The notes beneath the pieces were generated by a model. The model was not told where the DNA came from. It ran no database searches and saw only the letters and a program-made list of their open reading frames with translations. Both the position numbers and the translations under genes were made by a program. From NCBI RefSeq assembly GCF_016428585.1, contig NZ_JAELVR010000008.1:1-64000 (forward strand): a DNA stretch of 64,000 bases. Direction: 5' to 3'. Shown here piece by piece: positions 1-64,000 of the stretch (its first letter is position 1; every line of letters starts with the position of its first letter). The DNA comes from Sedimentitalea arenosa. Lineage in GTDB: Bacteria > Pseudomonadota > Alphaproteobacteria > Rhodobacterales > Rhodobacteraceae.

Positions 1-1
1 C

Positions 2-157
2 AAATACGACAAGCGCCGCTACAAACGCCGCAATCGGATCGAGATCATGTTCGGCAGGCTCAAGGACTGGCGGCGTGTCGCCACCCGCTACGACCGGTGC
101 CCGAAGGTCTTCCTCTCGGCAATCGCTCTCGCCGCTACGGTCATCTACTGGCTATGA
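2..157 (+). pseudogene. IS5-family transposase, C-terminal end (gene runs off the left edge)
   Basis: Reading from base 2 gives 51 codons ending in TGA at 155-157. The peptide has the pattern K-Y-D-K-R-R-Y-K-x-R-N-R-I-E-x-M-F-G-R-L-K-D-W-R-R-V-A-T-R-Y-D, the end of the DDE transposases of IS5/IS427-type elements, with the catalytic Glu in R-N-x-I-E. The tail A-A-T-V-I-Y-W-L is typical of the last helix. The element's right terminal repeat should lie just past the stop, around 156-180, but its partner is outside the window. Whether the full transposase is intact cannot be judged. It marks the left side of an accessory segment that also holds an integrase and a broken defence gene. Confidence 0.8.
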
Positions 158-382
158 GTCCTGAGCCTAACGTTCGCAAGGCTTTTTCCGGGATTGGAGG
201 GTCAGGCAAAGGAAGTTGCCTTTCGGAATGGTCTGGTCACGTAACTCAAGTGTGGGTTTTTCTCTGGGGACCACATGTCTGCAGCATCACGATCGTGCGA
301 TTTGTTACTTCAATCCCTACAGTTGAGCGGAAGCAGTCGCCGTCAAATTAGCAAAGGAAAAGAACCATAGTCATGATGGGAA

Positions 383-1489
383 CTAGATCTCCTTTGGTTC
401 CACCCCTCCCGGCCCACCCCCACCCCGCGACAACAGCTTCATCCCGGACGCCGCCAGCACCTTCTGACGCGCGGCGCGGGTGTAGCGCGAGGCTTCCTTC
501 ATGGTCGTCCAGCCGAAGATCGCCATCAGCTGCCGCTCGGTCGCCCCGTTTTCGGCCGCAAGCGCTGCGCCCGCCTTGCGCAGCCCGTGGGCGGAACAGT
601 GCTTCAGCCCGGCCTCGTCGCATTGCTTGCGGAACCAGTTGCCGAAGCCGTTCGAGGTGAAGGGCTTGCCGAAGGCCGTGACGAGGAAGGCGAGGTTGCC
701 GGTGGGGGTGGCGTCGAGCACGGCCTTCAACTCGGGAAGGACCGGGATGGAAAGGGTGACGGGCTTGCGGTCGCGGTTCTTGGCCTGGGTCAGGGTGATC
801 CAGCCGTCCTTGATGTGCTGGGGCCCGAGCCGGACGATGTCCGACCGCCGCTGCCCGGTGTAGAGCATTAGCGCCAGCGCCAGCCGCGGCTTGCTGCCGA
901 TCGGGTGATGGTCCTCGAACTGCCGGACCTCCTCCATCGTCCAGGAATGGAAACCGTCCCCCTTGGCCTTGAGGTAGGGCACATCGCGGGCCGGGTTTCG
1001 CTGCGCCAGCTCGTATTCGACCGCGAAGGCATAGACCTGCCTAAGCGCCTTGACGAAGCCGTTCGCGGCTTCGGGCCGGTCGGCCATCTCGTCCCGCATG
1101 CGCCGCACGTGACGGGGCTCCATCAGCGCGTAGGGCTTCGATCCGCTCTTCTCGCAGATCCGGTCGAGGATGCCGCGGCGGACATACTTGGTGCGACTGC
1201 TCAGGCGCTGGTACTCGGCCGAGACGTAATACTGCTCGCAGAGCCACTTGAAGCTGCCCCGCGATCCGCGCCGCTCGAGCGGTCCGGCCGGCGCGCTCGG
1301 CGTGGCGCCAATCATCGCGGCGCGGTATTCGGCGAGGAAGTCCTCCGTTCCCGGCTGGCTCCTCAGCCGCACCTTCAGGTGCCCGGGCCGCCGCAGGTAG
1401 ACGCGCACGTTCCCGTGCCGGTCGGTATCCTCGATGACGTGCTTCAGGCGGATGCTGCCCGAGCCGTCTCTCATCCTGAATGTGGGCAT
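383..1489 (-). CDS. Tyrosine recombinase / phage-type integrase
   Basis: This 368-residue protein catalyses site-specific DNA recombination, presumably integration and excision of the island it sits in. The C-terminal catalytic domain shows the tyrosine-recombinase set: Arg in T-G-Q-R-R-S-D-I at about residue 214, Lys in the beta hairpin near 237, H-G-L-R-K-A-G with His301 and Arg304, G-W at 326-327, and the nucleophile Tyr336 in R-Y-T-R-A. The SAM-like core-binding domain occupies roughly residues 75-180. The first codon chosen gives M-P-T-F-R-M-R-D; a start at the second Met is possible. The small HTH gene at 1515-1754 lies immediately upstream on the same strand, a common excisionase/integrase pairing. 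No tRNA gene that could be the target is visible, so the attachment site is unknown. Confidence 0.9.
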   Translation of the reverse strand: MPTFRMRDGSGSIRLKHVIEDTDRHGNVRVYLRRPGHLKVRLRSQPGTEDFLAEYRAAMIGATPSAPAGPLERRGSRGSFKWLCEQYYVSAEYQRLSSRTKYVRRGILDRICEKSGSKPYALMEPRHVRRMRDEMADRPEAANGFVKALRQVYAFAVEYELAQRNPARDVPYLKAKGDGFHSWTMEEVRQFEDHHPIGSKPRLALALMLYTGQRRSDIVRLGPQHIKDGWITLTQAKNRDRKPVTLSIPVLPELKAVLDATPTGNLAFLVTAFGKPFTSNGFGNWFRKQCDEAGLKHCSAHGLRKAGAALAAENGATERQLMAIFGWTTMKEASRYTRAARQKVLAASGMKLLSRGGGGPGGVEPKEI

Positions 1490-1514
1490 TGCACGCGCTG
1501 CCTTTCGTCAGCCG

Positions 1515-1754
1515 TCAGTCGTCCCAGGGATTGTGGTCGGAGAGATCTCCATCAGGGATCAGCTCGAACGCCCGGTCAAGTTTTTTCCGGTCCCAGATCG
1601 TCCGGGCATTGATCCGCTTGGGCGGCGGCATGCGCCGGTCGCGGACCAGGTGATCGAAGAGCGTGGGCGACACCCCGATATAGGCCGCCGCCTCGGTCCG
1701 CGAGAGACCGCGGGGCGCGAGCGTGGGCGGCAGGATGGCGGGGCGCTTGGGCAT
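1515..1754 (-). CDS. Small helix-turn-helix protein, excisionase/AlpA-like
   Basis: This 79-residue protein starts M-P-K-R-P-A-I-L. Residues about 17-60 read as a MerR/excisionase-type winged helix (L-S-R-T-E-A-A-A-Y-I-G-V-S-P-T-L-F-D-H-L-V, then P-P-P-K-R-I and a final helix W-D-R-K-K-L-D-R-A-F). Proteins of this fold act as recombination directionality factors or small regulators next to integrases. Here it is 25 bases upstream of the integrase start on the same strand, so the two are probably co-transcribed. The frame stays open upstream to 1946, but that extension is Pro/Arg-rich and looks non-coding, so I use the Met at 1754. The role as excisionase is inferred from fold and position. 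Confidence 0.65.
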   Translation of the reverse strand: MPKRPAILPPTLAPRGLSRTEAAAYIGVSPTLFDHLVRDRRMPPPKRINARTIWDRKKLDRAFELIPDGDLSDHNPWDD

Positions 1755-2889
1755 GGGGCGATGGGTTTGGGTTTCGGGTGCTCCAAGGATGCCGGAAAGG
1801 GAGAGAGGAACGAAGCCGAGAACGGGCGGAGTAGGTCTGTGGCGGGGAATGACAGGCGGACGGCGGTTGTAGCTTTGCGGGGCGATGTCCTGGCTGCGCT
1901 GGCGTAGTCGTGCGACGTCGCGCACAAGGCTCGGTGCCGCATGCAAAATCGTGTGAAATCAGACTACTGGCGAACTTCCTGCCGCAGAGCCCGAGAAGAT
2001 GCCGCGCATTTTCCCATTCGACATCAACAACCTGCAAGGATATGCGGCACGCCTTTTATCTTGCGCTCCCATTGTTGAGCGCGAGATGCCACCTCCCGAT
2101 ACACGGAGTTGTTGCCTCTTCAACCGCGCAGCCACAAAGAGCAGGTTTCCGCACTGTGCATGCCAGTGATCTGAAAATACTGCGAAATTGCAGGAAACCT
2201 GCACACGACCGATTTGCATGCACGCGAAAACGCCAGTCACGTCAGTGACTTGCGGCAGTCGTGGCAGGCGCTTTTATCTTGCCCTTTTCGTTTTCCGCGG
2301 CATACCGCCAGCATACTTCTTGCCGTTCATTCGCCACGACATGCTTCAATACGATATTGTGAGAAGAAATTATTCTCCCGGCTTCGTCGCAAAAAACAGT
2401 CGCTCAGCACTCGAAACTGGCGCCAAGACCGTGCAATGAGCCTGCAATCGGGAGACTCTAGTGCTCCAACGTGATCGCGCCGAGATTACAGATTTTTTTG
2501 CAAACCATGTGCGTTTCCTTGGCGCAGTTTTTTGGGCTCGCCGCTACGAACTATACGGCCATCGCCAGCCGTACTCGGCAGTAGAAACGGTAGTGCAATT
2601 TACGCGTCCATAGAAGGTTGGCAGCGGATCCGTGGCATTTTGTTTGCTGAGCGATTGAGCTCTGGTCCGCAGCGCTGATGGATTCCGAAGCGATGCTGCG
2701 GTTGCGGAAAGACGGAAGCAGACAAGCGACAACGCTGACGCCCTGCGCCATCTGCAAGTACCTGCCCGATCACCCCGGATTGGAGGCTGCAACTGGGAGG
2801 AGCAGATAACTTAGACCAGTCTACGGTCCTTTACGGTTGAGTTCGCGTAAGGCAAGAATTGGAAAAGCGTTTCACTTAAAAGGTTTGCA
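1755..2889. other. Gene-poor accessory DNA between the integrase operon and the Z1 gene
   Basis: About 1.1 kb contains no open frame that looks like a gene. Composition is visibly more A+T-rich than the core genome. A 12-base direct repeat CTTTTATCTTGC occurs at 2053-2064 and 2271-2282, and a perfect inverted repeat AGTCAC-gtca-GTGACT lies at 2235-2250. The promoter of the excisionase/integrase pair should be in the left part and that of the Z1 gene in the right part, but I cannot place either convincingly. The region may be the decayed remains of other island genes. Confidence 0.5.
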
Positions 2890-3861
2890 ATGCCCTCTCC
2901 CCAGATCGACACCTTCGCCACTCAGCTTCGTCAGAGGCGTGCCAATTATGGAACCCTTGAAGAGACCGCGGCGGCTTGCCGGAGCGAGATGGAAGCGATG
3001 TTTGGCGTCTTCAGTCCTGAGATGGTTGCGAACCTCTTGGCGGCGGTGGAGATCGTCCGAGCCGAGATTCAGGACGTGGAGATTCTCCGGCGCCACTCGA
3101 TCGTCGATGCACCGGAAGACTGGTATCGCGGACCCGGCGCAAACAGCCGACATTGGACCGCACTGCACGAATATCTCAAGACCAAGGGCTGGAACCCAGA
3201 CACGATCAGCTCGCTGGACCGTGCATCTACAGAAGTGGTCTCGTTGCTGGGCAATCCAGGCAAGGACAAGTTCGCCTGCCGCGGACTCGTAGTCGGCTAT
3301 GTGCAATCCGGCAAGACCGCCAACATGACTGCGGTCATGGCAAAGGCCGTCGATGCCGGTTACAATATGATCATCGTCCTCGGTGGCGTGACGAACAAAC
3401 TGCGCAAGCAGACCCAGGATCGGTTCGAGAAGGATGTGCTTCGTCACCGCACTCTCTGGCAACTCTACACCACGAGTGACCCGGCCGGCGATTTCGTCCA
3501 GCCCGCGAACGGTGGATTCGTCATGCCTGCGGAAGGTCATGCTCAGCTGATCGTGATGAAGAAAGAGGGAAGTCGCCTCAAGCAACTGCGGCGCACGATT
3601 GCCCGCACGCCCGCTGTGGTCCTGCGGGAGCTCAAGGTGCTCCTGATCGACGATGAATGCGATCAGGCCTCGGTGAATTCGGCGCGCGGCGAGTTCGACA
3701 TGACGCGGATCAACGCAGAGATACGGCAAGTCCTGGCTGCGCTGCCGGCTGTCACTTACGTCGGTTACACCGCGACCCCCTTCGCAAACGTCTTCATTAA
3801 CCCCTATGCTCCTTTCAACCCTCACAACGATCTGCGCTCATCCTGTGGCGAGAATCTTTGA
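2890..3861 (+). pseudogene. Z1-domain (SF2 helicase-like) defence protein, truncated after the ATPase motifs
   Basis: The 323-residue frame starts at an ATG preceded by AAGG. It matches the N-terminal third of Z1-domain proteins, which are usually roughly 900 residues. A Walker A loop G-Y-V-Q-S-G-K-T-A-N lies at 136-145, a DDE Walker B in L-L-I-D-D-E-C-D-Q-A-S at 252-262, and motif III Y-T-A-T-P-F-A-N at 293-300. Similarity stops just after N-P-H-N-D-L (about residue 315, position 3832); the last eight residues are unrelated and the rest of the gene is absent. Z1 proteins are known from restriction-modification-like operons with MORC/GHKL ATPases and nucleases, but no such partner is present. 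The fragment is therefore probably a dead remnant of a defence operon, although its promoter side and ATPase motifs are intact. Confidence 0.8.
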
Positions 3862-4006
3862 GAAAAATTCAGTCTCCATTTCCGTTGACTGGCATCGGGA
3901 TCCATGTTCCAGACAGGATGTCGACTTAGCGCCGAAATCGCGAAAAGCAGTGAAAATCACTCTGCAAACGCGATTTTCCTCAATGGCCGCCGTTAAGTTG
4001 TAAAAT

Positions 4007-4030
4007 GGCCATTTCTTCCCGAAAATGGCC
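4007..4030 (-). terminator. Hairpin downstream of nrdJ, possible terminator
   Basis: An 8-bp perfect inverted repeat, GGCCATTT (4007-4014) and AAATGGCC (4023-4030), encloses an 8-base loop. Read on the minus strand it lies 45 bases beyond the nrdJ stop and is followed by ATTTTAC, a weak U-tract. It also lies beyond the end of the truncated Z1 frame on the plus strand, so it could serve both converging transcripts. The U-tract is short, so confidence is limited. Confidence 0.4.
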
Positions 4031-4074
4031 AAAAATTTGCTTGTCGTCACAATACACAACCAGCCCAAGCCAGA

Positions 4075-6555
4075 TCATCCGCACTTGGAATGACCACAAC
4101 TGGCGCAGGTCATGCAGCCCTCGACCATCCGCATGTCGTATTGGCCGCAGCTCGGGCAGGCCGGGCCGCGGGCGGGGCCTGCGTTGGCGACTTGCGCATG
4201 GGGGTCGGATTTCAGGCCCATGCCTTCGCCTTCGAGAAAACCTATGGCGACCATGTGGCGTTCGATGACGCCACCGATCGCGGCCAGGATCGAGGGGATG
4301 TATTTGCCCTGCACCCAGGCGCCGCCGCGCGGGTCGAAGACGGCCTTCAGTTCCTCGACCACGAAGGACACGTCGCCGCCGCGCCGGAACACAGCGCTGA
4401 TCATCCGGGTCAGTGCCACGGTCCAGGCGAAATGCTCCATGTTCTTGGAGTTGATGAAAACCTCGAACGGGCGGCGGTGGCCATTGATGACGATGTCGTT
4501 GATGGTGATGTAGAGCGCATGTTCGCTGTCGGGCCATTTGACCTTGTAGGTGTTGCCTTCCAACGCCTGCGGCCGGTCGAGCGGCTCGGACATGTAGATT
4601 ACGTCGCCGTGGGGCGTGAGGGGTTCTGCGTCGGATTTTGCGACAATTTCCGGAGAGTTTTTCCCGAACGCCAGCCACTCCTTGCTGACACCAATATGGC
4701 TTGAAACGGCTTCTGCTACACGCAGGGTAATTTCTTTCTTACCTGTCTCGATTTCGCTGACGTAGGTTTTGCTGAAACCGGCCCTTTCTCCAAGATCAGC
4801 GAGCGTCAGTCCTGCTTGATTGCGGGCTTCGCGCATGCGTTGACCTGCGTTCTTTTGGTCCGCCGCCACACTCAACACACTCCCGGTCACCTCGTTCGGC
4901 CGGTAGGTCGTGCAGCCCTTGCAGCCGGTATCCCACGCCTGAAGATAGACATCCTTGAAGTCGTCAAAGGATATGTCCTCGGGACAATTGATGGTTTTGG
5001 ATATGGACGAATCCACCCACTTCTGGGCGGCCGCCTGCATCTTGACATGCTCGGACGGCGAGAGAGTCTGGGCGTTGACGAAGTAATCCGGCAGCTCCGC
5101 GTCACCGAAGCGGTCGCGCCACATCTGTACCGCGTAGTCGACCACTTCCTCCTCGGTGCGGCTGCCGTCCTTCTGCAGAACCTTGCGCGTGTAAGCATAG
5201 GCAAAGACCGGCTCGATGCCCGAACTGACATTGCCCGCATAGAGGCTGATCGTCCCGGTTGGCGCGATGCTGGTCAGAAGCGCGTTGCGGATCCCGTGTT
5301 CGCGGATCGCGTCCCGCACGTCCTCGTCCATGCCGCGCATGGTGCCGCTGTCGAGGAACTTCTCGGCATCAAAGAGCGCAAAGGCGCCTTTCTCCTTTGC
5401 CAATTGCACCGACGCCAGGTAGGCGGCGCGGGCGATCGCGTGCAACCAGTCCTCGGTCTGACGCGCCGCCTCGTCAGTTCCGTAGCGCAAGCCCATCATC
5501 AGGAGCGCGTCGGCAAGTCCGGTGACGCCAAGGCCGATGCGGCGCTTGGCCTGTGCTTCCGCGGCCTGTTCGGGCAGCGGGAATTTCGAGGCGTCGACCA
5601 CGTTGTCCATCATCCGCACCGCGACGGCGACGAGCTCGGCCAGGGCTGTGCTGTCGAGCTGCGCCTCCTTGCCAAAGGGGTCGCTGACCAGACGCGCGAG
5701 GTTGATCGAGCCGAGCAGGCAAGCGCCGTAGGGTGGCAGGGGCTGTTCGCCGCAGGGGTTGGTCGCCGCGATGGTCTCGCAATAATTGAGGTTGTTGGCC
5801 GCGTTGATCCGGTCGATGAAGATCACGCCCGGTTCGGCGTAGTCATAGGTCGCCTTCATCATGCGATTCCAGAGATCGCGCGCCTGCACCGTGTGATAGA
5901 CCTTCCCACCGAACTCCAGGTCCCAGGGCGCATCTCGCTTGACCGCGTCCATGAAGGCGTCGGTCACCAGGACAGACAGGTTGAACATGCGCAGGCGGGC
6001 CGGGTCGGCCTTGGCAGCGATGAACGCCTCGATGTCCGGGTGGTCGCACCGCATCGTCGCCATCATGGCGCCGCGCCGCGACCCGGCGGACATGATGGTG
6101 CGGCACATGGCATCCCAGACGTCCATGAAGGAGAGTGGGCCGGACGCATCCGCCGCGACGCCGCTGACCGCCGCGCCCTTGGGCCGGATGGTGCTGAAAT
6201 CATAGCCGATGCCGCCACCCTGCTGCATCGTCAGCGCGGCCTCTTTCAGCATTTCGAAGATGCCGCCCATGCTGTCGGGAATCGTACCCATCACGAAGCA
6301 GTTGAACAGGGTCACCTGCCGCGCAGTGCCGGCCCCGGCGGTGATGCGCCCGGCCGGCAGGAACCTGAAATCCTCGAGCGCCGCGTAGAAGCGTTCTTCC
6401 CACAGGTCGGGGTCCTGTTCGACGCGCGCCAAATCACGGGCGATGCGCCGCCAGGTATCCTCGACGCTCTGGTCCTTTGGCGTTCCCGAGGCATCCTTGA
6501 AACGATACTTCATGTCCCAGATCTGTTCGGCGATCGGGGCGGCAAAACGGGTCAT
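4075..6555 (-). CDS. nrdJ: Adenosylcobalamin-dependent (class II) ribonucleotide reductase with an inserted HTH domain
   Basis: The enzyme reduces ribonucleotides to deoxyribonucleotides using a cobalamin-derived thiyl radical. The 826-residue protein (start M-T-R-F-A-A-P-I) has the barrel cysteine in L-F-N-C-F at residue 86, the active-site N-P-C-G-E at 266-270, Cys279 in G-A-C-L-L-G-S-I-N, and the A-P-T-G-T-I-S phosphate-binding turn near 431-437. It ends in a cysteine-rich tail (C-P-S-C-G, C-M-T-C-A-S-C-G and a final C-G-H-S-K-C-G) that shuttles electrons. Class II enzymes of this bacterial family are about 750 residues. The excess is a complete XRE-type HTH domain at residues about 568-642 in the linker before the conserved G-D-V-I-Y-M-S-E-P-L-D-R-P block. 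The insert is in frame and of lower G+C. The gene is divergent from the DUF1489 gene. An upstream Met at 6771 would run across the promoter region and is rejected. Confidence 0.93.
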   Translation of the reverse strand: MTRFAAPIAEQIWDMKYRFKDASGTPKDQSVEDTWRRIARDLARVEQDPDLWEERFYAALEDFRFLPAGRITAGAGTARQVTLFNCFVMGTIPDSMGGIFEMLKEAALTMQQGGGIGYDFSTIRPKGAAVSGVAADASGPLSFMDVWDAMCRTIMSAGSRRGAMMATMRCDHPDIEAFIAAKADPARLRMFNLSVLVTDAFMDAVKRDAPWDLEFGGKVYHTVQARDLWNRMMKATYDYAEPGVIFIDRINAANNLNYCETIAATNPCGEQPLPPYGACLLGSINLARLVSDPFGKEAQLDSTALAELVAVAVRMMDNVVDASKFPLPEQAAEAQAKRRIGLGVTGLADALLMMGLRYGTDEAARQTEDWLHAIARAAYLASVQLAKEKGAFALFDAEKFLDSGTMRGMDEDVRDAIREHGIRNALLTSIAPTGTISLYAGNVSSGIEPVFAYAYTRKVLQKDGSRTEEEVVDYAVQMWRDRFGDAELPDYFVNAQTLSPSEHVKMQAAAQKWVDSSISKTINCPEDISFDDFKDVYLQAWDTGCKGCTTYRPNEVTGSVLSVAADQKNAGQRMREARNQAGLTLADLGERAGFSKTYVSEIETGKKEITLRVAEAVSSHIGVSKEWLAFGKNSPEIVAKSDAEPLTPHGDVIYMSEPLDRPQALEGNTYKVKWPDSEHALYITINDIVINGHRRPFEVFINSKNMEHFAWTVALTRMISAVFRRGGDVSFVVEELKAVFDPRGGAWVQGKYIPSILAAIGGVIERHMVAIGFLEGEGMGLKSDPHAQVANAGPARGPACPSCGQYDMRMVEGCMTCASCGHSKCG
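4630..4854 (-). other. In-frame XRE-family HTH insertion inside nrdJ
   Basis: This segment encodes residues about 568-642 of the reductase. It contains a canonical five-helix XRE fold: R-M-R-E-A-R-N-Q-A-G-L-T-L-A-D-L-G, then the recognition region F-S-K-T-Y-V-S-E-I-E-T-G-K-K-E-I, then L-R-V-A-E-A-V and a closing E-W-L-A-F-G-K of the type seen in phage-repressor-like proteins. Local G+C is about 52%, against clearly higher values on both sides. No stop codon or frameshift is present, so the full-length fusion should be translated. Confidence 0.8.
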
Positions 6556-6646
6556 GGTCCGAATCCTTTGGCTGGCAGGCATCCACAATAGCTTGAAGCC
6601 GGGGCCGATTCCACTACCATATACCGTGTGGCTTGGGGGCGACTCT
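6556..6646. promoter_or_regulatory. Divergent promoter region nrdJ / DUF1489
   Basis: This 91-base gap lies between the two divergent starts. The stretch CCACTACCATATACCGTGTG at 6611-6630 has an AT-rich centre flanked by CAC and GTG, loosely like one NrdR box, but the fit is partial and a second box is not evident. No confident -35/-10 pair was identified. Confidence 0.3.
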
Positions 6647-7078
6647 GTGGATAAGACGACCAATCTCATCAAACTTTCCGTCGGCACCGAAACCGTCGAG
6701 GCGCTGGCGGCGTGGCAGGCGAGCCGGGCTGCGAAAGGCAAGGACGGCCTGCCCCGCCACGTCACGCGCATGTGGCCGAAACGGGCGGACGAGATCGTGA
6801 ATGGCGGGTCGATCTACTGGGTCATCAAGGGCCTTGTGCAATGCCGCCAGCGGGTGCTCCGGCTGGACGAGGTGATCGGGGCGGATGGTGTCCGGCGCTG
6901 CGCCATCGTGCTCGACCCGGAGCTGCACCGCACGCAAACGGTGCTTAAGCGGCCGTTCCAGGGCTGGCGCTACCTGCCGGTCGCCGACAGCCCGCGCGAC
7001 CTGCCAAAGGGCCGTCTGAACGAGGACCCGCTTCCCACCGAACTGAACCGCGCGCTGGCGGAAATCGGCGTATTGTAG
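6647..7078 (+). CDS. DUF1489 family protein
   Basis: This 143-residue soluble protein has a GTG start giving (M)D-K-T-T-N-L-I-K-L-S-V-G-T-E-T-V-E-A-L, the characteristic DUF1489 beginning. Further family blocks are the H-V-T-R-M-W-P-K-R core near residues 36-44, G-G-S-I-Y-W-V-I-K-G near 51-60, and the end region D-L-P-K-G-R-L-N-E-D-P-L-P-T-E-L. Length fits the family (about 140). Function is unknown; the family is widespread in Alphaproteobacteria. The GTG at 6647 is preferred because upstream starts lengthen the protein beyond the conserved N-terminus and run into the nrdJ promoter. Confidence 0.85.
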   Translation: MDKTTNLIKLSVGTETVEALAAWQASRAAKGKDGLPRHVTRMWPKRADEIVNGGSIYWVIKGLVQCRQRVLRLDEVIGADGVRRCAIVLDPELHRTQTVLKRPFQGWRYLPVADSPRDLPKGRLNEDPLPTELNRALAEIGVL

Positions 7079-7178
7079 GGGGTCGCCGCTCGCTGCGGAC
7101 AATGCGAAATCGAGAGGGCTTGCAAGCCGCACCGCGACCGGGGATGAGTGGGGCCCGACAGGCCCGACGGAGACTAGC

Positions 7179-7988
7179 GTGACACGACTTCTGACCCTTC
7201 TGCTTGCCCTCGCTCTGATCGCCGCCTGTGGACGCACGCCGCCGCCGATCGTTACGCAGATCGATCCGGAACCGCCCCGCGATCCCGAAACCGGCCTCGT
7301 CACCTATCCCGAGTTCGGCGACACCAAGCCGCATCCCTGGCAGGGCCGTGGGCCGGATTCCTACGCGATCCACGGCATCGACGTCGCCCGCTATCAGGGA
7401 GAAATCGACTGGCCGGCGGCGCGGCGCGCCGGGGTCAGCTTCGCCTTCATCAAGGCGACGGAAGGCGGCGATCATCTCGATCCGAAGTTCGAAGACCATT
7501 GGCGCGATGCCAAGCGGGCCGGCGTACCGCGGGGCGCCTATCACTACTACTATTTCTGCCGACCGCCCGAGGAGCAGGCGCGTTGGTTCATCCGCAACGT
7601 CCCGCGCGATTCCCGCGCCCTGCCCCACGTGCTCGACATGGAATGGAACCACACCTCGCCGACCTGTCGCCTGAGGCCGGATGGTGCCACCGTGCGCCGG
7701 GACGCCGCGACCTTCCTCGACATCCTCGAGGCGCATTACGGCCGCCGGCCGATGATCTATACCACCGTGGATTTCTTTGCCGATACCGGCATCGGGCGGC
7801 TGCGCGATACGGAGTTCTGGTTGCGGTCGGTCGCCGGCCACCCACGACAGGTCTATCCGGGCGCGTTCTGGACCTTCTGGCAGTATACCGGAACGGGCCT
7901 GGTCCCGGGAATCAGGGGCGAAGTGGATCTCAACGTGTTTCGCGCCGGCCCCGATGTATGGCTGCGATGGTCCGGCGGCGCGGGTTAG
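7179..7988 (+). CDS. GH25 family lysozyme-like lipoprotein
   Basis: This 269-residue envelope protein is probably a peptidoglycan hydrolase. The N-terminus M-T-R-L-L-T-L-L-L-A-L-A-L-I-A-A-C is a lipoprotein signal peptide with the lipobox Cys at residue 17. The mature part is a glycoside hydrolase 25 domain: H-G-I-D-V-A-R-Y-Q-G-E-I-D-W near residues 64-77, F-I-K-A-T-E-G, Y-H-Y-Y-Y-F, the catalytic D-M-E-W near 153-156, and F-W-T-F-W-Q-Y-T near 234. It stands alone between DUF1489 and the convergent his operon. The 100-base gap before it could hold its own promoter. Confidence 0.9.
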   Translation: MTRLLTLLLALALIAACGRTPPPIVTQIDPEPPRDPETGLVTYPEFGDTKPHPWQGRGPDSYAIHGIDVARYQGEIDWPAARRAGVSFAFIKATEGGDHLDPKFEDHWRDAKRAGVPRGAYHYYYFCRPPEEQARWFIRNVPRDSRALPHVLDMEWNHTSPTCRLRPDGATVRRDAATFLDILEAHYGRRPMIYTTVDFFADTGIGRLRDTEFWLRSVAGHPRQVYPGAFWTFWQYTGTGLVPGIRGEVDLNVFRAGPDVWLRWSGGAG

Positions 7989-8021
7989 CGACCGACCCGC
8001 CGGTTTTCGACGAGGGCAGCA

Positions 8022-8063
8022 GGGCTCTGCCCCTGACCCCGGAGTATTTGTGCAAAGATGAAA
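8022..8063 (+). repeat. Rhodobacteraceae-type short interspersed repeat, copy 1
   Basis: A small inverted repeat GGGCTCTGCCCC (8022-8033) is followed by CCCCGGAGTATTTGTGCAAA and GATGAA. The same layout occurs at 24969-25029 and, in the opposite orientation, at 25055-25091; a related core is at 17421-17447. Here it sits between the converging GH25 and hisG genes. Confidence 0.65.
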
Positions 8064-8111
8064 AGGGGCCGTGCGCCACTGGCATCGGCATGCGCGTGGG
8101 GCAGACGACCC

Positions 8112-8801
8112 TCACTGCAGACGGTCGGTCAGCGCCTTCAACGCGGCTTTCTCCTGGTCGGAGACCACGGCGGTCCGGCTACGCCAAAGCGTGGCCTGGC
8201 TGCGCAGAACCAGCCCATCGCTCAGGATTTTCAAGTGATTGGCCCGCAGGGTTTCGCCGGTCGAGGTGATATCGGCGATCATCTCGGCGGTTTCGTTGGC
8301 GACAGTCCCCTCGGTCGCACCCTGGCTGTCGACCAGCTGGTAGTCGGCCACGCCGGCCTCGCGCAGGAACCCGTGAACCAGCCGGTGGTACTTGGTTGCG
8401 ATCCGCATCCGGTGCCCATGCCGGGCGCGGAATGCCGCCGCGGCCGCATCGAGGTCATCGAGCGTGTCGACATCGACCCAGAAGCGCGGCACTGCGAGGA
8501 TCAGGTCGGCATGGCCGAAGCCGAGCGGCGCGATCTCTTCAACCTGCTGTTCCCAAAGCGGCAGTTTCTCGTGCACCAGGTCCGTCCCCGTGACACCGAG
8601 GTGGATCCGGCCCGACGCCAGTTCCCGCGGCACCTCGCCCGCAGACAGCAACACCAGGTCGACCCCGTCGATTCCGCTGACCGAGCCCGCATACTCGCGA
8701 TCCGATCCGCTTCTTGTGAGCGTTATACCGTGCCGGTCGAACCAGCCGAAGGTCTTTTCCATCAGCCGGCCCTTGGACGGCACGCCCAGCTTGAGGGTCA
8801 T
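8112..8801 (-). CDS. hisG: ATP phosphoribosyltransferase, short-form catalytic subunit
   Basis: HisG catalyses the first step of histidine synthesis, ATP plus PRPP to phosphoribosyl-ATP. At 229 residues it is the short form, which needs HisZ. The N-terminus L-K-L-G-V-P-S-K-G-R-L-M-E binds substrate. The PRPP loop region reads D-S-Q-G-A-T-E-G-T-V-A-N near residues 157-168, followed by E-M-I-A-D-I-T-S-T-G-E-T-L. The ATG overlaps the hisZ stop by four bases (ATGA), so hisZ and hisG are translationally coupled in the order hisS-hisZ-hisG. No C-terminal regulatory domain is present, as expected for this form. Confidence 0.96.
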   Translation of the reverse strand: MTLKLGVPSKGRLMEKTFGWFDRHGITLTRSGSDREYAGSVSGIDGVDLVLLSAGEVPRELASGRIHLGVTGTDLVHEKLPLWEQQVEEIAPLGFGHADLILAVPRFWVDVDTLDDLDAAAAAFRARHGHRMRIATKYHRLVHGFLREAGVADYQLVDSQGATEGTVANETAEMIADITSTGETLRANHLKILSDGLVLRSQATLWRSRTAVVSDQEKAALKALTDRLQ

Positions 8802-9886
8802 CGCGCGCCTCCGAGCAGATCCAGCAACAGGCCCGGCCGCAGCACGCCTCCAACGGCCGGGATCTCGGTCCCCTTGCCGAGCTGGCGGGTCAACGCATCG
8901 TAGCGTCCGCCCGTGGCAACCGGCGGCAGGTCGGGGCGGCGCTCGGCATAGAATCCGAAAACGAAGCCGTCATAGTATTCCATTGAGGTCCGCCCGTAAC
9001 TGGCTTCGAAATCGAGGTCGTCCACATCGACACCCCGTGCCGCCAAGGCGCCAAGACGCGCCTCGAGCCGATAGAGCGCAGGCCCGATGGCGGGAAGGTC
9101 CACGGCGATGTCGCGCAACTGAGCCAAGGCGAAGGGCGCCGTTTCGCGCACGGCGAGAAGGCTTTCGAGCGCGTTCAGCTCGGTTGCCCCGATCGGCGGC
9201 GCGGCAGCATCCGCGCGCAGGGTTTCGATCCGGGCGGCGATCTCGGCAGGGCCGCGCCGTCCGATCGCCGGGCCGGCATCCGCCATCGGTTCGGTGCTGG
9301 CCAGAAGAGCGCTGCGTGTGGGTGGAACCGGACTGCGCCCGGCGAAACGGTCGAGAAGGGCGCGGAAGCGGCGCGGGCGCCAGATGTGGCGCATCAGGGC
9401 AGCCTTGCGTGCGGGTGTCGTGTTCAGCCCCTGAACCGCCGCCATGAGGATGCCGATGTCCCCGGTTGCGGCCCGGAGCGGTGCGCCGTCCACGGCCTGC
9501 GCGATCAGGGCGAAGACCTCGGCATCGGCGGCACCGGGATTGGAGCGGTCGAAGACTTCATAGCCGACCTGGATGTATTCGCTGGCGCGCGCCGGATCGT
9601 GCTCCTGTCGACGGAACACTTCGCCCGCATAGGTGTAGCGCGCCGGTTCGGCGCCTTGCACCATGTGCATCTGCACCACCGGAACGGTGAAATCGGGACG
9701 CAGCATCTGCTCGCCGCGCAGCGCGTCACTGGTCACGTAGGCGCGGGCCCGGATATCCTCGCCGTAAAGGTCGAGTAGCGTCTCAGCGGGTTGCAGGATC
9801 GGCGTTTCGATCGGCAGGGCTCCCGCCGCCTCGAACCCGGCGCGCAACCGGGCGGCCTCGGCCAAGGTTTCCGCTCGGCTGGCCAT
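8798..9886 (-). CDS. hisZ: ATP phosphoribosyltransferase regulatory subunit
   Basis: HisZ is a catalytically inactive class II tRNA-synthetase-like protein that activates short HisG. The 362-residue product shows the degenerate HisRS fold: R-P-D-F-T-V-P-V-V-Q near residue 62, A-R-Y-T-Y-A-G-E-V-F-R-R-Q near 81-93, and the C-terminal A-T-G-G-R-Y-D-A-L near 324-332. It overlaps hisS upstream by one base and hisG downstream by four, consistent with a single transcript. The long middle part (about residues 130-280) is diverged, as is usual for HisZ. Confidence 0.94.
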   Translation of the reverse strand: MASRAETLAEAARLRAGFEAAGALPIETPILQPAETLLDLYGEDIRARAYVTSDALRGEQMLRPDFTVPVVQMHMVQGAEPARYTYAGEVFRRQEHDPARASEYIQVGYEVFDRSNPGAADAEVFALIAQAVDGAPLRAATGDIGILMAAVQGLNTTPARKAALMRHIWRPRRFRALLDRFAGRSPVPPTRSALLASTEPMADAGPAIGRRGPAEIAARIETLRADAAAPPIGATELNALESLLAVRETAPFALAQLRDIAVDLPAIGPALYRLEARLGALAARGVDVDDLDFEASYGRTSMEYYDGFVFGFYAERRPDLPPVATGGRYDALTRQLGKGTEIPAVGGVLRPGLLLDLLGGAR

Positions 9887-11526
9887 CAGGCCTGCCCAAG
9901 ATCATGGGCGACAAGGATTTCGCGGACCTTCGCGACGAGGTCACCGCGGGCGACCTCGAACTGGCTGGGGCGCTCCTTCCATTCCTCGAGCGTCGCGTTC
10001 TGCGCGATCTGCGCCCCGAGGATCAGATCCTTGATCTGCACGACGCCACGCGCCTTTTCGTCGCCGCCCTCGATGATCGCGACGGGGCTGTTGCGCCTGT
10101 CCGCGTATTTCAGTTGATTGCCGAAGTTCTTCGGATTGCCAAGGTAGACCTCGGCCCGAACGCCCGCATTGCGCAACTCAGCCACCATCGCCTGATAGTC
10201 GGCCATGCGGTCGCGATCCATCACGGTGACGACGACCGGGCCGATCTCCTGCGCTGTGATCCGCCCTTTCTCGCGCAGGGCGGCCAGCAGCCGGTCGACC
10301 CCGATCGACACGCCCGTCGCGGGCACCGCCTGCCCGGTGAACCGTTTCACCAGGTCGTCATAACGCCCGCCGCCTGCGACCGAGCCGAACTGCCGCTTGC
10401 GGCCCTTGTCGTCGAAGATCTCAAAGGTCAGCTCTGCCTCGTAGACCGGACCGGTGTAATAGCCGAGACCGCGCACCACCGACGGGTCGATGACGATGCG
10501 GTCGGGACCGTAGCCTTGCGCCGCCAGCAGATCGGCGATCTGTTCCAGTTCAGCAACGCCTTCTGCACCAACTACAGAATTGTCCACGATACTTCGAAGG
10601 TATGTGCATGTAAGTCTGTTTGTGAACTCTTGGTTATCGACTGACAGACTTTTTCGATCACCTACCTCAATAGTTTCAGAAATTGACCGATACTTCGCTT
10701 CCCAATCAGCATTCAATTTGCCAGCAGGTTCCGCAATCGACGCTAGTTGTTCCGCTATTCGCTCCTTTCCCAATACGAAAGATAGGACAACTTCTACTTG
10801 GTCCTCTCCGAGCCCGGCACCTTTGGTGAAATCCCCACTCTCGTCCTCGCGGCCTTTGCCCAGCAGCGCGCGCACGCCCTCCGGCCCCAGTCGGTCCAGC
10901 TTGTCGATGGCGCGCAGAACGATGCCGCGTTCGTGGGCGAATTTCTCGGGGTCCGAAGGGTCCAGTACGCCCGCAACCTCCATCACCCCGTTCAGAACCT
11001 TGCGGTTGTTGATGCGGATTACATAGTCCCCGCGCGCGATCCCGACCGCTTCCAGCGTATCGCTCAGCATGGCGCAGATCTCGGCGTCCGCCGCCATGGA
11101 CGCGCTGCCCACCGTGTCCGCATCGCATTGATAGAACTGGCGGAACCGTCCCGGTCCCGGCTTTTCGTTGCGCCAGACCGGCCCCATGGCATAGCGCCGG
11201 TAGGGAATCGGCAAGTCGTTCCTGTGCTGGGCATAGACCCGGGCAAGCGGCGCGGTCAGATCGTATCGCAGGGCGAGCCAGGCGGCGTCCTCCTCCTGCC
11301 ACGCGAACACGCCTTCGTTGGGGCGATCGACATCCGGCAGGAACTTTCCCAGCGCCTCGACCGTTTCGACCGCCGAGCTTTCCAGCGCATCGAACCCGTA
11401 GCGATGATAGACGGCAGCGATCACGTTCAGCATCTCGGCCCGCTGTGTCACCTCGGCGCCAAAATAGTCACGGAATCCTTTCGGCGTCTCCGCCTTCGGA
11501 CGGGGCTGCTTGCGGGTCTTGGCCAT
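9886..11526 (-). CDS. hisS: Histidyl-tRNA synthetase with a low-G+C in-frame segment
   Basis: HisS charges tRNA-His. The 546-residue protein has class II motif 2 in [21 protein letters not shown] near 112-133, the histidine motifs [12 protein letters not shown] (353-364) and G-G-R-Y-D-D-L-V, and motif 3 in G-V-S-I-G-V-D-R-L. The C-terminal anticodon-binding domain begins with P-V-V-V-T-V-M-D. From memory, close relatives are around 495-500 residues. The extra length falls at residues about 244-321, where codon usage and G+C (about 43% by my count) differ sharply from the rest. The reading frame is open throughout, and this gene is first in the hisS-hisZ-hisG operon, so it is expected to be functional. 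Confidence 0.94.
10564..10797 (-). other. Low-G+C in-frame segment within hisS
   Basis: These 78 codons (residues 244-321) use A+T-ending codons such as GAA, GTA, TTG and ATT, unlike the flanking gene. The start (V-E-V-V-L-S-F-V) and end ([12 protein letters not shown]) still resemble HisS relatives. The middle, from about residue 252 to 300, has no counterpart that I recognise. No start, stop or known domain is evident within it. Confidence 0.7.
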
Positions 11527-11708
11527 GTCGGGCGTCCTCGGATTGCCGGCTTGCCGCGCGGTCTAGCCGAAGGGCCGGACGGGGGCAAGCCGACGCGCCG
11601 ACCCGGAGTCTTTCCGGCCACGCCGACCCGGTTCCGACGCCCAGGCCCCGAACTGCGGTTGGACAGGACGCGTCCCGTCTGTCAGGAAGTGCCCGACAGA
11701 CAGGGACA

Positions 11709-11909
11709 ATGGCCATGCAGCAGCTGGAAGAAAGACTCGCTCATCTCATCCGCACCGTCGACGAGCTCAGTGACGTGGTGGCCGCTCAGCAGGCCGAGAT
11801 CGAAACGCTCTCGCGCCGGGTCGAGATGCTGATGCGGCGCGAAGCCGAACGCGAGACAGATGGCGGCGGCGGTATCGTTCTCGGCGACGAGCGTCCGCCA
11901 CACTATTGA
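11709..11909 (+). CDS. slyX: SlyX family protein
   Basis: This 66-residue protein (M-A-M-Q-Q-L-E-E-R-L) has heptad-patterned hydrophobics through residues 5-48 (L-A-H-L-I-R-T-V-D-E-L-S-D-V-V, then I-E-T-L-S-R-R-V-E-M-L). It ends in G-D-E-R-P-P-H-Y, the conserved SlyX tail. It is a short coiled-coil protein; the molecular role of the family is not settled. It is transcribed divergently from hisS and converges on dnaE, whose stop is only 13 bases away. The upstream open frame is not used because the conserved family start is this Met. Confidence 0.85.
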   Translation: MAMQQLEERLAHLIRTVDELSDVVAAQQAEIETLSRRVEMLMRREAERETDGGGGIVLGDERPPHY

Positions 11910-11922
11910 TGCAGCGCCCGCA

Positions 11923-14900
11923 TCAGAGATCCTCTACCGACACCACGCCGGCGAGGCTCTTCAGCGCGCCCTTCACCTGCGGGTTGATGGCGAAATCCTG
12001 ACCGAGGTCGATATCGACCTCGCCCGGCAACTCGGGATCCATCAGGCAGAACTGCACCGGCCCGCGCGCCGCCTTGCGCGCGGCATCGCGCGCCTGGTCG
12101 AGCACGCTGGCCACCGCGTCGACCGCGGCAGCGTCATCGATGAACACCCGCAGACCGCTGGCGCCGATATCGGCGATGGCGACATCGATTTCCGCAACCG
12201 ACCGGCCCAACAGCTTGAGCTGATCGCTTTCCAGCGTCGCCTCGACCGTAACCAGCACCTTCGATCCCGCATCGAGAAAATCGCGTGATTTCTCGAGCGT
12301 TTCGGAAAACAGTGTGACCTCGTAGGCGCCGGTCGCATCAGACATCTGGACAAAGGCGAAGCGGTTACCGCGAGCGGACTTGCGTTCCTGCCGTCCGGCG
12401 ACCACACCCGCCATCTTGGCGACCAATGGCCCGCTCTCGCTCTTGCTGCGCACCTCGTCCAGGGTGACCACGCCCTTGCGCTTGAGGAAGGCCGCATAAT
12501 CGTCCAGCGGATGGCCCGACAGGTAGAAGCCGACCGCCTTGAACTCCTCGGCCAGACGTTCGGCGGGCAACCAGTCGGTCGCCGGCGACAGGCGCGGTTC
12601 GGGCAGGTCGTCGCCCGCCTCGCCGAACAGGGATACCTGGTCCGAGTTCTTCTGGTCGTGCACGGCGGCGGAATAGGCAACCAGCGCATCGAGACTGTCA
12701 TGCACCCGCCGCCGGTTCGGATCGAGTTGGTCGAACGCCCCGGCGCGGGCGAGCATCTCCAGCGGGCGCTTGCCGACGCGCTTCAGGTCGACCCGCCGGG
12801 CAAGATCGAAGAGCGTGGCAAAGGGCTTGTCGCGTCCGTCGACACGGCGACCATCGGTCACCAGGCGCATCGCCTCGATGCCGACGTTCTTCAGGGCCCC
12901 CAGCGCATAGACCAACGCGCCGTCGACGACCTTGAACATTGCATCCGAGCGGTTCACGCAGGGCGGCACCCAGGGCAGGTTCAGCCCCTTTTTCACCTCT
13001 TCGAAGTAGACGCCAAGCTTGTCGGTGAGGTGGATATCGCAATTCATCACCCCGGCCATGAACTCGACAGGGTGGTTCGCTTTCAACCAGGCGGTCTGAT
13101 AGCTGACCACCGCATAGGCCGCCGCGTGCGACTTGTTGAAGCCGTAGTTGGCGAACTTCTCCAGAAGATCGAAAACCTCGCGCGCCTTTTCAGGACTGAC
13201 GCCGTTCTCCTGCGCGCCCTTCTCGAATTTCGGCCGCTCCTTGGCCATTTCCTCGGCGATCTTCTTGCCCATCGCGCGGCGCAACAGGTCGGCGCCGCCA
13301 AGCGAATAGCCGGCCATTTCCTGCGCGATCTGCATCACCTGTTCCTGATAGACGATGATGCCCTGGGTTTCTTCAAGGATATGATCGATCAGCGGATGCA
13401 CGGATTCGCGCTCACGCTTGCCGTTCTTGACCTCGCAATAGGCCGGGATGTTTTCCATCGGGCCGGGACGGTAGAGCGCCACAAGCGCCACGATGTCCTC
13501 GATGCAGGTCGGCTTCATGCGCTTGAGCGCATCCATCATGCCCGAACTTTCCACCTGGAACACCGCCACCGTCTTGGCGGCGGCGTAGAGCTTGTAGGAC
13601 GCCTCGTCATCCAGCGGGATGGTCCCGATATCGTCGATCAGCCCCTCGGGCGGGTCGAACAGCTGTCGCCCGTCGGCGGCGATATGCAGGTGCCGCCCTG
13701 ACGCCTTGATCTGATCGACCGCGTTCTGGATCACCGTCAGGGTCTTCAGGCCCAGGAAGTCGAACTTGACCAGACCCGCCTGCTCGACCCATTTCATGTT
13801 GAACTGGGTCGCCGGCATGTCCGACCGCGGATCCTGGTAGAGCGGCACCAGCGCATCCAGCGGCCGGTCGCCGATCACCACGCCCGCGGCATGGGTCGAG
13901 GCATTGCGCAGCAATCCCTCGACCTGTTGGCCATAGGTCAGCAGGCGGTCGACGACTTCTTCGTTCTTGGCTTCCTCGCGCAGACGCGGCTCGTCGCTCA
14001 ACGCCTTCTCGATGCTGACCGGCTTGACGCCCTCGACAGGTATCATCTTGGACAGGCGATCCACCTGTCCGTAAGGCATCTGCAGCACCCGCCCGATATC
14101 GCGCACCGCGGCCTTGGACAGCAGCGCGCCGAAGGTGATGATCTGCCCCACCTTGTCGCGGCCGTATTTCTCCTGGACGTAGCGGATCACCTCTTCGCGC
14201 CGGTCCATACAGAAATCGATGTCGAAGTCTGGCATCGACACGCGTTCCGGGTTCAGGAAGCGCTCGAACAGAAGGCTGTAGCGCAAGGGATCGAGGTCGG
14301 TGATGGTCAACGCATAAGCGACCAGACTGCCGGCGCCCGAACCGCGACCGGGGCCGACTGGAATGTCGTGATCCTTGGCCCATTTGATGAAGTCGGCGAC
14401 GATCAGGAAGTAGCCGGGAAAGCCCATGCCTTCGATGATGCCGAGTTCGAACTCGAGCCGCTTTTCATACTCGTCGACCGGGGCGGCATGGGGGATCACG
14501 GCCAGGCGGGCCTTCAGGCCCTGCTCGGCCTGCCGGCGCAGTTCGACCACCTCGTCATCGGCGAATTTCGGCAGGATCGGCGCGCGCCGATAGGCCATGA
14601 AGGCGCAGCGGCGGGCGATTTCGACAGTGTTCTCGATCGCTTCGGGCAGGTCGGCAAAGAGCGTCGCCATCTCTTGCGGCGACTTGAAGTAGTGCTGCGC
14701 GGTCAGGCGGCGCCGCGGGTCCTGCTGATCGACATAGGCCCCGTCGGCGATGCAGATCAGCGCGTCATGCGCCTCGTACATGTCGCTGGTCGGGAAATAG
14801 ACGTCGTTGGTCGCCACAAGGGGCAGGTCCATCGCATAGGCCATCTCGACGTGGCCGCGTTCAGTCAGCCGTTCAGCGTCGGGCTGGCCAGACTCGTCCG

Positions 14901-15435
14901 GATGACGCTGAAGCTCGATGTAGAGCCTCGTCGGAAATGCGCCGGCAAGCCGCTGGACCAGCGCTTCGGCCACCGGGCGCTGGTTGTCGCGCAACAGCCG
15001 GCCCACCGGACCGTCCGGCCCGCCGGTCAGGCAGATCACGCCATCGCTGCAGCGTTCAAGCTCCTCGAGGGTCACATGCGGCAGGGACCCGTCACCGCGC
15101 AGGTAGAGGCACGAGTTGAGCTTCATCAGGTTCTCGTAGCCGATCTCGGATTGCGCCAGCAGCACCAGCGGCGCGGGCGGCTTGGGCCGCTCACCAGGCT
15201 GCGGCACCAGATAGGCCAGATCGACCTGGCAGCCGATGATCGGCTGCACACCAGCACCGGACAGCGCGACCGACGCCTCGAGCGCGCAGAACATGTTGTT
15301 GGTATCGGTCACCGCGACGGCGGGCATGTCGTGGTTACGGCAGAGATCCGGCAGCTTCTTCAGCCGCACGGCCCCCTCCAGCAGCGAGTATTCGGAATGC
15401 AGGCGAAGATGGATGAATCGGGGAGAGGCTGTCAT
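11923..15435 (-). CDS. dnaE: DNA polymerase III alpha subunit
   Basis: This is the replicative polymerase, 1170 residues, the normal length for DnaE1. The PHP domain begins immediately (F-I-H-L-R-L-H-S-E-Y-S-L-L-E-G-A) and includes A-V-T-D-T-N near 40-45. The palm carries G-P-G-R-G-S-G-A-G-S-L-V near 363-374 and the catalytic P-D-F-D-I-D-F near 402-408. The (HhH)2/OB-fold part lies towards the C-terminus (V-A-G-V-V-A-G-R-Q-E-R-K-S and following). Start and end look complete. The gene stands alone, convergent with slyX. Confidence 0.97.
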   Translation of the reverse strand: MTASPRFIHLRLHSEYSLLEGAVRLKKLPDLCRNHDMPAVAVTDTNNMFCALEASVALSGAGVQPIIGCQVDLAYLVPQPGERPKPPAPLVLLAQSEIGYENLMKLNSCLYLRGDGSLPHVTLEELERCSDGVICLTGGPDGPVGRLLRDNQRPVAEALVQRLAGAFPTRLYIELQRHPDESGQPDAERLTERGHVEMAYAMDLPLVATNDVYFPTSDMYEAHDALICIADGAYVDQQDPRRRLTAQHYFKSPQEMATLFADLPEAIENTVEIARRCAFMAYRRAPILPKFADDEVVELRRQAEQGLKARLAVIPHAAPVDEYEKRLEFELGIIEGMGFPGYFLIVADFIKWAKDHDIPVGPGRGSGAGSLVAYALTITDLDPLRYSLLFERFLNPERVSMPDFDIDFCMDRREEVIRYVQEKYGRDKVGQIITFGALLSKAAVRDIGRVLQMPYGQVDRLSKMIPVEGVKPVSIEKALSDEPRLREEAKNEEVVDRLLTYGQQVEGLLRNASTHAAGVVIGDRPLDALVPLYQDPRSDMPATQFNMKWVEQAGLVKFDFLGLKTLTVIQNAVDQIKASGRHLHIAADGRQLFDPPEGLIDDIGTIPLDDEASYKLYAAAKTVAVFQVESSGMMDALKRMKPTCIEDIVALVALYRPGPMENIPAYCEVKNGKRERESVHPLIDHILEETQGIIVYQEQVMQIAQEMAGYSLGGADLLRRAMGKKIAEEMAKERPKFEKGAQENGVSPEKAREVFDLLEKFANYGFNKSHAAAYAVVSYQTAWLKANHPVEFMAGVMNCDIHLTDKLGVYFEEVKKGLNLPWVPPCVNRSDAMFKVVDGALVYALGALKNVGIEAMRLVTDGRRVDGRDKPFATLFDLARRVDLKRVGKRPLEMLARAGAFDQLDPNRRRVHDSLDALVAYSAAVHDQKNSDQVSLFGEAGDDLPEPRLSPATDWLPAERLAEEFKAVGFYLSGHPLDDYAAFLKRKGVVTLDEVRSKSESGPLVAKMAGVVAGRQERKSARGNRFAFVQMSDATGAYEVTLFSETLEKSRDFLDAGSKVLVTVEATLESDQLKLLGRSVAEIDVAIADIGASGLRVFIDDAAAVDAVASVLDQARDAARKAARGPVQFCLMDPELPGEVDIDLGQDFAINPQVKGALKSLAGVVSVEDL

Positions 15436-15569
15436 GTGCGAACGCTACCCACCCTCGCCGAAGAGGGGAAGCGGGTTTTACCGCCTCGCCCGTGACGAGA
15501 GGTACGTTGCCACGGCAATTATATCCGTTCCGTTGAAACAGTTTCCGGGCTCCAGAATCGACACCAACG

Positions 15570-15720
15570 GCAACCGCATGATTCAACGCGACTAATTCAT
15601 GTGCAGAAGGGCATCGATCGTGACCGGACCGCGGCGATATCGCATTGCGGCGGAGGTTTCCCTTGCCAGAGCGACATATCGCTTTCTAACCTGCCAGCGG
15701 AACAAGGGCTGGCGTTTTTT
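15570..15720 (+). ncRNA. Candidate small RNA upstream of the nucleoside transporter operon
   Basis: A plus-strand transcript is inferred because a textbook terminator ends at 15720 with no protein gene before it on that strand. Two perfect hairpins precede it: GCGATATCGC at 15634-15643 and AGCGA-cata-TCGCT at 15670-15683. A possible promoter is TTGAAA at 15533-15538 with a 17-base spacer and AATCGA, which would start the RNA near 15567. The -10 is poor and the 5' end is a guess. I do not recognise the RNA as a known family. Confidence 0.35.
15693..15720 (+). terminator. Rho-independent terminator
   Basis: GCCAGC (15693-15698) pairs perfectly with GCTGGC (15708-15713) across a 9-base loop, followed by G and six T residues. 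It reads on the plus strand, away from dnaE and 163 bases before the transporter ATPase gene, so it must end an upstream plus-strand transcript. Confidence 0.8.
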
Positions 15721-15883
15721 CATGTCGCATCGATAAAGACGCGCCAAGGGCCGCAACGGGACAAGGCGACGGGTTTCAGCAGATGAGAACCGCAAGACTT
15801 CGGGCATCACTGGCTGGTGCACCGCGACCAGAGAACCGGGGCGTGCGCGCCCGACGGCAGGTTGCCTTCGCGGAGACGCGCAG

Positions 15884-17401
15884 GTGACCGCCCCGCTGTT
15901 GAGCCTGAAAGGCCTGACCAAGGCCTATCCCGGCGTTATCGCGAACAACAACGTGTCCTTTGACATCGATACCGGACAGGTGCACGCGCTTCTTGGCGAG
16001 AACGGCGCCGGCAAGTCGACCCTCGTCAAGATGATCTACGGGCTGGTGAAACCGGACAGCGGGACGATGTTTTTGAACGGCGCGCCCTTCACTCCCGCCG
16101 AACCCCGCGCGGCCCGCGCCGACGGGATCGCGATGGTGTTCCAGCATTTCTCGCTCTTCGATGCACTGAACGTCGCAGAGAACATCGCCCTGGGCATGGA
16201 AAGCCCGCCCCGGATGCGCGATCTTGCCAGCCGCATCCGCGAGGTGAGCGAAACCTACGGCCTGCCGCTCGATCCCTACCGCACCGTGGGCGACCTGTCC
16301 GCGGGGGAACGCCAGAGGGTCGAGATCATCCGCTGCCTGCTGCAGAACCCCAAGCTGCTGATCATGGACGAACCGACCAGCGTCCTGACACCGCAGGAGG
16401 TCGACATCCTGTTCCAGACTCTGCGCAAGCTGAAATCCGAAGGCACGTCGATCCTCTATATCAGTCACAAGCTGGAAGAGATCCGCGCGCTCTGCGATCA
16501 TGCGACGGTGCTTCGGCTGGGCGAGAATGTCGGCGAATGCGTGCCCGCCGAAACCAGCGCCCGCGACATGGCCGAGCTGATGGTCGGCACGGCGCTGAAA
16601 TCTCCGGAGCGGGCGGCGCGCGAGCTGGGCCAGATCGCGCTCGACATCAGCGGCCTGTCAGTGCGCTCGCCGCATGAATTCGGCACCGCATTGAAGAACC
16701 TGCACCTGACCGTGCGGCAGGGCGAGGTCTTGGGTATCGGCGGCGTTGCCGGCAACGGGCAGGACGAACTGCTGGCCGCCCTTTCGGGAGAAATCACCAC
16801 GGCGGCGGAGGCGGTCAAGCTGAAGGGAAAGCCGGTCGGCCATCTCGGCCCCACGGCGCGGCGCCGGCTCGGCCTGCTCAGCGCGCCCGAGGAGCGGTTG
16901 GGCCACGCGGCCGCGCCCGACATGACCCTGACCGAGAACGCGATGCTGACCGGGTCGGTCCGGGAGGAGCTCGAGCAGGGCGGATTCCTGAAATGGCGGG
17001 CGGCAGAGGAGTTCGCCGAGCGCATCATCGCGGGGTTCGACGTGCGCACCCCCGGCCCCGGCAATGCCGCGAGGTCCCTGTCGGGCGGCAACCTGCAGAA
17101 ATTCGTGATCGGGCGCGAGGTCCTGCAACGCCCGGACGTTCTGGTGGTCAACCAGCCGACCTGGGGCGTCGACGCCAGCGCGGCGGCGGCGATCCGGCAG
17201 GCGATCCTCGATCTCGCGTCAGGCGGGGCGGCGGTGGTCTGCATCAGCCAGGATCTGGACGAGCTGATGGAGATCAGTGACAGGTTCGCGGCCCTGAACG
17301 AGGGCCGGCTGAGCACTCCCCGCGAGACGGTCGGACTGACGATCGACGAGATCGGCCTGATGATGGGCGGAGCGCACGGCATGGAGGTCGCGCATGTCTG
17401 A
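15884..17401 (+). CDS. Nucleoside/simple-sugar ABC transporter ATP-binding protein (two ATPase domains)
   Basis: This 505-residue energising subunit belongs to a BMP-type importer, the family of purine nucleoside and basic-membrane-protein transporters. The first domain has Walker A G-E-N-G-A-G-K-S-T at 38-46, signature L-S-A-G-E-R-Q-R-V-E near 144 and Walker B L-L-I-M-D-E-P-T. The second domain has a degenerate P-loop (G-G-V-A-G-N-G-Q-D-E near 285) and signature L-S-G-G-N-L-Q-K, as in RbsA/NupA-like proteins. The start is GTG with GGAG 9 bases upstream. It is first in an operon with two permeases and a BMP binding protein. The exact substrate cannot be read from sequence; nucleosides are likely. 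Confidence 0.92.
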   Translation: MTAPLLSLKGLTKAYPGVIANNNVSFDIDTGQVHALLGENGAGKSTLVKMIYGLVKPDSGTMFLNGAPFTPAEPRAARADGIAMVFQHFSLFDALNVAENIALGMESPPRMRDLASRIREVSETYGLPLDPYRTVGDLSAGERQRVEIIRCLLQNPKLLIMDEPTSVLTPQEVDILFQTLRKLKSEGTSILYISHKLEEIRALCDHATVLRLGENVGECVPAETSARDMAELMVGTALKSPERAARELGQIALDISGLSVRSPHEFGTALKNLHLTVRQGEVLGIGGVAGNGQDELLAALSGEITTAAEAVKLKGKPVGHLGPTARRRLGLLSAPEERLGHAAAPDMTLTENAMLTGSVREELEQGGFLKWRAAEEFAERIIAGFDVRTPGPGNAARSLSGGNLQKFVIGREVLQRPDVLVVNQPTWGVDASAAAAIRQAILDLASGGAAVVCISQDLDELMEISDRFAALNEGRLSTPRETVGLTIDEIGLMMGGAHGMEVAHV

Positions 17402-17420
17402 AACCGTGAGTTTCGCCTTC

Positions 17421-17447
17421 GGCGAGAGTATTTTCGCAAAGATGAAG
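17421..17447 (+). repeat. Diverged copy of the short interspersed repeat
   Basis: GGCGAGAGTATTTTCGCAAA followed by GATGAAG matches the GGAGTATTTTTGCAAAGATG core found at 8037 and 25006. A small CGCC-ttc-GGCG hairpin precedes it at 17414-17424. It fills the 60-base gap between the ATPase and first permease genes of an operon. Confidence 0.5.
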
Positions 17448-17461
17448 ACAGGGTCCTCGCG

Positions 17462-18541
17462 ATGATCGTTCTGGAGAAACGGCCGCAGCCCTCGCAGGCC
17501 TGGTCGCTGGCGACACCGGTGCTGGCGGTGCTGGCGACGATGCTGTTCGGCGGCCTGCTTTTCGCGGTGCTCGGCAAGAACCCGGTCGAAGCGATCAGGA
17601 CGATCTTCTGGGATCCGCTGTTTGGTGAGTTCGCCTTCTACTATCGCCCGCAGCTGTTGGTGAAGGGCGCGCCATTGGTTCTGATCGCCATCGGCCTGTC
17701 TCTGGGCTTCAAGGCCGGGATCTGGAACATCGGCGCCGAGGGGCAGTACATCATGGGGGCGCTCTGCGGGGCGGGTATCGGGCTGGCTTTCTATCCGCTG
17801 GATGCGGTCTATGTCTTCCCGTTGATGGTTCTGGGCGGCGCCTTCGGCGGATGGGCCTGGGCGATGATTCCCGCGATCCTGAAGGTGCGCTTCGGCACCA
17901 ACGAGATCCTCGTTTCCCTGATGCTGGTCTACGTGGCCGAGCAATTGCTCGCCTCGATGTCGCTGGGTCTTCTCAAGAACCCCGAGGGGTTCGGGTTTCC
18001 CGGCAGCCGCAACCTGAACGAATATGCCAGCGCGACCAGCTGGATCAGCCAGGACATCGGCATGCACTGGGGGGTTGTCGCCGCCTTCATCGCGGTGATC
18101 TTCGCCTACGTGCTGCTCAACCGGCACATGCTGGGCTTTCACATCCGCCTGACGGGCGACGCGCCGCGCGCGGCGCGGTTCGCGGGGGTTCGGCCGGCAC
18201 GGCTGATCCTGTTCTGCCTCGGCACCTCCGGGCTGCTGGCCGGGTTGGCCGGGCTGTTCGAGGTCGCGGGGCCCGCGGGCCAGGTCAGCATCGATTTCAA
18301 TGTCGGCTACGGCTTCACGGCGATCATCGTGGCATTTCTCGGCCGGTTGCATCCGGTCGGCATCCTTTTGGCGGCCGGTCTGATGGCGCTCACCTATATC
18401 GGTGGCGAGATCGCGCAGTCGCAGCTGGGCCTGCCCGCGGCGGCGATCCAGGTGTTCCAAGGGATGCTGCTGTTCTTCCTGCTGGCACTCGACGTTCTGA
18501 CGAACTACCGCATCCGGATGCGCATGCGTGAGGTGGCCTGA
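17462..18541 (+). CDS. BMP-type ABC transporter permease 1
   Basis: This 359-residue integral membrane protein has about eight to ten hydrophobic helices. The characteristic region is L-S-L-G-F-K-A-G-I-W-N-I-G-A-E-G-Q-Y near residues 80-97, the conserved N-I-G-A-E-G-Q motif of this permease family (BPD_transp_2). The segment R-F-G-T-N-E-I-L-V-S-L-M-L near 142-154 is also typical. It forms one half of the membrane channel with the next gene, whose ATG begins two bases after this stop. Confidence 0.92.
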   Translation: MIVLEKRPQPSQAWSLATPVLAVLATMLFGGLLFAVLGKNPVEAIRTIFWDPLFGEFAFYYRPQLLVKGAPLVLIAIGLSLGFKAGIWNIGAEGQYIMGALCGAGIGLAFYPLDAVYVFPLMVLGGAFGGWAWAMIPAILKVRFGTNEILVSLMLVYVAEQLLASMSLGLLKNPEGFGFPGSRNLNEYASATSWISQDIGMHWGVVAAFIAVIFAYVLLNRHMLGFHIRLTGDAPRAARFAGVRPARLILFCLGTSGLLAGLAGLFEVAGPAGQVSIDFNVGYGFTAIIVAFLGRLHPVGILLAAGLMALTYIGGEIAQSQLGLPAAAIQVFQGMLLFFLLALDVLTNYRIRMRMREVA

Positions 18542-18542
18542 C

Positions 18543-19463
18543 ATGGATCTGAGTTCGATCAATCCTGTCCTTCTGGTGGCGTCGCTGATGGTGGCGGCAA
18601 CGCCGATCCTGCTGGCCGCGATTGGCGAGCTGGTCGTGGAAAAATCCGGGGTTCTCAACCTTGGAGTCGAGGGCATGATGATCACCGGCGCGATCAGCGG
18701 GTTCGCCATCGCGGTCGAAACCGGCTCTCCGTTTCTGGGTTTCCTCGCCGCGGCGCTCGGTGGCGCCGTCCTGTCGCTGCTCTTCGCAGTGCTGACGCAG
18801 CTGGCGCTGGCCAACCAGGTCGCCTCCGGCCTTGCGCTGACCCTGTTCGGGCTCGGGCTGAGCGCCCTGATGGGGCAGCGTTACGTGGGAATCAAGCCGC
18901 CGCCGACGCCGGATCTGGATATCCCGATTCTGAGCGATATCCCCGTCATCGGGCCGATCCTCTTCGGCCATGATCCGGTGCTCTATCTCGGCATCGCGAT
19001 CGTCGCCCTGGTCTGGGTCATGCTGAAATTCACCCGTGCCGGCCTGATCCTGCGCGCCGTGGGCGAAAGCCACGACGCGGCCCATGCGCTCGGCTACAAG
19101 GTGGTCCGCATCCGCATCCTCGCGATCCTGTTTGGCGGCGCCTGCGCGGGTCTGGGCGGCGCCTATATCAGCCTCGTCCGGGTGCCGCAGTGGACCGAAG
19201 GCATGACCGCCGGGGTCGGCTGGATCGCGCTCGCGCTCGTGGTCTTCGCAAGCTGGAAACCCTGGCGCGTCCTGCTCGGTGCCTATCTTTTCGGCGGCAT
19301 CACCGTTTTACAGCTGAACCTGCAGGCGGCGGGCGTTGCCATCCCTGTCGAGTATCTGGCAATGTCGCCCTATATCGTCACGATCCTCGTGCTGGTGATC
19401 CTGTCCAGGGACAAGAGCAACGCGCCAGCCTCGCTGGGCCGAATTTTCCACGCCTCTCGATAA
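18543..19463 (+). CDS. BMP-type ABC transporter permease 2
   Basis: This 306-residue polytopic membrane protein shows the family motif K-S-G-V-L-N-L-G-V-E-G-M-M near residues 34-46 and a second conserved segment G-E-S-H-D-A-A-H-A-L-G-Y near 177-188. I use M-D-L-S-S-I-N at 18543 rather than an in-frame Met overlapping the previous gene. Together with the first permease and the two-domain ATPase it completes the importer core. Confidence 0.92.
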   Translation: MDLSSINPVLLVASLMVAATPILLAAIGELVVEKSGVLNLGVEGMMITGAISGFAIAVETGSPFLGFLAAALGGAVLSLLFAVLTQLALANQVASGLALTLFGLGLSALMGQRYVGIKPPPTPDLDIPILSDIPVIGPILFGHDPVLYLGIAIVALVWVMLKFTRAGLILRAVGESHDAAHALGYKVVRIRILAILFGGACAGLGGAYISLVRVPQWTEGMTAGVGWIALALVVFASWKPWRVLLGAYLFGGITVLQLNLQAAGVAIPVEYLAMSPYIVTILVLVILSRDKSNAPASLGRIFHASR

Positions 19464-19495
19464 GAGGCCAATCAGAAGCAACCGGGAGACCCTGA

Positions 19496-20566
19496 ATGAA
19501 ACTGACTTCTCTACTTGCCGGCGCCGCGATGGCGTTGGGCCTGGCCACGATGGCCGTGGCCGAACCGACCAAGGTCGGCTTCGTCTATGTCGGCCCCGTC
19601 GGCGATGGCGGCTGGACCTATGAGCATGACAAGGGCCGGCTGGCGGTCGAGGCCGAGTTCGGCGACGCCGTTGAAACCGTCTTTGTCGAAAGCGTGCCCG
19701 AGGGCCCTGACTCCGAACGGGTGATGACACAGATGGCGCTGAACGGCGCCGATCTGATCTTCACCACCTCCTTCGGGTTCATGGATCCGACGATCAACGT
19801 GGCCAAGAAATTCCCCAACGTGAAATTCGAGCACGCCACCGGCTACAAGACCGCCGAGAACGTGTCGGTCTATTCCGCACGCTTCTACGAAGGCCGCGCG
19901 ATCCAGGGCCATATCGCCGGCAAGATGACCAAGAGCAACATCATCGGCTATATCGGCTCCTACCCCATCCCCGAGGTGATCCGCGGCATCAACAGCGCCT
20001 TCATTCACGCCCGCAAGGCGAACCCCGACGTGCAGTTCAAGATCGTTTGGGCCTATACCTGGTTCGACCCCGCCAAGGAGGCCGACGCCGCCAAGGTTCT
20101 GATCGAGCAGGGCGCCGACGTGATACTGCAACACACCGATTCCACCGCACCGCAGGCCGCGGCCCAGGCCGCTGGCAACGTGATCACCTTCGGGCAGGCC
20201 TCGGACATGAGCGAGTATGCGCCCCTGCCGCGCGTGAGCTCGATCATCGACAACTGGGCGCCCTACTACATCGAACGCACGCGCGCTGTCATGGAGGGAA
20301 CCTGGGAAACCAGCAACCGCTGGGACGGGATCGACAAGGGCATGGTCGGGATCGGCGAGATCTCCGACGCCGTTCCAGCCGAGGTCAAGGAAGAGGCGTT
20401 GGCGCTGAAGGACGCGATCGCATCGGGCGAATACCACCCGTTCACCGGCCCGCTGAACAAGCAGGACGGCAGCGCATGGCTGGCGGACGGCGAAACCGCC
20501 GATGACGGTACGTTGGCCGGTATGAATTTCTACGTCGAGGGCATCGAGGGCGAAATTCCCAACTGA
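19496..20566 (+). CDS. BMP family substrate-binding protein
   Basis: This 356-residue periplasmic solute-binding protein starts with a signal peptide (M-K-L-T-S-L-L-A-G-A-A-M-A-L-G-L) cleaved after A-V-A near residue 22, with no lipobox Cys. The fold signature of the Bmp/Med family is visible: G-F-V-Y-V-G-P-V-G-D-G-G-W-T-Y near 28-42, T-T-S-F-G-F-M-D near 87 and I-G-S-Y-P-I-P-E near 155. It is last in the transporter operon and is followed by a strong terminator. The ligand is probably a nucleoside, though other BMP proteins bind other small molecules. Confidence 0.92.
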   Translation: MKLTSLLAGAAMALGLATMAVAEPTKVGFVYVGPVGDGGWTYEHDKGRLAVEAEFGDAVETVFVESVPEGPDSERVMTQMALNGADLIFTTSFGFMDPTINVAKKFPNVKFEHATGYKTAENVSVYSARFYEGRAIQGHIAGKMTKSNIIGYIGSYPIPEVIRGINSAFIHARKANPDVQFKIVWAYTWFDPAKEADAAKVLIEQGADVILQHTDSTAPQAAAQAAGNVITFGQASDMSEYAPLPRVSSIIDNWAPYYIERTRAVMEGTWETSNRWDGIDKGMVGIGEISDAVPAEVKEEALALKDAIASGEYHPFTGPLNKQDGSAWLADGETADDGTLAGMNFYVEGIEGEIPN

Positions 20567-20601
20567 TCCGGGACAACCGCCTTTTCGACGAAACCGACAG
20601 A

Positions 20602-20625
20602 GACCCCGCCCCGGCGGGGTCTTTT
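20602..20625 (+). terminator. Rho-independent terminator of the BMP transporter operon
   Basis: GACCCCG (20602-20608) pairs with CGGGGTC (20615-20621) across CCCCGG and is followed directly by TTTT. It lies 36 bases after the binding-protein stop. Confidence 0.85.
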
Positions 20626-20685
20626 CCGTTCGGATGCACGCGCTCTCCTCTTCCCCGGCTCGGGTTGGCGTGTCAGAGTGTTGCC

Positions 20686-21621
20686 ATGACACAGATGACC
20701 ACACCCGATGGAACCCCCGCCAGCCGCTTTGCCTTTGGCACCATGCAGTTCGGCGGCAACGCCGATGAAGCCGACAGCCGCGCGATGTTCGAGGCCTGCC
20801 GCGCACAGGGGATCAACCACTTTGACACCGCCTATGTCTATACCGACGGAGCCTCGGAAACCCTGCTCGGCCGGATGATCGCCGATACACGGGACTCGCT
20901 TCTGATCGCGACGAAATACGGCAGCGTCGGCGGCGCCGGCCGCACCAACATGGCCGAGCAGTTCGCCATGTCCTGCACGCGGCTGGGTCTTGACGGGGTC
21001 GACCTCCTGTACCTGCACATGTTCGATCCCGACACCGATCTGCACGAGACCATGGAAGGTTTCGCCGACCTGAAACAGGCCGGGCGCATCCGTTACGTCG
21101 GCCTGTCGAATTTCGCCGCCTGGCAGGTGATGAAGGCAGTGCGCATCGCCGCCGAGTTCGACCTGACGATCGACGTCCTGCAGCCGATGTACAACCTTGT
21201 GAAGCGCCAAGCCGAGGTCGAGATCCTGCCGATGTGCGCCGACCAGGGCATCACCGCGGTGCCCTATTCCCCCTTGGGTGGCGGGTTGCTGACGGGCAAG
21301 TACGCACGCGGAGACACCGGGCGGATCATGACCAACGAGATGTACAAGTCCCGCTACCGCGATGGCTGGATGCATGACAGCGCCACCGCGCTTGCGGGGC
21401 TCGCCGAGGAAGTCGGCACCGACCCGGCGACGCTCGCCGTGGCCTGGGTCGCGGCGCATCCGACCCGCCCGGTGCCGATCATCTCGGCGCGCAATGCCGA
21501 GCAGCTGAAACCGTCCCTCGATGCGCTCGACTTCGAGATGACGGACACCCTCTACGGCCGGATCTCGTCCCTGTCGCCGACGCCGCCCCCGGCGACGGAT
21601 CGCAGCGAAACCGGCACATGA
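20686..21621 (+). CDS. Aldo/keto reductase
   Basis: This 311-residue NADPH-dependent oxidoreductase has a TIM-barrel fold. The catalytic tetrad is visible as Asp47 and Tyr52 in F-D-T-A-Y-V-Y-T-D-G, Lys77 in I-A-T-K-Y-G, and His111 in L-L-Y-L-H-M-F-D. The Y-S-P-L-G-G-G-L-L-T-G-K segment near 192-203 and P-I-I-S-A-R-N near 264 contact the cofactor. The Met at 20686 is chosen; a second at 20695 is possible. The substrate is unknown. Its stop overlaps the start of the DUF938 methyltransferase by four bases. Confidence 0.9.
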   Translation: MTQMTTPDGTPASRFAFGTMQFGGNADEADSRAMFEACRAQGINHFDTAYVYTDGASETLLGRMIADTRDSLLIATKYGSVGGAGRTNMAEQFAMSCTRLGLDGVDLLYLHMFDPDTDLHETMEGFADLKQAGRIRYVGLSNFAAWQVMKAVRIAAEFDLTIDVLQPMYNLVKRQAEVEILPMCADQGITAVPYSPLGGGLLTGKYARGDTGRIMTNEMYKSRYRDGWMHDSATALAGLAEEVGTDPATLAVAWVAAHPTRPVPIISARNAEQLKPSLDALDFEMTDTLYGRISSLSPTPPPATDRSETGT

Positions 21622-22277
21622 CACGGCGCGCGCTGCCCGACACGGCCAACGTGGCCCACGCGTCGGACGGCGCGAAGCTCAACGCCCCGGCGGCCGAACG
21701 CAACCTCGCCCCGCTCTGCGATCTGCTGTCGCAATTCGCGCCGAAAACGGGAGCCGCGCTCGAGATCGCCAGCGGCACCGGGCAGCATGTCGTCGCCTTT
21801 GCCAAGCGGCTTCCCGGTCTCGATTGGCAACCGTCCGAGCCCGACGCAGCCCGCCGGGCCAGCATCGACGCCTATGCCGCCGAGTCCCAACTGGACAACC
21901 TGGCTCCTGCGTTCGAGCTGGATGCGGCGGCACCCGGCTGGGGTGCCCGTCACGCGGGACAGGCGCTGATCGTGGTGATCAACCTGCTGCACCTGATCTC
22001 GATGACCGAGACCGAAACCCTGATCGGCGAAGCCGCCCGGGCACTGACCCCATCCGGGCGCTTCGTGATCTACGGCCCGTTTCAACGCGGCGGCGAATTG
22101 ACCAGCGACGGCGATGCCCGGTTCCATGCCAGCCTGATCGCGCAAGACCCCGAGATCGGGTACAAGGACGATTTCGACATTCTCGACCTGGCTCTGGCCG
22201 CGGGATTGACGGTCGTGGACGTGATCGAGATGCCCGCCAACAACCTCGCCCTGGTGCTGGAAAAGCCCGCGATCTGA
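21618..22277 (+). CDS. DUF938 family SAM-dependent methyltransferase
   Basis: This 219-residue protein has a Rossmann-like methyltransferase fold: motif I A-L-E-I-A-S-G-T-G-Q-H-V near residues 47-58, an acidic strand W-Q-P-S-E-P-D near 71-77, and V-I-N-L-L-H-L-I near 120-127. DUF938 is common in proteobacteria and its substrate is not known. The start lies within the ATGA overlap with the aldo/keto reductase, so the two are coupled. Confidence 0.88.
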   Translation: MTRRALPDTANVAHASDGAKLNAPAAERNLAPLCDLLSQFAPKTGAALEIASGTGQHVVAFAKRLPGLDWQPSEPDAARRASIDAYAAESQLDNLAPAFELDAAAPGWGARHAGQALIVVINLLHLISMTETETLIGEAARALTPSGRFVIYGPFQRGGELTSDGDARFHASLIAQDPEIGYKDDFDILDLALAAGLTVVDVIEMPANNLALVLEKPAI

Positions 22278-22355
22278 TCAGGATCAAGGCGGCGGCCCGG
22301 CGGATGGGATGAATTCACCTGCAAAGAACACGATATATGGTGAGGACCGATACCC

Positions 22356-22694
22356 ATGACATGGCAAGACAAGCTGAACAGCACCCGGAGCGGACTGCGC
22401 AATCTGAACGGGGCGATTCCCGACACTGCCCGCGCCTTCGGCGGACTGGGCAAGGCCGTCAAGCAGGAGGGCGCGCTCGACTACAAGACCAAGGAGTTCG
22501 TCGCGCTCGGCATCTCGGTCGCCGACCGGTGCGAACCCTGCATCTCGTTGCACATCGAAGCGCTGATCAAGCTGGGCGCCACCCGTGAAGAGGTCGCCGA
22601 GGTGTTGGGCATGTGCATCCAGATGGGCGGCGGGCCTGCGATGATGTATGCCGCCAAGGCGCTCGAATGCTTCGATGAATTGAGCGCGGCATGA
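22356..22694 (+). CDS. Carboxymuconolactone decarboxylase / AhpD-like protein
   Basis: This 112-residue all-helical protein carries the AhpD-type redox motif C-E-P-C at residues 59-62 and the nearby His66 (I-S-L-H-I), preceded by K-E-F-V-A-L-G-I-S-V-A. Such proteins act as peroxidase-coupled reductases or as decarboxylases; the C-x-x-C-x-x-x-H arrangement favours a redox role. A purine-rich stretch precedes the ATG. The next gene starts within its last four bases. Confidence 0.88.
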   Translation: MTWQDKLNSTRSGLRNLNGAIPDTARAFGGLGKAVKQEGALDYKTKEFVALGISVADRCEPCISLHIEALIKLGATREEVAEVLGMCIQMGGGPAMMYAAKALECFDELSAA

Positions 22695-23131
22695 AACCGC
22701 TTCTGGCATGCCTGCCGATCGCGCTTGCCGCCGGCATGGCGCTGGCGCAAGCCGGTCAACCCGGGGGGCATTTCATCGAGAATTGGGATCTCGACGGCGA
22801 TGGCTCGGTGTCGCCCGAAGAGGCCACCCAGAAACGGGCGGAACTCTTCACGATGTTCGACCAGGACGGCTCGGGCGGGCTTGATCCGGCCGAATACGAC
22901 CTCTTCGATCAGACCCGGCAGGCCGACATGAAGGCCAATGCCGGTGGCCACGACAAGGGGCCGATGCGAATCGTGAATGACGGCTTGACCTTGCCCTTCA
23001 ACGACACGAACGGCGATGGGACCGTCAGCCGCGACGAGTTCCTCGGCCGCAGTGGGGACTGGTTCGAAATGATCGACCGGACCGGCGATGGGGTTGTCGA
23101 CAGCGCGGACTTCACCCGCCCGGGCGGCTGA
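22691..23131 (+). CDS. Secreted EF-hand calcium-binding protein
   Basis: This 146-residue protein has a signal peptide (M-K-P-L-L-A-C-L-P-I-A-L-A-A-G-M-A-L-A, cleaved near residue 19-20). It has four EF-hand loops in two pairs: D-L-D-G-D-G-S-V-S-P-E-E, D-Q-D-G-S-G-G-L-D-P-A-E, D-T-N-G-D-G-T-V-S-R-D-E and D-R-T-G-D-G-V-V-D-S-A-D. The last loop ends in Asp rather than Glu. It is probably a periplasmic calcium sensor or buffer. It overlaps the CMD-family gene by four bases, so the two are co-translated although a functional link is not obvious. Confidence 0.88.
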   Translation: MKPLLACLPIALAAGMALAQAGQPGGHFIENWDLDGDGSVSPEEATQKRAELFTMFDQDGSGGLDPAEYDLFDQTRQADMKANAGGHDKGPMRIVNDGLTLPFNDTNGDGTVSRDEFLGRSGDWFEMIDRTGDGVVDSADFTRPGG

Positions 23132-23317
23132 TCCGCCCGCTCGGCGGCATTTCGCGAAGGGTATCCGCCCCAATGCTGGCGGCCAGGCGGCGCGCTGCCG
23201 CGCGGTGTTCCTCCGCTCAAACCGTTTCGCCGCTCCGAGGAAGGAGGCAGGTCGCAATTTGCCCGCGCGCTTGGTACGGTCGATACGGTCGCCCCCAAGG
23301 ACCGGCAGATCCGGAAC

Positions 23318-23827
23318 CTACGCCCTGACGGATTCACGCCCCATCAGGCTGTCGATCAGAAGGCTCAGCAATTCTCCCCGATTGTGGGTGCCCGACTTGC
23401 GGTAGATCGCGTTCAGATGCGACTTGACAGTGCCTTCCGCGCTGCCTCGCAGCGCGGCGATCTCGGCGATTCCCATCCCCTTGACCAGGAAGGTCGCCAC
23501 GTCCCGCTCGGACGGGGTCAGACCCCACGTGTCGAAATGCGCCTCGATCACGTCATGCAGGGCCGAAGTGGCGACCGACACGCTATGCTCCAGGTGGGCC
23601 TTGCGCCGCAGCAGCGCCTGCACGAAGCGGATCTCGAACAGGATCGCGGCGACCAGCGACAGGGTGGCGATGCCCTCGATGTACAGGTGCCAGCGCGTCG
23701 TCGTCATGTCGGCGGTCTCGCTGAAGTCCGCGATGATGTCCGCAGCGAAGAACCCGGCGCAAAGCACCTGGATCACCACCAGGAGGATCAGTCCCTGCGG
23801 GGCGCGGGAGGGGCTCGCCTGTGTCAC
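23318..23827 (-). CDS. Membrane-anchored LuxR-type transcriptional regulator
   Basis: This 169-residue protein starts at a GTG within the four-base overlap with the cytochrome gene. Two hydrophobic helices (about residues 10-30, G-L-I-L-L-V-V-I-Q-V-L, and 45-68, L-Y-I-E-G-I-A-T-L-S-L) precede a short coiled linker. A GerE/LuxR HTH follows at about 101-165: L-T-P-S-E-R-D-V-A-T-F-L-V-K-G, I-A-E-I-A-A-L-R-G-S-A-E-G-T-V-K-S-H-L-N. There is no receiver domain. The arrangement suggests a regulator tethered in the inner membrane that senses something there, perhaps through the co-transcribed cytochrome b; this is inference. Confidence 0.82.
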   Translation of the reverse strand: MTQASPSRAPQGLILLVVIQVLCAGFFAADIIADFSETADMTTTRWHLYIEGIATLSLVAAILFEIRFVQALLRRKAHLEHSVSVATSALHDVIEAHFDTWGLTPSERDVATFLVKGMGIAEIAALRGSAEGTVKSHLNAIYRKSGTHNRGELLSLLIDSLMGRESVRA

Positions 23828-24363
23828 ACTCCGCTCTTCTCTTCGGGTCGCATCTCCTTGTAACCCGTCACCATCGCGCGGGGAAGGTTGACGCCCAGCC
23901 TGCGACTTTCCACCACGACGGCAGCAACATGGAGCAGCACCGAGATCTCGGCCCATGCCACGGCGAATTCGTGCAGTTCCTCGGGCCATTCGACACCCCA
24001 GAACCGGTCGGTCGTCATCAGGTGACCGGACAGACCGATCACGATCAGCGCCAGCAACAGGTTGTAGATCATCAAGGCGCCCAGCGGAGAATGCCCGACC
24101 TCGGCATGCCTGCGTCCTGTGGCGATCTCGATCACCTGGCGTCGCGCGCCGCCCAGGCTGGGCGGAAAGTCCGCGAACCGTGCATGGCGGCTGCCCACGA
24201 CGCCCCAAAGCAGACGCAGGGCGACCAGCGCCAACACCCCGTAGCCGATCCAGACATGAAGCTTGCTGTCATCATCCACGACCAGCGCATTGGCCGCGAA
24301 CAGGATCACGAGAGACCAGTGAAAGATCCGGACGACCGGATCCCAAACCTTGATGCGCTCCAT
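23824..24363 (-). CDS. Cytochrome b561-type membrane protein
   Basis: This 179-residue di-heme cytochrome b domain protein begins R-I-K-V-W-D-P-V-V-R-I-F-H-W-S-L, the classic start of the family with a heme-ligand His at residue 15. Further candidate ligands are His36 (K-L-H-V-W-I-G-Y), a His in helix 3 (G-L-S-G-H-L-M-T) and one in helix 4 (V-L-L-H-V-A-A). It should carry electrons from the quinone pool to a partner. The PepSY-domain protein 57 bases upstream and the LuxR protein overlapping downstream form an operon. No cytochrome c or enzyme partner is adjacent. Confidence 0.88.
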   Translation of the reverse strand: MERIKVWDPVVRIFHWSLVILFAANALVVDDDSKLHVWIGYGVLALVALRLLWGVVGSRHARFADFPPSLGGARRQVIEIATGRRHAEVGHSPLGALMIYNLLLALIVIGLSGHLMTTDRFWGVEWPEELHEFAVAWAEISVLLHVAAVVVESRRLGVNLPRAMVTGYKEMRPEEKSGV

Positions 24364-24419
24364 CGGAAAACTCCTTTCCGAGCTGGGGCCGGCGAACCCG
24401 CCGGCCCGGTGCAGTAGGA

Positions 24420-24680
24420 TCAGTCGTCCTCTTTGGTTTTGACGATCTCCATCTTCTCGTTCAGATAGACTTCATAGCGTTTGCCGTCCTTGCGGGCATA
24501 GGCTTCGTAAAGACCGTCATCGGTCTTGATCTTGCCGACCTCGTAGCCCTGCCCGGTCAACATTGTCGAGATTTGCGTGCGGACCTCGTCGGTCAACTTG
24601 ACGCCGCTTTCGGACGCCAGCGCGCTTCCGGCCGCCAGGGTCAGAACACTGCCCAGAAGCATTGCTTTCAGTTTCGTCAT
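24420..24680 (-). CDS. Periplasmic PepSY-domain protein
   Basis: This 86-residue protein has a signal peptide (M-T-K-L-K-A-M-L-L-G-S-V-L-T-L-A-A-G-S-A-L-A, cleavage near residue 22). The rest is a single PepSY-type domain: I-S-T-M-L-T-G-Q-G-Y-E-V-G-K-I-K-T-D-D-G-L-Y-E-A-Y-A and K-R-Y-E-V-Y-L-N near 72-79. The start is backed by GGAAAGGA upstream; the longer open frame to 24923 is not coding-like. It is first in the PepSY-cytochrome b-LuxR operon. PepSY proteins often accompany cytochrome b or sensor proteins, but the role here is unknown. Confidence 0.82.
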   Translation of the reverse strand: MTKLKAMLLGSVLTLAAGSALASESGVKLTDEVRTQISTMLTGQGYEVGKIKTDDGLYEAYARKDGKRYEVYLNEKMEIVKTKEDD

Positions 24681-24968
24681 GGGTCTTCCTTTCCATCTGT
24701 TATGCCCGCAAGATCTGCGCGGCGTGGTGGTCAGGATGTCGGGCGGATAGCCACGCGACACCATCCCCCGACAGGTGGAGATCGCCAACCTGCGCCCCCT
24801 GTTCATCGTTCTGCAACCGTGGTTCAGGCTCCAAACGGTGCGAGGCCCCCAAAACAGGTCATCCACCGTTGCTCGGGCCGTACCGGCTGAGACCAAGCCA
24901 GAAAAAGCGTCGAACGACACCACAGATGTCTTGTTGTCCCGACGGTCTCAAAACAGAAAACCCTGAGA

Positions 24969-25029
24969 GGGGGCTCCGCCCCCGCCGCCCTGCAGGCGAC
25001 TCCCCCGGAGTATTTTTGCAAAGATGAAG
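24969..25029 (+). repeat. Rhodobacteraceae-type short interspersed repeat, copy 2
   Basis: GGGGGCTCCGCCCCC (24969-24983) is a perfect small hairpin. It is followed by a G+C-rich spacer and the core CCCCCGGAGTATTTTTGCAA with AGATGAAG, ending at 25029. It has the same architecture as the copy at 8022. Confidence 0.7.
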
Positions 25030-25054
25030 GGCGCTAAAGTCTTTGGTTCTTCAG

Positions 25055-25091
25055 CTTCGTTCAAATACTCCGGGGTTTGGGGCAGAGCCCC
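25055..25091 (-). repeat. Rhodobacteraceae-type short interspersed repeat, copy 3 (inverted)
   Basis: Read on the minus strand this is GGGGCTCTGCCCC, AAA, then CCCCGGAGTATTTGAACGAAG. That is nearly the same as the copy at 8022 except after GTATTT. It faces copy 2 across 25 bases. Confidence 0.65.
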
Positions 25092-25154
25092 AAGACATGC
25101 TCGCTGCCACGAGATTGGAGTGGCGTTCGGGGAAAGCCGTGCCTTCCGGATGGC

Positions 25155-26423
25155 CTAGCCCTTGCCCTTCCAGGGCACCAGGATGCGTTCCGCCCAGCGC
25201 ATCAGCATGTCGATCCCGAACCCGATGATCCCGATCAGGATGATGCCCATGATCACGATATCCGTGTTCTGGAACTTCGAGGCGACCATGATCATCATAC
25301 CCGCGCCTTTTTCGGCCGCGACCAGTTCGGCGGCAACGACGGTGCCCCAGCAGACGCCCATCGCCACCCGCGCACCGGTGAAGATTTCGGGCAGGCTGTT
25401 GGGTATGATGACATGACGCATGATCTGTGGCTTGCTGGCGCCCAGCGAATAGGCCGCGTGAACCTTTGATATCTTCACGCCGGACACGCCCGAGCGCGCC
25501 GCGATCGCCATGATCCAGAGCGCTGCGAGGAACAGCAGGATGATCTTGCCGGTCTCGCCGATACCCGCCCAGATGATCACCAGCGGGATCAGCGCCAGCG
25601 GCGGCACCGGGCGCATGAATTCGACGATCGGGTCGAACCAGCCGCGGAACCAGTCGCTCAACCCCATGGCGTAGCCCAGCGGGATTCCGACCAACGCGCC
25701 GAAGAAGAAGCCGACCACCACCCGGAACAGCGAATACCCCAAATGTTCCCAGAGGGTTGATCCGCGAAAGCCCTCCCGCGCGATCTCGACCACCCGGGCG
25801 GCGACCGCCTCGGGGGCGGGCAGCCAGATCGGCTCCATCTGCCAGCCCTTCGCCGGTTCGAAGTTCAGCGTGCCCTTCGGGCTCATCCCGACGCGGCCGA
25901 ACTCGGTTTCGACACTGCCGCCAGGCGCGATCGGCTTCCCGTTCACGGCGACCACCTCGGCGCCCTCGTCGCGCCCGATGTCGTCGTTGCGGTCGACCCG
26001 GATCAAGCCGCTGCGCCAGGTGCCGATGGTCGCGGAATCGTTCTTGGCCCAACCGTCGCCGGGATCGACCTCGGGTTCGGTGACCTCCTCATCCACCGGG
26101 TGCACCAGCACCGTCACAGTCGCCGTGTCGCGCTGCCCGTCCGGGGTCTGCGCCGTGTATTCGAACGTCGCCGTTCCTTCGAACGGCCCCGGCATGTGCA
26201 GGAACTTCGGCAGCAGGGAGGAGCCGGTGAACATGCCCCAGAGCAGGAACAGCGTCAGGATCGAGATCACCGAGGCGGTCCGGTTCGGCCTGACCGCGCT
26301 CTCGTCGCCGAAGGTGACCGTCTTCAGCGAGGTGTAATCGTTGCGCGCCGCGTGGTGGATCACCTTGGTGAACAGGTAGTAGGACAGTACGAAGATCGCG
26401 ACGTAGATCAGCAGGGGGATCAT
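25155..26423 (-). CDS. tauC: Taurine ABC transporter permease with a large periplasmic insert
   Basis: This 422-residue membrane protein is the channel of the taurine importer. The C-terminal part (about 195-422) is a normal SsuC/TauC permease with the EAA-type loop (A-A-Y-S-L-G-A-S-K-P-Q-I-M-R-H-V near 323-338). TauC proteins are commonly about 280 residues. Here two N-terminal hydrophobic helices (about 3-20 and 50-70) are followed by roughly 105 hydrophilic residues (F-E-G-T-A-T-F-E-Y-T to G-W-Q-M-E-P) before the conserved W-L-P-A-P-E-A-V. That segment should lie in the periplasm. The gene overlaps tauB by four bases; order tauA-tauB-tauC. Confidence 0.88.
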   Translation of the reverse strand: MIPLLIYVAIFVLSYYLFTKVIHHAARNDYTSLKTVTFGDESAVRPNRTASVISILTLFLLWGMFTGSSLLPKFLHMPGPFEGTATFEYTAQTPDGQRDTATVTVLVHPVDEEVTEPEVDPGDGWAKNDSATIGTWRSGLIRVDRNDDIGRDEGAEVVAVNGKPIAPGGSVETEFGRVGMSPKGTLNFEPAKGWQMEPIWLPAPEAVAARVVEIAREGFRGSTLWEHLGYSLFRVVVGFFFGALVGIPLGYAMGLSDWFRGWFDPIVEFMRPVPPLALIPLVIIWAGIGETGKIILLFLAALWIMAIAARSGVSGVKISKVHAAYSLGASKPQIMRHVIIPNSLPEIFTGARVAMGVCWGTVVAAELVAAEKGAGMMIMVASKFQNTDIVIMGIILIGIIGFGIDMLMRWAERILVPWKGKG

Positions 26424-27229
26424 GCGCCCGCTCCTTCGGTGCGGCCCATGATCTCTTCCTCCATGTCCCAGATCATCGCCAGGATTTCCTCCCGCGTCTT
26501 CGCATAGTCCGGATGCTTCTTCACCTCCCGCAGGTCCTGCCCGACGCCGAGATCGGCAAAGGGCAGCCGGTATTCCCTGTGGATGCGCCCCGGTCGCGGG
26601 GCCATCACCAACAGGCGCTCGCCCAGCAGCAGCGCCTCCTCGACCGAGTGGGTGATCAGGATGATCGTCTTCCCGGTCTCTTTCCAGAGCTTCAGCACGA
26701 GACTCTGCATCTTCTCCCGCGTCAGCGCGTCCAGCGCGCCCAGCGGTTCGTCCATCAGGATCACGTCCGGATCATTGGCCAGACAGCGCGCCAGCGCGAC
26801 CCGCTGCTGCATCCCGCCCGACAGCTCGTACACCGCCTTCTCCTTGAAATCCTGCAAGCCGACCACGTCCAGCAGGTGATCGACCGTTTCGGCCATGTCC
26901 ATTTTCGGCATCCCTTTCATCCGGGGGCCGAACCCGACATTCTCGCGCACGCTCATCCATTCGAACAAGGCACCCTGCTGGAACACCATCCCGCGTTCCG
27001 CATCCGGGCCCTGCACCGTGTGCCCATTCATCACGATCTGCCCCTCGGTCGGGGCCAGAAACCCTGCAACGATGTTCAGAAGCGTGGTCTTGCCGCAGCC
27101 CGACGGGCCCAGCACCGACATCAGTTCACCTTCCTTCAGGTGTAACGTTACGTCCTTCAGCGCCTGAACCGACCCGCCGCCCGGCAGATCGAAACGCATG
27201 GAAATCTTCTCGATGGCGAGACCGGACAT
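26420..27229 (-). CDS. tauB: Taurine ABC transporter ATP-binding protein
   Basis: This 269-residue ATPase has Walker A G-P-S-G-C-G-K-T-T near 43-51, a Q-loop in V-F-Q-Q-G-A-L-F-E-W, signature L-S-G-G-M-Q-Q-R-V near 141-149 and Walker B V-I-L-M-D-E-P-L-G-A-L-D, then the H-loop in I-T-H-S-V-E-E-A. These are typical of the nitrate/sulfonate/taurine class. The Met at 27229 (M-S-G-L-A-I-E-K-I) is preferred; an in-frame Met 23 codons upstream would place translation inside the tauA-tauB spacer. It overlaps tauC. Confidence 0.92.
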   Translation of the reverse strand: MSGLAIEKISMRFDLPGGGSVQALKDVTLHLKEGELMSVLGPSGCGKTTLLNIVAGFLAPTEGQIVMNGHTVQGPDAERGMVFQQGALFEWMSVRENVGFGPRMKGMPKMDMAETVDHLLDVVGLQDFKEKAVYELSGGMQQRVALARCLANDPDVILMDEPLGALDALTREKMQSLVLKLWKETGKTIILITHSVEEALLLGERLLVMAPRPGRIHREYRLPFADLGVGQDLREVKKHPDYAKTREEILAMIWDMEEEIMGRTEGAGA

Positions 27230-27319
27230 GGCTGTCTCCACGGTCACGGTGCGGCCGGCGCTCAAGGCGCCGGCCTCACCCGTTTCGGGAAAACCCACCG
27301 CCTGCGCGGCGGGCGCGGC

Positions 27320-28321
27320 TCACATGCCGCTGGCGGCGGCGAGAGGGCCGGTGTTCACGGCGTTCTCATAGCTGTCCAGCGCCGCGTCGATGCTGCCGGC
27401 GGCGACGAACACGTCGGCCACGCCTTTCATGAAGCCCTGCGAGCCGCCGCCCAGCCACTTGGCCGAAAGCTGCTCCTCGACGCTCGGAAAGACGAAGGTG
27501 GCGATGGTCTCGGCGGTCGCGTCCTCGTCCATGCCGGCGTCCTTGGCGATCACCGGCAGCATCTCAGCGGTGTGCTCGCCTGAATTCCACATCGCGTTGG
27601 CATCCGCCGTCACCTTGAGGAACTTAGCGACCAGGTCGGAATTCTCGGCCACGAAGGATGCGGGCGCGCTGGTCACGTCGAAGACCAGGATGCCCAGTTC
27701 TTCCTTTTCCGCGCCGGTCAGCAGCACGTTGCCATGCTCCTTCATGCGCCGCAATGCGCCGCCCCAGCCGCAGGCCATGTCGACGCTGCCCTGCGCCAGC
27801 GCGGCCGCCCCTTCCGCCGGGGCCATGTCGACCACCTCGAGACTATCGAGCGAGACGCCGAAATGGTCCATCTGCTTGAGGAAGCCGTAATGCGCCGCGG
27901 TGCCCAGCGGCACGGCGACCTTCTTGCCGGTCAGTTCACCGGCGCTGTTCTTGTCGATCTCGAGGTTACTGTTCACCACGCAGTTGTCGTTGTCGGAATA
28001 GCTTACCGCCACGTCCAGGACCTGCAGGTCCTGGCCGGCGCTGGTGGCCACGACGAAGGGCGGTACGCCCTGGCTCACGCTCATCTGCACGTCACCCGAG
28101 GCCATCGCGGCACTCATCGCCGTGCCGGTGTCAAAGCTGACCCAGTTCACGGTGACGCCCATTTCCTCGTCATAGGTGCCCATCACCTTGGCGTATTCGA
28201 ACGGCATCGGCCATTCGAGGAAATAGCCCACCGTGATCTCGTCCATCGCCAGTGCAGCCCCTGCGGAGGTCATCATCGCCACGCCGGCCACGGCACCCAT
28301 AAGCCTGGATTTCAGTGTCAT
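27320..28321 (-). CDS. tauA: Taurine ABC transporter substrate-binding protein
   Basis: This 333-residue periplasmic binding protein has a signal peptide (M-T-L-K-S-R-L-M-G-A-V-A-G-V-A-M-M to A-L-A, cleavage near residue 25). The mature start is M-D-E-I-T-V-G-Y-F-L-E-W-P-M-P-F-E. Family features include V-Q-M-S-V-S-Q-G-V-P-P-F near 78 and K-K-V-A-V-P-L-G-T-A-A-H-Y-G near 133. It is first gene of the minus-strand tau operon and divergent from tpa. The context with tpa, xsc and tauR supports taurine as the ligand. Confidence 0.9.
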   Translation of the reverse strand: MTLKSRLMGAVAGVAMMTSAGAALAMDEITVGYFLEWPMPFEYAKVMGTYDEEMGVTVNWVSFDTGTAMSAAMASGDVQMSVSQGVPPFVVATSAGQDLQVLDVAVSYSDNDNCVVNSNLEIDKNSAGELTGKKVAVPLGTAAHYGFLKQMDHFGVSLDSLEVVDMAPAEGAAALAQGSVDMACGWGGALRRMKEHGNVLLTGAEKEELGILVFDVTSAPASFVAENSDLVAKFLKVTADANAMWNSGEHTAEMLPVIAKDAGMDEDATAETIATFVFPSVEEQLSAKWLGGGSQGFMKGVADVFVAAGSIDAALDSYENAVNTGPLAAASGM

Positions 28322-28726
28322 TCATCGTCTCCCTGTTGATCCGCCTTTCTGGCGGACATCTGGTTTTCGGGCGGTCGTCCGCCTCTGCGTGTTCGTTGGC
28401 GTCCCGGGTCTTTCCCGGTGCGCCCGCCCTTATCCCAGACCAATTCCCCCTCCCGATCAATGTTTTTTCGGGTGCTGGCCCGCGATTGCAGGATGCGTGT
28501 GGCGGGTTCCGTGTGGCCTTGGCTGGAAAATGTCCATAAATTTCGGCATACTGCCGGTCAGGGTCCGGGTCGCCGTGCTGGATAGCCCCGCTTTCTGGAC
28601 TCAATGCTGCGGCAATTCTGGCCCTACGTCACGCCCGGTTTTGACGCGCATGGTTTTCTGCAATGATCCCGGCGCATCACGCCGGCGAAAACCCTGCGCG
28701 ACACCCTTATTCCGAAAGGACATGTC
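28322..28726. promoter_or_regulatory. Divergent tauA / tpa control region
   Basis: This 405-base gap separates the importer operon (minus) from tpa (plus). It contains the TauR-type direct repeats next to a TTGACG -35 element for tpa at 28641-28646. A perfect small hairpin TCCGCC-tttct-GGCGGA at 28340-28356 lies in the tauA leader. The tauA promoter itself could not be placed. A CTGGGATAAG half-site reads towards tauA near 28430. Confidence 0.6.
28595..28627 (+). promoter_or_regulatory. TauR operator: two direct repeats upstream of tpa
   Basis: CTGGACTCAA (28595-28604) and CTGGCCCTAC (28618-28627) are direct repeats with a 23-base period. They match the CTGGACYTAA-type sites reported for the MocR-type regulator TauR of Rhodobacter capsulatus, as I recall them. 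The second repeat ends 13 bases before a TTGACG -35 hexamer, the position expected for an activator. The tpa ATG is 100 bases further on. Confidence 0.7.
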
Positions 28727-30118
28727 ATGGACGGCACGTTCAATGAAAACGACATCTCTCACGTGGTCGAGGCCGACAAGGCCCATATCTGGCACCACCT
28801 GAGCCAGCACAAGCCCTACGAGACCACCGATCCCCGCATCATCGTCGAAGGCAAGGGGATGAAGGTCTGGGACCAGAAGGGCAAGGAGCACCTCGATGCC
28901 GTCTCGGGCGGGGTCTGGACCGTCAATGTCGGCTATGGCCGCGAGAGCATCGCCAACGCCGTGCGCGACCAGCTGATCAAGCTGAACTATTTCGCCGGGT
29001 CCGCAGGCTCGATCCCCGGCGCCAATTTCGCGCAGAAACTGATCGACAAGATGCCGGGTATGAGCCGGGTCTATTACTGCAACTCGGGGTCCGAGGCGAA
29101 CGAGAAGGCGTTCAAGATGGTCCGCCAGATCGCCCACGCGAAATACGGCGGCAAGAAGCACAAGATCCTCTATCGCGACCGCGACTATCACGGTACCACC
29201 ATCGGCTGCCTGTCGGCGGGCGGCCAGGACGAGCGTAACGCGCAATACGGGCCCTTCGCGCCGGGCTTCGTGCGCGTGCCCCATTGCCTTGAATACCGCG
29301 CCTTCGAGCAGGAAGGCGCGCCGGTCGAGAACTACGGCCTCTGGGCCGCCGACCAGATCGAGGCGGCGATCCTGCGCGAAGGCCCCGACACGGTGGGCAG
29401 CCTCTGCCTCGAACCCGTGACCGCCGGCGGCGGCGTCATCACCCCACCCGACGGCTACTGGGAACGGGTCGCCGAGATCTGCAAGCAATACGACGTGCTC
29501 CTGCATATCGACGAAGTCGTCTGCGGCGTCGGGCGCACCGGCACCTGGTTCGGCTATCAGCACTACGGCATCCAGCCCGACATGGTGACCATGGCCAAGG
29601 GCGTCGCCTCGGGCTATGCGGCGATCGCCTGCCTCGTGACCAACGAAGGCATGTTCGACAAGTTCAAGGACAACCCGGACGATCCGCTGAACTACTTCCG
29701 CGACATTTCCACCTTCGGGGGCTGCACGGCAGGCCCCGCCGCGGCGCTGGAGAACCTCCGCATCATCGAAGACGAGAACCTGCTCGAGAACACCACACGG
29801 ATGGGCGACTACATGCTCGACCAACTGGGCGCGCTGATGGACAAGCACAGCGTCATCGGACAGGTGCGCGGCAAGGGCCTGTTCCTTGGCGCCGAATTGG
29901 TTTCCGACCGCGACAGCCGCGCGCCGGTGCCCGAAAAGCAAGCGCAGGCCGTGGTCGCCGACTGCATGGCGCAGGGCGTTATCATCGGCGTCACCAACCG
30001 CTCGCTGCCGGGCAAGAACAACACGCTGTGTTTCTCGCCCGCGCTGATCGCCACCAAGGACGACATCGACCATATCCTCCACGCGGTCGATGGCGCGCTC
30101 GGCCGTGTGTTCGGATAA
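28727..30118 (+). CDS. tpa: Taurine--pyruvate aminotransferase
   Basis: Tpa moves the amino group of taurine to pyruvate, giving sulfoacetaldehyde and L-alanine. The 463-residue class III aminotransferase shows N-S-G-S-E-A-N-E-K-A-F near residues 122-132, Y-H-G-T-T-I-G near 149, the cofactor-contacting D-E-V-V-C-G-V-G-R-T-G near 260-270 and the PLP lysine in M-A-K-G-V-A-S-G-Y near 290. It is assigned to taurine rather than other omega-amines because tauABC is divergent from it, xsc/pta and tauR lie downstream, and TauR-type repeats precede it. No alanine dehydrogenase to recycle alanine is in the window. Confidence 0.93.
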   Translation: MDGTFNENDISHVVEADKAHIWHHLSQHKPYETTDPRIIVEGKGMKVWDQKGKEHLDAVSGGVWTVNVGYGRESIANAVRDQLIKLNYFAGSAGSIPGANFAQKLIDKMPGMSRVYYCNSGSEANEKAFKMVRQIAHAKYGGKKHKILYRDRDYHGTTIGCLSAGGQDERNAQYGPFAPGFVRVPHCLEYRAFEQEGAPVENYGLWAADQIEAAILREGPDTVGSLCLEPVTAGGGVITPPDGYWERVAEICKQYDVLLHIDEVVCGVGRTGTWFGYQHYGIQPDMVTMAKGVASGYAAIACLVTNEGMFDKFKDNPDDPLNYFRDISTFGGCTAGPAAALENLRIIEDENLLENTTRMGDYMLDQLGALMDKHSVIGQVRGKGLFLGAELVSDRDSRAPVPEKQAQAVVADCMAQGVIIGVTNRSLPGKNNTLCFSPALIATKDDIDHILHAVDGALGRVFG

Positions 30119-30812
30119 GATCCTCGAAAACGAATTCGGCCAGCCCATCGGCTGGCCGGTTCGGATCGACCTGCCCCGCCCGCGCCCGGACCACCGCCGC
30201 CTTCAGGGCCATTGGGGCTATCTCGAACCGCTCACGCCCGATCATGCGCCGGCGCTGTTTCAGGCCTTCCTGCCCAACCCGGCGGGCTTCACCTACATGC
30301 CGAACGGCCCCTATACGGAGCCGGCAGAGTTCCAGCGCTTCATCGACGCCTCGGCCCAAAGCCGCGACCCGCTTTTCTACGCCATCTGCACCCCCGACGG
30401 CACGCCCCTGGGCCATGCCACATTCCTGCGCATCGACCCGGCGCAGGGTGTGATCGAGGTCGGGTTCATCCACTATGGCCCCGCCCTGCAACGCACCGCG
30501 CTCGCCACCGAGACGATGTACCTGATGATGGCGCATGTGTTCGACGACCTGGGCTATCGCCGCTACGAATGGAAATGCGACGCGCTCAACGCGCCTTCCC
30601 GCCGCGCCGCGAAACGGCTGGGCTTCACCTTCGAAGGCATCTTCCGCCAGGCGACCACCTACAAGGGCCGCAACCGCGACACCGCGTGGTTCTCGATCCT
30701 CGACCGCGAATGGCCCGCCGCCAAGGCCGAATTCACCCGCTGGCTCGCGCCAAGCAATTTCGATGCTGACGGCAGCCAACTCAGCCCGCTCGCCATCGCC
30801 GCCGCCTCGTAA
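30090..30812 (+). CDS. GNAT family N-acetyltransferase (RimJ/RimL-like)
   Basis: This 240-residue acetyl-CoA-dependent acyltransferase contains a family motif N-E-F-G-Q-P-I-G-W-P near the start and P-L-G-H-A-T-F-L-R-I-D near the first core strands. The segment R-Y-E-W-K-C-D-A-L-N-A-P-S-R-R-A-A-K-R-L-G-F near 160-181 is the RimJ/RimL acetyl-CoA-binding pattern. The ATG at 30090 lies inside the end of tpa (29-base overlap); a GTG at 30105 is an alternative. It probably shares the tpa transcript. The substrate is unknown. Confidence 0.88.
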   Translation: MARSAVCSDKILENEFGQPIGWPVRIDLPRPRPDHRRLQGHWGYLEPLTPDHAPALFQAFLPNPAGFTYMPNGPYTEPAEFQRFIDASAQSRDPLFYAICTPDGTPLGHATFLRIDPAQGVIEVGFIHYGPALQRTALATETMYLMMAHVFDDLGYRRYEWKCDALNAPSRRAAKRLGFTFEGIFRQATTYKGRNRDTAWFSILDREWPAAKAEFTRWLAPSNFDADGSQLSPLAIAAAS

Positions 30813-30817
30813 GCCGC

Positions 30818-31105
30818 CTAGAGTTCCTTGACGAAATAATGCAGATGCGGCCGCAGCATCGGCTGGTCCAGATAGGTGGTCGTTTCGATCGGTCCATCGA
30901 CCTCGGAGAACCCCAGCTTGGGATAGAGTCCGCGCATCTCGACATTCGGCGTCAGCGTGTCCGCGACCAGCCGCGTCAGCCCCATGTCCCGCGCCGCCGC
31001 CTCGCGCGCCTCGATCAGTGCACGGCCCGCGCCGGTGCCGCGCGCCGCTTCGGTCACGAAGACCCGCTTCAACTCCCCTGTCTCCGGATCCAGCCGTTTC
31101 AGCAT
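30818..31105 (-). pseudogene. GNAT acetyltransferase, 5' half replaced by low-G+C DNA
   Basis: From L-K-R-L-D-P-E-T-G-E-L-K-R-V-F-V-T onward this is a normal GNAT C-terminal half: A-A-R-G-T-G-A-G-R-A-L-I-E-A is the acetyl-CoA loop, and P-N-V-E-M-R-G-L-Y-P-K-L-G-F follows. A whole GNAT of this type should have about 60 more residues before it. Upstream of 31105 the sequence turns abruptly A+T-rich. The frame does continue to a Met at 31219, adding 38 residues rich in Cys, Lys and Asn that do not resemble the family. The protein is therefore probably inactive, or a chimera of 133 residues. Confidence 0.72.
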
Positions 31106-31249
31106 CCACTTAGTGGTCGTTCTCGCGAACAGCCAACATTTGCTATGCTTACCACACGGCAAACATTTCCAGTTTTCTGCGCAGTTGCTCCCATCTTTCT
31201 CTATATGGCAGCTTCTCATTTTCTTCTTGATGGCGCGATCACACCGCGA

Positions 31250-31570
31250 TCAGTCGGAATGGCTCCCGATCTCAAGCAGACAGTCCAGCAGCATTTGTTG
31301 AACATCTTGCGGCAATTGCGATAGTTCTCCTGCCATCATGAAGTTGAAATCGATCCTATGATTTCGATGAAGATACACCAACACCGATCTGCTAGGAAAC
31401 GAACGCCCGCTCTCCGCATTTGAAATTGCCGCTTTTTTGATCCCCACTAGTTCGCCAAGTTCACTTTGCGTCATACCAATCGCCTTACGAGCTGCCACCA
31501 GCCGGATCGCCGAAGCCTCACGCCCTGTGTCCCGCGTCATCGCCAAGGTTTCTTTCTCTTCTTTTTTCAC
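31250..31570 (-). CDS. XRE-family HTH transcriptional regulator in a low-G+C insert
   Basis: This 106-residue protein has an XRE HTH at about 22-80: R-L-V-A-A-R-K-A-I-G-M-T-Q-S-E-L-G-E-L-V-G, then the recognition region I-K-K-A-A-I-S-N-A-E-S-G-R-S, then R-S-V-L-V-Y-L and D-F-N-F-M-M-A-G-E. It lies entirely within about 0.6 kb of about 45% G+C DNA, unlike both neighbours. The first Met (M-K-K-E-E-K-E-T-L) is used; M-T-R-D-T-G at residue 11 is an alternative. No partner gene such as a toxin is recognisable within the insert. It was probably acquired horizontally. Confidence 0.8.
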   Translation of the reverse strand: MKKEEKETLAMTRDTGREASAIRLVAARKAIGMTQSELGELVGIKKAAISNAESGRSFPSRSVLVYLHRNHRIDFNFMMAGELSQLPQDVQQMLLDCLLEIGSHSD

Positions 31571-31676
31571 TCCGACACCTTAAATCTGCTTTGGTTTGTT
31601 GTAGTGAGGCTACTTGAGCCAGTAGGTATTCCAAGCGCAGAAACGTTCGTATTCCCAGAAACTATGGCGAAAGCAG

Positions 31677-32063
31677 ATGCTCCCGGTCCTATCCAAACTT
31701 CTCGGCCCGGACCGCGCGGTAACGGTCTATGTGTTCCTGCAACGCTGGGGCGTCGGGCTGGGGCTCGGCCTCGCCTTCGTCGTCGGCATGGGCCTGTTCC
31801 TCACCTTCTCCGCACCGTCCCGGCTCGACCATGTCGCCCATGTCACCGCAGAGGTCCTGTCCACCGCGCCGATCAACGGCGACGCGCGCAACGGGCTGCT
31901 GGTCGACGTGCGGCTGCCCGAGGGAGACGTGCTCAACCTGACCGAAACCGAGGGGCTGATCGACCTCGCGCCCGGCCAGCCGGCCTGCGTCGAACTCCGG
32001 CGGCACACGGTTACGGGACAGGATCACTACCGCCTGCGCCTCGCTCACCGCTGCACCGACTGA
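31677..32063 (+). CDS. Hypothetical membrane-anchored protein
   Basis: This 128-residue protein has one strong hydrophobic helix near residues 24-44 (W-G-V-G-L-G-L-G-L-A-F-V-V-G-M-G-L-F). A soluble domain of about 80 residues follows (V-A-H-V-T-A-E-V-L-S-T-A-P-I-N-G, then L-L-V-D-V-R-L-P-E-G-D-V-L-N-L-T) and should face the periplasm. I do not recognise a family. The start lies right at the edge of the low-G+C patch, so the native N-terminus may have been altered; the coding character is normal from about codon 4. Confidence 0.6.
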   Translation: MLPVLSKLLGPDRAVTVYVFLQRWGVGLGLGLAFVVGMGLFLTFSAPSRLDHVAHVTAEVLSTAPINGDARNGLLVDVRLPEGDVLNLTETEGLIDLAPGQPACVELRRHTVTGQDHYRLRLAHRCTD

Positions 32064-32123
32064 ACGGGCTGTCCTTTCCGCGCGTCCGCGGCTAGCCTGA
32101 GCCGACAGAGGGAGGATCGATCC

Positions 32124-32534
32124 ATGAGCATGACCGGAGGCTGCTATTGCGGCACCATCAGGTACGAGGCCACCGGCGCGCCGGTGATGAAATCGCAATG
32201 CCATTGCCGGGAATGCCAGTACATCTCGGGCGGCGGGCCGAATTACTTCATGATCCTGCCGCAGGAGGGGTTCAGCTACACCGCCGGCACGCCGAACAGC
32301 TTCACCCGCCCCGATCTCGACGCGCCGGTGACGCGCGAATTCTGCCCGAATTGCGGCACCCATATCCTGACAAGGCGTCCGGGGCTCGACATGGTGATCC
32401 TCAAGGTCGGAACGCTGGACAATCCCGCCGACTACGGCGGCCCGGACTCGGCGATCCATACGCTCGACATGCAGCCGTTCCACGTCATCCCCGACGGCCT
32501 GCCGAGCTTCGAGAAACGGCCCCCGCGCCGCTAA
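32124..32534 (+). CDS. GFA family (CENP-V/GFA domain) protein
   Basis: This 136-residue zinc-binding protein carries the GFA cysteine set: G-G-C-Y-C-G at residues 5-10, C-H-C-R-E-C near 26-31 and C-P-N-C-G-T-H near 74-80. GFA-domain proteins bind zinc and some react with glutathione adducts; the substrate here is unknown. GGGAGGA precedes the ATG. Confidence 0.88.
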   Translation: MSMTGGCYCGTIRYEATGAPVMKSQCHCRECQYISGGGPNYFMILPQEGFSYTAGTPNSFTRPDLDAPVTREFCPNCGTHILTRRPGLDMVILKVGTLDNPADYGGPDSAIHTLDMQPFHVIPDGLPSFEKRPPRR

Positions 32535-32575
32535 GTCCAGATTGCAAGCGAGATAAGGCCAGCGTATCCTGCGCC

Positions 32576-34051
32576 ATGGCCATATCCGTCGACACCTTCT
32601 TTCTCAACCCCGACGCGCAGGGCACGCTTCAGGCGCAGATCCAGCAGATGATCGCCGAGGGCATCCTGTCGGGCCGCTTCCACCGGGGCGAGAAACTGCC
32701 CTCCTCGCGCAAGCTGGCCAGCCATCTCGGCGTCAGCCGCATCACCGTGACGCTGGCCTATACCGAGCTTCTGGCCAACGACTACCTCACCTCGCGCGGG
32801 CGGTCGGGCTATTTCGTCTCCGACAACGCCCCGGTGCCGCCCAGCTATGCCCCGGCCGGGCGCGGCACGGACCGGGTCGACTGGCCGCGCGCCATCAGCA
32901 AGCGATTCACCGGCGGCGACACGCCCGAAAAGCCGCGCGACTGGCACCGCTACCGCCATCCGTTCATCTACGGCCAGGCCGACCCCACGCTGTTTGACCA
33001 CGCCAACTGGCGGCTCTGCGCCCTGCGCGCGCTGGGGCAGAAGGAATTCGCCTCGCTCACCGCCGACTACTACGACCAGGACGACCCGCTGCTGATCGAG
33101 TTCATCGCCCGCCACACCCTGCCCCGGCGCGGCATCACCGCACGACCCGAGGAAATCCTGATCACCATGGGCGCGCAGAACGCGCTGTGGCTGGCGGCGC
33201 AGATCCTGCTCGACCCGGGCCGCACCGCTGCCATCGAGGACCCCTGTTACCACGCCCTGCGCGACGTGCTGGTGCAGTCGGGGTGCCGCCTCGCGCCGAT
33301 CCGGGTGGATGCGGACGGGCTGCCCCCCGACGCGCTGCCGGGCAAAACCGATGTCATCTTCACCACCCCCAGTCACCAGGCCCCGACCACGGCGACCATG
33401 CCGCTGGCGCGCCGCCGCGCGCTGCTGGACCGGGCGCAGGCGCTCGACGCGCTGATCGTCGAGGACGACTACGAGTTCGAGCTCTCCTTCCTCGCCGCGC
33501 CCTCGCCCGCGCTCAAGTCGCTCGATCGCGACGGACGGGTGATCTATGTCGGAAGCTTTTCCAAGTCGCTGTTCCCGGGCCTGCGGCTGGGCTACATGGT
33601 CGGCTCCGAACCCTTCATCCGCGAAGCGCGCGCCCTGCGCGCCAGCGTGCTGCGCCACCCGCCGGGACATATCCAGCGCACCGCCGCCTATTTCCTGTCG
33701 CTCGGCCATTACGACGCCCAGATCCGGCGCATGTCCCGCGCGCTGCACGACCGGCGCGCCGCGCTCGAAGCCGCCGTGGCGCAAAACGGGCTGACCATCG
33801 CCGGGCGCGGTGTCTATGGCGGTTCTTCGGTCTGGATGCGCGCGCCCGAAGGCACCGACACCGCCGCGCTGGCCGACAGCCTGCGCGGCGAAGGCGTGCT
33901 GATCGAACCCGGCGCGCCCTTCTTCGCCGGCCCCGCCCGCCCGACGGAGTTCTACCGCCTCGGCTATTCCTCGATCCCCAGCCCGCGCATCGCCGAGGGA
34001 ATCGCCCGCATCGCTGCCCGCATCTCCGACCCCGCACCGCAGGAGGGCTGA
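32576..34051 (+). CDS. tauR: MocR/GntR-type regulator of taurine catabolism
   Basis: This 491-residue protein combines a GntR winged helix (about 15-80: L-Q-A-Q-I-Q-Q-M-I-A-E-G-I-L-S-G, then L-A-S-H-L-G-V-S-R-I-T-V) with a type I aminotransferase-like domain (about 120-480). The PLP-binding lysine sits in G-S-F-S-K-S-L-F-P-G-L-R near residue 329. MocR proteins use PLP as a ligand-sensing cofactor. TauR in Rhodobacter capsulatus activates taurine genes, and matching direct repeats are present upstream of tpa and xsc here. A related PdxR-like role is possible by sequence alone, but the location between tpa and xsc makes TauR the better assignment. Confidence 0.85.
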   Translation: MAISVDTFFLNPDAQGTLQAQIQQMIAEGILSGRFHRGEKLPSSRKLASHLGVSRITVTLAYTELLANDYLTSRGRSGYFVSDNAPVPPSYAPAGRGTDRVDWPRAISKRFTGGDTPEKPRDWHRYRHPFIYGQADPTLFDHANWRLCALRALGQKEFASLTADYYDQDDPLLIEFIARHTLPRRGITARPEEILITMGAQNALWLAAQILLDPGRTAAIEDPCYHALRDVLVQSGCRLAPIRVDADGLPPDALPGKTDVIFTTPSHQAPTTATMPLARRRALLDRAQALDALIVEDDYEFELSFLAAPSPALKSLDRDGRVIYVGSFSKSLFPGLRLGYMVGSEPFIREARALRASVLRHPPGHIQRTAAYFLSLGHYDAQIRRMSRALHDRRAALEAAVAQNGLTIAGRGVYGGSSVWMRAPEGTDTAALADSLRGEGVLIEPGAPFFAGPARPTEFYRLGYSSIPSPRIAEGIARIAARISDPAPQEG

Positions 34052-34175
34052 GCACCGCGCCGACCGCCCGAACGCGACCGGCCCGGCATTTACCGCAAGT
34101 GCACTCCCCGCATTTACTTTTCGTTAACCTGTCGGTATCGTTGCTCCACTTCTAACCAGTACAACAGGAAATTTT

Positions 34176-34838
34176 ATGAAACTCAGACTCGTCACAGCGG
34201 CCATCGCCGCTTCCATCGCTTTCGCCGGCGCAGCCGGAGCCGCCACGTTGAACGGTTTGTTCAGCGTACAGGTCGCCCAGATCACCGGCGCGAATTCAAG
34301 CCAGTCGGAAGCGACGGCAGCCAATTTCGGCGCCGCGCTGGCCGGCGGTGTTTCCGACGTCTTCACCTATAACGGTGACCTCAGCTTCGCCACGTCCAAC
34401 TCCAACGACAGCACCACGATCGCATCCTGGCTTGCGACAGGCACTCCCGGCGGGGTGTCCGGTCTTGATTCGACTATCGGTGCCCTGCAGTTGAGCAAGC
34501 CCAACATCAACTCGAACCCCGGAAGCGCGACGACCACGTTCTTCCTGTTCAAGCTCGCGCCCCTCAACGCTGCGGATTTCTCGATCACCCATGACGACGG
34601 CATTGCGCTGTTCGACGACGGTACGCGCATCGGCGGCTTCAACGGCCCCAACGGTCAGCGCACCACCGCCGTCAACGGGTTCGACGGCGGCCAGTTCGAC
34701 CTGCTCTACGTCGCGACCAACGGCGATCCGTCGATCCTCAAGGTCGACATGACCCCGGTTCCGGTTCCCGCCTCGCTGCCGCTGCTTCTGGCAGGTCTCG
34801 GCGGCTTCGCTTTCCTGCGCCGGCGCGCCCGCGCCTGA
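34176..34838 (+). CDS. VPLPA-CTERM exosortase-sorted secreted protein
   Basis: This 220-residue protein has an N-terminal signal peptide (M-K-L-R-L-V-T-A-A-I-A-A-S-I-A-F-A, cleavage after A-G-A near residue 22). Its C-terminal sorting signal is V-P-V-P-A-S-L-P-L-L-L-A-G-L-G-G-F-A-F-L followed by R-R-R-A-R-A: the VPLPA motif, a transmembrane helix and a basic tail. The middle is Ser/Thr/Asn-rich with D-D-G-I-A-L-F-D-D-G and no enzyme motifs. Such proteins are processed by an exosortase and archaeosortase-like systems linked to exopolysaccharide; no exosortase gene is in the window. It is monocistronic with its own terminator. Confidence 0.85.
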   Translation: MKLRLVTAAIAASIAFAGAAGAATLNGLFSVQVAQITGANSSQSEATAANFGAALAGGVSDVFTYNGDLSFATSNSNDSTTIASWLATGTPGGVSGLDSTIGALQLSKPNINSNPGSATTTFFLFKLAPLNAADFSITHDDGIALFDDGTRIGGFNGPNGQRTTAVNGFDGGQFDLLYVATNGDPSILKVDMTPVPVPASLPLLLAGLGGFAFLRRRARA

Positions 34839-34866
34839 CACGGCCCGACAGCGACCAAACGGACAG

Positions 34867-34889
34867 AGCCGCCTCAGGGCGGCTTTTTT
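34867..34889 (+). terminator. Rho-independent terminator after the VPLPA-CTERM gene
   Basis: AGCCGCC (34867-34873) pairs with GGCGGCT (34878-34884) across TCAG, with the T-run extending to 34889. It lies 28 bases after the stop and insulates the xsc promoter region. Confidence 0.85.
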
Positions 34890-34926
34890 CATGTCGGGCC
34901 ATGTCCGGACGCGACCAGCCGCGCGT

Positions 34927-34959
34927 CTGGACCTAAGCGGGCTGCGCGTCTGGCCCTAA
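34927..34959 (+). promoter_or_regulatory. TauR operator: two direct repeats upstream of xsc
   Basis: CTGGACCTAA (34927-34936) and CTGGCCCTAA (34950-34959) repeat with a 23-base period, identical to the period upstream of tpa. They are the best matches in the window to the TauR consensus as I recall it. The xsc ATG is 86 bases beyond the second repeat. By analogy with tpa, the -35 region would fall near 34973 and the -10 near 34996, where CAAAAT occurs at 34995-35000. Confidence 0.75.
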
Positions 34960-34995
34960 CCGCCCCCCCGGCCGATCCCTTACATTACGGCCAGC

Positions 34996-35020
34996 AAAAT
35001 CGGCGACCTCGGCCGATTTT
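34996..35020 (+). other. Perfect 9-bp inverted repeat in the xsc promoter/leader
   Basis: AAAATCGGC (34996-35004) pairs exactly with GCCGATTTT (35012-35020) across GACCTCG, followed by TT. It looks like an intrinsic terminator but lies between the TauR sites and the xsc start. If transcription starts upstream it could attenuate; if it starts near 35006 the palindrome overlaps the -10 and could be an operator. It might also simply be a second terminator for upstream transcripts. Confidence 0.6.
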
Positions 35021-35045
35021 TTCGTGTTTCCAGGGAGACTGCACC

Positions 35046-36824
35046 ATGAAGATGACGACCGAAGAAGCGTTTGTGAAGGTTCTCCAGCGCCACGGCATCC
35101 AGCATGCCTTTGGCATCATCGGTTCGGCCATGATGCCGATTTCCGACCTGTTTCCCAAGGCCGGAATCACCTTCTGGGACTGCGCCCACGAAGGCAGCGC
35201 CGGGATGATGAGCGACGGCTATACCCGCGCCACCGGCAAGATGAGCATGATGATCGCCCAGAACGGCCCCGGCATCACCAATTTCGTCACTGCCGTGAAG
35301 ACCGCCTACTGGAACCACACGCCGCTGCTGCTGGTCACGCCGCAGGCCGCCAACAAGACCATCGGCCAGGGCGGGTTCCAGGAAGTCGAGCAGATGAAGC
35401 TGTTCGAGGACATGGTCGCCTACCAGGAAGAGGTCCGTGACCCCTCCCGCGTGGCCGAGGTGCTGACCCGCGTGATCGCCCAGGCCAAGCGCCTGTCCGG
35501 CCCCGCCCAGATCAACATCCCGCGTGATTTCTGGACCCAGGTGGTCGACATCGCGATCCCCGACCCGATCGAATTCGAAGTCAGCCCCGGCGGCGAGAAC
35601 TCGGTCGCCGAGGCGGCCCGCCTGATGTCCGAGGCAAAGGCCCCGGTCATCCTGAACGGTGCCGGCGTGGTGCTGTCCAAGGGCGGCATCGAAGCCTCGA
35701 GGGCGCTGGCCGAACGGCTCGATGCGCCGGTCTGCGTCGGCTATCAGCACAACGACGCCTTCCCCGGCAGCCATCCGCTGTTTGCAGGCCCGCTGGGCTA
35801 CAACGGGTCCAAGGCCGCGATGGAGCTGATCAAGGACGCGGACGTGGTGCTCTGCCTCGGCACCCGTCTGAATCCGTTCTCGACCCTGCCGGGCTATGGC
35901 ATGGAATACTGGCCCGCCGATGCCAAGATCATCCAGGTCGACATCAACCCCGACCGGATCGGCCTGACCAAGAAGGTCAGTGTCGGCATCGTCGGCGACG
36001 CCGCCAAGGTGGCGCGCGGCATCCTTTCGCAACTGTCGGACACGGCGGGCGACGCCGGCCGGGCCGACCGCAAGGCGAAGATCGCCGAAACCAAGAGCCG
36101 CTGGGCGCAGCAGCTCTCCAGCATGGACCACGAGGACGACGATCCCGGCACCACCTGGAACCAGCGCGCCCGCGCCGACAAGCCCGACTGGATGAGCCCC
36201 CGCATGGCCTGGCGCGCGATCCAGTCCGCCCTGCCGCGCGAAGCGATCATCAGCAGCGACATCGGCAACAACTGCGCCATCGGCAACGCCTACCCGTCTT
36301 TTGACGACGGGCGCAAATACCTCGCCCCGGGTCTCTTCGGCCCCTGCGGCTATGGCCTGCCCGCCATCGTCGGCGCCAAGATCGGCTGCCCGGACGTGCC
36401 GGTGGTCGGTTTCGCGGGCGACGGCGCCTTCGGCATCGCGGTCAACGAACTCACCGCCATCGGGCGCGGCGAGTGGCCCGCGATCACCCAGATCGTGTTC
36501 CGCAACTACCAGTGGGGCGCGGAAAAGCGCAATTCGACCCTCTGGTTCGACGACAATTTCGTCGGAACCGAGCTTGACGACGACGTGTCCTATGCCGGTA
36601 TCGCCAAGGCCTGCGGGCTCAAGGGGGTCGTCGCGCGCACCATGGACGAATTGACCGAGGCCCTGAACACCGCGATCAAGGACCAGATGGAAAACGGTGT
36701 CACCACGCTTATCGAGGCGATGATCAACCAGGAACTCGGCGAACCCTTCCGCCGGGACGCGATGAAGAAACCCGTCGCCGTGGCGGGCATCGACGCCGCC
36801 GACATGCGCCCCCAGACGGTGTGA
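35046..36824 (+). CDS. xsc: Sulfoacetaldehyde acetyltransferase
   Basis: Xsc is a thiamine-diphosphate enzyme that converts sulfoacetaldehyde and phosphate to acetyl phosphate and sulfite. The 592-residue protein starts M-K-M-T-T-E-E-A-F-V-K-V-L-Q-R-H. It has the glutamate region F-W-D-C-A-H-E-G-S-A-G-M-M near 43-55 and the TPP/Mg site G-D-G-A-F-G-I-A-V-N-E-L near 459-470 with N-Y-Q-W-G-A-E-K-R-N-S-T near 488-499, which is the diagnostic Xsc sequence. TauR-type sites precede it and the pta gene converges on it from the right. Sulfite produced here is handled by the TSUP exporter and SoeABC downstream. Confidence 0.96.
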   Translation: MKMTTEEAFVKVLQRHGIQHAFGIIGSAMMPISDLFPKAGITFWDCAHEGSAGMMSDGYTRATGKMSMMIAQNGPGITNFVTAVKTAYWNHTPLLLVTPQAANKTIGQGGFQEVEQMKLFEDMVAYQEEVRDPSRVAEVLTRVIAQAKRLSGPAQINIPRDFWTQVVDIAIPDPIEFEVSPGGENSVAEAARLMSEAKAPVILNGAGVVLSKGGIEASRALAERLDAPVCVGYQHNDAFPGSHPLFAGPLGYNGSKAAMELIKDADVVLCLGTRLNPFSTLPGYGMEYWPADAKIIQVDINPDRIGLTKKVSVGIVGDAAKVARGILSQLSDTAGDAGRADRKAKIAETKSRWAQQLSSMDHEDDDPGTTWNQRARADKPDWMSPRMAWRAIQSALPREAIISSDIGNNCAIGNAYPSFDDGRKYLAPGLFGPCGYGLPAIVGAKIGCPDVPVVGFAGDGAFGIAVNELTAIGRGEWPAITQIVFRNYQWGAEKRNSTLWFDDNFVGTELDDDVSYAGIAKACGLKGVVARTMDELTEALNTAIKDQMENGVTTLIEAMINQELGEPFRRDAMKKPVAVAGIDAADMRPQTV

Positions 36825-36844
36825 GGCACGTCGCCCAAGCAGAC

Positions 36845-36868
36845 GTGATCCGCCGCCCGGCGGGTCAC
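36845..36868. terminator. Hairpin between converging xsc and pta
   Basis: GTGATCCGCC (36845-36854) pairs with GGCGGGTCAC (36859-36868), with one G-T wobble, across GCCC. It sits at the junction of the two converging genes (pta ends at 36865). There is no T-run, so termination would need other factors. Confidence 0.4.
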
Positions 36869-37716
36869 CCCATCGCCACGGCCACCGCCGTGGCGGCCAC
36901 GATGTCCTCGACCGTGGCGCCCCGGCTCAGGTCGCAGACCGGCCGCGCGAACCCTTGCAGGATCGGGCCGAGCGCCTGCGCCCCCGCCAGTTCCTGGCAC
37001 AGCTTGTACGCGATGTTGCCTGCGTCCAGCGACGGGAACACCAGCACGTTGGCATCGCCCGCGCCCAACCCCTTCTTGGCCGCCACGGTCGCGTTCAGCG
37101 CCGCATCCGCCTGCACCGGCCCGATGAACCCGGTCGCCTCCGCCGCCGCTCGCACCACGTCGACGCTGTCCCCCGCGCCCGACGCCCCGGTCGAAAACGA
37201 CAGCAGCGCCACCCGTGCCTCGCCCAGCAGCGCCGCGCCCGATGCGGCCGAAGCGCGCGCGATCGCCGCCAACGCCTCGGCATCCGGCGCGACCGTGACC
37301 GCGCAATCGGCGAAGATCATCGCCCGCCCGTCGGGAAACAGCATCAGGAAGAAGGACGACGGCACGGTCACCCCCTCGGCCAGTCCGATCGCCATGCCCG
37401 CCGCCTCGATCACCCGCCGCGTCGGGCTGTCGGCCCCGGCGACCATCGCATCGGCCTCGCCCGCCGCCACCATCGCCGCGGCGCGGTACAGCGGTTTCGC
37501 CAGCAGCCGCCGCGCGAGGCTTTCCTTCAGACCCCGGGCCTGCACCAGCGCGGCCACCTGCGCGTCCGACACCTCGGCCAGCCCGACCGGGTCGCACAGC
37601 CCCTCAGCGCGCATCCGCGCCACTGCCTCGGCCACCCGCGTCTCCCCGATCTCGGGGAACACCACCCGCGCGGCCTTCGCCCGCGCGCGCTCGATCACAT
37701 TCTCAAGAACCTGCAT
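36865..37716 (-). CDS. pta: Phosphate acetyltransferase
   Basis: Pta converts acetyl phosphate from Xsc to acetyl-CoA. The 283-residue protein begins [22 protein letters not shown]. It contains [14 protein letters not shown] near 88-101, [12 protein letters not shown] near 190-201 and the C-terminal [15 protein letters not shown]. It is the short type lacking the N-terminal BioD-like domain of E. coli Pta, as in other xsc clusters. It is transcribed opposite to xsc and divergent from the citrate-synthase-family gene. Confidence 0.92.
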
Positions 37717-37752
37717 ATCCGCCTCCCTGCACCATCCCCGAAGGAGCCTCAC

Positions 37753-38886
37753 ATGAGCGACCCCGTCAAGATCAACCGCGGCCTCAAGGGCGTCTACTTC
37801 GAACGGTCCGGCGTCAGCGACATCGACGGCGCAGCGGGCGAACTGTCCTATCGCGGCTACTCGATCCACGATCTCGCCACACAATCCACCTTCGAGGAAG
37901 TCTGCTACCTGCTGATCTTCGGAGAGCTGCCGACCGCCGACCAGCTGTCCGCCTTCGACGCCCGCCTCAAGGCCGCCCGCACCCTGCCGGATGGCATCCA
38001 CGACATCATCCGCGCCTGCCAGCACGGCCACCCGATGGACGTGTTGCGCACCGCCGTCTCGGCCCTGGCCGCCCTTGAACCGCAAAGCCAGGAGGTCAGC
38101 GAAGAGGCGTTCATCGACAACGGCATCCGCCTGACCAGCCAGGTGCCGATGATCATCGCCGCGCACGAGGCGATCCGCAACGGACGCAACCCGGTGCCCG
38201 CGGACCCGACCCTGTCCCACGCCGCCAACTGGCTCTGGATGCTGAAGGGAGAGCGGCCCAGCGACGAGGCCGCCCGCCTCGCAGATGTCGATTTCATCCT
38301 GCACGCCGAACACGGCAGCAACGCCAGCAGCTTCGCCGCCCGCGTCACCATCGGGACCGAGGCCAACCTGCACGGCGCCATCGTCACCGCGCTCTCGACC
38401 CTCGCCGGTCCCGCCCATGGCGGCGCCGCCGAGGACGTGATGAAAATGGTCGCCGAGATCGGCACACCCGAAAATGCCGCCGCCTACGTCAAGGCCAAGC
38501 GCGCCGCGCGCGAGGCGGTCACCGGCTTCGGCCACCGCGTCTATCGCAAGGAAGACCCCCGCGCGCGCCACATGCGCGACGGCGTGCGGCAGCTGGGCGA
38601 GGAAATGGGCGCGCCCGAATGGTACGAAATCCTGCAAGCCGTGGTCGAGGCGATGAAACCCTATGCCCGCCACGGCCTGAACGTGAACGTCGATTTCTAT
38701 TCCGGCGTGATCTACCAGCTGCACGGCATCCCGATGGACCTTTACGTGCCGATCTTCGCCATCGGACGGATGCCCGGCTGGGTGATCCAGTGCGTCGAAC
38801 AGCTGCGCGGCAACATCCTGATTCGTCCGCTGACGCTCTATAACGGTCCCGACCCGCGCGCCTATGTGCCTGTCGAGCAGAGGTGA
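37753..38886 (+). CDS. Citrate synthase family protein (citrate or 2-methylcitrate synthase)
   Basis: This 377-residue type II-like citrate synthase condenses acetyl-CoA or propionyl-CoA with oxaloacetate. Catalytic residues are visible in [13 protein letters not shown] near 179-191, A-G-P-A-H-G-G-A-A near 220-228 with the first catalytic His, G-F-G-H-R-V-Y near 258-264 with the second, and N-V-N-V-D-F-Y-S-G near 312-320 with the catalytic Asp. Such shorter proteins include both citrate and methylcitrate synthases, and the sequence alone does not decide. No prpB/prpD genes are near; the xsc/pta setting makes acetyl-CoA the likelier substrate (inference). It overlaps the TSUP gene by four bases. 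Confidence 0.85.
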
Positions 38887-39638
38887 GCGACCTTCTCGCC
38901 CTGCCACCCGGGCTGGCCGCCTTCGCGGTGCTGGCCTGCTTTCTCGCGGGGGCGGTGCGCGGCTTCGCGGGCTTCGGCCTGTCGGCGCTGGCCATGGCGA
39001 TGCTGGCCGCCTTCGTCCCGCCGATCCAGCTGATCCCGTCCTTCTGGTTCCTCGAAATGGCCGCCTCTCTGGTCCTGATGCGGGGCGGCTGGGCCGATGC
39101 CGACCGGCGCACCGCGTTGACGCTGATGATCGGCGCCGGGCTCGGCCTGCCGCTCGGCCTCGCCGTGTCGCTCTCGCTCGACCCGGTCGTGTCCAAGACG
39201 GCGGCACTGGTGCTGTTGATCGTGCTGGCGCTGATGCAGGTGTCGCGTCTGCGCCTGCCGGCGCTGGCGACCCGGACCGGCACCGCCGCCACCGGGCTGT
39301 CCGCCGGGATCATCACCGGCATCGCGGGCGCCGGCGGCATGCTGATCGCGCTCTACGCGCTGGCGCGCGACATCCCGGCGCGGCGGATGCGCGGCACGCT
39401 CAACATCTACCTGCTGGGCGGCGGCGTGCTCGGACTGCTGGTTCACCTGCTCGTCGGCACGATGACCTCCGAGGCCGCAACGCGCGGGCTCGTGCTGGTC
39501 GCGCCGACACTGGCCGGAGTCTTCGTCGGCAAGGCGCTGTTCACGCCCCGGTGGGAGCGCTGGTACCGCCCCGCCTGCCTGCTGCTCCTGATCGGTCTCG
39601 CCACCTCGGGCCTGCTGCGCCTGGCGCTCGCGGGATGA
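38883..39638 (+). CDS. TSUP/TauE-like sulfite exporter
   Basis: This 251-residue integral membrane protein has about seven to eight helices. The repeat motif of the TSUP family is [11 protein letters not shown] near residues 23-33, with its second-half counterpart G-I-A-G-A-G-G-M-L near 142-150. The start is GTG inside the overlap with the previous gene. TauE/TauZ-type exporters in taurine clusters are thought to expel sulfite or a sulfonate, so the same is proposed here from position. TSUP members can also carry other anions. Confidence 0.82.
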
Positions 39639-39759
39639 GGCCGCGCGTTCCACCGCCCGGCGCCAGCGTGGAACCGCGTTCCAACTCGCGCCCGATCGCC
39701 AGAAAAGGGTTGCCCCTGCGCCCGATTTGCCGGACCGTTCGCCCCGAGGGAGGCCTTCG

Positions 39760-42588
39760 ATGACCCATCAGCAACCACAGCTCGACCTGTCGCCCAAGGT
39801 GTCGGACGAGGTGCGCAAGACCACCTGCTACATGTGCGCCTGCCGCTGCGGCATCAACGTGCACATGAAAGACGGCAAGGTGGCCTATATCGAAGGCAAC
39901 CGCGATCACCCGGTCAACAGGGGCGTGCTCTGCGCCAAGGGCAGTGCCGGCATCATGCAGCACAACGCGCCGTCCCGCCTGCGCGCCCCGCTCAAACGCG
40001 TCGGTCCGCGCGGCTCGGGCGAGTTCGAGGAGATCACCTGGGACGAAGCCTTGCAGATCGCGACCGACTGGCTCGCCCCGATCCGCGCCGAGAACCCCGA
40101 AAAGCTCGCCTTCTTCACCGGGCGCGATCAATCACAGTCCTTCACCAGCTTCTGGGCACAGAATTTCGGCACGCCGAACTACGCCGCCCATGGCGGCTTC
40201 TGTTCCGTCAACATGGCGGCGGCGGGGATCTACACGATGGGCGGCGCGTTCTGGGAATTCGGCCAGCCCGACTGGGACCATACCAAGCTCTTCATGCTCT
40301 TCGGCGTGGCCGAGGATCATGACAGCAACCCGATCAAGATGGGGATCGGCAAGATCAAGGCGCGCGGCGCGCGGGTGATCGGCGTCAACCCGATCCGAAC
40401 CGGCTACAACGCGGTGGCCGACGACTGGGTCGGCATCACGCCGGGCACCGACGGGCTGTTCATTCTCGCGCTGGTGCACGAGCTGATGAAGGCCGGCAAG
40501 ATCGACCTCGACTACCTCGCCCGCTACACCAACGCCCCCTGCCTCGTGATCGACAACCCGGGCGGCGCGGATCACGGCCTGCTGTTGCGCGACGACGAGG
40601 GCCGCGAACTGGTGATCGACAAGACGACGGGCGAACTGACTCCCTTCGACACCCAAGGCGTGCGCCCGGACCTCACCGGACGTTCTGTCCGAAACGGTCG
40701 GACCTGCCACACCGTCATGTCCAAGATGGCGGAAACCTACCTCGACCCGCAGTTTTCGCCCGATGCCGTGGCAGACCGCTGCGGCATCAAGGCGGCGAAA
40801 ATCCGCGCCATCGCCGCCGAAATCGCCCGCGTCGCCTTTGACGAAGCCATCGAACTTGACCGCGCATGGACCGACTTCCGCGGCGAAAAACACAGCACCA
40901 TGACCGGCCGTCCCGTCAGCTTCCACGCCATGCGCGGCATCTCGGCCCACGCCAACGGCTTCCAGACCTGCCGCGCGCTCCACGTGCTGCAGATCATCCT
41001 CGGCAGCGTCGAAACCCCCGGCGGATTCCGCTTCAAACCGCCCTATCCCAAGCCTGCCACAGCCCACCCCAGACCCCATGTCGGGGTCAATCCCGGCGCG
41101 CCGCTCAATGGCCCGCATCTCGGCTTCGTCCAGGGACCACAAGACCTTGCGCTGAAGGACGATGGCAGCCCCGCCCGCATCGACAAGGCCTTCACCTGGG
41201 AAAACCCGATGAGCGCCCACGGCCTCATGCACATGGTGATCTCCAACGCCCATGCCGGCGATCCCTACAAGATCGACACCCTGTTTCTCTACATGGCCAA
41301 CATGTCCTGGAACAGCTCGATGAACACAAAGGGCGTGATGGAGATGCTGACGGACACGGACGAAACCGGCGACTACGTGATCCCGCGCATCATCTACTCC
41401 GACGCCTATTCATCCGAGATGGTCGCCTATGCCGACCTGATCCTGCCCGACACCACCTATCTCGAACGCCACGACTGCATCTCCCTGCTCGACCGCCCGA
41501 TCTGCGAAGCCGACGCCGCCGCCGACGCGATCCGCTGGCCCGTCGTCGAGCCCGACCGCGACGTGCGCGGCTTCCAGTCGGTGCTCTGCGATCTCGGCGC
41601 ACGCCTGAACCTGCCCGGCTTCACCAATGACGACGGCAGCGCGAAATACGCCGATTACGCCGATTACATGGTCAATCACGAACGCCGCCCGGGCATCGGT
41701 CCCCTTGCGGGTTGGCGGGCGGGCGACGGCGCGGACGCGCCCGAAGGAAGCGGCCGCGGCGAGAGCCGTCCCGACCAACTGCAACGCTACATCGACAATG
41801 GCGGCTTCTGGATCAAGCACCTCCCCGAGGCCGCCGCCTACTACAAGCCCTGGAACAGCACCTACCAGGACTGGGCCGTCGAAACCGGCTTCTACGACAG
41901 CCCAAAGCCCTACCTGTTCCAGCTCTATGTCGAACCGCTGCGCAGGTTCCAGCTCGCCGCCGAGGGCCACGGCGACCGCCAGCCGCCCGACCATCTGCGC
42001 CACCGCATCAAGGCGGCGATGGACCCGCTGCCGATCTGGTACGACACCGACCAGACCGGCAATGACGGCTTCACCGTCCACGCCCTGACCCAGCGCCCGA
42101 TGGCGATGTATCACAGCTGGGGCACCCAGAACGCCTGGTTGCGGCAGTTGCACGGCCGCAACCCGCTCTACGTGCCGACCCGCCTGATGCGCGATCACAA
42201 CCTGACGGACGGCGACTGGGTGCGCGTCACCTCGCCCCATGGCGCGATCACCGTGCCGGTGATGGAGATGGCCGCGCTCAACGAAAACACCGTCTGGACC
42301 TGGAACGCGATCGGCAAGCGCAAGGGCGCCTGGGCGCTGGACAAGGACGCGCCCGAAGCCACCCGGGGCTTCCTGCTCAACCACCTGATCCACGAATTGC
42401 TGCCCGAACGCGGCGACGGGCAGCGATGGGCCAATTCCGACCCGGTGACGGGTCAGGCGGCCTGGTTCGACCTCAAGGTGCGGCTGGAAAAGACCACCGC
42501 CCCCGCCGAAAGCCGGCCCGCCTTCCCGCCGATCGCATCGCCGGTCGGCACAGGACCGGACAGCCTGGCCTGGAAGGTGGGCGAATGA
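39760..42588 (+). CDS. soeA: Sulfite dehydrogenase (quinone) molybdopterin subunit
   Basis: SoeA is the catalytic subunit of the cytoplasmic, membrane-bound complex oxidising sulfite to sulfate. The 942-residue molybdopterin oxidoreductase starts without a Tat signal, which fits the cytoplasmic side. The [4Fe-4S] site is C-Y-M-C-A-C-R-C-G near 23-31 with the fourth Cys in G-V-L-C-A-K-G near 61. Molybdopterin-binding regions include G-V-A-E-D-H-D-S-N-P near 184 and the C-terminal dinucleotide-binding domain starting near residue 780 (M-Y-H-S-W-G-T-Q-N-A-W-L). It resembles polysulfide/DMSO-reductase-type enzymes, but the taurine setting supports sulfite. It is coupled to the small membrane protein that follows. 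Confidence 0.9.
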   Translation: MTHQQPQLDLSPKVSDEVRKTTCYMCACRCGINVHMKDGKVAYIEGNRDHPVNRGVLCAKGSAGIMQHNAPSRLRAPLKRVGPRGSGEFEEITWDEALQIATDWLAPIRAENPEKLAFFTGRDQSQSFTSFWAQNFGTPNYAAHGGFCSVNMAAAGIYTMGGAFWEFGQPDWDHTKLFMLFGVAEDHDSNPIKMGIGKIKARGARVIGVNPIRTGYNAVADDWVGITPGTDGLFILALVHELMKAGKIDLDYLARYTNAPCLVIDNPGGADHGLLLRDDEGRELVIDKTTGELTPFDTQGVRPDLTGRSVRNGRTCHTVMSKMAETYLDPQFSPDAVADRCGIKAAKIRAIAAEIARVAFDEAIELDRAWTDFRGEKHSTMTGRPVSFHAMRGISAHANGFQTCRALHVLQIILGSVETPGGFRFKPPYPKPATAHPRPHVGVNPGAPLNGPHLGFVQGPQDLALKDDGSPARIDKAFTWENPMSAHGLMHMVISNAHAGDPYKIDTLFLYMANMSWNSSMNTKGVMEMLTDTDETGDYVIPRIIYSDAYSSEMVAYADLILPDTTYLERHDCISLLDRPICEADAAADAIRWPVVEPDRDVRGFQSVLCDLGARLNLPGFTNDDGSAKYADYADYMVNHERRPGIGPLAGWRAGDGADAPEGSGRGESRPDQLQRYIDNGGFWIKHLPEAAAYYKPWNSTYQDWAVETGFYDSPKPYLFQLYVEPLRRFQLAAEGHGDRQPPDHLRHRIKAAMDPLPIWYDTDQTGNDGFTVHALTQRPMAMYHSWGTQNAWLRQLHGRNPLYVPTRLMRDHNLTDGDWVRVTSPHGAITVPVMEMAALNENTVWTWNAIGKRKGAWALDKDAPEATRGFLLNHLIHELLPERGDGQRWANSDPVTGQAAWFDLKVRLEKTTAPAESRPAFPPIASPVGTGPDSLAWKVGE

Positions 42589-42731
42589 CACCCAAGACCC
42601 GAACCCTGCTTGTCATCCTGGCCTTCGTCGCCTTCACGCTCGGCTCCTTCATCTGGTTCATCCTCAGTTGGGACGCGACCAGCCAAGAACCCGTCGTCCA
42701 CCTGCAACACTCAAGGGAGCGCCCCGCATGA
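42585..42731 (+). CDS. Small single-pass membrane protein in the soe operon
   Basis: This 48-residue protein begins at the ATGA overlapping the soeA stop and ends in TGA overlapping the soeB ATG, so it is tightly translationally coupled on both sides. It has a basic start (M-T-P-K-T-R-T) and one hydrophobic helix at about 8-27 (L-L-V-I-L-A-F-V-A-F-T-L-G-S-F-I-W-F-I-L). A short tail S-W-D-A-T-S-Q-E-P-V-V-H follows. It is too small for many gene finders. I do not know a described Soe subunit of this kind; an assembly or stabilising role is suggested only by its position. Confidence 0.75.
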   Translation: MTPKTRTLLVILAFVAFTLGSFIWFILSWDATSQEPVVHLQHSRERPA

Positions 42732-43483
42732 CCCGACTCCCCGAAACGACCCAGCGCAAGCTCGGCCTCGTCATCGATCTGGACACCTGCGTCGGCTGCC
42801 ATGCCTGCGTGATCTCCTGCAAGGGCTGGAACACCGAAAACTACGGCGCGCCCCTGTCCGATCAGGACCCCTACGGCGCCGATCCCTCCGGCACCTTCCT
42901 GAACCGGGTGCACAGCTACGAGGTCACGCCGCTGGCCGACTCCGCCATGGCGCAGCTGGTGCATTTCCCCAAATCCTGCCTGCATTGCGAGGATGCGCCC
43001 TGCGTCACCGTGTGCCCCACGGGCGCCAGCTACAAGCGGGTCGAGGACGGCATCGTTCTGGTCAACGAAAGCGACTGCATCGGCTGCGGGCTCTGCGCCT
43101 GGGCCTGCCCCTACGGGGCGCGCGAACTCGACCAGGCGGCCGGCGTGATGAAGAAATGCACGCTCTGCGTCGACCGGATCTACAACGAGAACCTGCCCGA
43201 GGAAGACCGCGAACCCGCCTGCGTGCGCACCTGCCCCGCCGGTGCGCGCCATTTCGGCGATTTCGCCGATCCCGACAGCAACGTGTCCAGGCTGACAGCG
43301 GAACGCGGCGGCATGGACCTGATGCCCGAACAGGGCACCAAGCCCGTCAACAAGTACCTGCCGCCCCGCCCCAAGGACCGGCTCGACGGCCAGATCGACG
43401 TGCTGGCCCCGCTGCTCGCCCCGGTGGCCGAGGACGCACGCGGCTTTCTCGGCTGGCTCGACAAGACACTGGACAAGATCTGA
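42728..43483 (+). CDS. soeB: Sulfite dehydrogenase iron-sulfur subunit
   Basis: This 251-residue ferredoxin-like electron-transfer subunit has four cysteine groups: C-V-G-C-H-A-C-V-I-S-C near 21-31, C-L-H-C-E-D-A-P-C-V-T-V-C near 84-96, C-I-G-C-G-L-C-A-W-A-C near 117-127 and C-T-L-C-V-D-R near 144 with C-V-R-T-C near 164. That is the four [4Fe-4S] cluster pattern of DmsB/PsrB proteins. It passes electrons from SoeA to the membrane subunit. The start is the ATG overlapping the small gene's stop, and its own stop overlaps soeC by one base. Confidence 0.93.
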   Translation: MTRLPETTQRKLGLVIDLDTCVGCHACVISCKGWNTENYGAPLSDQDPYGADPSGTFLNRVHSYEVTPLADSAMAQLVHFPKSCLHCEDAPCVTVCPTGASYKRVEDGIVLVNESDCIGCGLCAWACPYGARELDQAAGVMKKCTLCVDRIYNENLPEEDREPACVRTCPAGARHFGDFADPDSNVSRLTAERGGMDLMPEQGTKPVNKYLPPRPKDRLDGQIDVLAPLLAPVAEDARGFLGWLDKTLDKI

Positions 43484-44355
43484 TGCACCCGGCCCCCTCC
43501 GTCATCATCTTCAGCACCTGCTCGGGTCTCGGCTTCGGTCTCCTGGCCTGGCTCGGGTTCGGCTTTCCCGCCGTCACCGGCTGGGTCGCCTTCACCTTCT
43601 TCGCCATCGCCTACCTTCTGGCGGTCGGCGGGTTGATGGCCTCGACCTTCCACCTCGGCCGCCCCGAACGCGCGCTCAAGGCCTTTACCCAATGGCAGAC
43701 CAGCTGGCTCAGCCGCGAGGCCTGGTGCGCGATGGCCGCGCTGATCCTGATGGCGGTCTACGGCGCGGGGCTGGTTTTTCTTGACACGCGCTGGCCCCTG
43801 CTCGGCTGGCTCGGTGCCGCGGCCAGCCTCGGCACCGTGTTCACCACCTCGATGATCTACGCCCAGCTCAAGACCGTGCCACGCTGGCACAGCCCGCTGA
43901 CGCCCGCGCTGTTCCTGTCTTTGGCGATCGCGGGCGGTGCGTTGATGGCCGGGCAGACCAGCCTCGCGCCCTGGCTCCTGCTGCTGGCCGGTGCGATCCA
44001 GCTCGCGGTCTGGCTGCGCGGCGATGGCGCTCTGGGCGCCTCGGGCACGACGATGGCCACCGCCACCGGGCTCGGCGATATCGGCACCGTGCGGGCGTTC
44101 GAGCCGCCGCATACCGGCACCAATTATCTCCTGCGCGAATTCGTCTTCGTGATCGGGCGCAAGCACGCCACCAAGCTGCGCGCCATCGCGCTGATCCTGA
44201 TGATCCTGCTGCCGGTGGTCCTGCTGCTCGCCCCGTTCAGCCACCTCCTGGCCGCCGTCGCGGTGCTCTCGCACCTCGCGGGCGTCGCGGTGTCACGCTG
44301 GCTGTTCTTTGCAGAGGCCGAACACGTGGTCGGCCTCTACTACGGCAAACGCTAG
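43483..44355 (+). CDS. soeC: Sulfite dehydrogenase membrane anchor (DmsC-type)
   Basis: This 290-residue DmsC-family membrane protein has eight hydrophobic segments. The family features S-T-F-H-L-G-R-P-E-R-A near residues 54-64 and W-L-S-R-E-A-W near 75-81 are present, as is the late R-H/K-x-L-R stretch (G-R-K-H-A-T-K-L-R near 224). It anchors SoeAB to the membrane and delivers electrons to quinone. It is last in the soe operon; the dapA gene converges 5 bases later. Confidence 0.92.
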   Translation: MHPAPSVIIFSTCSGLGFGLLAWLGFGFPAVTGWVAFTFFAIAYLLAVGGLMASTFHLGRPERALKAFTQWQTSWLSREAWCAMAALILMAVYGAGLVFLDTRWPLLGWLGAAASLGTVFTTSMIYAQLKTVPRWHSPLTPALFLSLAIAGGALMAGQTSLAPWLLLLAGAIQLAVWLRGDGALGASGTTMATATGLGDIGTVRAFEPPHTGTNYLLREFVFVIGRKHATKLRAIALILMILLPVVLLLAPFSHLLAAVAVLSHLAGVAVSRWLFFAEAEHVVGLYYGKR

Positions 44356-44360
44356 GACGG

Positions 44361-45236
44361 TCAGCCGATCAGCCCGGCGTGGATCATCGCGTCCTTGACC
44401 AGGATCCGCGTGCCGTCCGTCAAACCGGTCAGCGGCAGGCGCACCTCCTCGCTGCACAGGCCCAGCAGCGACATCGCGTATTTCACCCCGACAAGCCCCG
44501 GCTCGGTAAAGATCGCCCGGTGCAGCGGCATCAGCCGGTCCTGGTAGTCCAGCGCCTTGGCGAAATCCCCGGCCAGAGTCGCTTCCTGGAACTCCGCGCA
44601 GAGCTTGGGTGCGACGTTGGCGGTGACCGAGATGCAGCCGACTCCGCCATGCGCGTTGAACCCCAGCGCGCTGGCATCCTCGGCGGACAGCTGGATGAAC
44701 TCCTTGCCGCAGGTCGCCCGCTGGTCCGACACCCGCGCCATGTCGGCGGTCGCGTCCTTGACCCCGATGATGCGCGGCAGCTTGGCCAGCTCGCCCATCG
44801 TCGCGGGGGTCATGTCCACCACCGACCGGCCGGGAATGTTGTAGATGAAGATCGGCAGCTCGCAGCAATCGTGCAACGCCGTGTAATGCGCGATCAGGCC
44901 GCGCTGGGTCGGCTTGTTGTAATAGGGCGTCACCACCAGCGCGGCATCGGCCCCGACCTTGTCGGCGAACTGCATGAAGCGGATCGCCTCGACGGTGTTG
45001 TTCGATCCCGCGCCCGCGATCACCGGCACCCGCCCGGCCGCCGCCTTCACCACTTCGGCCACGACGATCTCGTGTTCCTCGTGCGACAGGGTCGGGCTTT
45101 CGCCGGTGGTGCCCACGGGCACCAGCCCGTGCGAGCCTTCCGAGATATGCCACTCGACCAGCTGTTTGAGCGTGTCCAGGTCCAGCTCGCCGTTGCGGAA
45201 CGGGGTGACGAGGGCGGGCATTGAGCCTTTGAACAT
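44361..45236 (-). CDS. dapA: 4-hydroxy-tetrahydrodipicolinate synthase
   Basis: DapA condenses pyruvate with aspartate semialdehyde in lysine and cell-wall precursor synthesis. The 291-residue TIM barrel shows G-T-T-G-E-S-P-T-L near 43-51, the catalytic tyrosine in I-Y-N-I-P-G-R-S near 132-139 and the Schiff-base lysine in G-V-K-D-A-T near 161. The Met at 45236 ([13 protein letters not shown]) is the conserved start; the longer frame to 45299 crosses its promoter. It is divergent from the lytic transglycosylase. Confidence 0.95.
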
Positions 45237-45397
45237 CGGCGCTCTTCCTTTTGGCATCGGCCCGTGTCCTTCGCGGGCCGTTCTGGTGGCGTCTGGCACG
45301 GATTATCCGTGTAGAACCGCGTCGGTCCCACGATTGTGTGTTGATCCCGAACCGCCACGGTTTATCGTAACCGGCTCTAGCCTTGGTTTGACGGGAA

Positions 45398-47365
45398 ATG
45401 CAAGCGATGTTGCGCATTCTGGCGCTCGTGTTGGGACTGAAACTGCTGTTGGCCAGCGCACTCTGGGCCGAGGACGCCGAGCGCCTCTCCAAGGCGATGG
45501 AGTCGATGCGCAAGTCGCTCTGGGAGGACGCGCTGGCCGAGGCCGGCCCGGCCGACAGCATCGCGCGCGACGTGATCGAATGGCACCGCTTGCGCGCCGG
45601 TCTGGGCGATGCCGAGGACGTGCTCGGCTTTCTCAATCGCCGCCCGGACTGGCCGGGGCTCGACTGGCTGCGCCGCAAGAGCGAGGCGGCGATGACGGTG
45701 CTGAACACCGAGCAGACGCTGGCGTTCTACGCCGACACGCGCCCGCAATCGCCCGAAGGCGTGCTGACCTATGCCCGCGCCCTGATCGCCAACGGCCAGA
45801 AGGGTGACGGCGAGGCCGAGCTGGTGCTGGCCTGGCGCACCATGGCGATGGGCAGCGAGATCCAGCGCGATTACCTGTCGCGCCACGCCGACCTGCTGGC
45901 ACCGCATCACGAGGCCCGGCTCGACCGGATGCTCTGGGACGGCCACATGGTCAGCGCGCGGCAGATGCTGCGCCTGGTCGATGACGGCCACAGGGCGCTG
46001 GCCGAGGCCCGCATCGCCCTGCGCGAGATGGAACCCGGCGTCGACACGCTGATCGCGCGGGTGCCGCAGGATCTGGCCAGCGCACCCGGCCTCGCCCATG
46101 ACCGTTTCGTCTGGCGCGACCGCAAGGGCCGCGACGCCGACGCGATCGACCTGCTGCTGGAACGCAGCGCCAGCGCCGCCCTGCTGGGCGAACCCGACCA
46201 GTGGGCGCGCCGCCGCGCCAACCTCGCCCGCCAGCAGATGCGCGCCGGCGATCCCGCGCTGGCCTACCGGATCGCCTCGCGCCACTACACCGTCGAAGGC
46301 GCCGCCCATGCCGACCTGGAATGGCTGTCGGGCTTCATCGCCCTGCGCCTGCTCGACGACCCGGCCACCGCGCTGCGCCATTTCCAGAGCTTCGACGCCG
46401 CCGTCGAGACGCCGATCTCCAAGGGCCGCGCCGGCTATTGGCTGGGACGCGCCTACGAGGCGCTCGGCGACAGCGACGGGGCGCATGCGGCCTACCTGAT
46501 GGGCGCCGAACACCAGACGTCGTTCTACGGCCTCCTGGCCGCCGAACGGATCGGCCGCCCCTTCGACCCGGTTCTGGCCACCCCGCCGCAACTGCCGTCC
46601 TGGCGCGAGGCCGAGTTCATGGACAGCAGCGTCCTGAAGGCCGGCCTGCTGCTGCGCGACGCCGGTCAGCCCGCCCTGGCCGAACGCTTCCTGACCCACC
46701 TGGTCGAATCGCTCGACCCGGTGCAGGCCGGGCAACTGGGCGACATGGCGCTCGAGCTCGACGAACCGCACCTCGCGGTGATGATCGGCAAGCGCGCCGC
46801 GCAGCAGGGCATGGTGCTGCCCGCCGCCTACTACCCGCTGCACCCGCTGGCCAAGGAGAGCCTGCCCATGGCGCAGGAGATGAACCTCGCCATCGCACGG
46901 CGCGAAAGCGAATTCGACCCGACCGTGATCAGCGGCGCGGGGGCGCGCGGCCTGATGCAGGTGATGCCCGCCACCGCCGTCGCCGTCGCCACCGAGATGG
47001 GCGTCCTCGCCGCCCACGACACCGCGCGGCTGACCCGCGACTGGCAGTACAACGCCAAGCTCGGCGCGCGCTACCTCGCCGGGCTCGCCGGCGGGTTCAA
47101 CGGCAACGTCGTGATGATGTCGGCGGGCTACAATGCCGGCCCGGGGCGTCCGCTGCAATGGATGCTGGACTACGGCGACCCGCGCAAGGGCGAGGTCGAC
47201 ATCATCGACTGGATCGAGTTCGTCCCCTTCAGCGAGACCCGCAACTATATCATGCGGGTGACCGAAAGCCTGCCGATCTACCGCGCGCGGCTCGGCAAGG
47301 AGGCGCTGCCTATCCCGTTCTCGCGCGAACTGGTCGGCTCAACCCTGAACGCGTTCGCGCCATAG
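45398..47365 (+). CDS. slt: Soluble lytic murein transglycosylase
   Basis: This 655-residue periplasmic peptidoglycan-cleaving enzyme has a signal peptide of about 24 residues (M-Q-A-M-L-R-I-L-A-L-V-L-G-L-K-L-L-L). A long alpha-superhelical TPR-like region (about 30-470) follows, then an SLT domain at the C-terminus. The catalytic Glu is in A-R-R-E-S-E-F-D-P near residue 503, followed by G-A-R-G-L-M-Q-V-M-P-A-T-A and Y-N-A-G-P-G-R near 574-580. Length matches Slt70-type enzymes. It converges on the DMT transporter with a 27-base overlap of coding ends. Confidence 0.93.
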   Translation: MQAMLRILALVLGLKLLLASALWAEDAERLSKAMESMRKSLWEDALAEAGPADSIARDVIEWHRLRAGLGDAEDVLGFLNRRPDWPGLDWLRRKSEAAMTVLNTEQTLAFYADTRPQSPEGVLTYARALIANGQKGDGEAELVLAWRTMAMGSEIQRDYLSRHADLLAPHHEARLDRMLWDGHMVSARQMLRLVDDGHRALAEARIALREMEPGVDTLIARVPQDLASAPGLAHDRFVWRDRKGRDADAIDLLLERSASAALLGEPDQWARRRANLARQQMRAGDPALAYRIASRHYTVEGAAHADLEWLSGFIALRLLDDPATALRHFQSFDAAVETPISKGRAGYWLGRAYEALGDSDGAHAAYLMGAEHQTSFYGLLAAERIGRPFDPVLATPPQLPSWREAEFMDSSVLKAGLLLRDAGQPALAERFLTHLVESLDPVQAGQLGDMALELDEPHLAVMIGKRAAQQGMVLPAAYYPLHPLAKESLPMAQEMNLAIARRESEFDPTVISGAGARGLMQVMPATAVAVATEMGVLAAHDTARLTRDWQYNAKLGARYLAGLAGGFNGNVVMMSAGYNAGPGRPLQWMLDYGDPRKGEVDIIDWIEFVPFSETRNYIMRVTESLPIYRARLGKEALPIPFSRELVGSTLNAFAP

Positions 47366-48226
47366 GGTGAACAGCCCCGCCGCGACGATGATCGCGGCGC
47401 CGATCACCACGTTGGTCTCCAGCGTCTCGCCGAACACCGCCATGCCAAGGGCGCTGGCAAAGACCAGCTGGAAATAGGCGAAGGGCTGCACCGCGCTCGC
47501 CTCGGCGGCCTCGTAGCAGCGGATCAGCAGCCAGTGCCCCGACACGCCGGTGATGCACAGGGTCAGCATCCACAGCCAGTCGGCGCGCGCCATCGGCTCC
47601 CAGAACCAGATGCCGACCGCCGTCATCACCACCGCGCCCACCGTGCCGGTCCAGAAAAAGCTGGTCGCAGTGCTGTCGCGCCGCGCCGCATAGCGGTTGA
47701 GCAGGCCATAGATGGCGAACATCACTGCCGACACCAGCGGGATGATCGCCCAAGGGTCGAAGACGCCCATGCCCGGCTCCAGGATGATCAGGATGCCGAT
47801 GAACCCGACCGCGATCGCCGCCCAGCGCCGCCAGCCCACCCGCTCGCCCAGGATCGGTCCCGACAGCGCCGCGATCAGCAGCGGATAGCAGGCAAACACC
47901 GCGTGGCTTTCCACCAGCCCGAGGATGGTGAAACCCAGAACCGCGACGCAGATCTCCGCCGCCAGCAGCACCGCGCGGGTGATCTGGAGGCCCGGCTGGG
48001 TGGTCCGCGCCGCCGCGCGCACGCCCCCCGCCGCACGAACGCCGATGGCGATCACGAAAGCGGCGAAGAACCAATAGCGGATCATCACCACCATCATCAC
48101 GTTGTATTCGCTGGCCAGGTGGCGCGAGATCCCGTCCTGCAACGCAAAGACCACCGTGGTCGCGATCATCAGCGCGATGCCCAGCGGCACGTTGTTGCTC
48201 TGCACGCGCAGCTCCGCCAGGCTCAT
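47339..48226 (-). CDS. EamA/DMT-superfamily transporter
   Basis: This 295-residue membrane protein has ten helices in two EamA repeats (about 15-145 and 160-290). It includes R-Y-W-F-F-A-A-F-V near the first repeat and G-E-R-V-G-W-R-R-W-A-A-I-A-V-G-F-I-G near the repeat end. Substrates of the family range from amino acids to drugs, and none can be named here. The start overlaps the stop of the mnmD-like gene by four bases, so the pair is co-transcribed. Its 3' end overlaps that of slt. Confidence 0.87.
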   Translation of the reverse strand: MSLAELRVQSNNVPLGIALMIATTVVFALQDGISRHLASEYNVMMVVMIRYWFFAAFVIAIGVRAAGGVRAAARTTQPGLQITRAVLLAAEICVAVLGFTILGLVESHAVFACYPLLIAALSGPILGERVGWRRWAAIAVGFIGILIILEPGMGVFDPWAIIPLVSAVMFAIYGLLNRYAARRDSTATSFFWTGTVGAVVMTAVGIWFWEPMARADWLWMLTLCITGVSGHWLLIRCYEAAEASAVQPFAYFQLVFASALGMAVFGETLETNVVIGAAIIVAAGLFTLWRERVQG

Positions 48227-48900
48227 GCCAGCACCCCCCGCGTCATGTGCCGCTTGCGCCCGAACCCGGGCGCGCGGGTCACGTCGAACCCCGCCTCCTG
48301 CAGCGCCCGGCGCACATGGCCCGCCGCCGAATAGCTCGCCACCGTGCCGCCCTCTGCGGTGTGCCGCGCGATCCTGCACATGAGCTCGGGCTCCCACAGC
48401 TCGGGATTGCGCGCCGGCGCGAACCCGTCGAGAAACCAGGCATCCGCCCGCCCCGTCCACCCGGGCAGGCTCTGCCGGGCATCGCCGCCGATCACCTCCA
48501 GCCGCACCTCGCCCAGGTCATACCGTCCCGGCCCGTGCCAGGCGGCCAGCAGCCGGTCCCGCCAAGCGGCAAGCGCGGGAAAGGCCGCAAGCGCGCGCGC
48601 CATGTCCTCGGCTCCCATCGGAAAGGCCTCGAAACTGGTGAAATGCAGCACGCCCGCCCGCCCGGTTCCGGCCCAGGCCTGCCATGCGGTCAGCAGGTTC
48701 AGCCCGGTGCCGAACCCCAGCTCCGCGATGTGGAACCCGTCGCGGAACCGTCCGGGCAGGTCATTGCCCGCAAGAAAGACGTGCCGGGTTTCCGCCAGGC
48801 CGTCCTGCAGGCTGAAATACGGATCGTCGAACCTCACCGACACGGGCACGCCCCCGTCGCGCCATTCCACGACTGCCTGCTGGTCCTGCATCCCATTCAT
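48223..48900 (-). CDS. mnmD: tRNA 5-aminomethyl-2-thiouridine methyltransferase (MnmD-type)
   Basis: This 225-residue stand-alone equivalent of the MnmC N-terminal domain performs SAM-dependent methylation of wobble-uridine aminomethyl groups. Family features are D-D-P-Y-F-S near 25-30, F-H-I-A-E-L-G-F-G-T-G-L-N near 56-68, the D-A-W-F-L-D-G-F-A-P near 151-160 catalytic strand and P-E-L-W. Two Met codons are possible (48900 and 48891). It is divergent from the FAD oxidoreductase that resembles the other MnmC half, with 55 bases between them. Confidence 0.85.
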   Translation of the reverse strand: MNGMQDQQAVVEWRDGGVPVSVRFDDPYFSLQDGLAETRHVFLAGNDLPGRFRDGFHIAELGFGTGLNLLTAWQAWAGTGRAGVLHFTSFEAFPMGAEDMARALAAFPALAAWRDRLLAAWHGPGRYDLGEVRLEVIGGDARQSLPGWTGRADAWFLDGFAPARNPELWEPELMCRIARHTAEGGTVASYSAAGHVRRALQEAGFDVTRAPGFGRKRHMTRGVLA

Positions 48901-48955
48901 CCCTAGACTCGCGGGGGTATGGCGCGAGCAATGGCGCAACTTCGGGACAGAGGCA

Positions 48956-49990
48956 ATGGCAGAGATCACCATTCGCGGCGCCGGCATCTTCGGCCTTTCG
49001 ATCGCCTGGGCCTGCGCCCGGCGCGGCGCGACGGTCCGCGTGATCGACCCGAACGGCCCCGGCGCGGGCGCCTCGGGCGGGCTTGTCGGGGCGCTGGCGC
49101 CGCATGTGCCGGAAAACTGGAACAGCAAGAAGGCGTTCCAGCTCGACAGCCTGCTTATGGCGCAGGCGTTCTGGGACGCGGTGCACGACACCGGCGGCGT
49201 CAGCGCCGGATACGGGCGCACCGGGCGGCTGCAACCGATCGCCGATGCCCGCGCGCTCGACCTCGCCCGCGTCCGCGCCGCCACCGCCGACACGCTCTGG
49301 CAGGGGGCCGCGACCTGGCGCGTTCTGCCCGCCTCCGAGCTGGGGCCCTGGGCCCCGCCCTCGGCCAGCGGCTTCCTGATCCACGACACGCTCAGCGCCC
49401 GGATGCACCCGCGCCACGCCTGCACCGCGCTGGTGGCGGCGCTCGCGGCGATGGGGGTGTCCGTCGCCCCCGACGGCCCCGACCGGGGGCGCGTAATCCA
49501 CGCGACCGGGGCCACCGGCCTGCGCGATCTGTCGAATGCGCTCGGCAAGCTGGTCGGCGCGGCGGTCAAGGGCCAGGCCGCGCTGCTGCGGTTCGATGCC
49601 CACAACGCTCCCCAGCTCTTCATCGACGGGCTGCATCTCGTGCCCCATGCCGATGGCACCCTCGCGATCGGCTCGACCAGCGAACGCGACTTCGACGCGC
49701 CGGACACGACCGACGCACAGCTTGACGCCCTGATCGACCGCGCCACGTCCGCGATGCCGGTGCTGCACGGCACCGAGGTGCTGGACCGCTGGGCCGGCCT
49801 GCGCCCCCGCAGCCGCAGCCGCGCGCCGATGCTGGGCGCGCATCCGTTGAAACCGGATCATTTCATCGCCAACGGAGGCTTCAAGATCGGCTTCGGCATG
49901 GCCCCGAAGATCGCCGAGGTGATGGCCGACCTCGTGCTGGACGATCACGACACGATCCCGCCGGACTTCCGGGTCGAGGCGTCGTTGTGA
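48956..49990 (+). CDS. FAD-dependent oxidoreductase, MnmC C-domain/DAO-like
   Basis: This 344-residue protein has a dinucleotide-binding start I-T-I-R-G-A-G-I-F-G-L-S-I-A-W near residues 4-18 and a DAO-superfamily fold. It has G-A-S-G-G-L-V-G-A-L-A-P-H near 38-50, as in MnmC, and a C-terminal W-A-G-L-R-P-R-S-R-S-R-A-P near 280. MnmC's second domain oxidatively removes the carboxymethyl group of the tRNA wobble nucleoside, and the divergent mnmD gene supports the same role. A general amino-acid oxidase function cannot be excluded. Confidence 0.78.
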   Translation: MAEITIRGAGIFGLSIAWACARRGATVRVIDPNGPGAGASGGLVGALAPHVPENWNSKKAFQLDSLLMAQAFWDAVHDTGGVSAGYGRTGRLQPIADARALDLARVRAATADTLWQGAATWRVLPASELGPWAPPSASGFLIHDTLSARMHPRHACTALVAALAAMGVSVAPDGPDRGRVIHATGATGLRDLSNALGKLVGAAVKGQAALLRFDAHNAPQLFIDGLHLVPHADGTLAIGSTSERDFDAPDTTDAQLDALIDRATSAMPVLHGTEVLDRWAGLRPRSRSRAPMLGAHPLKPDHFIANGGFKIGFGMAPKIAEVMADLVLDDHDTIPPDFRVEASL

Positions 49991-50520
49991 CCCCGCGCGC
50001 CGCGCTTCTCGCCCTCGGCTTCGGCCTGATCGCCGCCCTGCCGGCGGCCGCCGCCGACCCTTCCGCCAGCGCCGAGGCGAACCAGCCGCGCATCTGGATC
50101 GCGCTGTCTGGCGATCGGCTCGAACTGGACGGCCAGCGGGCGCGGCTGCGCGGCGTCCGCTGCGCACGGCCCGACACCGACGAGGGGCGCGCCGCCAAGG
50201 CGCTGCTCAACACCTTCCTGCGCGCGGGCCACGTGCGCTGCGCCCTGCGCGGCGGGCTCGCCGACTGCACCGTCAACGGCCGCGACATCAACGCCGAGAT
50301 GCGCAAGGTGCCCGGATGCACCGCCACCGACGATCCCCGTCCGCAGGATCAGGACCAGCTCGCCGGCACGGTGCTCGAACGCCGGATCTGCCCCGCCGAC
50401 CCCGACCTGCCCTGGCGCGTGCCCACCGGGCTTGGCCCGATGACCGAGCAACTCCGCCTGCTGCTCTACAGCCTGCACCTGGAATGGCGGGCCGAGTCGG
50501 GCGGCCCCTGCGGCCCCTGA
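49987..50520 (+). CDS. Secreted SNase-like protein lacking a clear active site
   Basis: This 177-residue protein starts with GTG in the overlap with the oxidoreductase stop. A signal peptide spans about residues 1-23 (A-L-L-A-L-G-F-G-L-I-A-A-L-P-A-A-A-A). The middle R-I-W-I-A-L-S-G-D-R-L-E-L-D-G-Q-R-A-R-L-R-G-V near 35-57 has the layout of staphylococcal-nuclease-type domains (G-D-T-x-x-x-x-G-x-x-V-R-L-x-G-I-D-A-P-E). Here the T and the D-A-P-E are replaced by R and R-C-A-R-P, so nuclease activity is doubtful. G-R-D-I-N-A-E-M near 98-105 also fits the fold. Six cysteines suggest disulfides in the periplasm. Confidence 0.6.
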   Translation: MTPRAALLALGFGLIAALPAAAADPSASAEANQPRIWIALSGDRLELDGQRARLRGVRCARPDTDEGRAAKALLNTFLRAGHVRCALRGGLADCTVNGRDINAEMRKVPGCTATDDPRPQDQDQLAGTVLERRICPADPDLPWRVPTGLGPMTEQLRLLLYSLHLEWRAESGGPCGP

Positions 50521-50530
50521 CACCCGGCGA

Positions 50531-51340
50531 TCAGAGCGCCGGCACCGCGTTCGCCTCCATCACCGACCGCCCGTCCGGCCCCCTGACCCACAGATCGGTG
50601 CCATGCCGGCACAGGGTCGCGGTCTCGAAATGCATCAGCGGCGAGGCGGCCCGGAACGAGAACTGCGCCAGCGGCCCCACCAGTTCCTCGGCCATCAGCA
50701 TCAGGTGCTGCGCCAGCAGCGGCCCATGCACCACCAGCCCCGCATAGCCTTCGACATCGCGCGCATAATCCAGATCGTAGTGGATGCGATGCCCGTTGAA
50801 GGTCAGCGCCGAATAGCGAAACAGCAGCGTCGAGGTGAACCCGACCTCGCGCGACTCGGTCTCGTCGGTGCGCGCCACCGGCGGCACCGGGCGCGGCGCC
50901 GACGCGTCCGGGTCCTGGCGATAGACCAGGTCCTGCCACTCGGTCAGGCAGACCTCGCCCGCCTGCCGGATCTCGTGGCGCAGGGTGACGAAACCCAGAG
51001 GCCCGCTGCGCCCATGCTTGTGCTCGGCCTTTTCCACCACCGTCCGGCGCTCGGCCGGACTCCCGGCGCGCAGCGGCGCGGCAAAGCCCAGACGCCCCCC
51101 GGCCCACATGCGGCGCGGCAGGCCCAGGTCGGGGATCAGGCCGCCGACTTTCGGATGCCCGTCCCGGCCCAGCGCCTCGGGCGGGTGCGGGGACCAGAAA
51201 TAGAGCTGGTGAAAGAAGGGCGGCAGCGGCGCCCCGGCGCCGATATCCGCAGGCTGGCCCAGCGCGACCTGGAACGCGGCGGCGCGGGCCGGATCCATCA
51301 TGTCCTCGCGGGTTTCGGTGGCGGGATGGGCGTGTTTCAT
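50531..51340 (-). CDS. FAS1-like/MaoC hydratase family protein
   Basis: This 269-residue two-hotdog protein resembles 3-methylfumaryl-CoA (mesaconyl-C4-CoA) hydratases and HTD2-type dehydratases. The N-terminal half contains P-P-F-F-H-Q-L-Y-F-W-S-P and M-W-A-G-G-R-L-G-F near 78-86. The C-terminal half has the hydratase active-site pattern F-N-G-H-R-I-H-Y-D-L-D-Y-A near 188-200 and Y-A-G-L-V-V-H-G-P-L near 206-215. The physiological acyl-CoA is not known. It stands alone, divergent from the VOC protein. Confidence 0.82.
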   Translation of the reverse strand: MKHAHPATETREDMMDPARAAAFQVALGQPADIGAGAPLPPFFHQLYFWSPHPPEALGRDGHPKVGGLIPDLGLPRRMWAGGRLGFAAPLRAGSPAERRTVVEKAEHKHGRSGPLGFVTLRHEIRQAGEVCLTEWQDLVYRQDPDASAPRPVPPVARTDETESREVGFTSTLLFRYSALTFNGHRIHYDLDYARDVEGYAGLVVHGPLLAQHLMLMAEELVGPLAQFSFRAASPLMHFETATLCRHGTDLWVRGPDGRSVMEANAVPAL

Positions 51341-51382
51341 GGCACTCAGGATAGAATCCGACACACCAAAGGACAATCGCCC

Positions 51383-51790
51383 ATGCCGCCCCGCCTGACC
51401 GCGCTCGACCACTTGGTGCTGACCGTCGCCGACATCCCGGCGACGCTGGCCTTCTATGCCGATGTGCTGGGCATGACCGCCGAAACCTTCCAGCCCGCCG
51501 ACGGCACGATGCGCCACGCGCTCAGGTTCGGCACCCAGAAGATCAACCTGCACCCCAGGGGCGGCGAATTCGACCCCAGGGCCACGCATCCCCGCCCCGG
51601 CAGCGCCGATCTCTGCTTCCTAACCGACCGGCCCCTCGCCGACTGGCAGGCGCATCTGCAGGCCCACGGCATCGCCGTGATCGACGGCCCGGTGCGCCGC
51701 ACCGGCGCCACCGGCCCGATCCGGTCGATCTACCTGCGCGACCCCGACGGCAACCTCATCGAGATCGCCACGCCCCTCACCGACGGCTAG
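51383..51790 (+). CDS. VOC family (glyoxalase-like) protein
   Basis: This 135-residue metal-dependent dioxygenase/glyoxalase fold has two beta-alpha-beta-beta-beta modules. Candidate ligands are His in A-L-D-H-L-V-L-T-V near 7-15 and Glu in N-L-I-E-I-A near 124-129, with D-P-D-G-N-L-I-E the usual signature. H-P-R-G-G-E-F near 56 is found in a subset sometimes called virulence-associated VOC proteins. The substrate is unknown. Confidence 0.87.
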   Translation: MPPRLTALDHLVLTVADIPATLAFYADVLGMTAETFQPADGTMRHALRFGTQKINLHPRGGEFDPRATHPRPGSADLCFLTDRPLADWQAHLQAHGIAVIDGPVRRTGATGPIRSIYLRDPDGNLIEIATPLTDG

Positions 51791-51799
51791 ACGCCGGCC

Positions 51800-52345
51800 T
51801 CAGCGGCCGATCTCGGCCCGCAGCTTGTCCATCAGCGCCTGCAACGTCTTGACGTAAAGCTCGCCCTTCAGCTGCTCCTTGTCATCGAACTGGTTGCGGC
51901 AATCGGCCAGATGCACTTCCGGCCCCTGCAGGATGCGGGTCTGGAACGGCACCATGAAACTGCGCAGCACCAGCTGCGCGCGCTCGCCCCCGGCGCGGCC
52001 CGCCGCCGCCGACATCACCGCCACCGGCTTGCCGGCCCAGGGGTTGCCCTCGGTGCGGCTGGACCAGTCCAGCGCGTTCTTCAGAACGCCCGGCGGCCCC
52101 TTGTTGTATTCCGGGGTCGAGATCACGATCGCATCGGCCATCGCGATCTGCTCGGCCAGCTTGCGCGCCGGCGCGGGCACGCCATCCGCCTCTTCGGCGT
52201 CGGCGTCGAACAGCGGCAAGCGCAAGTCGGCCTCGACGAACGCGCAGGGTCCGAACAGGCGCGCCGCCTCGCGGATCAGCTTGCGATTGGAGGACTCCGC
52301 GCGCAATGCGCCCGCGATGCCCAGCAGGACGGGGTCTGTCGTCAT
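51800..52345 (-). CDS. NADPH-dependent FMN reductase
   Basis: This 181-residue flavodoxin-like protein has a flavin phosphate loop G-A-L-R-A-E-S-S-N-R-K-L near 12-23 and the conserved T-P-E-Y-N-K-G-P-P-G-V-L-K-N-A-L-D-W near 77-94. The family (SsuE/ChrR/azoreductase-like) reduces flavins, quinones or metals. It converges on the VOC gene with 9 bases between stops. No oxygenase partner is adjacent. Confidence 0.88.
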   Translation of the reverse strand: MTTDPVLLGIAGALRAESSNRKLIREAARLFGPCAFVEADLRLPLFDADAEEADGVPAPARKLAEQIAMADAIVISTPEYNKGPPGVLKNALDWSSRTEGNPWAGKPVAVMSAAAGRAGGERAQLVLRSFMVPFQTRILQGPEVHLADCRNQFDDKEQLKGELYVKTLQALMDKLRAEIGR

Positions 52346-52409
52346 CTGTCGTGCCTTTCTCGGTCGTTTCGGAACCACCTAGGGGCGGCTCCGCTCCGGT
52401 CCAGCGATT

Positions 52410-53069
52410 TCAGGTATTGCGCGGAATGACGACGATCTCGACACGGCGGTTCTGCGCCTTGCCTTCCTCGGTCAGGTTCGAGGCCACGGGCTGCTCCTCG
52501 CCACGCCCGGCGGTGGTGATCCGGCTGCCGGTCACACCATCGGCCTGCAATATGCCCGCCACCGCGTTGGCCCGGCGCAACGACAGCCCCAGGTTATAGG
52601 TCGCATCGCCCGTGTTGTCGGTGTGGCCGATGATCTGCACCGTGCTGTCGGGATAGCGGTTCAGGTTCGTGGCGACCTTGGTCAACTCGCCCCGCAGCGA
52701 CGACCGCACGGTGGCGCTGTCGCTGTCAAAGGTGATGTCCTGCGGCAGCGACACGATCAACCTGTCGCCCGCGTTGGTGATGGTGATGCCGTCATTGGCC
52801 AGTTGCGAGCGCAGATCGGCCGCCTGCCGGTCCAGCTGGTTGCCCACGAGGCCTCCCGCCGCGGCGCCCGCCGCCGCCCCCAGCAGCAGGTTCGCGCCCT
52901 CGCCGCCGGTGGCCGCCGACAGGCCCGCCCCGACCGCCGCGCCCAGCAGCGCGCCCTGCTTGGCCTTGGCGTTGGGATCGTTGTTCATGGTCATGTTGGC
53001 CGGGTTGTTGCACGCAGCCAGTGCCAGCACGGCGCACAGCGCCGCGGATGCTTTGATCTTTCGGGTCAT
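52410..53069 (-). CDS. OmpA-family lipoprotein (YiaD-like)
   Basis: This 219-residue outer-membrane lipoprotein has a lipobox L-A-A-C with Cys20. A glycine-rich zipper (G-A-L-L-G-A-A-V-G-A-G-L, L-L-L-G-A-A-A-G-A-A-A-G-G-L near 40-75) typical of glycine-zipper proteins follows. The C-terminal OmpA peptidoglycan-binding domain (about 100-215) has I-I-G-H-T-D-N-T-G near 146-154, L-S-L-R-R-A-N-A-V and N-R-R-V-E-I-V near the end. It links the outer membrane to the cell wall. Confidence 0.9.
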   Translation of the reverse strand: MTRKIKASAALCAVLALAACNNPANMTMNNDPNAKAKQGALLGAAVGAGLSAATGGEGANLLLGAAAGAAAGGLVGNQLDRQAADLRSQLANDGITITNAGDRLIVSLPQDITFDSDSATVRSSLRGELTKVATNLNRYPDSTVQIIGHTDNTGDATYNLGLSLRRANAVAGILQADGVTGSRITTAGRGEEQPVASNLTEEGKAQNRRVEIVVIPRNT

Positions 53070-53207
53070 GTCGGTCTGCCTTCTGCTCAGAACGTCCCGT
53101 TTGTCGGGATCGGTTGCGCCCAGCATAGCACATCCGGCGCGGGACCGCTCAACCCGGAAAATCGCCGGTTTCGGCGAAACATCGCCCAAATCCGCGTGTA
53201 TTTGCGG

Positions 53208-54062
53208 TCAGCCGGCCTCGCTGCGGGCGGTTTCATAGGCCAGCATGGCCCGCTTGACCGGCAGACCCCAGTGATAGCCGCCCAGCCCGCCCGACTTGCG
53301 CAGCGCCCGATGACAGGGGATCAGCCAGCTCACCGGGTTGCGCCCGACCGCCGTGCCGACGGCGCGCACGGCGCGCGGGTTGCCGATCGCCTCGGCGATC
53401 TCGGAATAGGTCGTGACATGGCCCGTCGGGATCGCCAGCAGCGCCTCCCAGACCTTGATCTGGAACGGCGCGCCGATCAGGAACAGCGGCGCGCTGCGCA
53501 ACTCGGCGGTCTCCGCGCCGAAGGCCGCCAGCACCCAGGGCCGCAGCATCTTCGGGTCCTCGACGAACTCGGCCCGCGGCCAGCGCCCCAGCAGGTCGGC
53601 CATCGCGTGCTCCTCGCCGGTCTCGGCGGCGAAGCCGATGCCGCAGATGCCCTTGTCGGTGCCCATCACCAGCGCCGGGCCGAACGGGCTTTCGAACCAG
53701 CCCCAGCGGATCACCAGCCCCGCGCCCTCCCGCGCGAAGGCCCCCGGCGACATCGCCTCCCAGCGCAGGAACAGGTCGTGCAACCGGCCCGATCCGGACA
53801 GGCCGACACTGTGGCTGGCCGCCAGCGTGGTGAACCGGTCGCGCAGCAGGTTCTTGGCATGGCCCAGCGTCAGGTATTGCTGATAGCGTTTCGGAGACAC
53901 CCCGACCCAGCGGCTGAACAGGCGCTGGAAATGCGCCGGGCTCATGTCCATCTGCGCCGCCAGCTCCTCCAGCGTCAGCGTCTCGCCGCCCGAGTCGATC
54001 AGCTCGATCGCCCGGCGCATCACCTCGTAGTGATAGCCGCTTTCCTGCACCTGAACGTTCAT
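53208..54062 (-). CDS. Ada-like methylated-DNA--protein cysteine methyltransferase with AraC-type HTH
   Basis: This 284-residue repair protein joins an AraC HTH (about 10-110: L-T-L-E-E-L-A-A-Q-M-D-M-S-P-A-H-F-Q-R-L-F) to an MGMT domain. The alkyl-acceptor Cys is in I-P-C-H-R-A near 249, preceded by T-Y-S-E-I-A-E-A-I-G and R-A-V-G-T-A-V-G-R-N-P-V. It lacks the N-terminal zinc methylphosphotriester domain of full Ada, so it should repair O6-alkylguanine while its regulatory trigger is unclear. It is monocistronic. Confidence 0.9.
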   Translation of the reverse strand: MNVQVQESGYHYEVMRRAIELIDSGGETLTLEELAAQMDMSPAHFQRLFSRWVGVSPKRYQQYLTLGHAKNLLRDRFTTLAASHSVGLSGSGRLHDLFLRWEAMSPGAFAREGAGLVIRWGWFESPFGPALVMGTDKGICGIGFAAETGEEHAMADLLGRWPRAEFVEDPKMLRPWVLAAFGAETAELRSAPLFLIGAPFQIKVWEALLAIPTGHVTTYSEIAEAIGNPRAVRAVGTAVGRNPVSWLIPCHRALRKSGGLGGYHWGLPVKRAMLAYETARSEAG

Positions 54063-54223
54063 CGCGTGGTCCTCCTGTCGCGGTCGACACTACCCCCGGA
54101 GCGGCGGCGAAACGACCCGATTCCTGCGCAACCCGCACCGCGTCACAATTACACATTCGAATTGCAGAATTTATGACTAGGTATCTTTTGAACGCGCACC
54201 CTTCACCATCCGGAGTTCCAACC

Positions 54224-54655
54224 ATGAAGACGACACTCGCCAGCCTCGCCCTCGCCATCGGCCTCGTCACACCCGCGCTCGCCAGCGATCCCGACCGCCT
54301 CGTGACCGTCGTCACCTCGGACCAGCCGCAGGTGCAACTGATGTCGATGGTGCTGACCAACCAGGCCATCGCCCAGGGTCATCCTGCCCGCATCCTGCTC
54401 TGCGGCGCCGCCGCCGACATCGCGCTCAAGGACGCGCCCGACAGCGCCACCGCGCCGCAACCGCCCAAGGGCGCCAGCCCGCAGGCGCTGATGATGGCCG
54501 CGATGCAGAAAGGCGCGACCGTCGAAGTCTGCGCCATCTACCTGCCCGGACGCGGCGCCGACCGCTCGATCCTGCTCGACGGGGTCGGCGTGGCGCAACC
54601 GCCCGCCATGTCCGGCGCCATGATGGACGACGACACCATCGTCTGGTCGTTCTGA
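54224..54655 (+). CDS. Secreted DsrE-family-like protein
   Basis: This 143-residue protein has a signal peptide (M-K-T-T-L-A-S-L-A-L-A-I-G-L-V-T-P-A-L-A, cleavage near residue 20). The mature part resembles DsrE/DsrF folds: L-V-T-V-V-T-S-D-Q-P-Q-V near 25, A-I-A-Q-G-H-P-A-R-I-L-L-C-G near 47-60 and A-T-V-E-V-C-A-I-Y-L-P near 101-111. Two cysteines lie at the positions where sulfur-relay DsrE proteins have theirs. Periplasmic location differs from the cytoplasmic sulfur-transfer proteins. The family assignment is moderate. Confidence 0.7.
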   Translation: MKTTLASLALAIGLVTPALASDPDRLVTVVTSDQPQVQLMSMVLTNQAIAQGHPARILLCGAAADIALKDAPDSATAPQPPKGASPQALMMAAMQKGATVEVCAIYLPGRGADRSILLDGVGVAQPPAMSGAMMDDDTIVWSF

Positions 54656-54725
54656 CACCCGGCGAGGGACGGGCATCGCGCCTGTCCCTTGCCCTGCCGC
54701 GCAAGGACGGGCATATGCTGCCGTC

Positions 54726-55370
54726 ATGCCCAAGCAGCTCGACTATCACACGATCCGCGAGATCTTCGCCCGCTTCCACGCCGCCGACCCCGAACCCAAG
54801 GGCGAACTCGAGCATGTGAACGCCTACACGCTCGTCGTCGCCGTCGCGCTCTCCGCCCAGGCCACCGACGCCGGCGTGAACAAGGCCACCCGCGCACTGT
54901 TCCAGGTCGCCGACACCCCGCAGAAGATGCTCGATCTCGGCCTCGAGGGGCTGACCGACCACATCAAGACCATCGGGCTCTTTCGCCAGAAGGCGAAGAA
55001 CGTCATGCAGATGAGCCGGATCCTCGTCGAGCAATATGGCGGCGACGTGCCCAATTCCCGCGCCGCGCTGCAATCGCTCCCCGGCGTCGGGCGCAAGACC
55101 GCCAACGTGGTTCTGAACATGTGGTGGGGGATGCCCGCGCAGGCGGTCGACACCCACATCTTCCGCTTCGGCAACCGCAGCGGCGTCGCCGTCGGCAAGG
55201 ATGTCGTCTCGGTCGAACGCGCCATCGAAGACCACATCCCCGCCGATTTCCAGCAGCACGCCCATCACTGGATGATCCTGCACGGCCGCTACCACTGCAA
55301 GGCGCGCAAACCCATGTGCCCCACCTGCATCATCCGCGATCTCTGCCAGTACGAGGACAAGACCACATGA
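54726..55370 (+). CDS. nth: Endonuclease III
   Basis: This 214-residue DNA glycosylase/AP lyase removes oxidised pyrimidines. The helix-hairpin-helix L-P-G-V-G-R-K-T-A-N-V-V-L has the catalytic Lys124, and Asp143 is in V-D-T-H-I-F-R. The C-terminal [4Fe-4S] loop has Cys191, Cys198, Cys201 and Cys207 (C-x6-C-x2-C-x5-C). Its stop overlaps the start of the PfkB kinase by four bases. Confidence 0.96.
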   Translation: MPKQLDYHTIREIFARFHAADPEPKGELEHVNAYTLVVAVALSAQATDAGVNKATRALFQVADTPQKMLDLGLEGLTDHIKTIGLFRQKAKNVMQMSRILVEQYGGDVPNSRAALQSLPGVGRKTANVVLNMWWGMPAQAVDTHIFRFGNRSGVAVGKDVVSVERAIEDHIPADFQQHAHHWMILHGRYHCKARKPMCPTCIIRDLCQYEDKTT

Positions 55371-56356
55371 AGACCTATGACCTGGTCGGGATCGGCAACG
55401 CCGTCGTCGATGTCATCACCCAGTCCGACGACAGCTTCCTCGCCCATATGGGCATCGAGAAGGGCATCATGCAGCTGATCGAACGCGACCGCGCCGAACA
55501 GCTCTACGGTGCCATGAACGGCCGCACCCAGACCCCGGGCGGCTCGGTCGCCAACACCATCGCCGGGGCCGGCGCGCTGGGGCTCGACACCGCCTTCATC
55601 GGCCGGGTGCGCGACGACACGCTGGGCCATTTCTATGCCGACGCGATGAACGAGGCCGGGATCGATTTCGTCAACCCGCCGGTCGCCGATGGATCCGAGC
55701 CGACCTCGCGCTCGATGATCTTCGTCTCGCCCGACGGCGAACGCTCGATGAACACCTATCTCGGCATCTCGACCGGCCTGACCTCGGCCGACGTGCCGCC
55801 GGAGGTGTCGGGCAATGCCAACATCATGTTCCTCGAAGGCTACCTGTTCGATCACGACGCCGGCAAGACCGCCTTCCGCGAGGCCGCCCGCGCCACCCGC
55901 GCCGGCGGCGGCAAGACCGGCATCGCCATTTCCGATCCGTTCTGCGTCGACCGCCACCGGTCCGATTTCATCTCGCTGATCCAGCACGACCTCGATTTCG
56001 TCATCGGCAACGAGGCCGAGATCCAGTCGCTGTTCGAAACCGATCACCTCGACGACGCGCTGATGATGACCGCGGCCCTCTGCCCGCTGGTGGTCTGCAC
56101 CCGCTCGGGCGACGGCGTGTCGGTGATGGAGGGCACGACCCGCATCGACGTGCCGGTGCAGAAGATCACCCCGGTCGACGCCACCGGCGCCGGCGACCAG
56201 TTCGCCGCCGGCTTCCTGTTCGGGCTGGCGCGCGGCCGCGACCTGGAAACCTGCGCGCGGATCGGCTGCGTCTGCGCCACCGAGGTGATCTCGCATATCG
56301 GGCCGCGCCCGGAAACCGACCTGCGCGCGGTGCTGCGCGAACGGGGCCTGCTGTGA
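55367..56356 (+). CDS. PfkB-family carbohydrate/adenosine kinase
   Basis: This 329-residue kinase begins with Y-D-L-V-G-I-G-N-A-V-V-D-V near 3-15. It has the substrate region P-G-G-S-V-A-N-T-I-A-G-A near 57-68 and the PfkB signature 2 with catalytic Asp in D-A-T-G-A-G-D-Q-F-A-A-G-F-L near 268-281. It resembles the alphaproteobacterial proteins annotated as adenosine kinase; the sugar or nucleoside cannot be fixed from sequence. It is coupled to nth upstream and to a GNAT gene downstream. Confidence 0.88.
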   Translation: MKTYDLVGIGNAVVDVITQSDDSFLAHMGIEKGIMQLIERDRAEQLYGAMNGRTQTPGGSVANTIAGAGALGLDTAFIGRVRDDTLGHFYADAMNEAGIDFVNPPVADGSEPTSRSMIFVSPDGERSMNTYLGISTGLTSADVPPEVSGNANIMFLEGYLFDHDAGKTAFREAARATRAGGGKTGIAISDPFCVDRHRSDFISLIQHDLDFVIGNEAEIQSLFETDHLDDALMMTAALCPLVVCTRSGDGVSVMEGTTRIDVPVQKITPVDATGAGDQFAAGFLFGLARGRDLETCARIGCVCATEVISHIGPRPETDLRAVLRERGLL

Positions 56357-56952
56357 TCCTGCCCGACGGCTTTCACGACGTGCCACCGGGCAAGCTGGCG
56401 ACGGTGGTCACGCACCTCGAGATGCGCGCCCCCGCGGCCCCGCGCCCGGTGCCCGACCCCGACAGCCTGCGCCTCGCCCCCGTCGCGCGGCCGGACAGCG
56501 CCTGGTATCGCGACCTCTTCCGCCGGGTCGGCGGCGAGGACTGGCTCTGGTTCTCCCGCCTCACCCTCTCGGATCAGGCGCTGACGGACATCCTGCACCA
56601 CCCGGAGGTGACCGTTCTCGCGGTCATGGACGGCGAGACCGCCTGCGGCCTGCTCGAACTCGACTTCCGCGAGGCCGGCGCCTGCGAACTGGCCTTCTTC
56701 GGCCTCACCCGCGACCGGATCGGCGCCGGGGCGGGCCGGTGGCTGATGAACCACGCCATCCGCCTCGCCTGGGAGCGCCCGATCAACCGCTTTCACGTCC
56801 ATACCTGCACGCTGGACAGCCCCGCCGCGCTGCCCTTCTACATCCGCAGCGGGTTCGTGCCCCAGCGCCAGCAGGTCGAGATCGCCGACGATCCCCGGCT
56901 CACCGGAAAGCTGCCCGCCAGCGCCGGCCCCCACATCCCTCTCCTGGCCTGA
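56353..56952 (+). CDS. GNAT family N-acetyltransferase
   Basis: This 199-residue protein starts with GTG in a four-base overlap with the kinase gene. The acetyl-CoA-binding segment is F-G-L-T-R-D-R-I-G-A-G-A-G-R-W-L-M near 115-131, followed by H-V-H-T-C-T-L-D-S-P-A-A-L-P-F-Y-I-R-S-G-F near 148-168. The substrate is unknown. It is the last gene of the nth-kinase-GNAT operon. Confidence 0.87.
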   Translation: MILPDGFHDVPPGKLATVVTHLEMRAPAAPRPVPDPDSLRLAPVARPDSAWYRDLFRRVGGEDWLWFSRLTLSDQALTDILHHPEVTVLAVMDGETACGLLELDFREAGACELAFFGLTRDRIGAGAGRWLMNHAIRLAWERPINRFHVHTCTLDSPAALPFYIRSGFVPQRQQVEIADDPRLTGKLPASAGPHIPLLA

Positions 56953-57073
56953 CCACCGACCCGCCCTGTCGTAAACAAGGCCCCATGCGGCGCTGCAGCA
57001 AAAGCGACGCCCGTCAGCACGCCTAGGGTGGCCCGACGCGATCGGACCGCAACGCGCGAGAAGGGGGCACGCC

Positions 57074-58336
57074 ATGCTGAACGTTCTTGCCGGTGTCTGG
57101 GCCCTGCTGCTCGGCATCGTTCTCATCATGCTGGGCAACGGCATGCATTTCACCCTGATCGGCCTGCGCGGCGGGATCGAGGGATTCTCCTCGACCGCGC
57201 TGGCCATCGTCACCTCGGGCTACTTCCTCGGCTTCCTCTCCGGGGCCCGCATCACGCCGATGATGATCCGGCATGTCGGTCACGTGCGCGTCTTCGCGGC
57301 GCTCGGCAGCTTCATGTCGGCGGCGCTGATCGCCCTGCCGCTGCTGGCCGAGCCCTGGGCCTGGACGATCCTGCGGGTGCTCGTGGGGTTCTGCATGTCG
57401 GGCATCTATGTCGCCGCCGAAAGCTGGCTGAACGCCGCCGCCACCAATGACAACCGCGGCAAGGTGCTGTCGGCCTACATGATCGCGCAGACCCTCGGCA
57501 TTATCGGCGCGCAGGGGCTGCTGACGCTGGGCGACGCGTCGACTCCGGTGCTGTTCATCTGCGCCTCGATCCTGGTGTCGATCTCCTTCGCCCCGATCCT
57601 GCTGTCGGCGACGCCGGTTCCGGCGGTCGATGTCGCGCGCCCGATGCCGCTGCGCGCCCTGGTCCGGGCCGCGCCGCTCGGCACCGTGGGGATTTTCCTG
57701 CTCGGCAGCGTCTATGCGACGCAATCGGGCATGGGCGCCGTGTTCGGAACCCAGATCGGTCTGACACCCAACACCATCGCGCTGTTCATCGCCATGCTCT
57801 TTGCCGGCGCGCTGGTGCTGCAATTCCCGATCGGCTGGCTGTCGGACCGGATGGACCGGCGCTTGCTGATCCTCGGCCTCTCGGTCATGGGGGCCGCGTC
57901 CTGCGCGCTCGGCTGGCTGACCGGCGGCGGGCTCTGGCCGCTGATGACCGCGGCGTTCTTCGCCGGCGGGGTCACGACGCCGCTCTATGCGCTGCTGCTC
58001 GCCTACACCAATGATTCCCTCTCGACGTCCGACATGCCCGCCGCCTCGGGCGGTCTCGTCTTCACCTTCGGTCTGGGCGCGATCGTCGGGCCGATGATCG
58101 CGGGCTGGGCGATGGAGGCGCTCGATCCCGGCGCCTTCTGGCTGGTGCTGGGCCTGACATTCGTCATCATCGCGCTCTATGCGCTCTACCGCACGACCCA
58201 ACGCGCCGCGGCCTCGGTCGAGGACACCGAAAGTTATCTGAACGTGGTCCCGACCACCTCGCTGGTCGCCATCGAAGCCGCCGGGGAATGGTCCGCCGAA
58301 CACGCCGAGTCGGACCGCAGCGCGGAAGCGATCTGA
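57074..58336 (+). CDS. MFS transporter
   Basis: This 420-residue protein has twelve hydrophobic helices (about residues 5-390) and the inter-helix motif Y-F-L-G-F-L-S-G-A-R near helix 2-3. D-R-M-D-R-R appears between helices 8 and 9 (W-L-S-D-R-M-D-R-R-L-L), the second-half MFS loop. Resemblance is to the YcaD-like family of unknown substrate. The acidic C-terminal tail of about 45 residues is cytoplasmic. Confidence 0.88.
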   Translation: MLNVLAGVWALLLGIVLIMLGNGMHFTLIGLRGGIEGFSSTALAIVTSGYFLGFLSGARITPMMIRHVGHVRVFAALGSFMSAALIALPLLAEPWAWTILRVLVGFCMSGIYVAAESWLNAAATNDNRGKVLSAYMIAQTLGIIGAQGLLTLGDASTPVLFICASILVSISFAPILLSATPVPAVDVARPMPLRALVRAAPLGTVGIFLLGSVYATQSGMGAVFGTQIGLTPNTIALFIAMLFAGALVLQFPIGWLSDRMDRRLLILGLSVMGAASCALGWLTGGGLWPLMTAAFFAGGVTTPLYALLLAYTNDSLSTSDMPAASGGLVFTFGLGAIVGPMIAGWAMEALDPGAFWLVLGLTFVIIALYALYRTTQRAAASVEDTESYLNVVPTTSLVAIEAAGEWSAEHAESDRSAEAI

Positions 58337-58404
58337 GGCGGCGCTGCCCGCGCCCGGGCCCGCCCACGTTAACCTCTTCGCCCGCGCGAGGCACGGCATA
58401 CGGC

Positions 58405-58437
58405 GTATGCACGCGGTATGCACGCAGTCTGCACGGA
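58405..58437 (+). repeat. Three tandem 11-bp imperfect repeats
   Basis: GTATGCACGCG (58405-58415), GTATGCACGCA (58416-58426) and GTCTGCACGGA (58427-58437) lie head to tail in the gap between the converging MFS and rppH genes. Copy number could vary by slippage. No function is apparent. Confidence 0.6.
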
Positions 58438-58472
58438 TGGCACGGGCCCGAGTCAGGTCCCGCGCAGGACCG

Positions 58473-58964
58473 TTAACGGGGCGTCAGATGCGGCGCGAAC
58501 TCGGTCAGAACCGTCTCGTAGACCGCGCGCTTGAAGGACACGATCCCGTCGATCAACTCCCCCGGCGCGACCCATTTCCAGGTCGTGAACTCCGGGTGCT
58601 CGGTGGCGATATCGACCTGCTCGTCACGCCCCAGAAAGCGCATCAGGAACCATTTCTGCTCCTGCCCGCGATACCGGCCCTTCCAGATGTTGGGCACGAT
58701 GTCATGCGGCAGGTCATAGGGGAGCCAGTCCTTGGTTTTCGCAACGATTTCAACCAGGTCGGATGTGACGCCAGTCTCCTCCCACAGCTCGCGCAGGGCG
58801 GCTTCTCGCGGTTTTTCGCCCTTGTCGATGCCGCCCTGCGGCATCTGCCAGGCCTCGTGATGACGGTCGTTGCGCTGGCCGACGAACACCTCGCCCCGCG
58901 CATTCATCAGCATCACGCCGACGCAGCGGCGATAGGGCAGTTTCGCGATCTCTTCCGGGGTCAT
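58473..58964 (-). CDS. rppH: RNA pyrophosphohydrolase
   Basis: RppH removes pyrophosphate from 5'-triphosphate RNA and so triggers mRNA decay. The 163-residue Nudix protein has the box [20 protein letters not shown] in residues about 44-63, followed by T-G. Other RppH blocks are Y-R-R-C-V-G-V-M-L near 12-20, W-Q-M-P-Q-G-G near 39-45, and Q-K-W-F-L-M-R-F near 105-112. The Met at 58964 is the conserved family start; longer frames cross the promoter. Confidence 0.93.
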
Positions 58965-59043
58965 CCCAGCAGCTCCTCCTGGACCCCACCTGTCTAGCAA
59001 GGTCAGGTCGCGATGCAAGACCGTGACGCCGCGTTTGTCGTGA

Positions 59044-61463
<2,420 letters not shown>

Positions 61464-61522
61464 GTCGTTCCCTCCCAACCTGCTTTCCGGCAGCCTTGTT
61501 CAGGTCAACGCCGGCGGCAAGC

Positions 61523-61963
61523 CTATTCGACGGTGATCGTGATCACCTCCGAGACGACCGGCGTGCTGTGGGGCACATGGGCGGCGTCGCCGAGAACCAG
61601 TTGCAGCGTATGTGTGCCGGGCGGAAGCTCGATGGTCGCTTCGGTCTGGCCACCGCCGAAATGCATGTGGTTTTCATCCGCCGGCAGCCCGTTCGCCAGT
61701 TCGTCGGCGCCTTCCTCCCCCTCGCCAAAGGGCGCGCGGTTGATCAGCAGGTGATGATGGCCGGTCATGTCCTTCTCGGTTCCGGCGGGCGCGACCCCCA
61801 TGCCCGACAATCCGAAGACGACGGTGACGGGCGAAGACACAGTGGCCCCATCCTCGAGGTTGACGAAATAGACCTTTGCGTCGGGATTGGCGGGCGTGTC
61901 GCCCCCGGCGAAGGCGGGCAGCCCCAGAAGGGTGACGGCGGCGGCGATCAAGGCAAGTCTCAT
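61523..61963 (-). CDS. DUF4399 secreted protein
   Basis: This 146-residue periplasmic protein has a signal peptide (M-R-L-A-L-I-A-A-A-V-T-L-L-G-L-P-A-F-A, cleavage near 19). The conserved DUF4399 features are G-H-H-H-L-L-I-N near 68-75, N-H-M-H-F-G-G-G-Q-T near 97-106 and P-P-G-T-H-T-L-Q-L-V-L-G-D near 113-125. The histidine-rich pattern suggests metal binding, but the function is unknown. Confidence 0.87.
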   Translation of the reverse strand: MRLALIAAAVTLLGLPAFAGGDTPANPDAKVYFVNLEDGATVSSPVTVVFGLSGMGVAPAGTEKDMTGHHHLLINRAPFGEGEEGADELANGLPADENHMHFGGGQTEATIELPPGTHTLQLVLGDAAHVPHSTPVVSEVITITVE

Positions 61964-62171
61964 GGCAGATCCTTTCGGCTTGGTGTCCACGTCAGATTGC
62001 CCATCTTGACGCAAGGGCGCCCGCAAGTGTCAAGAAATTCGCGTCGTGTCCGGTTTCCTGTCGCGCGACGATGAAGGGTGAAATCCAGCAATTATCCCAA
62101 GCCCGCCCCGTTCTTGCCCAGATTGCGCGCGACAACCATGTGGATTGACCCGAGCGCCCGAGGTGACTGGA

Positions 62172-63077
62172 ATGGATCGACTGACCGAGATGGAAGCCTT
62201 CGCGAACGTGGTGGATCAAGGCGGGTTCACCGACGCGGCCAAGAAGATGGGCATTTCCAAATCGGCCGTGTCAAAGCATGTGTCGAGCCTCGAGGCGCGG
62301 CTTGGCGCGCGGCTGCTGAACCGGACGACCCGGCGTGTCAGCCCGACCGAGATCGGGCTCGCCTATTATGACCGGGCGCGCCGCGTGCTGAACGACGCGG
62401 GCGAAGCGGATGCCCTGGTGACGTCGATGCAATCCGCGCCATCGGGCCTGTTGCGGATCAGTGTCGCCACGGATTTCGGGGTCAACCACCTGTCACCGGT
62501 GCTGAGCGGCTTCCTCGCCGACTATCCCGAGATCACCGTGAACATGGTCCTCAACAACCGCTATGTCGAACTGATCTCGGAAGGCTTCGATATGGCCGTG
62601 CGCATCGGAGAACTGGAAGACAGCACGCTGCGCGCCCGAAAGCTGACCGAGACCACCAAACGGATGATCGCGGCGCCCTCCTACTTCGAGAAATACGGCC
62701 GCCCTCTCAAGATCGACGATCTGAACGCACACAAGCTGCTGCACTACTCGAACCAGTCCAGCGGCAATGTCTGGCGATTGACCGCGCCATCGGGCGAAAA
62801 GCGGCAGGTGCGGACCGCCGGTTGGCTGAGCGTGAATGACGGGCAATCCCTGCTGAACGCGGCGATCTCGGGCCTGGGCATCGCCTATTTGCCAAGCTTC
62901 CTGTTTTCCGAGGCGTTGGCAAAGGGGCTTGTCGAAGATGCCATGCCGTCGCTCCCGCTCGAGACACAGGGAATCTATGCCGTCTATCCGCCGGGGCGCT
63001 TCACCCAGCCCAAGGTGCGCGCTTTCATCGATTTCCTCGTCCATGCCTTTGCCGACAAGGGTCCGAACGACTGGTAA
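62172..63077 (+). CDS. LysR-family transcriptional regulator
   Basis: This 301-residue protein has an N-terminal winged HTH (M-D-R-L-T-E-M-E-A-F-A-N-V-V, F-T-D-A-A-K-K-M-G-I-S-K-S-A-V-S-K-H) over residues 1-62. A two-lobed inducer-binding domain (about 90-295) with V-A-T-D-F-G-V-N-H-L-S-P near 97-108 follows. The divergent target would be the DUF4399 gene; its true regulon is unknown. The family start M-D-R-L is used instead of a Met nine codons upstream. Confidence 0.92.
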   Translation: MDRLTEMEAFANVVDQGGFTDAAKKMGISKSAVSKHVSSLEARLGARLLNRTTRRVSPTEIGLAYYDRARRVLNDAGEADALVTSMQSAPSGLLRISVATDFGVNHLSPVLSGFLADYPEITVNMVLNNRYVELISEGFDMAVRIGELEDSTLRARKLTETTKRMIAAPSYFEKYGRPLKIDDLNAHKLLHYSNQSSGNVWRLTAPSGEKRQVRTAGWLSVNDGQSLLNAAISGLGIAYLPSFLFSEALAKGLVEDAMPSLPLETQGIYAVYPPGRFTQPKVRAFIDFLVHAFADKGPNDW

Positions 63078-63093
63078 GCCACACCCCGCGCGA

Positions 63094-64000
63094 TCAGTCG
63101 CCTGACAACAGGATTGCCTCGACCCTGCGGTTCACCGTGCGACCCTCTTCGGTCAGGTTCGAGGCGATGGGGGCAAGATAGCCCATACCCTCGGCATCGA
63201 CCTGCGCCGGGTCGGCGCCATAGGTTTCGATCAGACGCCTGCGCACGGCTTCCGCCCGGCGTTTTGAAAGCGAGATATTGCTGTCGAGCCCACCGGTGGT
63301 GTCGGTATGCCCGACCAGTGCAATTCTCTGACCTGGGGCGCGACTCAGGTAATCCGCGAGACCCGAGAGCGACTCGTGCGGACCGGGCCCCAGCGTGTCG
63401 GCCCCGGTTTCGAAATCGAGATCCGCGAGCACCACGTGGCCCCGCTCGAGCAGGATTTCGACCACGTCCTGCGCGTCGCCGGCATCCTGCGCCTGACCCG
63501 GTGCGCGCGCTGCGAGGATCACCCCCCCGGTCGCGTCCGGCGGCGTCACCTCGATCAACTGGATATAGGTCGCGTTGCGGCTGCGGCTGACCAGCAGGCT
63601 GAGCGCATCGCCTTCGGCGCGTCGGGCCGACACGAAGCGATAGTCCCGCATATCCACATGCATGTCCGGCGCAGGGATCACCTCCGTCGAAAAGCGGAAA
63701 TCGAAGCCGCCACAGGCGCGATCCTCGCATTCGAATACCACGTCATAGCCTTCCTCGTCGATCTGCGCCCGCAGCGGGCTCAGCACCTGCAGCGTCGTGA
63801 TCGCGCCGCCATCGATGCGCCAGCTGCGGCGCGTCACCCGGCCCTCGACCGTCTCCGCCGGGATGCCACCCTCGCTCCAGACCCCGAGCGGCAACTGGTA
63901 ACTGTCCAGCGGGCTTGCCCGTTCGGTCAGCTGGCGGGCCGTCGTCGGCAGAACCGGCTCGAGCGCTGCGCCGGCCTGGGGCGCCAGCACCAGCGCACAG
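63094..64000 (-). CDS. OmpA-domain protein, 5' end beyond the right edge
   Basis: At least 301 residues are visible; the frame continues past base 64000 through what looks like the end of a signal peptide (C-A-L-V-L-A-P-Q-A-G-A-A). The N-terminal region (about the first 170 visible residues) is a beta-rich domain of unknown family with the pair C-E-D-R-A-C. The C-terminal OmpA peptidoglycan-binding domain has L-D-F-E-T-G-A-D-T-L, V-G-H-T-D-T-T-G, I-S-L-S-K-R-R-A-E-A-V and N-R-R-V-E-A-I-L. It probably sits in the periplasm bound to the cell wall. Confidence 0.85.
   Translation of the reverse strand, partial: CALVLAPQAGAALEPVLPTTARQLTERASPLDSYQLPLGVWSEGGIPAETVEGRVTRRSWRIDGGAITTLQVLSPLRAQIDEEGYDVVFECEDRACGGFDFRFSTEVIPAPDMHVDMRDYRFVSARRAEGDALSLLVSRSRNATYIQLIEVTPPDATGGVILAARAPGQAQDAGDAQDVVEILLERGHVVLADLDFETGADTLGPGPHESLSGLADYLSRAPGQRIALVGHTDTTGGLDSNISLSKRRAEAVRRRLIETYGADPAQVDAEGMGYLAPIASNLTEEGRTVNRRVEAILLSGD

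Follow-up and report, generated by a model that had tools for sequence, protein, structure and literature searches.

Why would a ribonucleotide reductase carry, in the linker between two of its domains, a helix-turn-helix (HTH) domain of the XRE type, and is such a domain a peculiarity of one gene? The question is raised by nrdJ in the window, as we call the whole 64,000-nucleotide stretch of Sedimentitalea arenosa DNA that was analyzed. The gene occupies 4075–6555 of the minus strand, with its ATG at 6555, as a reading frame of 826 aa free of stops. Based on its sequence, the product is an adenosylcobalamin-dependent (class II) ribonucleotide reductase of the Z type, as it passed the whole-protein threshold of NCBIfam TIGR02504 (NrdJ_Z type; 595 bits, cut-off 400). 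The catalytic barrel (residues 85–551; 4903–6303, minus strand) matched Pfam PF02867 (Ribonuc_red_lgC) and has many residues that are invariant in an alignment of 30 NrdJ, among them C86, C268 and E270, which we take to be catalytic. It is followed, on the same strand, by a TSCPD (IscU-like) domain (PF12637; residues 670–768; 4252–4548) and a C-terminal cysteine-rich tail of zinc-finger type (4078–4158), recognized from the sequence, with invariant cysteines 800, 803, 814, 817, 820 and 825. The window genome also encodes a second B12-dependent reductase, of 1222 aa (NF005736, 2253 bits, cut-off 1737), and four other species of the genus have a similar frame of 1247–1290 aa; NrdJ of the window may therefore be dispensable and need not be the sole such enzyme.

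The HTH lies in the linker between barrel and TSCPD domain, where HTH_3 (PF01381) matched residues 574–628 (E 9.9e-13, 48.4 bits vs. a gathering cut-off of 23; 52.9 bits for the linker alone). This agrees with the preliminary description, which had reported a complete XRE HTH inserted in frame in the inter-domain linker; only its borders, then placed at 4630–4854, need revision. Judged against the insert-free NrdJ of another member of the genus (L162), the cassette comprises about residues 566–634 (~70 aa; 4654–4860, minus strand). Without it the protein would be as long as NrdJ usually is, as had been claimed, since insert-free NrdJ (L027–L031) have 756–766 aa, and the insert is indeed lower in G+C than the gene around it (GC3 0.53 vs. 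0.85 in the NrdJ core, or 0.54 vs. 0.85 with a slightly longer stretch). The activity of the enzyme is presumably unaltered by the insert.

Mean pLDDT of an AlphaFold2 model of the whole NrdJ was 63, so only its HTH part was used. There the insert forms the five helices of an XRE/HTH_3 fold (residues 570–630; 4666–4848, minus strand), with block means of pLDDT of 80–89, flanked by low-confidence stretches at 552–567 and 633–666. When the insert was modelled alone, with an alignment of 58 other inserts, 57 of 97 residues reached a pLDDT of 90, consistent with a domain that folds independently, as the preliminary description had proposed to check. The closest solved structure to the model was the P22 c2 repressor–operator complex (3jxb; TM by target 0.90, rmsd 1.5, 26% identity). 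Based on the XRE fold, we infer that the third helix in the secondary structure of the models (residues 596–604; 4744–4770, minus strand) is a putative recognition helix.

Two other identities were considered for the insert and rejected. Pfam matches of the window NrdJ were to reductase, TSCPD and HTH families only; neither S24 nor any further regulator domain was found beside the HTH, which speaks against a phage CI repressor. An intein was dismissed as there was no Pfam match to a Hint/splicing domain and the insert is merely ~70 aa.

The low GC3 of the window insert might also suggest a misassembly or annotation artefact, which we regard as having a negligible chance of being true, given that many independent assemblies, of isolates as well as MAGs, have an in-frame XRE-like insert at the same spot. 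A scan of 198 Rhodobacteraceae genomes (197 genera by tally), the window genome among them, returned at least 25 NrdJ, including that of the window, that were matched over residues 1–825 or 826, and all 25 of these listed full-length matches have the insert at one shared place. Four further genomes (G009, G116, G118 and G119) have an insert despite a shorter match, and inserts thus occur in at least 29 of the 198 genomes. In the assembly of another genome, locus L032, whose contig is apparently identical with L119 of G119, carries a 57–62% identical HTH in the corresponding position. Misassembly, which the preliminary description had named as a way in which the insert could be refuted, is therefore unlikely. 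At the level of the class, a profile of linker plus HTH (A1) run against 385 genomes, five of them of the same family (the window genome included), was matched whole only in the window genome among the matches listed; the other NrdJ listed matched it in pieces.

A second set was drawn from named genomes by scanning with the HTH linker as query (at least 563 loci, of which 80 were kept), and this set is biased towards inserts because of that query. Linkers could be read in 109 of 110 loci, and were either 33–54 or 99–156 aa in length, besides two clipped at 160. In most rows the insert is flanked by VTGSVLSV..EEK and PEVV..DAEP..PHGDV, with variants that include GDVIYMSE alone. After removal of duplicates, an insert was present in 57 of 95 distinct NrdJ and the linker was empty in 38, in a sample biased towards inserts. 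Excluded was L108, for which no linker was read; L065 and L070, with short cores, were left off the tree, and are among the 59 inserts of the HTH_3 and phrog scans, not among the 57 of the tree, identity and Mantel sets. L082, which sits on an abnormally long branch, was retained as insert-free. In a less biased draw, consisting of genomes G000–G100, we read 12 full-length matches, three insert-free loci (L027, L029, L030) and 60 partial matches, 59 of the latter without an insert; in the remaining one (G009) an HTH is present and the frame changes after it. An insert was present in 13 and absent in 62 of these 75 NrdJ, which represent 75 of the 101 genomes; several of the other 26 do have a small NrdJ.

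Most inserts are recognizably of the XRE type. HTH_3 was matched at E 0.01 by 54 of 59 inserts, and the phage regulator families phrog_8 and phrog_4 by 52 and 51, respectively. Twenty inserts, mostly weak ones, were rescanned; eight passed the HTH_3 gathering cut-off and 12 missed it. Among the five inserts with no HTH_3 match, L062 passes HTH_26, L074 matched HTH_19 only, at 0.07, and L068 matched nothing, even though by eye it resembles an XRE domain in sequence; the two others were not identified. Net charge averaged 0.9 in the inserts and 2.0 in 30 standalone XRE domains (p 0.097), the inserts being slightly less basic.

Comparison of the inserts with the enzymes that carry them revealed that the two do not share a history. 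Across 1596 pairs of 57 inserts the median identity was 27%, and insert similarity was uncorrelated with core identity (Mantel Spearman -0.020; equalled or exceeded in 311 of 500 permutations). All seven pairs of inserts with cores at least 91.5% identical were 25–31% identical, like random pairs, with one of the seven (L048 and L056) falling in the same broad single-linkage group. In Rhodosalinus, L015 and L037 have 5' core DNA that is 93.5% identical and near-identical flanks up to sharp borders, between which the inserts are 25% identical. Among five species of the window genus, four inserts, two of them compared as read in L039 and L040, are 22–33% mutually identical, and the linker of the fifth (L162) is empty. 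The preliminary description had considered that most close relatives might carry the same linker HTH; what they carry at that spot is a different HTH or none. On the core tree, presence and absence require 24 changes, 11 of them forced by starred branches, as compared to a mean of 29.9 in shuffled data (24 or fewer in 6 of 500 shuffles), which indicates that insert presence is somewhat clustered. These data show that across the Rhodobacteraceae the linker spot of NrdJ is either vacant or occupied by an XRE-like domain, of which there are many, very different from one another. Within genera, cassettes have been acquired, lost and exchanged on an enzyme that stayed the same, as for the most part did the promoter in the window genus. 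The inserts are neither a one-off nor a single conserved feature of the family.

A possible intermediate of such replacement was observed in L358 (G118), a frame of 943 aa with two HTHs in tandem in one linker; identity to the L044 insert is 41% for one of them, and that to the L018 insert is 69% for the other. In Pfam, this linker gave one HTH_3 stretch at 20.2 bits, below the cut-off. This is how a new cassette added beside an old one would be expected to look, and replacement could pass through such a state.

The inserts differ in how long they appear to have resided in NrdJ. Those of subtype T3 (L014, L018, L022, L023 and L106) have the GC3 of the core (0.81 and 0.81) and have diverged at synonymous sites to about the same extent as the core. 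Their dN/dS was 0.09–0.31 in nine of ten pairs, the tenth being saturated, and by this measure T3 is under purifying selection. When T3 was used as a query against 198 genomes the five best non-self matches were NrdJ inserts (69–80%), followed at 37% by the next best, with no close standalone relative. T3 looks to be a long-time resident of NrdJ, although its members do not group as a single clade on the core tree. The other 52 inserts have a GC3 of 0.58 vs. 0.84 in their cores (means of 0.53–0.63 in the other named groups). This low value is not readily attributed to weak codon selection on regulators, since 30 standalone XRE domains from five genomes have a GC3 of 0.80. The simplest reading of the composition is that the low-GC3 inserts arrived recently from a pool of lower GC, although no such pool was found.

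Queries with other inserts gave a mixed picture of this pool. For T2 (L020; 198 genomes), the six best non-self matches were all NrdJ inserts (65–34%), ahead of any standalone XRE domain. For T5 (L044), two NrdJ inserts (57 and 56%) were followed, at 53%, by a free-standing XRE frame of 117 aa in G050, the nearest donor type found. With the window insert (T1; 149 genomes), one NrdJ insert stood out (59%) and the remaining matches were mixed with standalone XRE domains, and with T4 (L015; 149 genomes) NrdJ inserts and standalone XRE domains were intermixed at 41–50%. Based on these mixed results, the cassette pool appears to be partly associated with NrdJ and partly open to capture. Phage and plasmid records contained no close relative of the window and L056 HTHs (best 31–45%), and among viral contigs, for which three HTHs were tried, there was no match for L068 and L015 and a best match of 34–39% for the window HTH. 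Recent capture from the sampled phages and plasmids was therefore set aside, there being no close standalone donor for the HTHs tried. Import of the insert together with a phage nrdJ was likewise rejected, as no XRE insert was seen in six phage NrdJ or in those linkers of 58 viral loci that could be read; five of the 58 gave no linker and several were partly delimited.

Might the linker simply take any folded domain, with short and common XRE genes coming and going without function? The preliminary description had suggested a tolerated passenger in a permissive linker, and the permissive linker stands: the viral NrdJ L240 and L255 have long linker inserts that by eye are not XRE (that of L255 without a Pfam match), empty alleles are many (38/95 and 59/60 in the two samples above), some inserts are acidic or score weakly, the HTH of G009 has a frame change just after it, and the second B12-dependent reductase of the window genome also fits. 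A plain passenger looks less likely than a module that is kept, because the inserts read in hosts are XRE-like, most of them matching HTH_3, and the fold is largely preserved. The same alternative is opposed by a dN/dS of 0.09–0.31 wherever it could be estimated (13 of 30 pairs, over 58 codons at a 55% identity threshold, with 16 of the 20 pairs outside T3 saturated), and by the finding that for two of the five inserts queried other NrdJ inserts were nearer than any standalone XRE domain by a wide margin. Overall, we consider a functionless passenger unlikely.

If the domain is kept, it could recognize a protein instead of DNA, by contributing to dimer geometry or by evading reductase-binding factors encoded by phages, in which case DNA binding would be irrelevant. 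The T3 inserts are acidic, with a net charge of -2 to -7 across 58 aa, and may bind no DNA; they are also conserved and seemingly long resident. XRE domains also bind proteins, as in the Stl–dUTPase and SinR–SinI complexes that the structure search with the window HTH returned, and evasion would fit rapid replacement as well. Most inserts other than T3, however, are neutral to positive in charge across the domain, and we regard partner recognition as a rather improbable account of the inserts.

The preliminary description had also raised the possibility that the enzyme regulates its own expression through the 6556–6646 region. A NrdJ that represses nrdJ by binding its own promoter would be in keeping with the completeness of the HTH and with the short, divergent intergenic region. 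The promoter, however, is 77–81% identical in four members of the genus (L002, L003, L161 and L162) that have three different inserts or none; in these four the promoter thus did not change along with the HTH. In the fifth member (L160), the promoter is 58–61% identical to the other four. The window promoter retains two NrdR-box-like sites on the minus strand, a proximal one at 6583–6598 and a distal one at 6611–6631, identified by a motif scan with what we take to be the NrdR-box consensus. They lie 31–33 bp apart, and NrdR is encoded in the genome. A pair of boxes about three helix turns apart is described in the portion of PMC9110341 available. Sites of this kind rose above the 95% level of shuffled sequence upstream of 21 of the 46 nrdJ with an insert and of 23 of the 32 without one, and so are found in both groups. 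They are rarer with an insert (Fisher p 0.036, uncorrected for relatedness), as if NrdR control were partly replaced. Upstream palindromes were very slightly stronger with inserts (4.5 vs. 4.06 shuffled) than without (3.84 vs. 4.05), while the best palindrome of the window promoter was not above the shuffled mean. Taken together, autoregulation through the nrdJ promoter seems very improbable.

We tentatively propose, with somewhat less than even confidence, that the NrdJ linker offers a fixed site at which interchangeable XRE recognition cassettes dock, whose turnover is probably driven by conflict with mobile DNA. The linker spot would accept exchangeable XRE HTHs, and selection would likely keep a recognition property of the domain, be it for DNA or for a partner, because the inserts read are XRE-like and their fold is largely preserved. 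According to the part of PMC9669993 that was accessible, almost all class II reductases with C-termini this long are dimeric, and two HTHs on the flexible tethers of a NrdJ dimer could for this reason bind operator-like DNA away from the nrdJ promoter. An example would be a NrdR-controlled enzyme that doubles as a phage-repressor-like DNA binder. Frequent replacement of a specificity module is an expected product of conflict with phages or other mobile DNA, and we infer that replacement of this domain reflects such conflict. A bolder version, which we put forward as a doubtful possibility, is that a family-wide stock of mobile XRE cassettes targets the nrdJ linker, with old lineages circulating between the nrdJ genes of different genera under frequency-dependent selection, the reductase serving as scaffold for a quickly exchanged recognition module against phages or other mobile DNA, and T3 having become domesticated.

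Several observations count against a cassette reading, namely the acidity of T3, the 62 of 75 NrdJ with no insert, the weak HTH_3 scores of several inserts, and the fact that no close standalone donor was found in viral, phage or plasmid sequences for the HTHs tried. Others are the second B12-dependent reductase, the small number of codons (58) behind the dN/dS values, and the clustered presence of the inserts.

Docking of recognition cassettes on NrdJ, if true, would link nucleotide metabolism with DNA recognition, and the turnover raises the question of which selecting force lies behind the replacement of the HTH. The 57 different HTHs on one scaffold would make a natural series for testing. 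In public genomes, NrdJ should accordingly not be catalogued as if its architecture were uniform.

In its barrel, TSCPD domain, cysteine-rich tail and upstream NrdR-box-like sites, the window NrdJ resembles other Z-type class II enzymes (TIGR02504). It differs from the class II NrdJ described in the accessible part of PMC9669993, in which IscU-like and zinc-finger modules are found at the C-terminus and no HTH, in that its linker carries a variable XRE domain. Mention of an HTH or of DNA binding was not matched in the main text of PMC9669993 or in a term search of PMC5704485, and no report of an HTH in NrdJ was found in titles and abstract openings of the open literature, a scope that leaves most subscription papers outside. 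As far as the open literature shows, a NrdJ linker spot with a replaced domain of DNA-recognition type has thus been undescribed. A related phenomenon is that of phage replication proteins, in which, as far as the available part of PMC10684548 describes, closely related genomes encode one and the same protein with unrelated domains, HTH or other, as a result of recombination. In the reductase case described there it is a C-terminal domain that is swapped, unlike NrdJ of the Rhodobacteraceae, where the protein is a host enzyme and the variable part a single internal HTH, across a bacterial family. The predicted five-helix fold of the insert is like that of phage CI-type repressors and XRE regulators (P22 c2, 434, SinR, C.AhdI and HigA), the difference being that this HTH sits inside an enzyme whose Pfam matches include no regulator domain. 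In type I restriction systems, target-recognition domains of HsdS are shuffled on a conserved scaffold. NrdJ would be like HsdS in combining a conserved scaffold with exchangeable recognition modules, and unlike HsdS in that its scaffold is a metabolic enzyme.

The surroundings of nrdJ in the window include a phage-type integrase gene (383-1489, minus strand), located close to the contig start, and an ORF directly downstream of nrdJ (2890-3861, plus strand) that had a helicase-type match to ResIII at 19.8 bits, which is under the cut-off. Together, the integrase and the helicase-type ORF possibly represent a mobile island adjoining nrdJ. A tRNA search across the 64,000-nt window found none. 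The divergent neighbor of nrdJ encodes a DUF1489 protein (6647-7078, plus strand).

The sequence of one other NrdJ locus (L358, G118:C21:6000-10500) revealed two different HTH domains arranged in tandem in the linker. In the nrdJ of another relative (L294, G009:C3:468570-469438), the XRE insert was followed by a frame change within a G+C-rich run, which may reflect either an error in sequencing or a genuine break. At L294 and at the NrdJ loci L067, L068, L069, and L070, the HTH insert is followed by a proline/glycine-rich tail that is similar among these loci, of the type GQPPTAPxGGGFTPTRGxGQP. These loci are from different genera, and the HTH inserts preceding the tail otherwise differ. On the viral contigs L240 and L255, NrdJ has long linker stretches (~160 aa) that were not XRE-like in appearance, a call made by eye for L240; the L255 stretch had no Pfam match.

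The genome that carries the window nrdJ also encodes a second B12-dependent reductase of 1222 aa (L364:659-4327, G000:C1), and long frames similar to it were found in all four of the other genus members compared.
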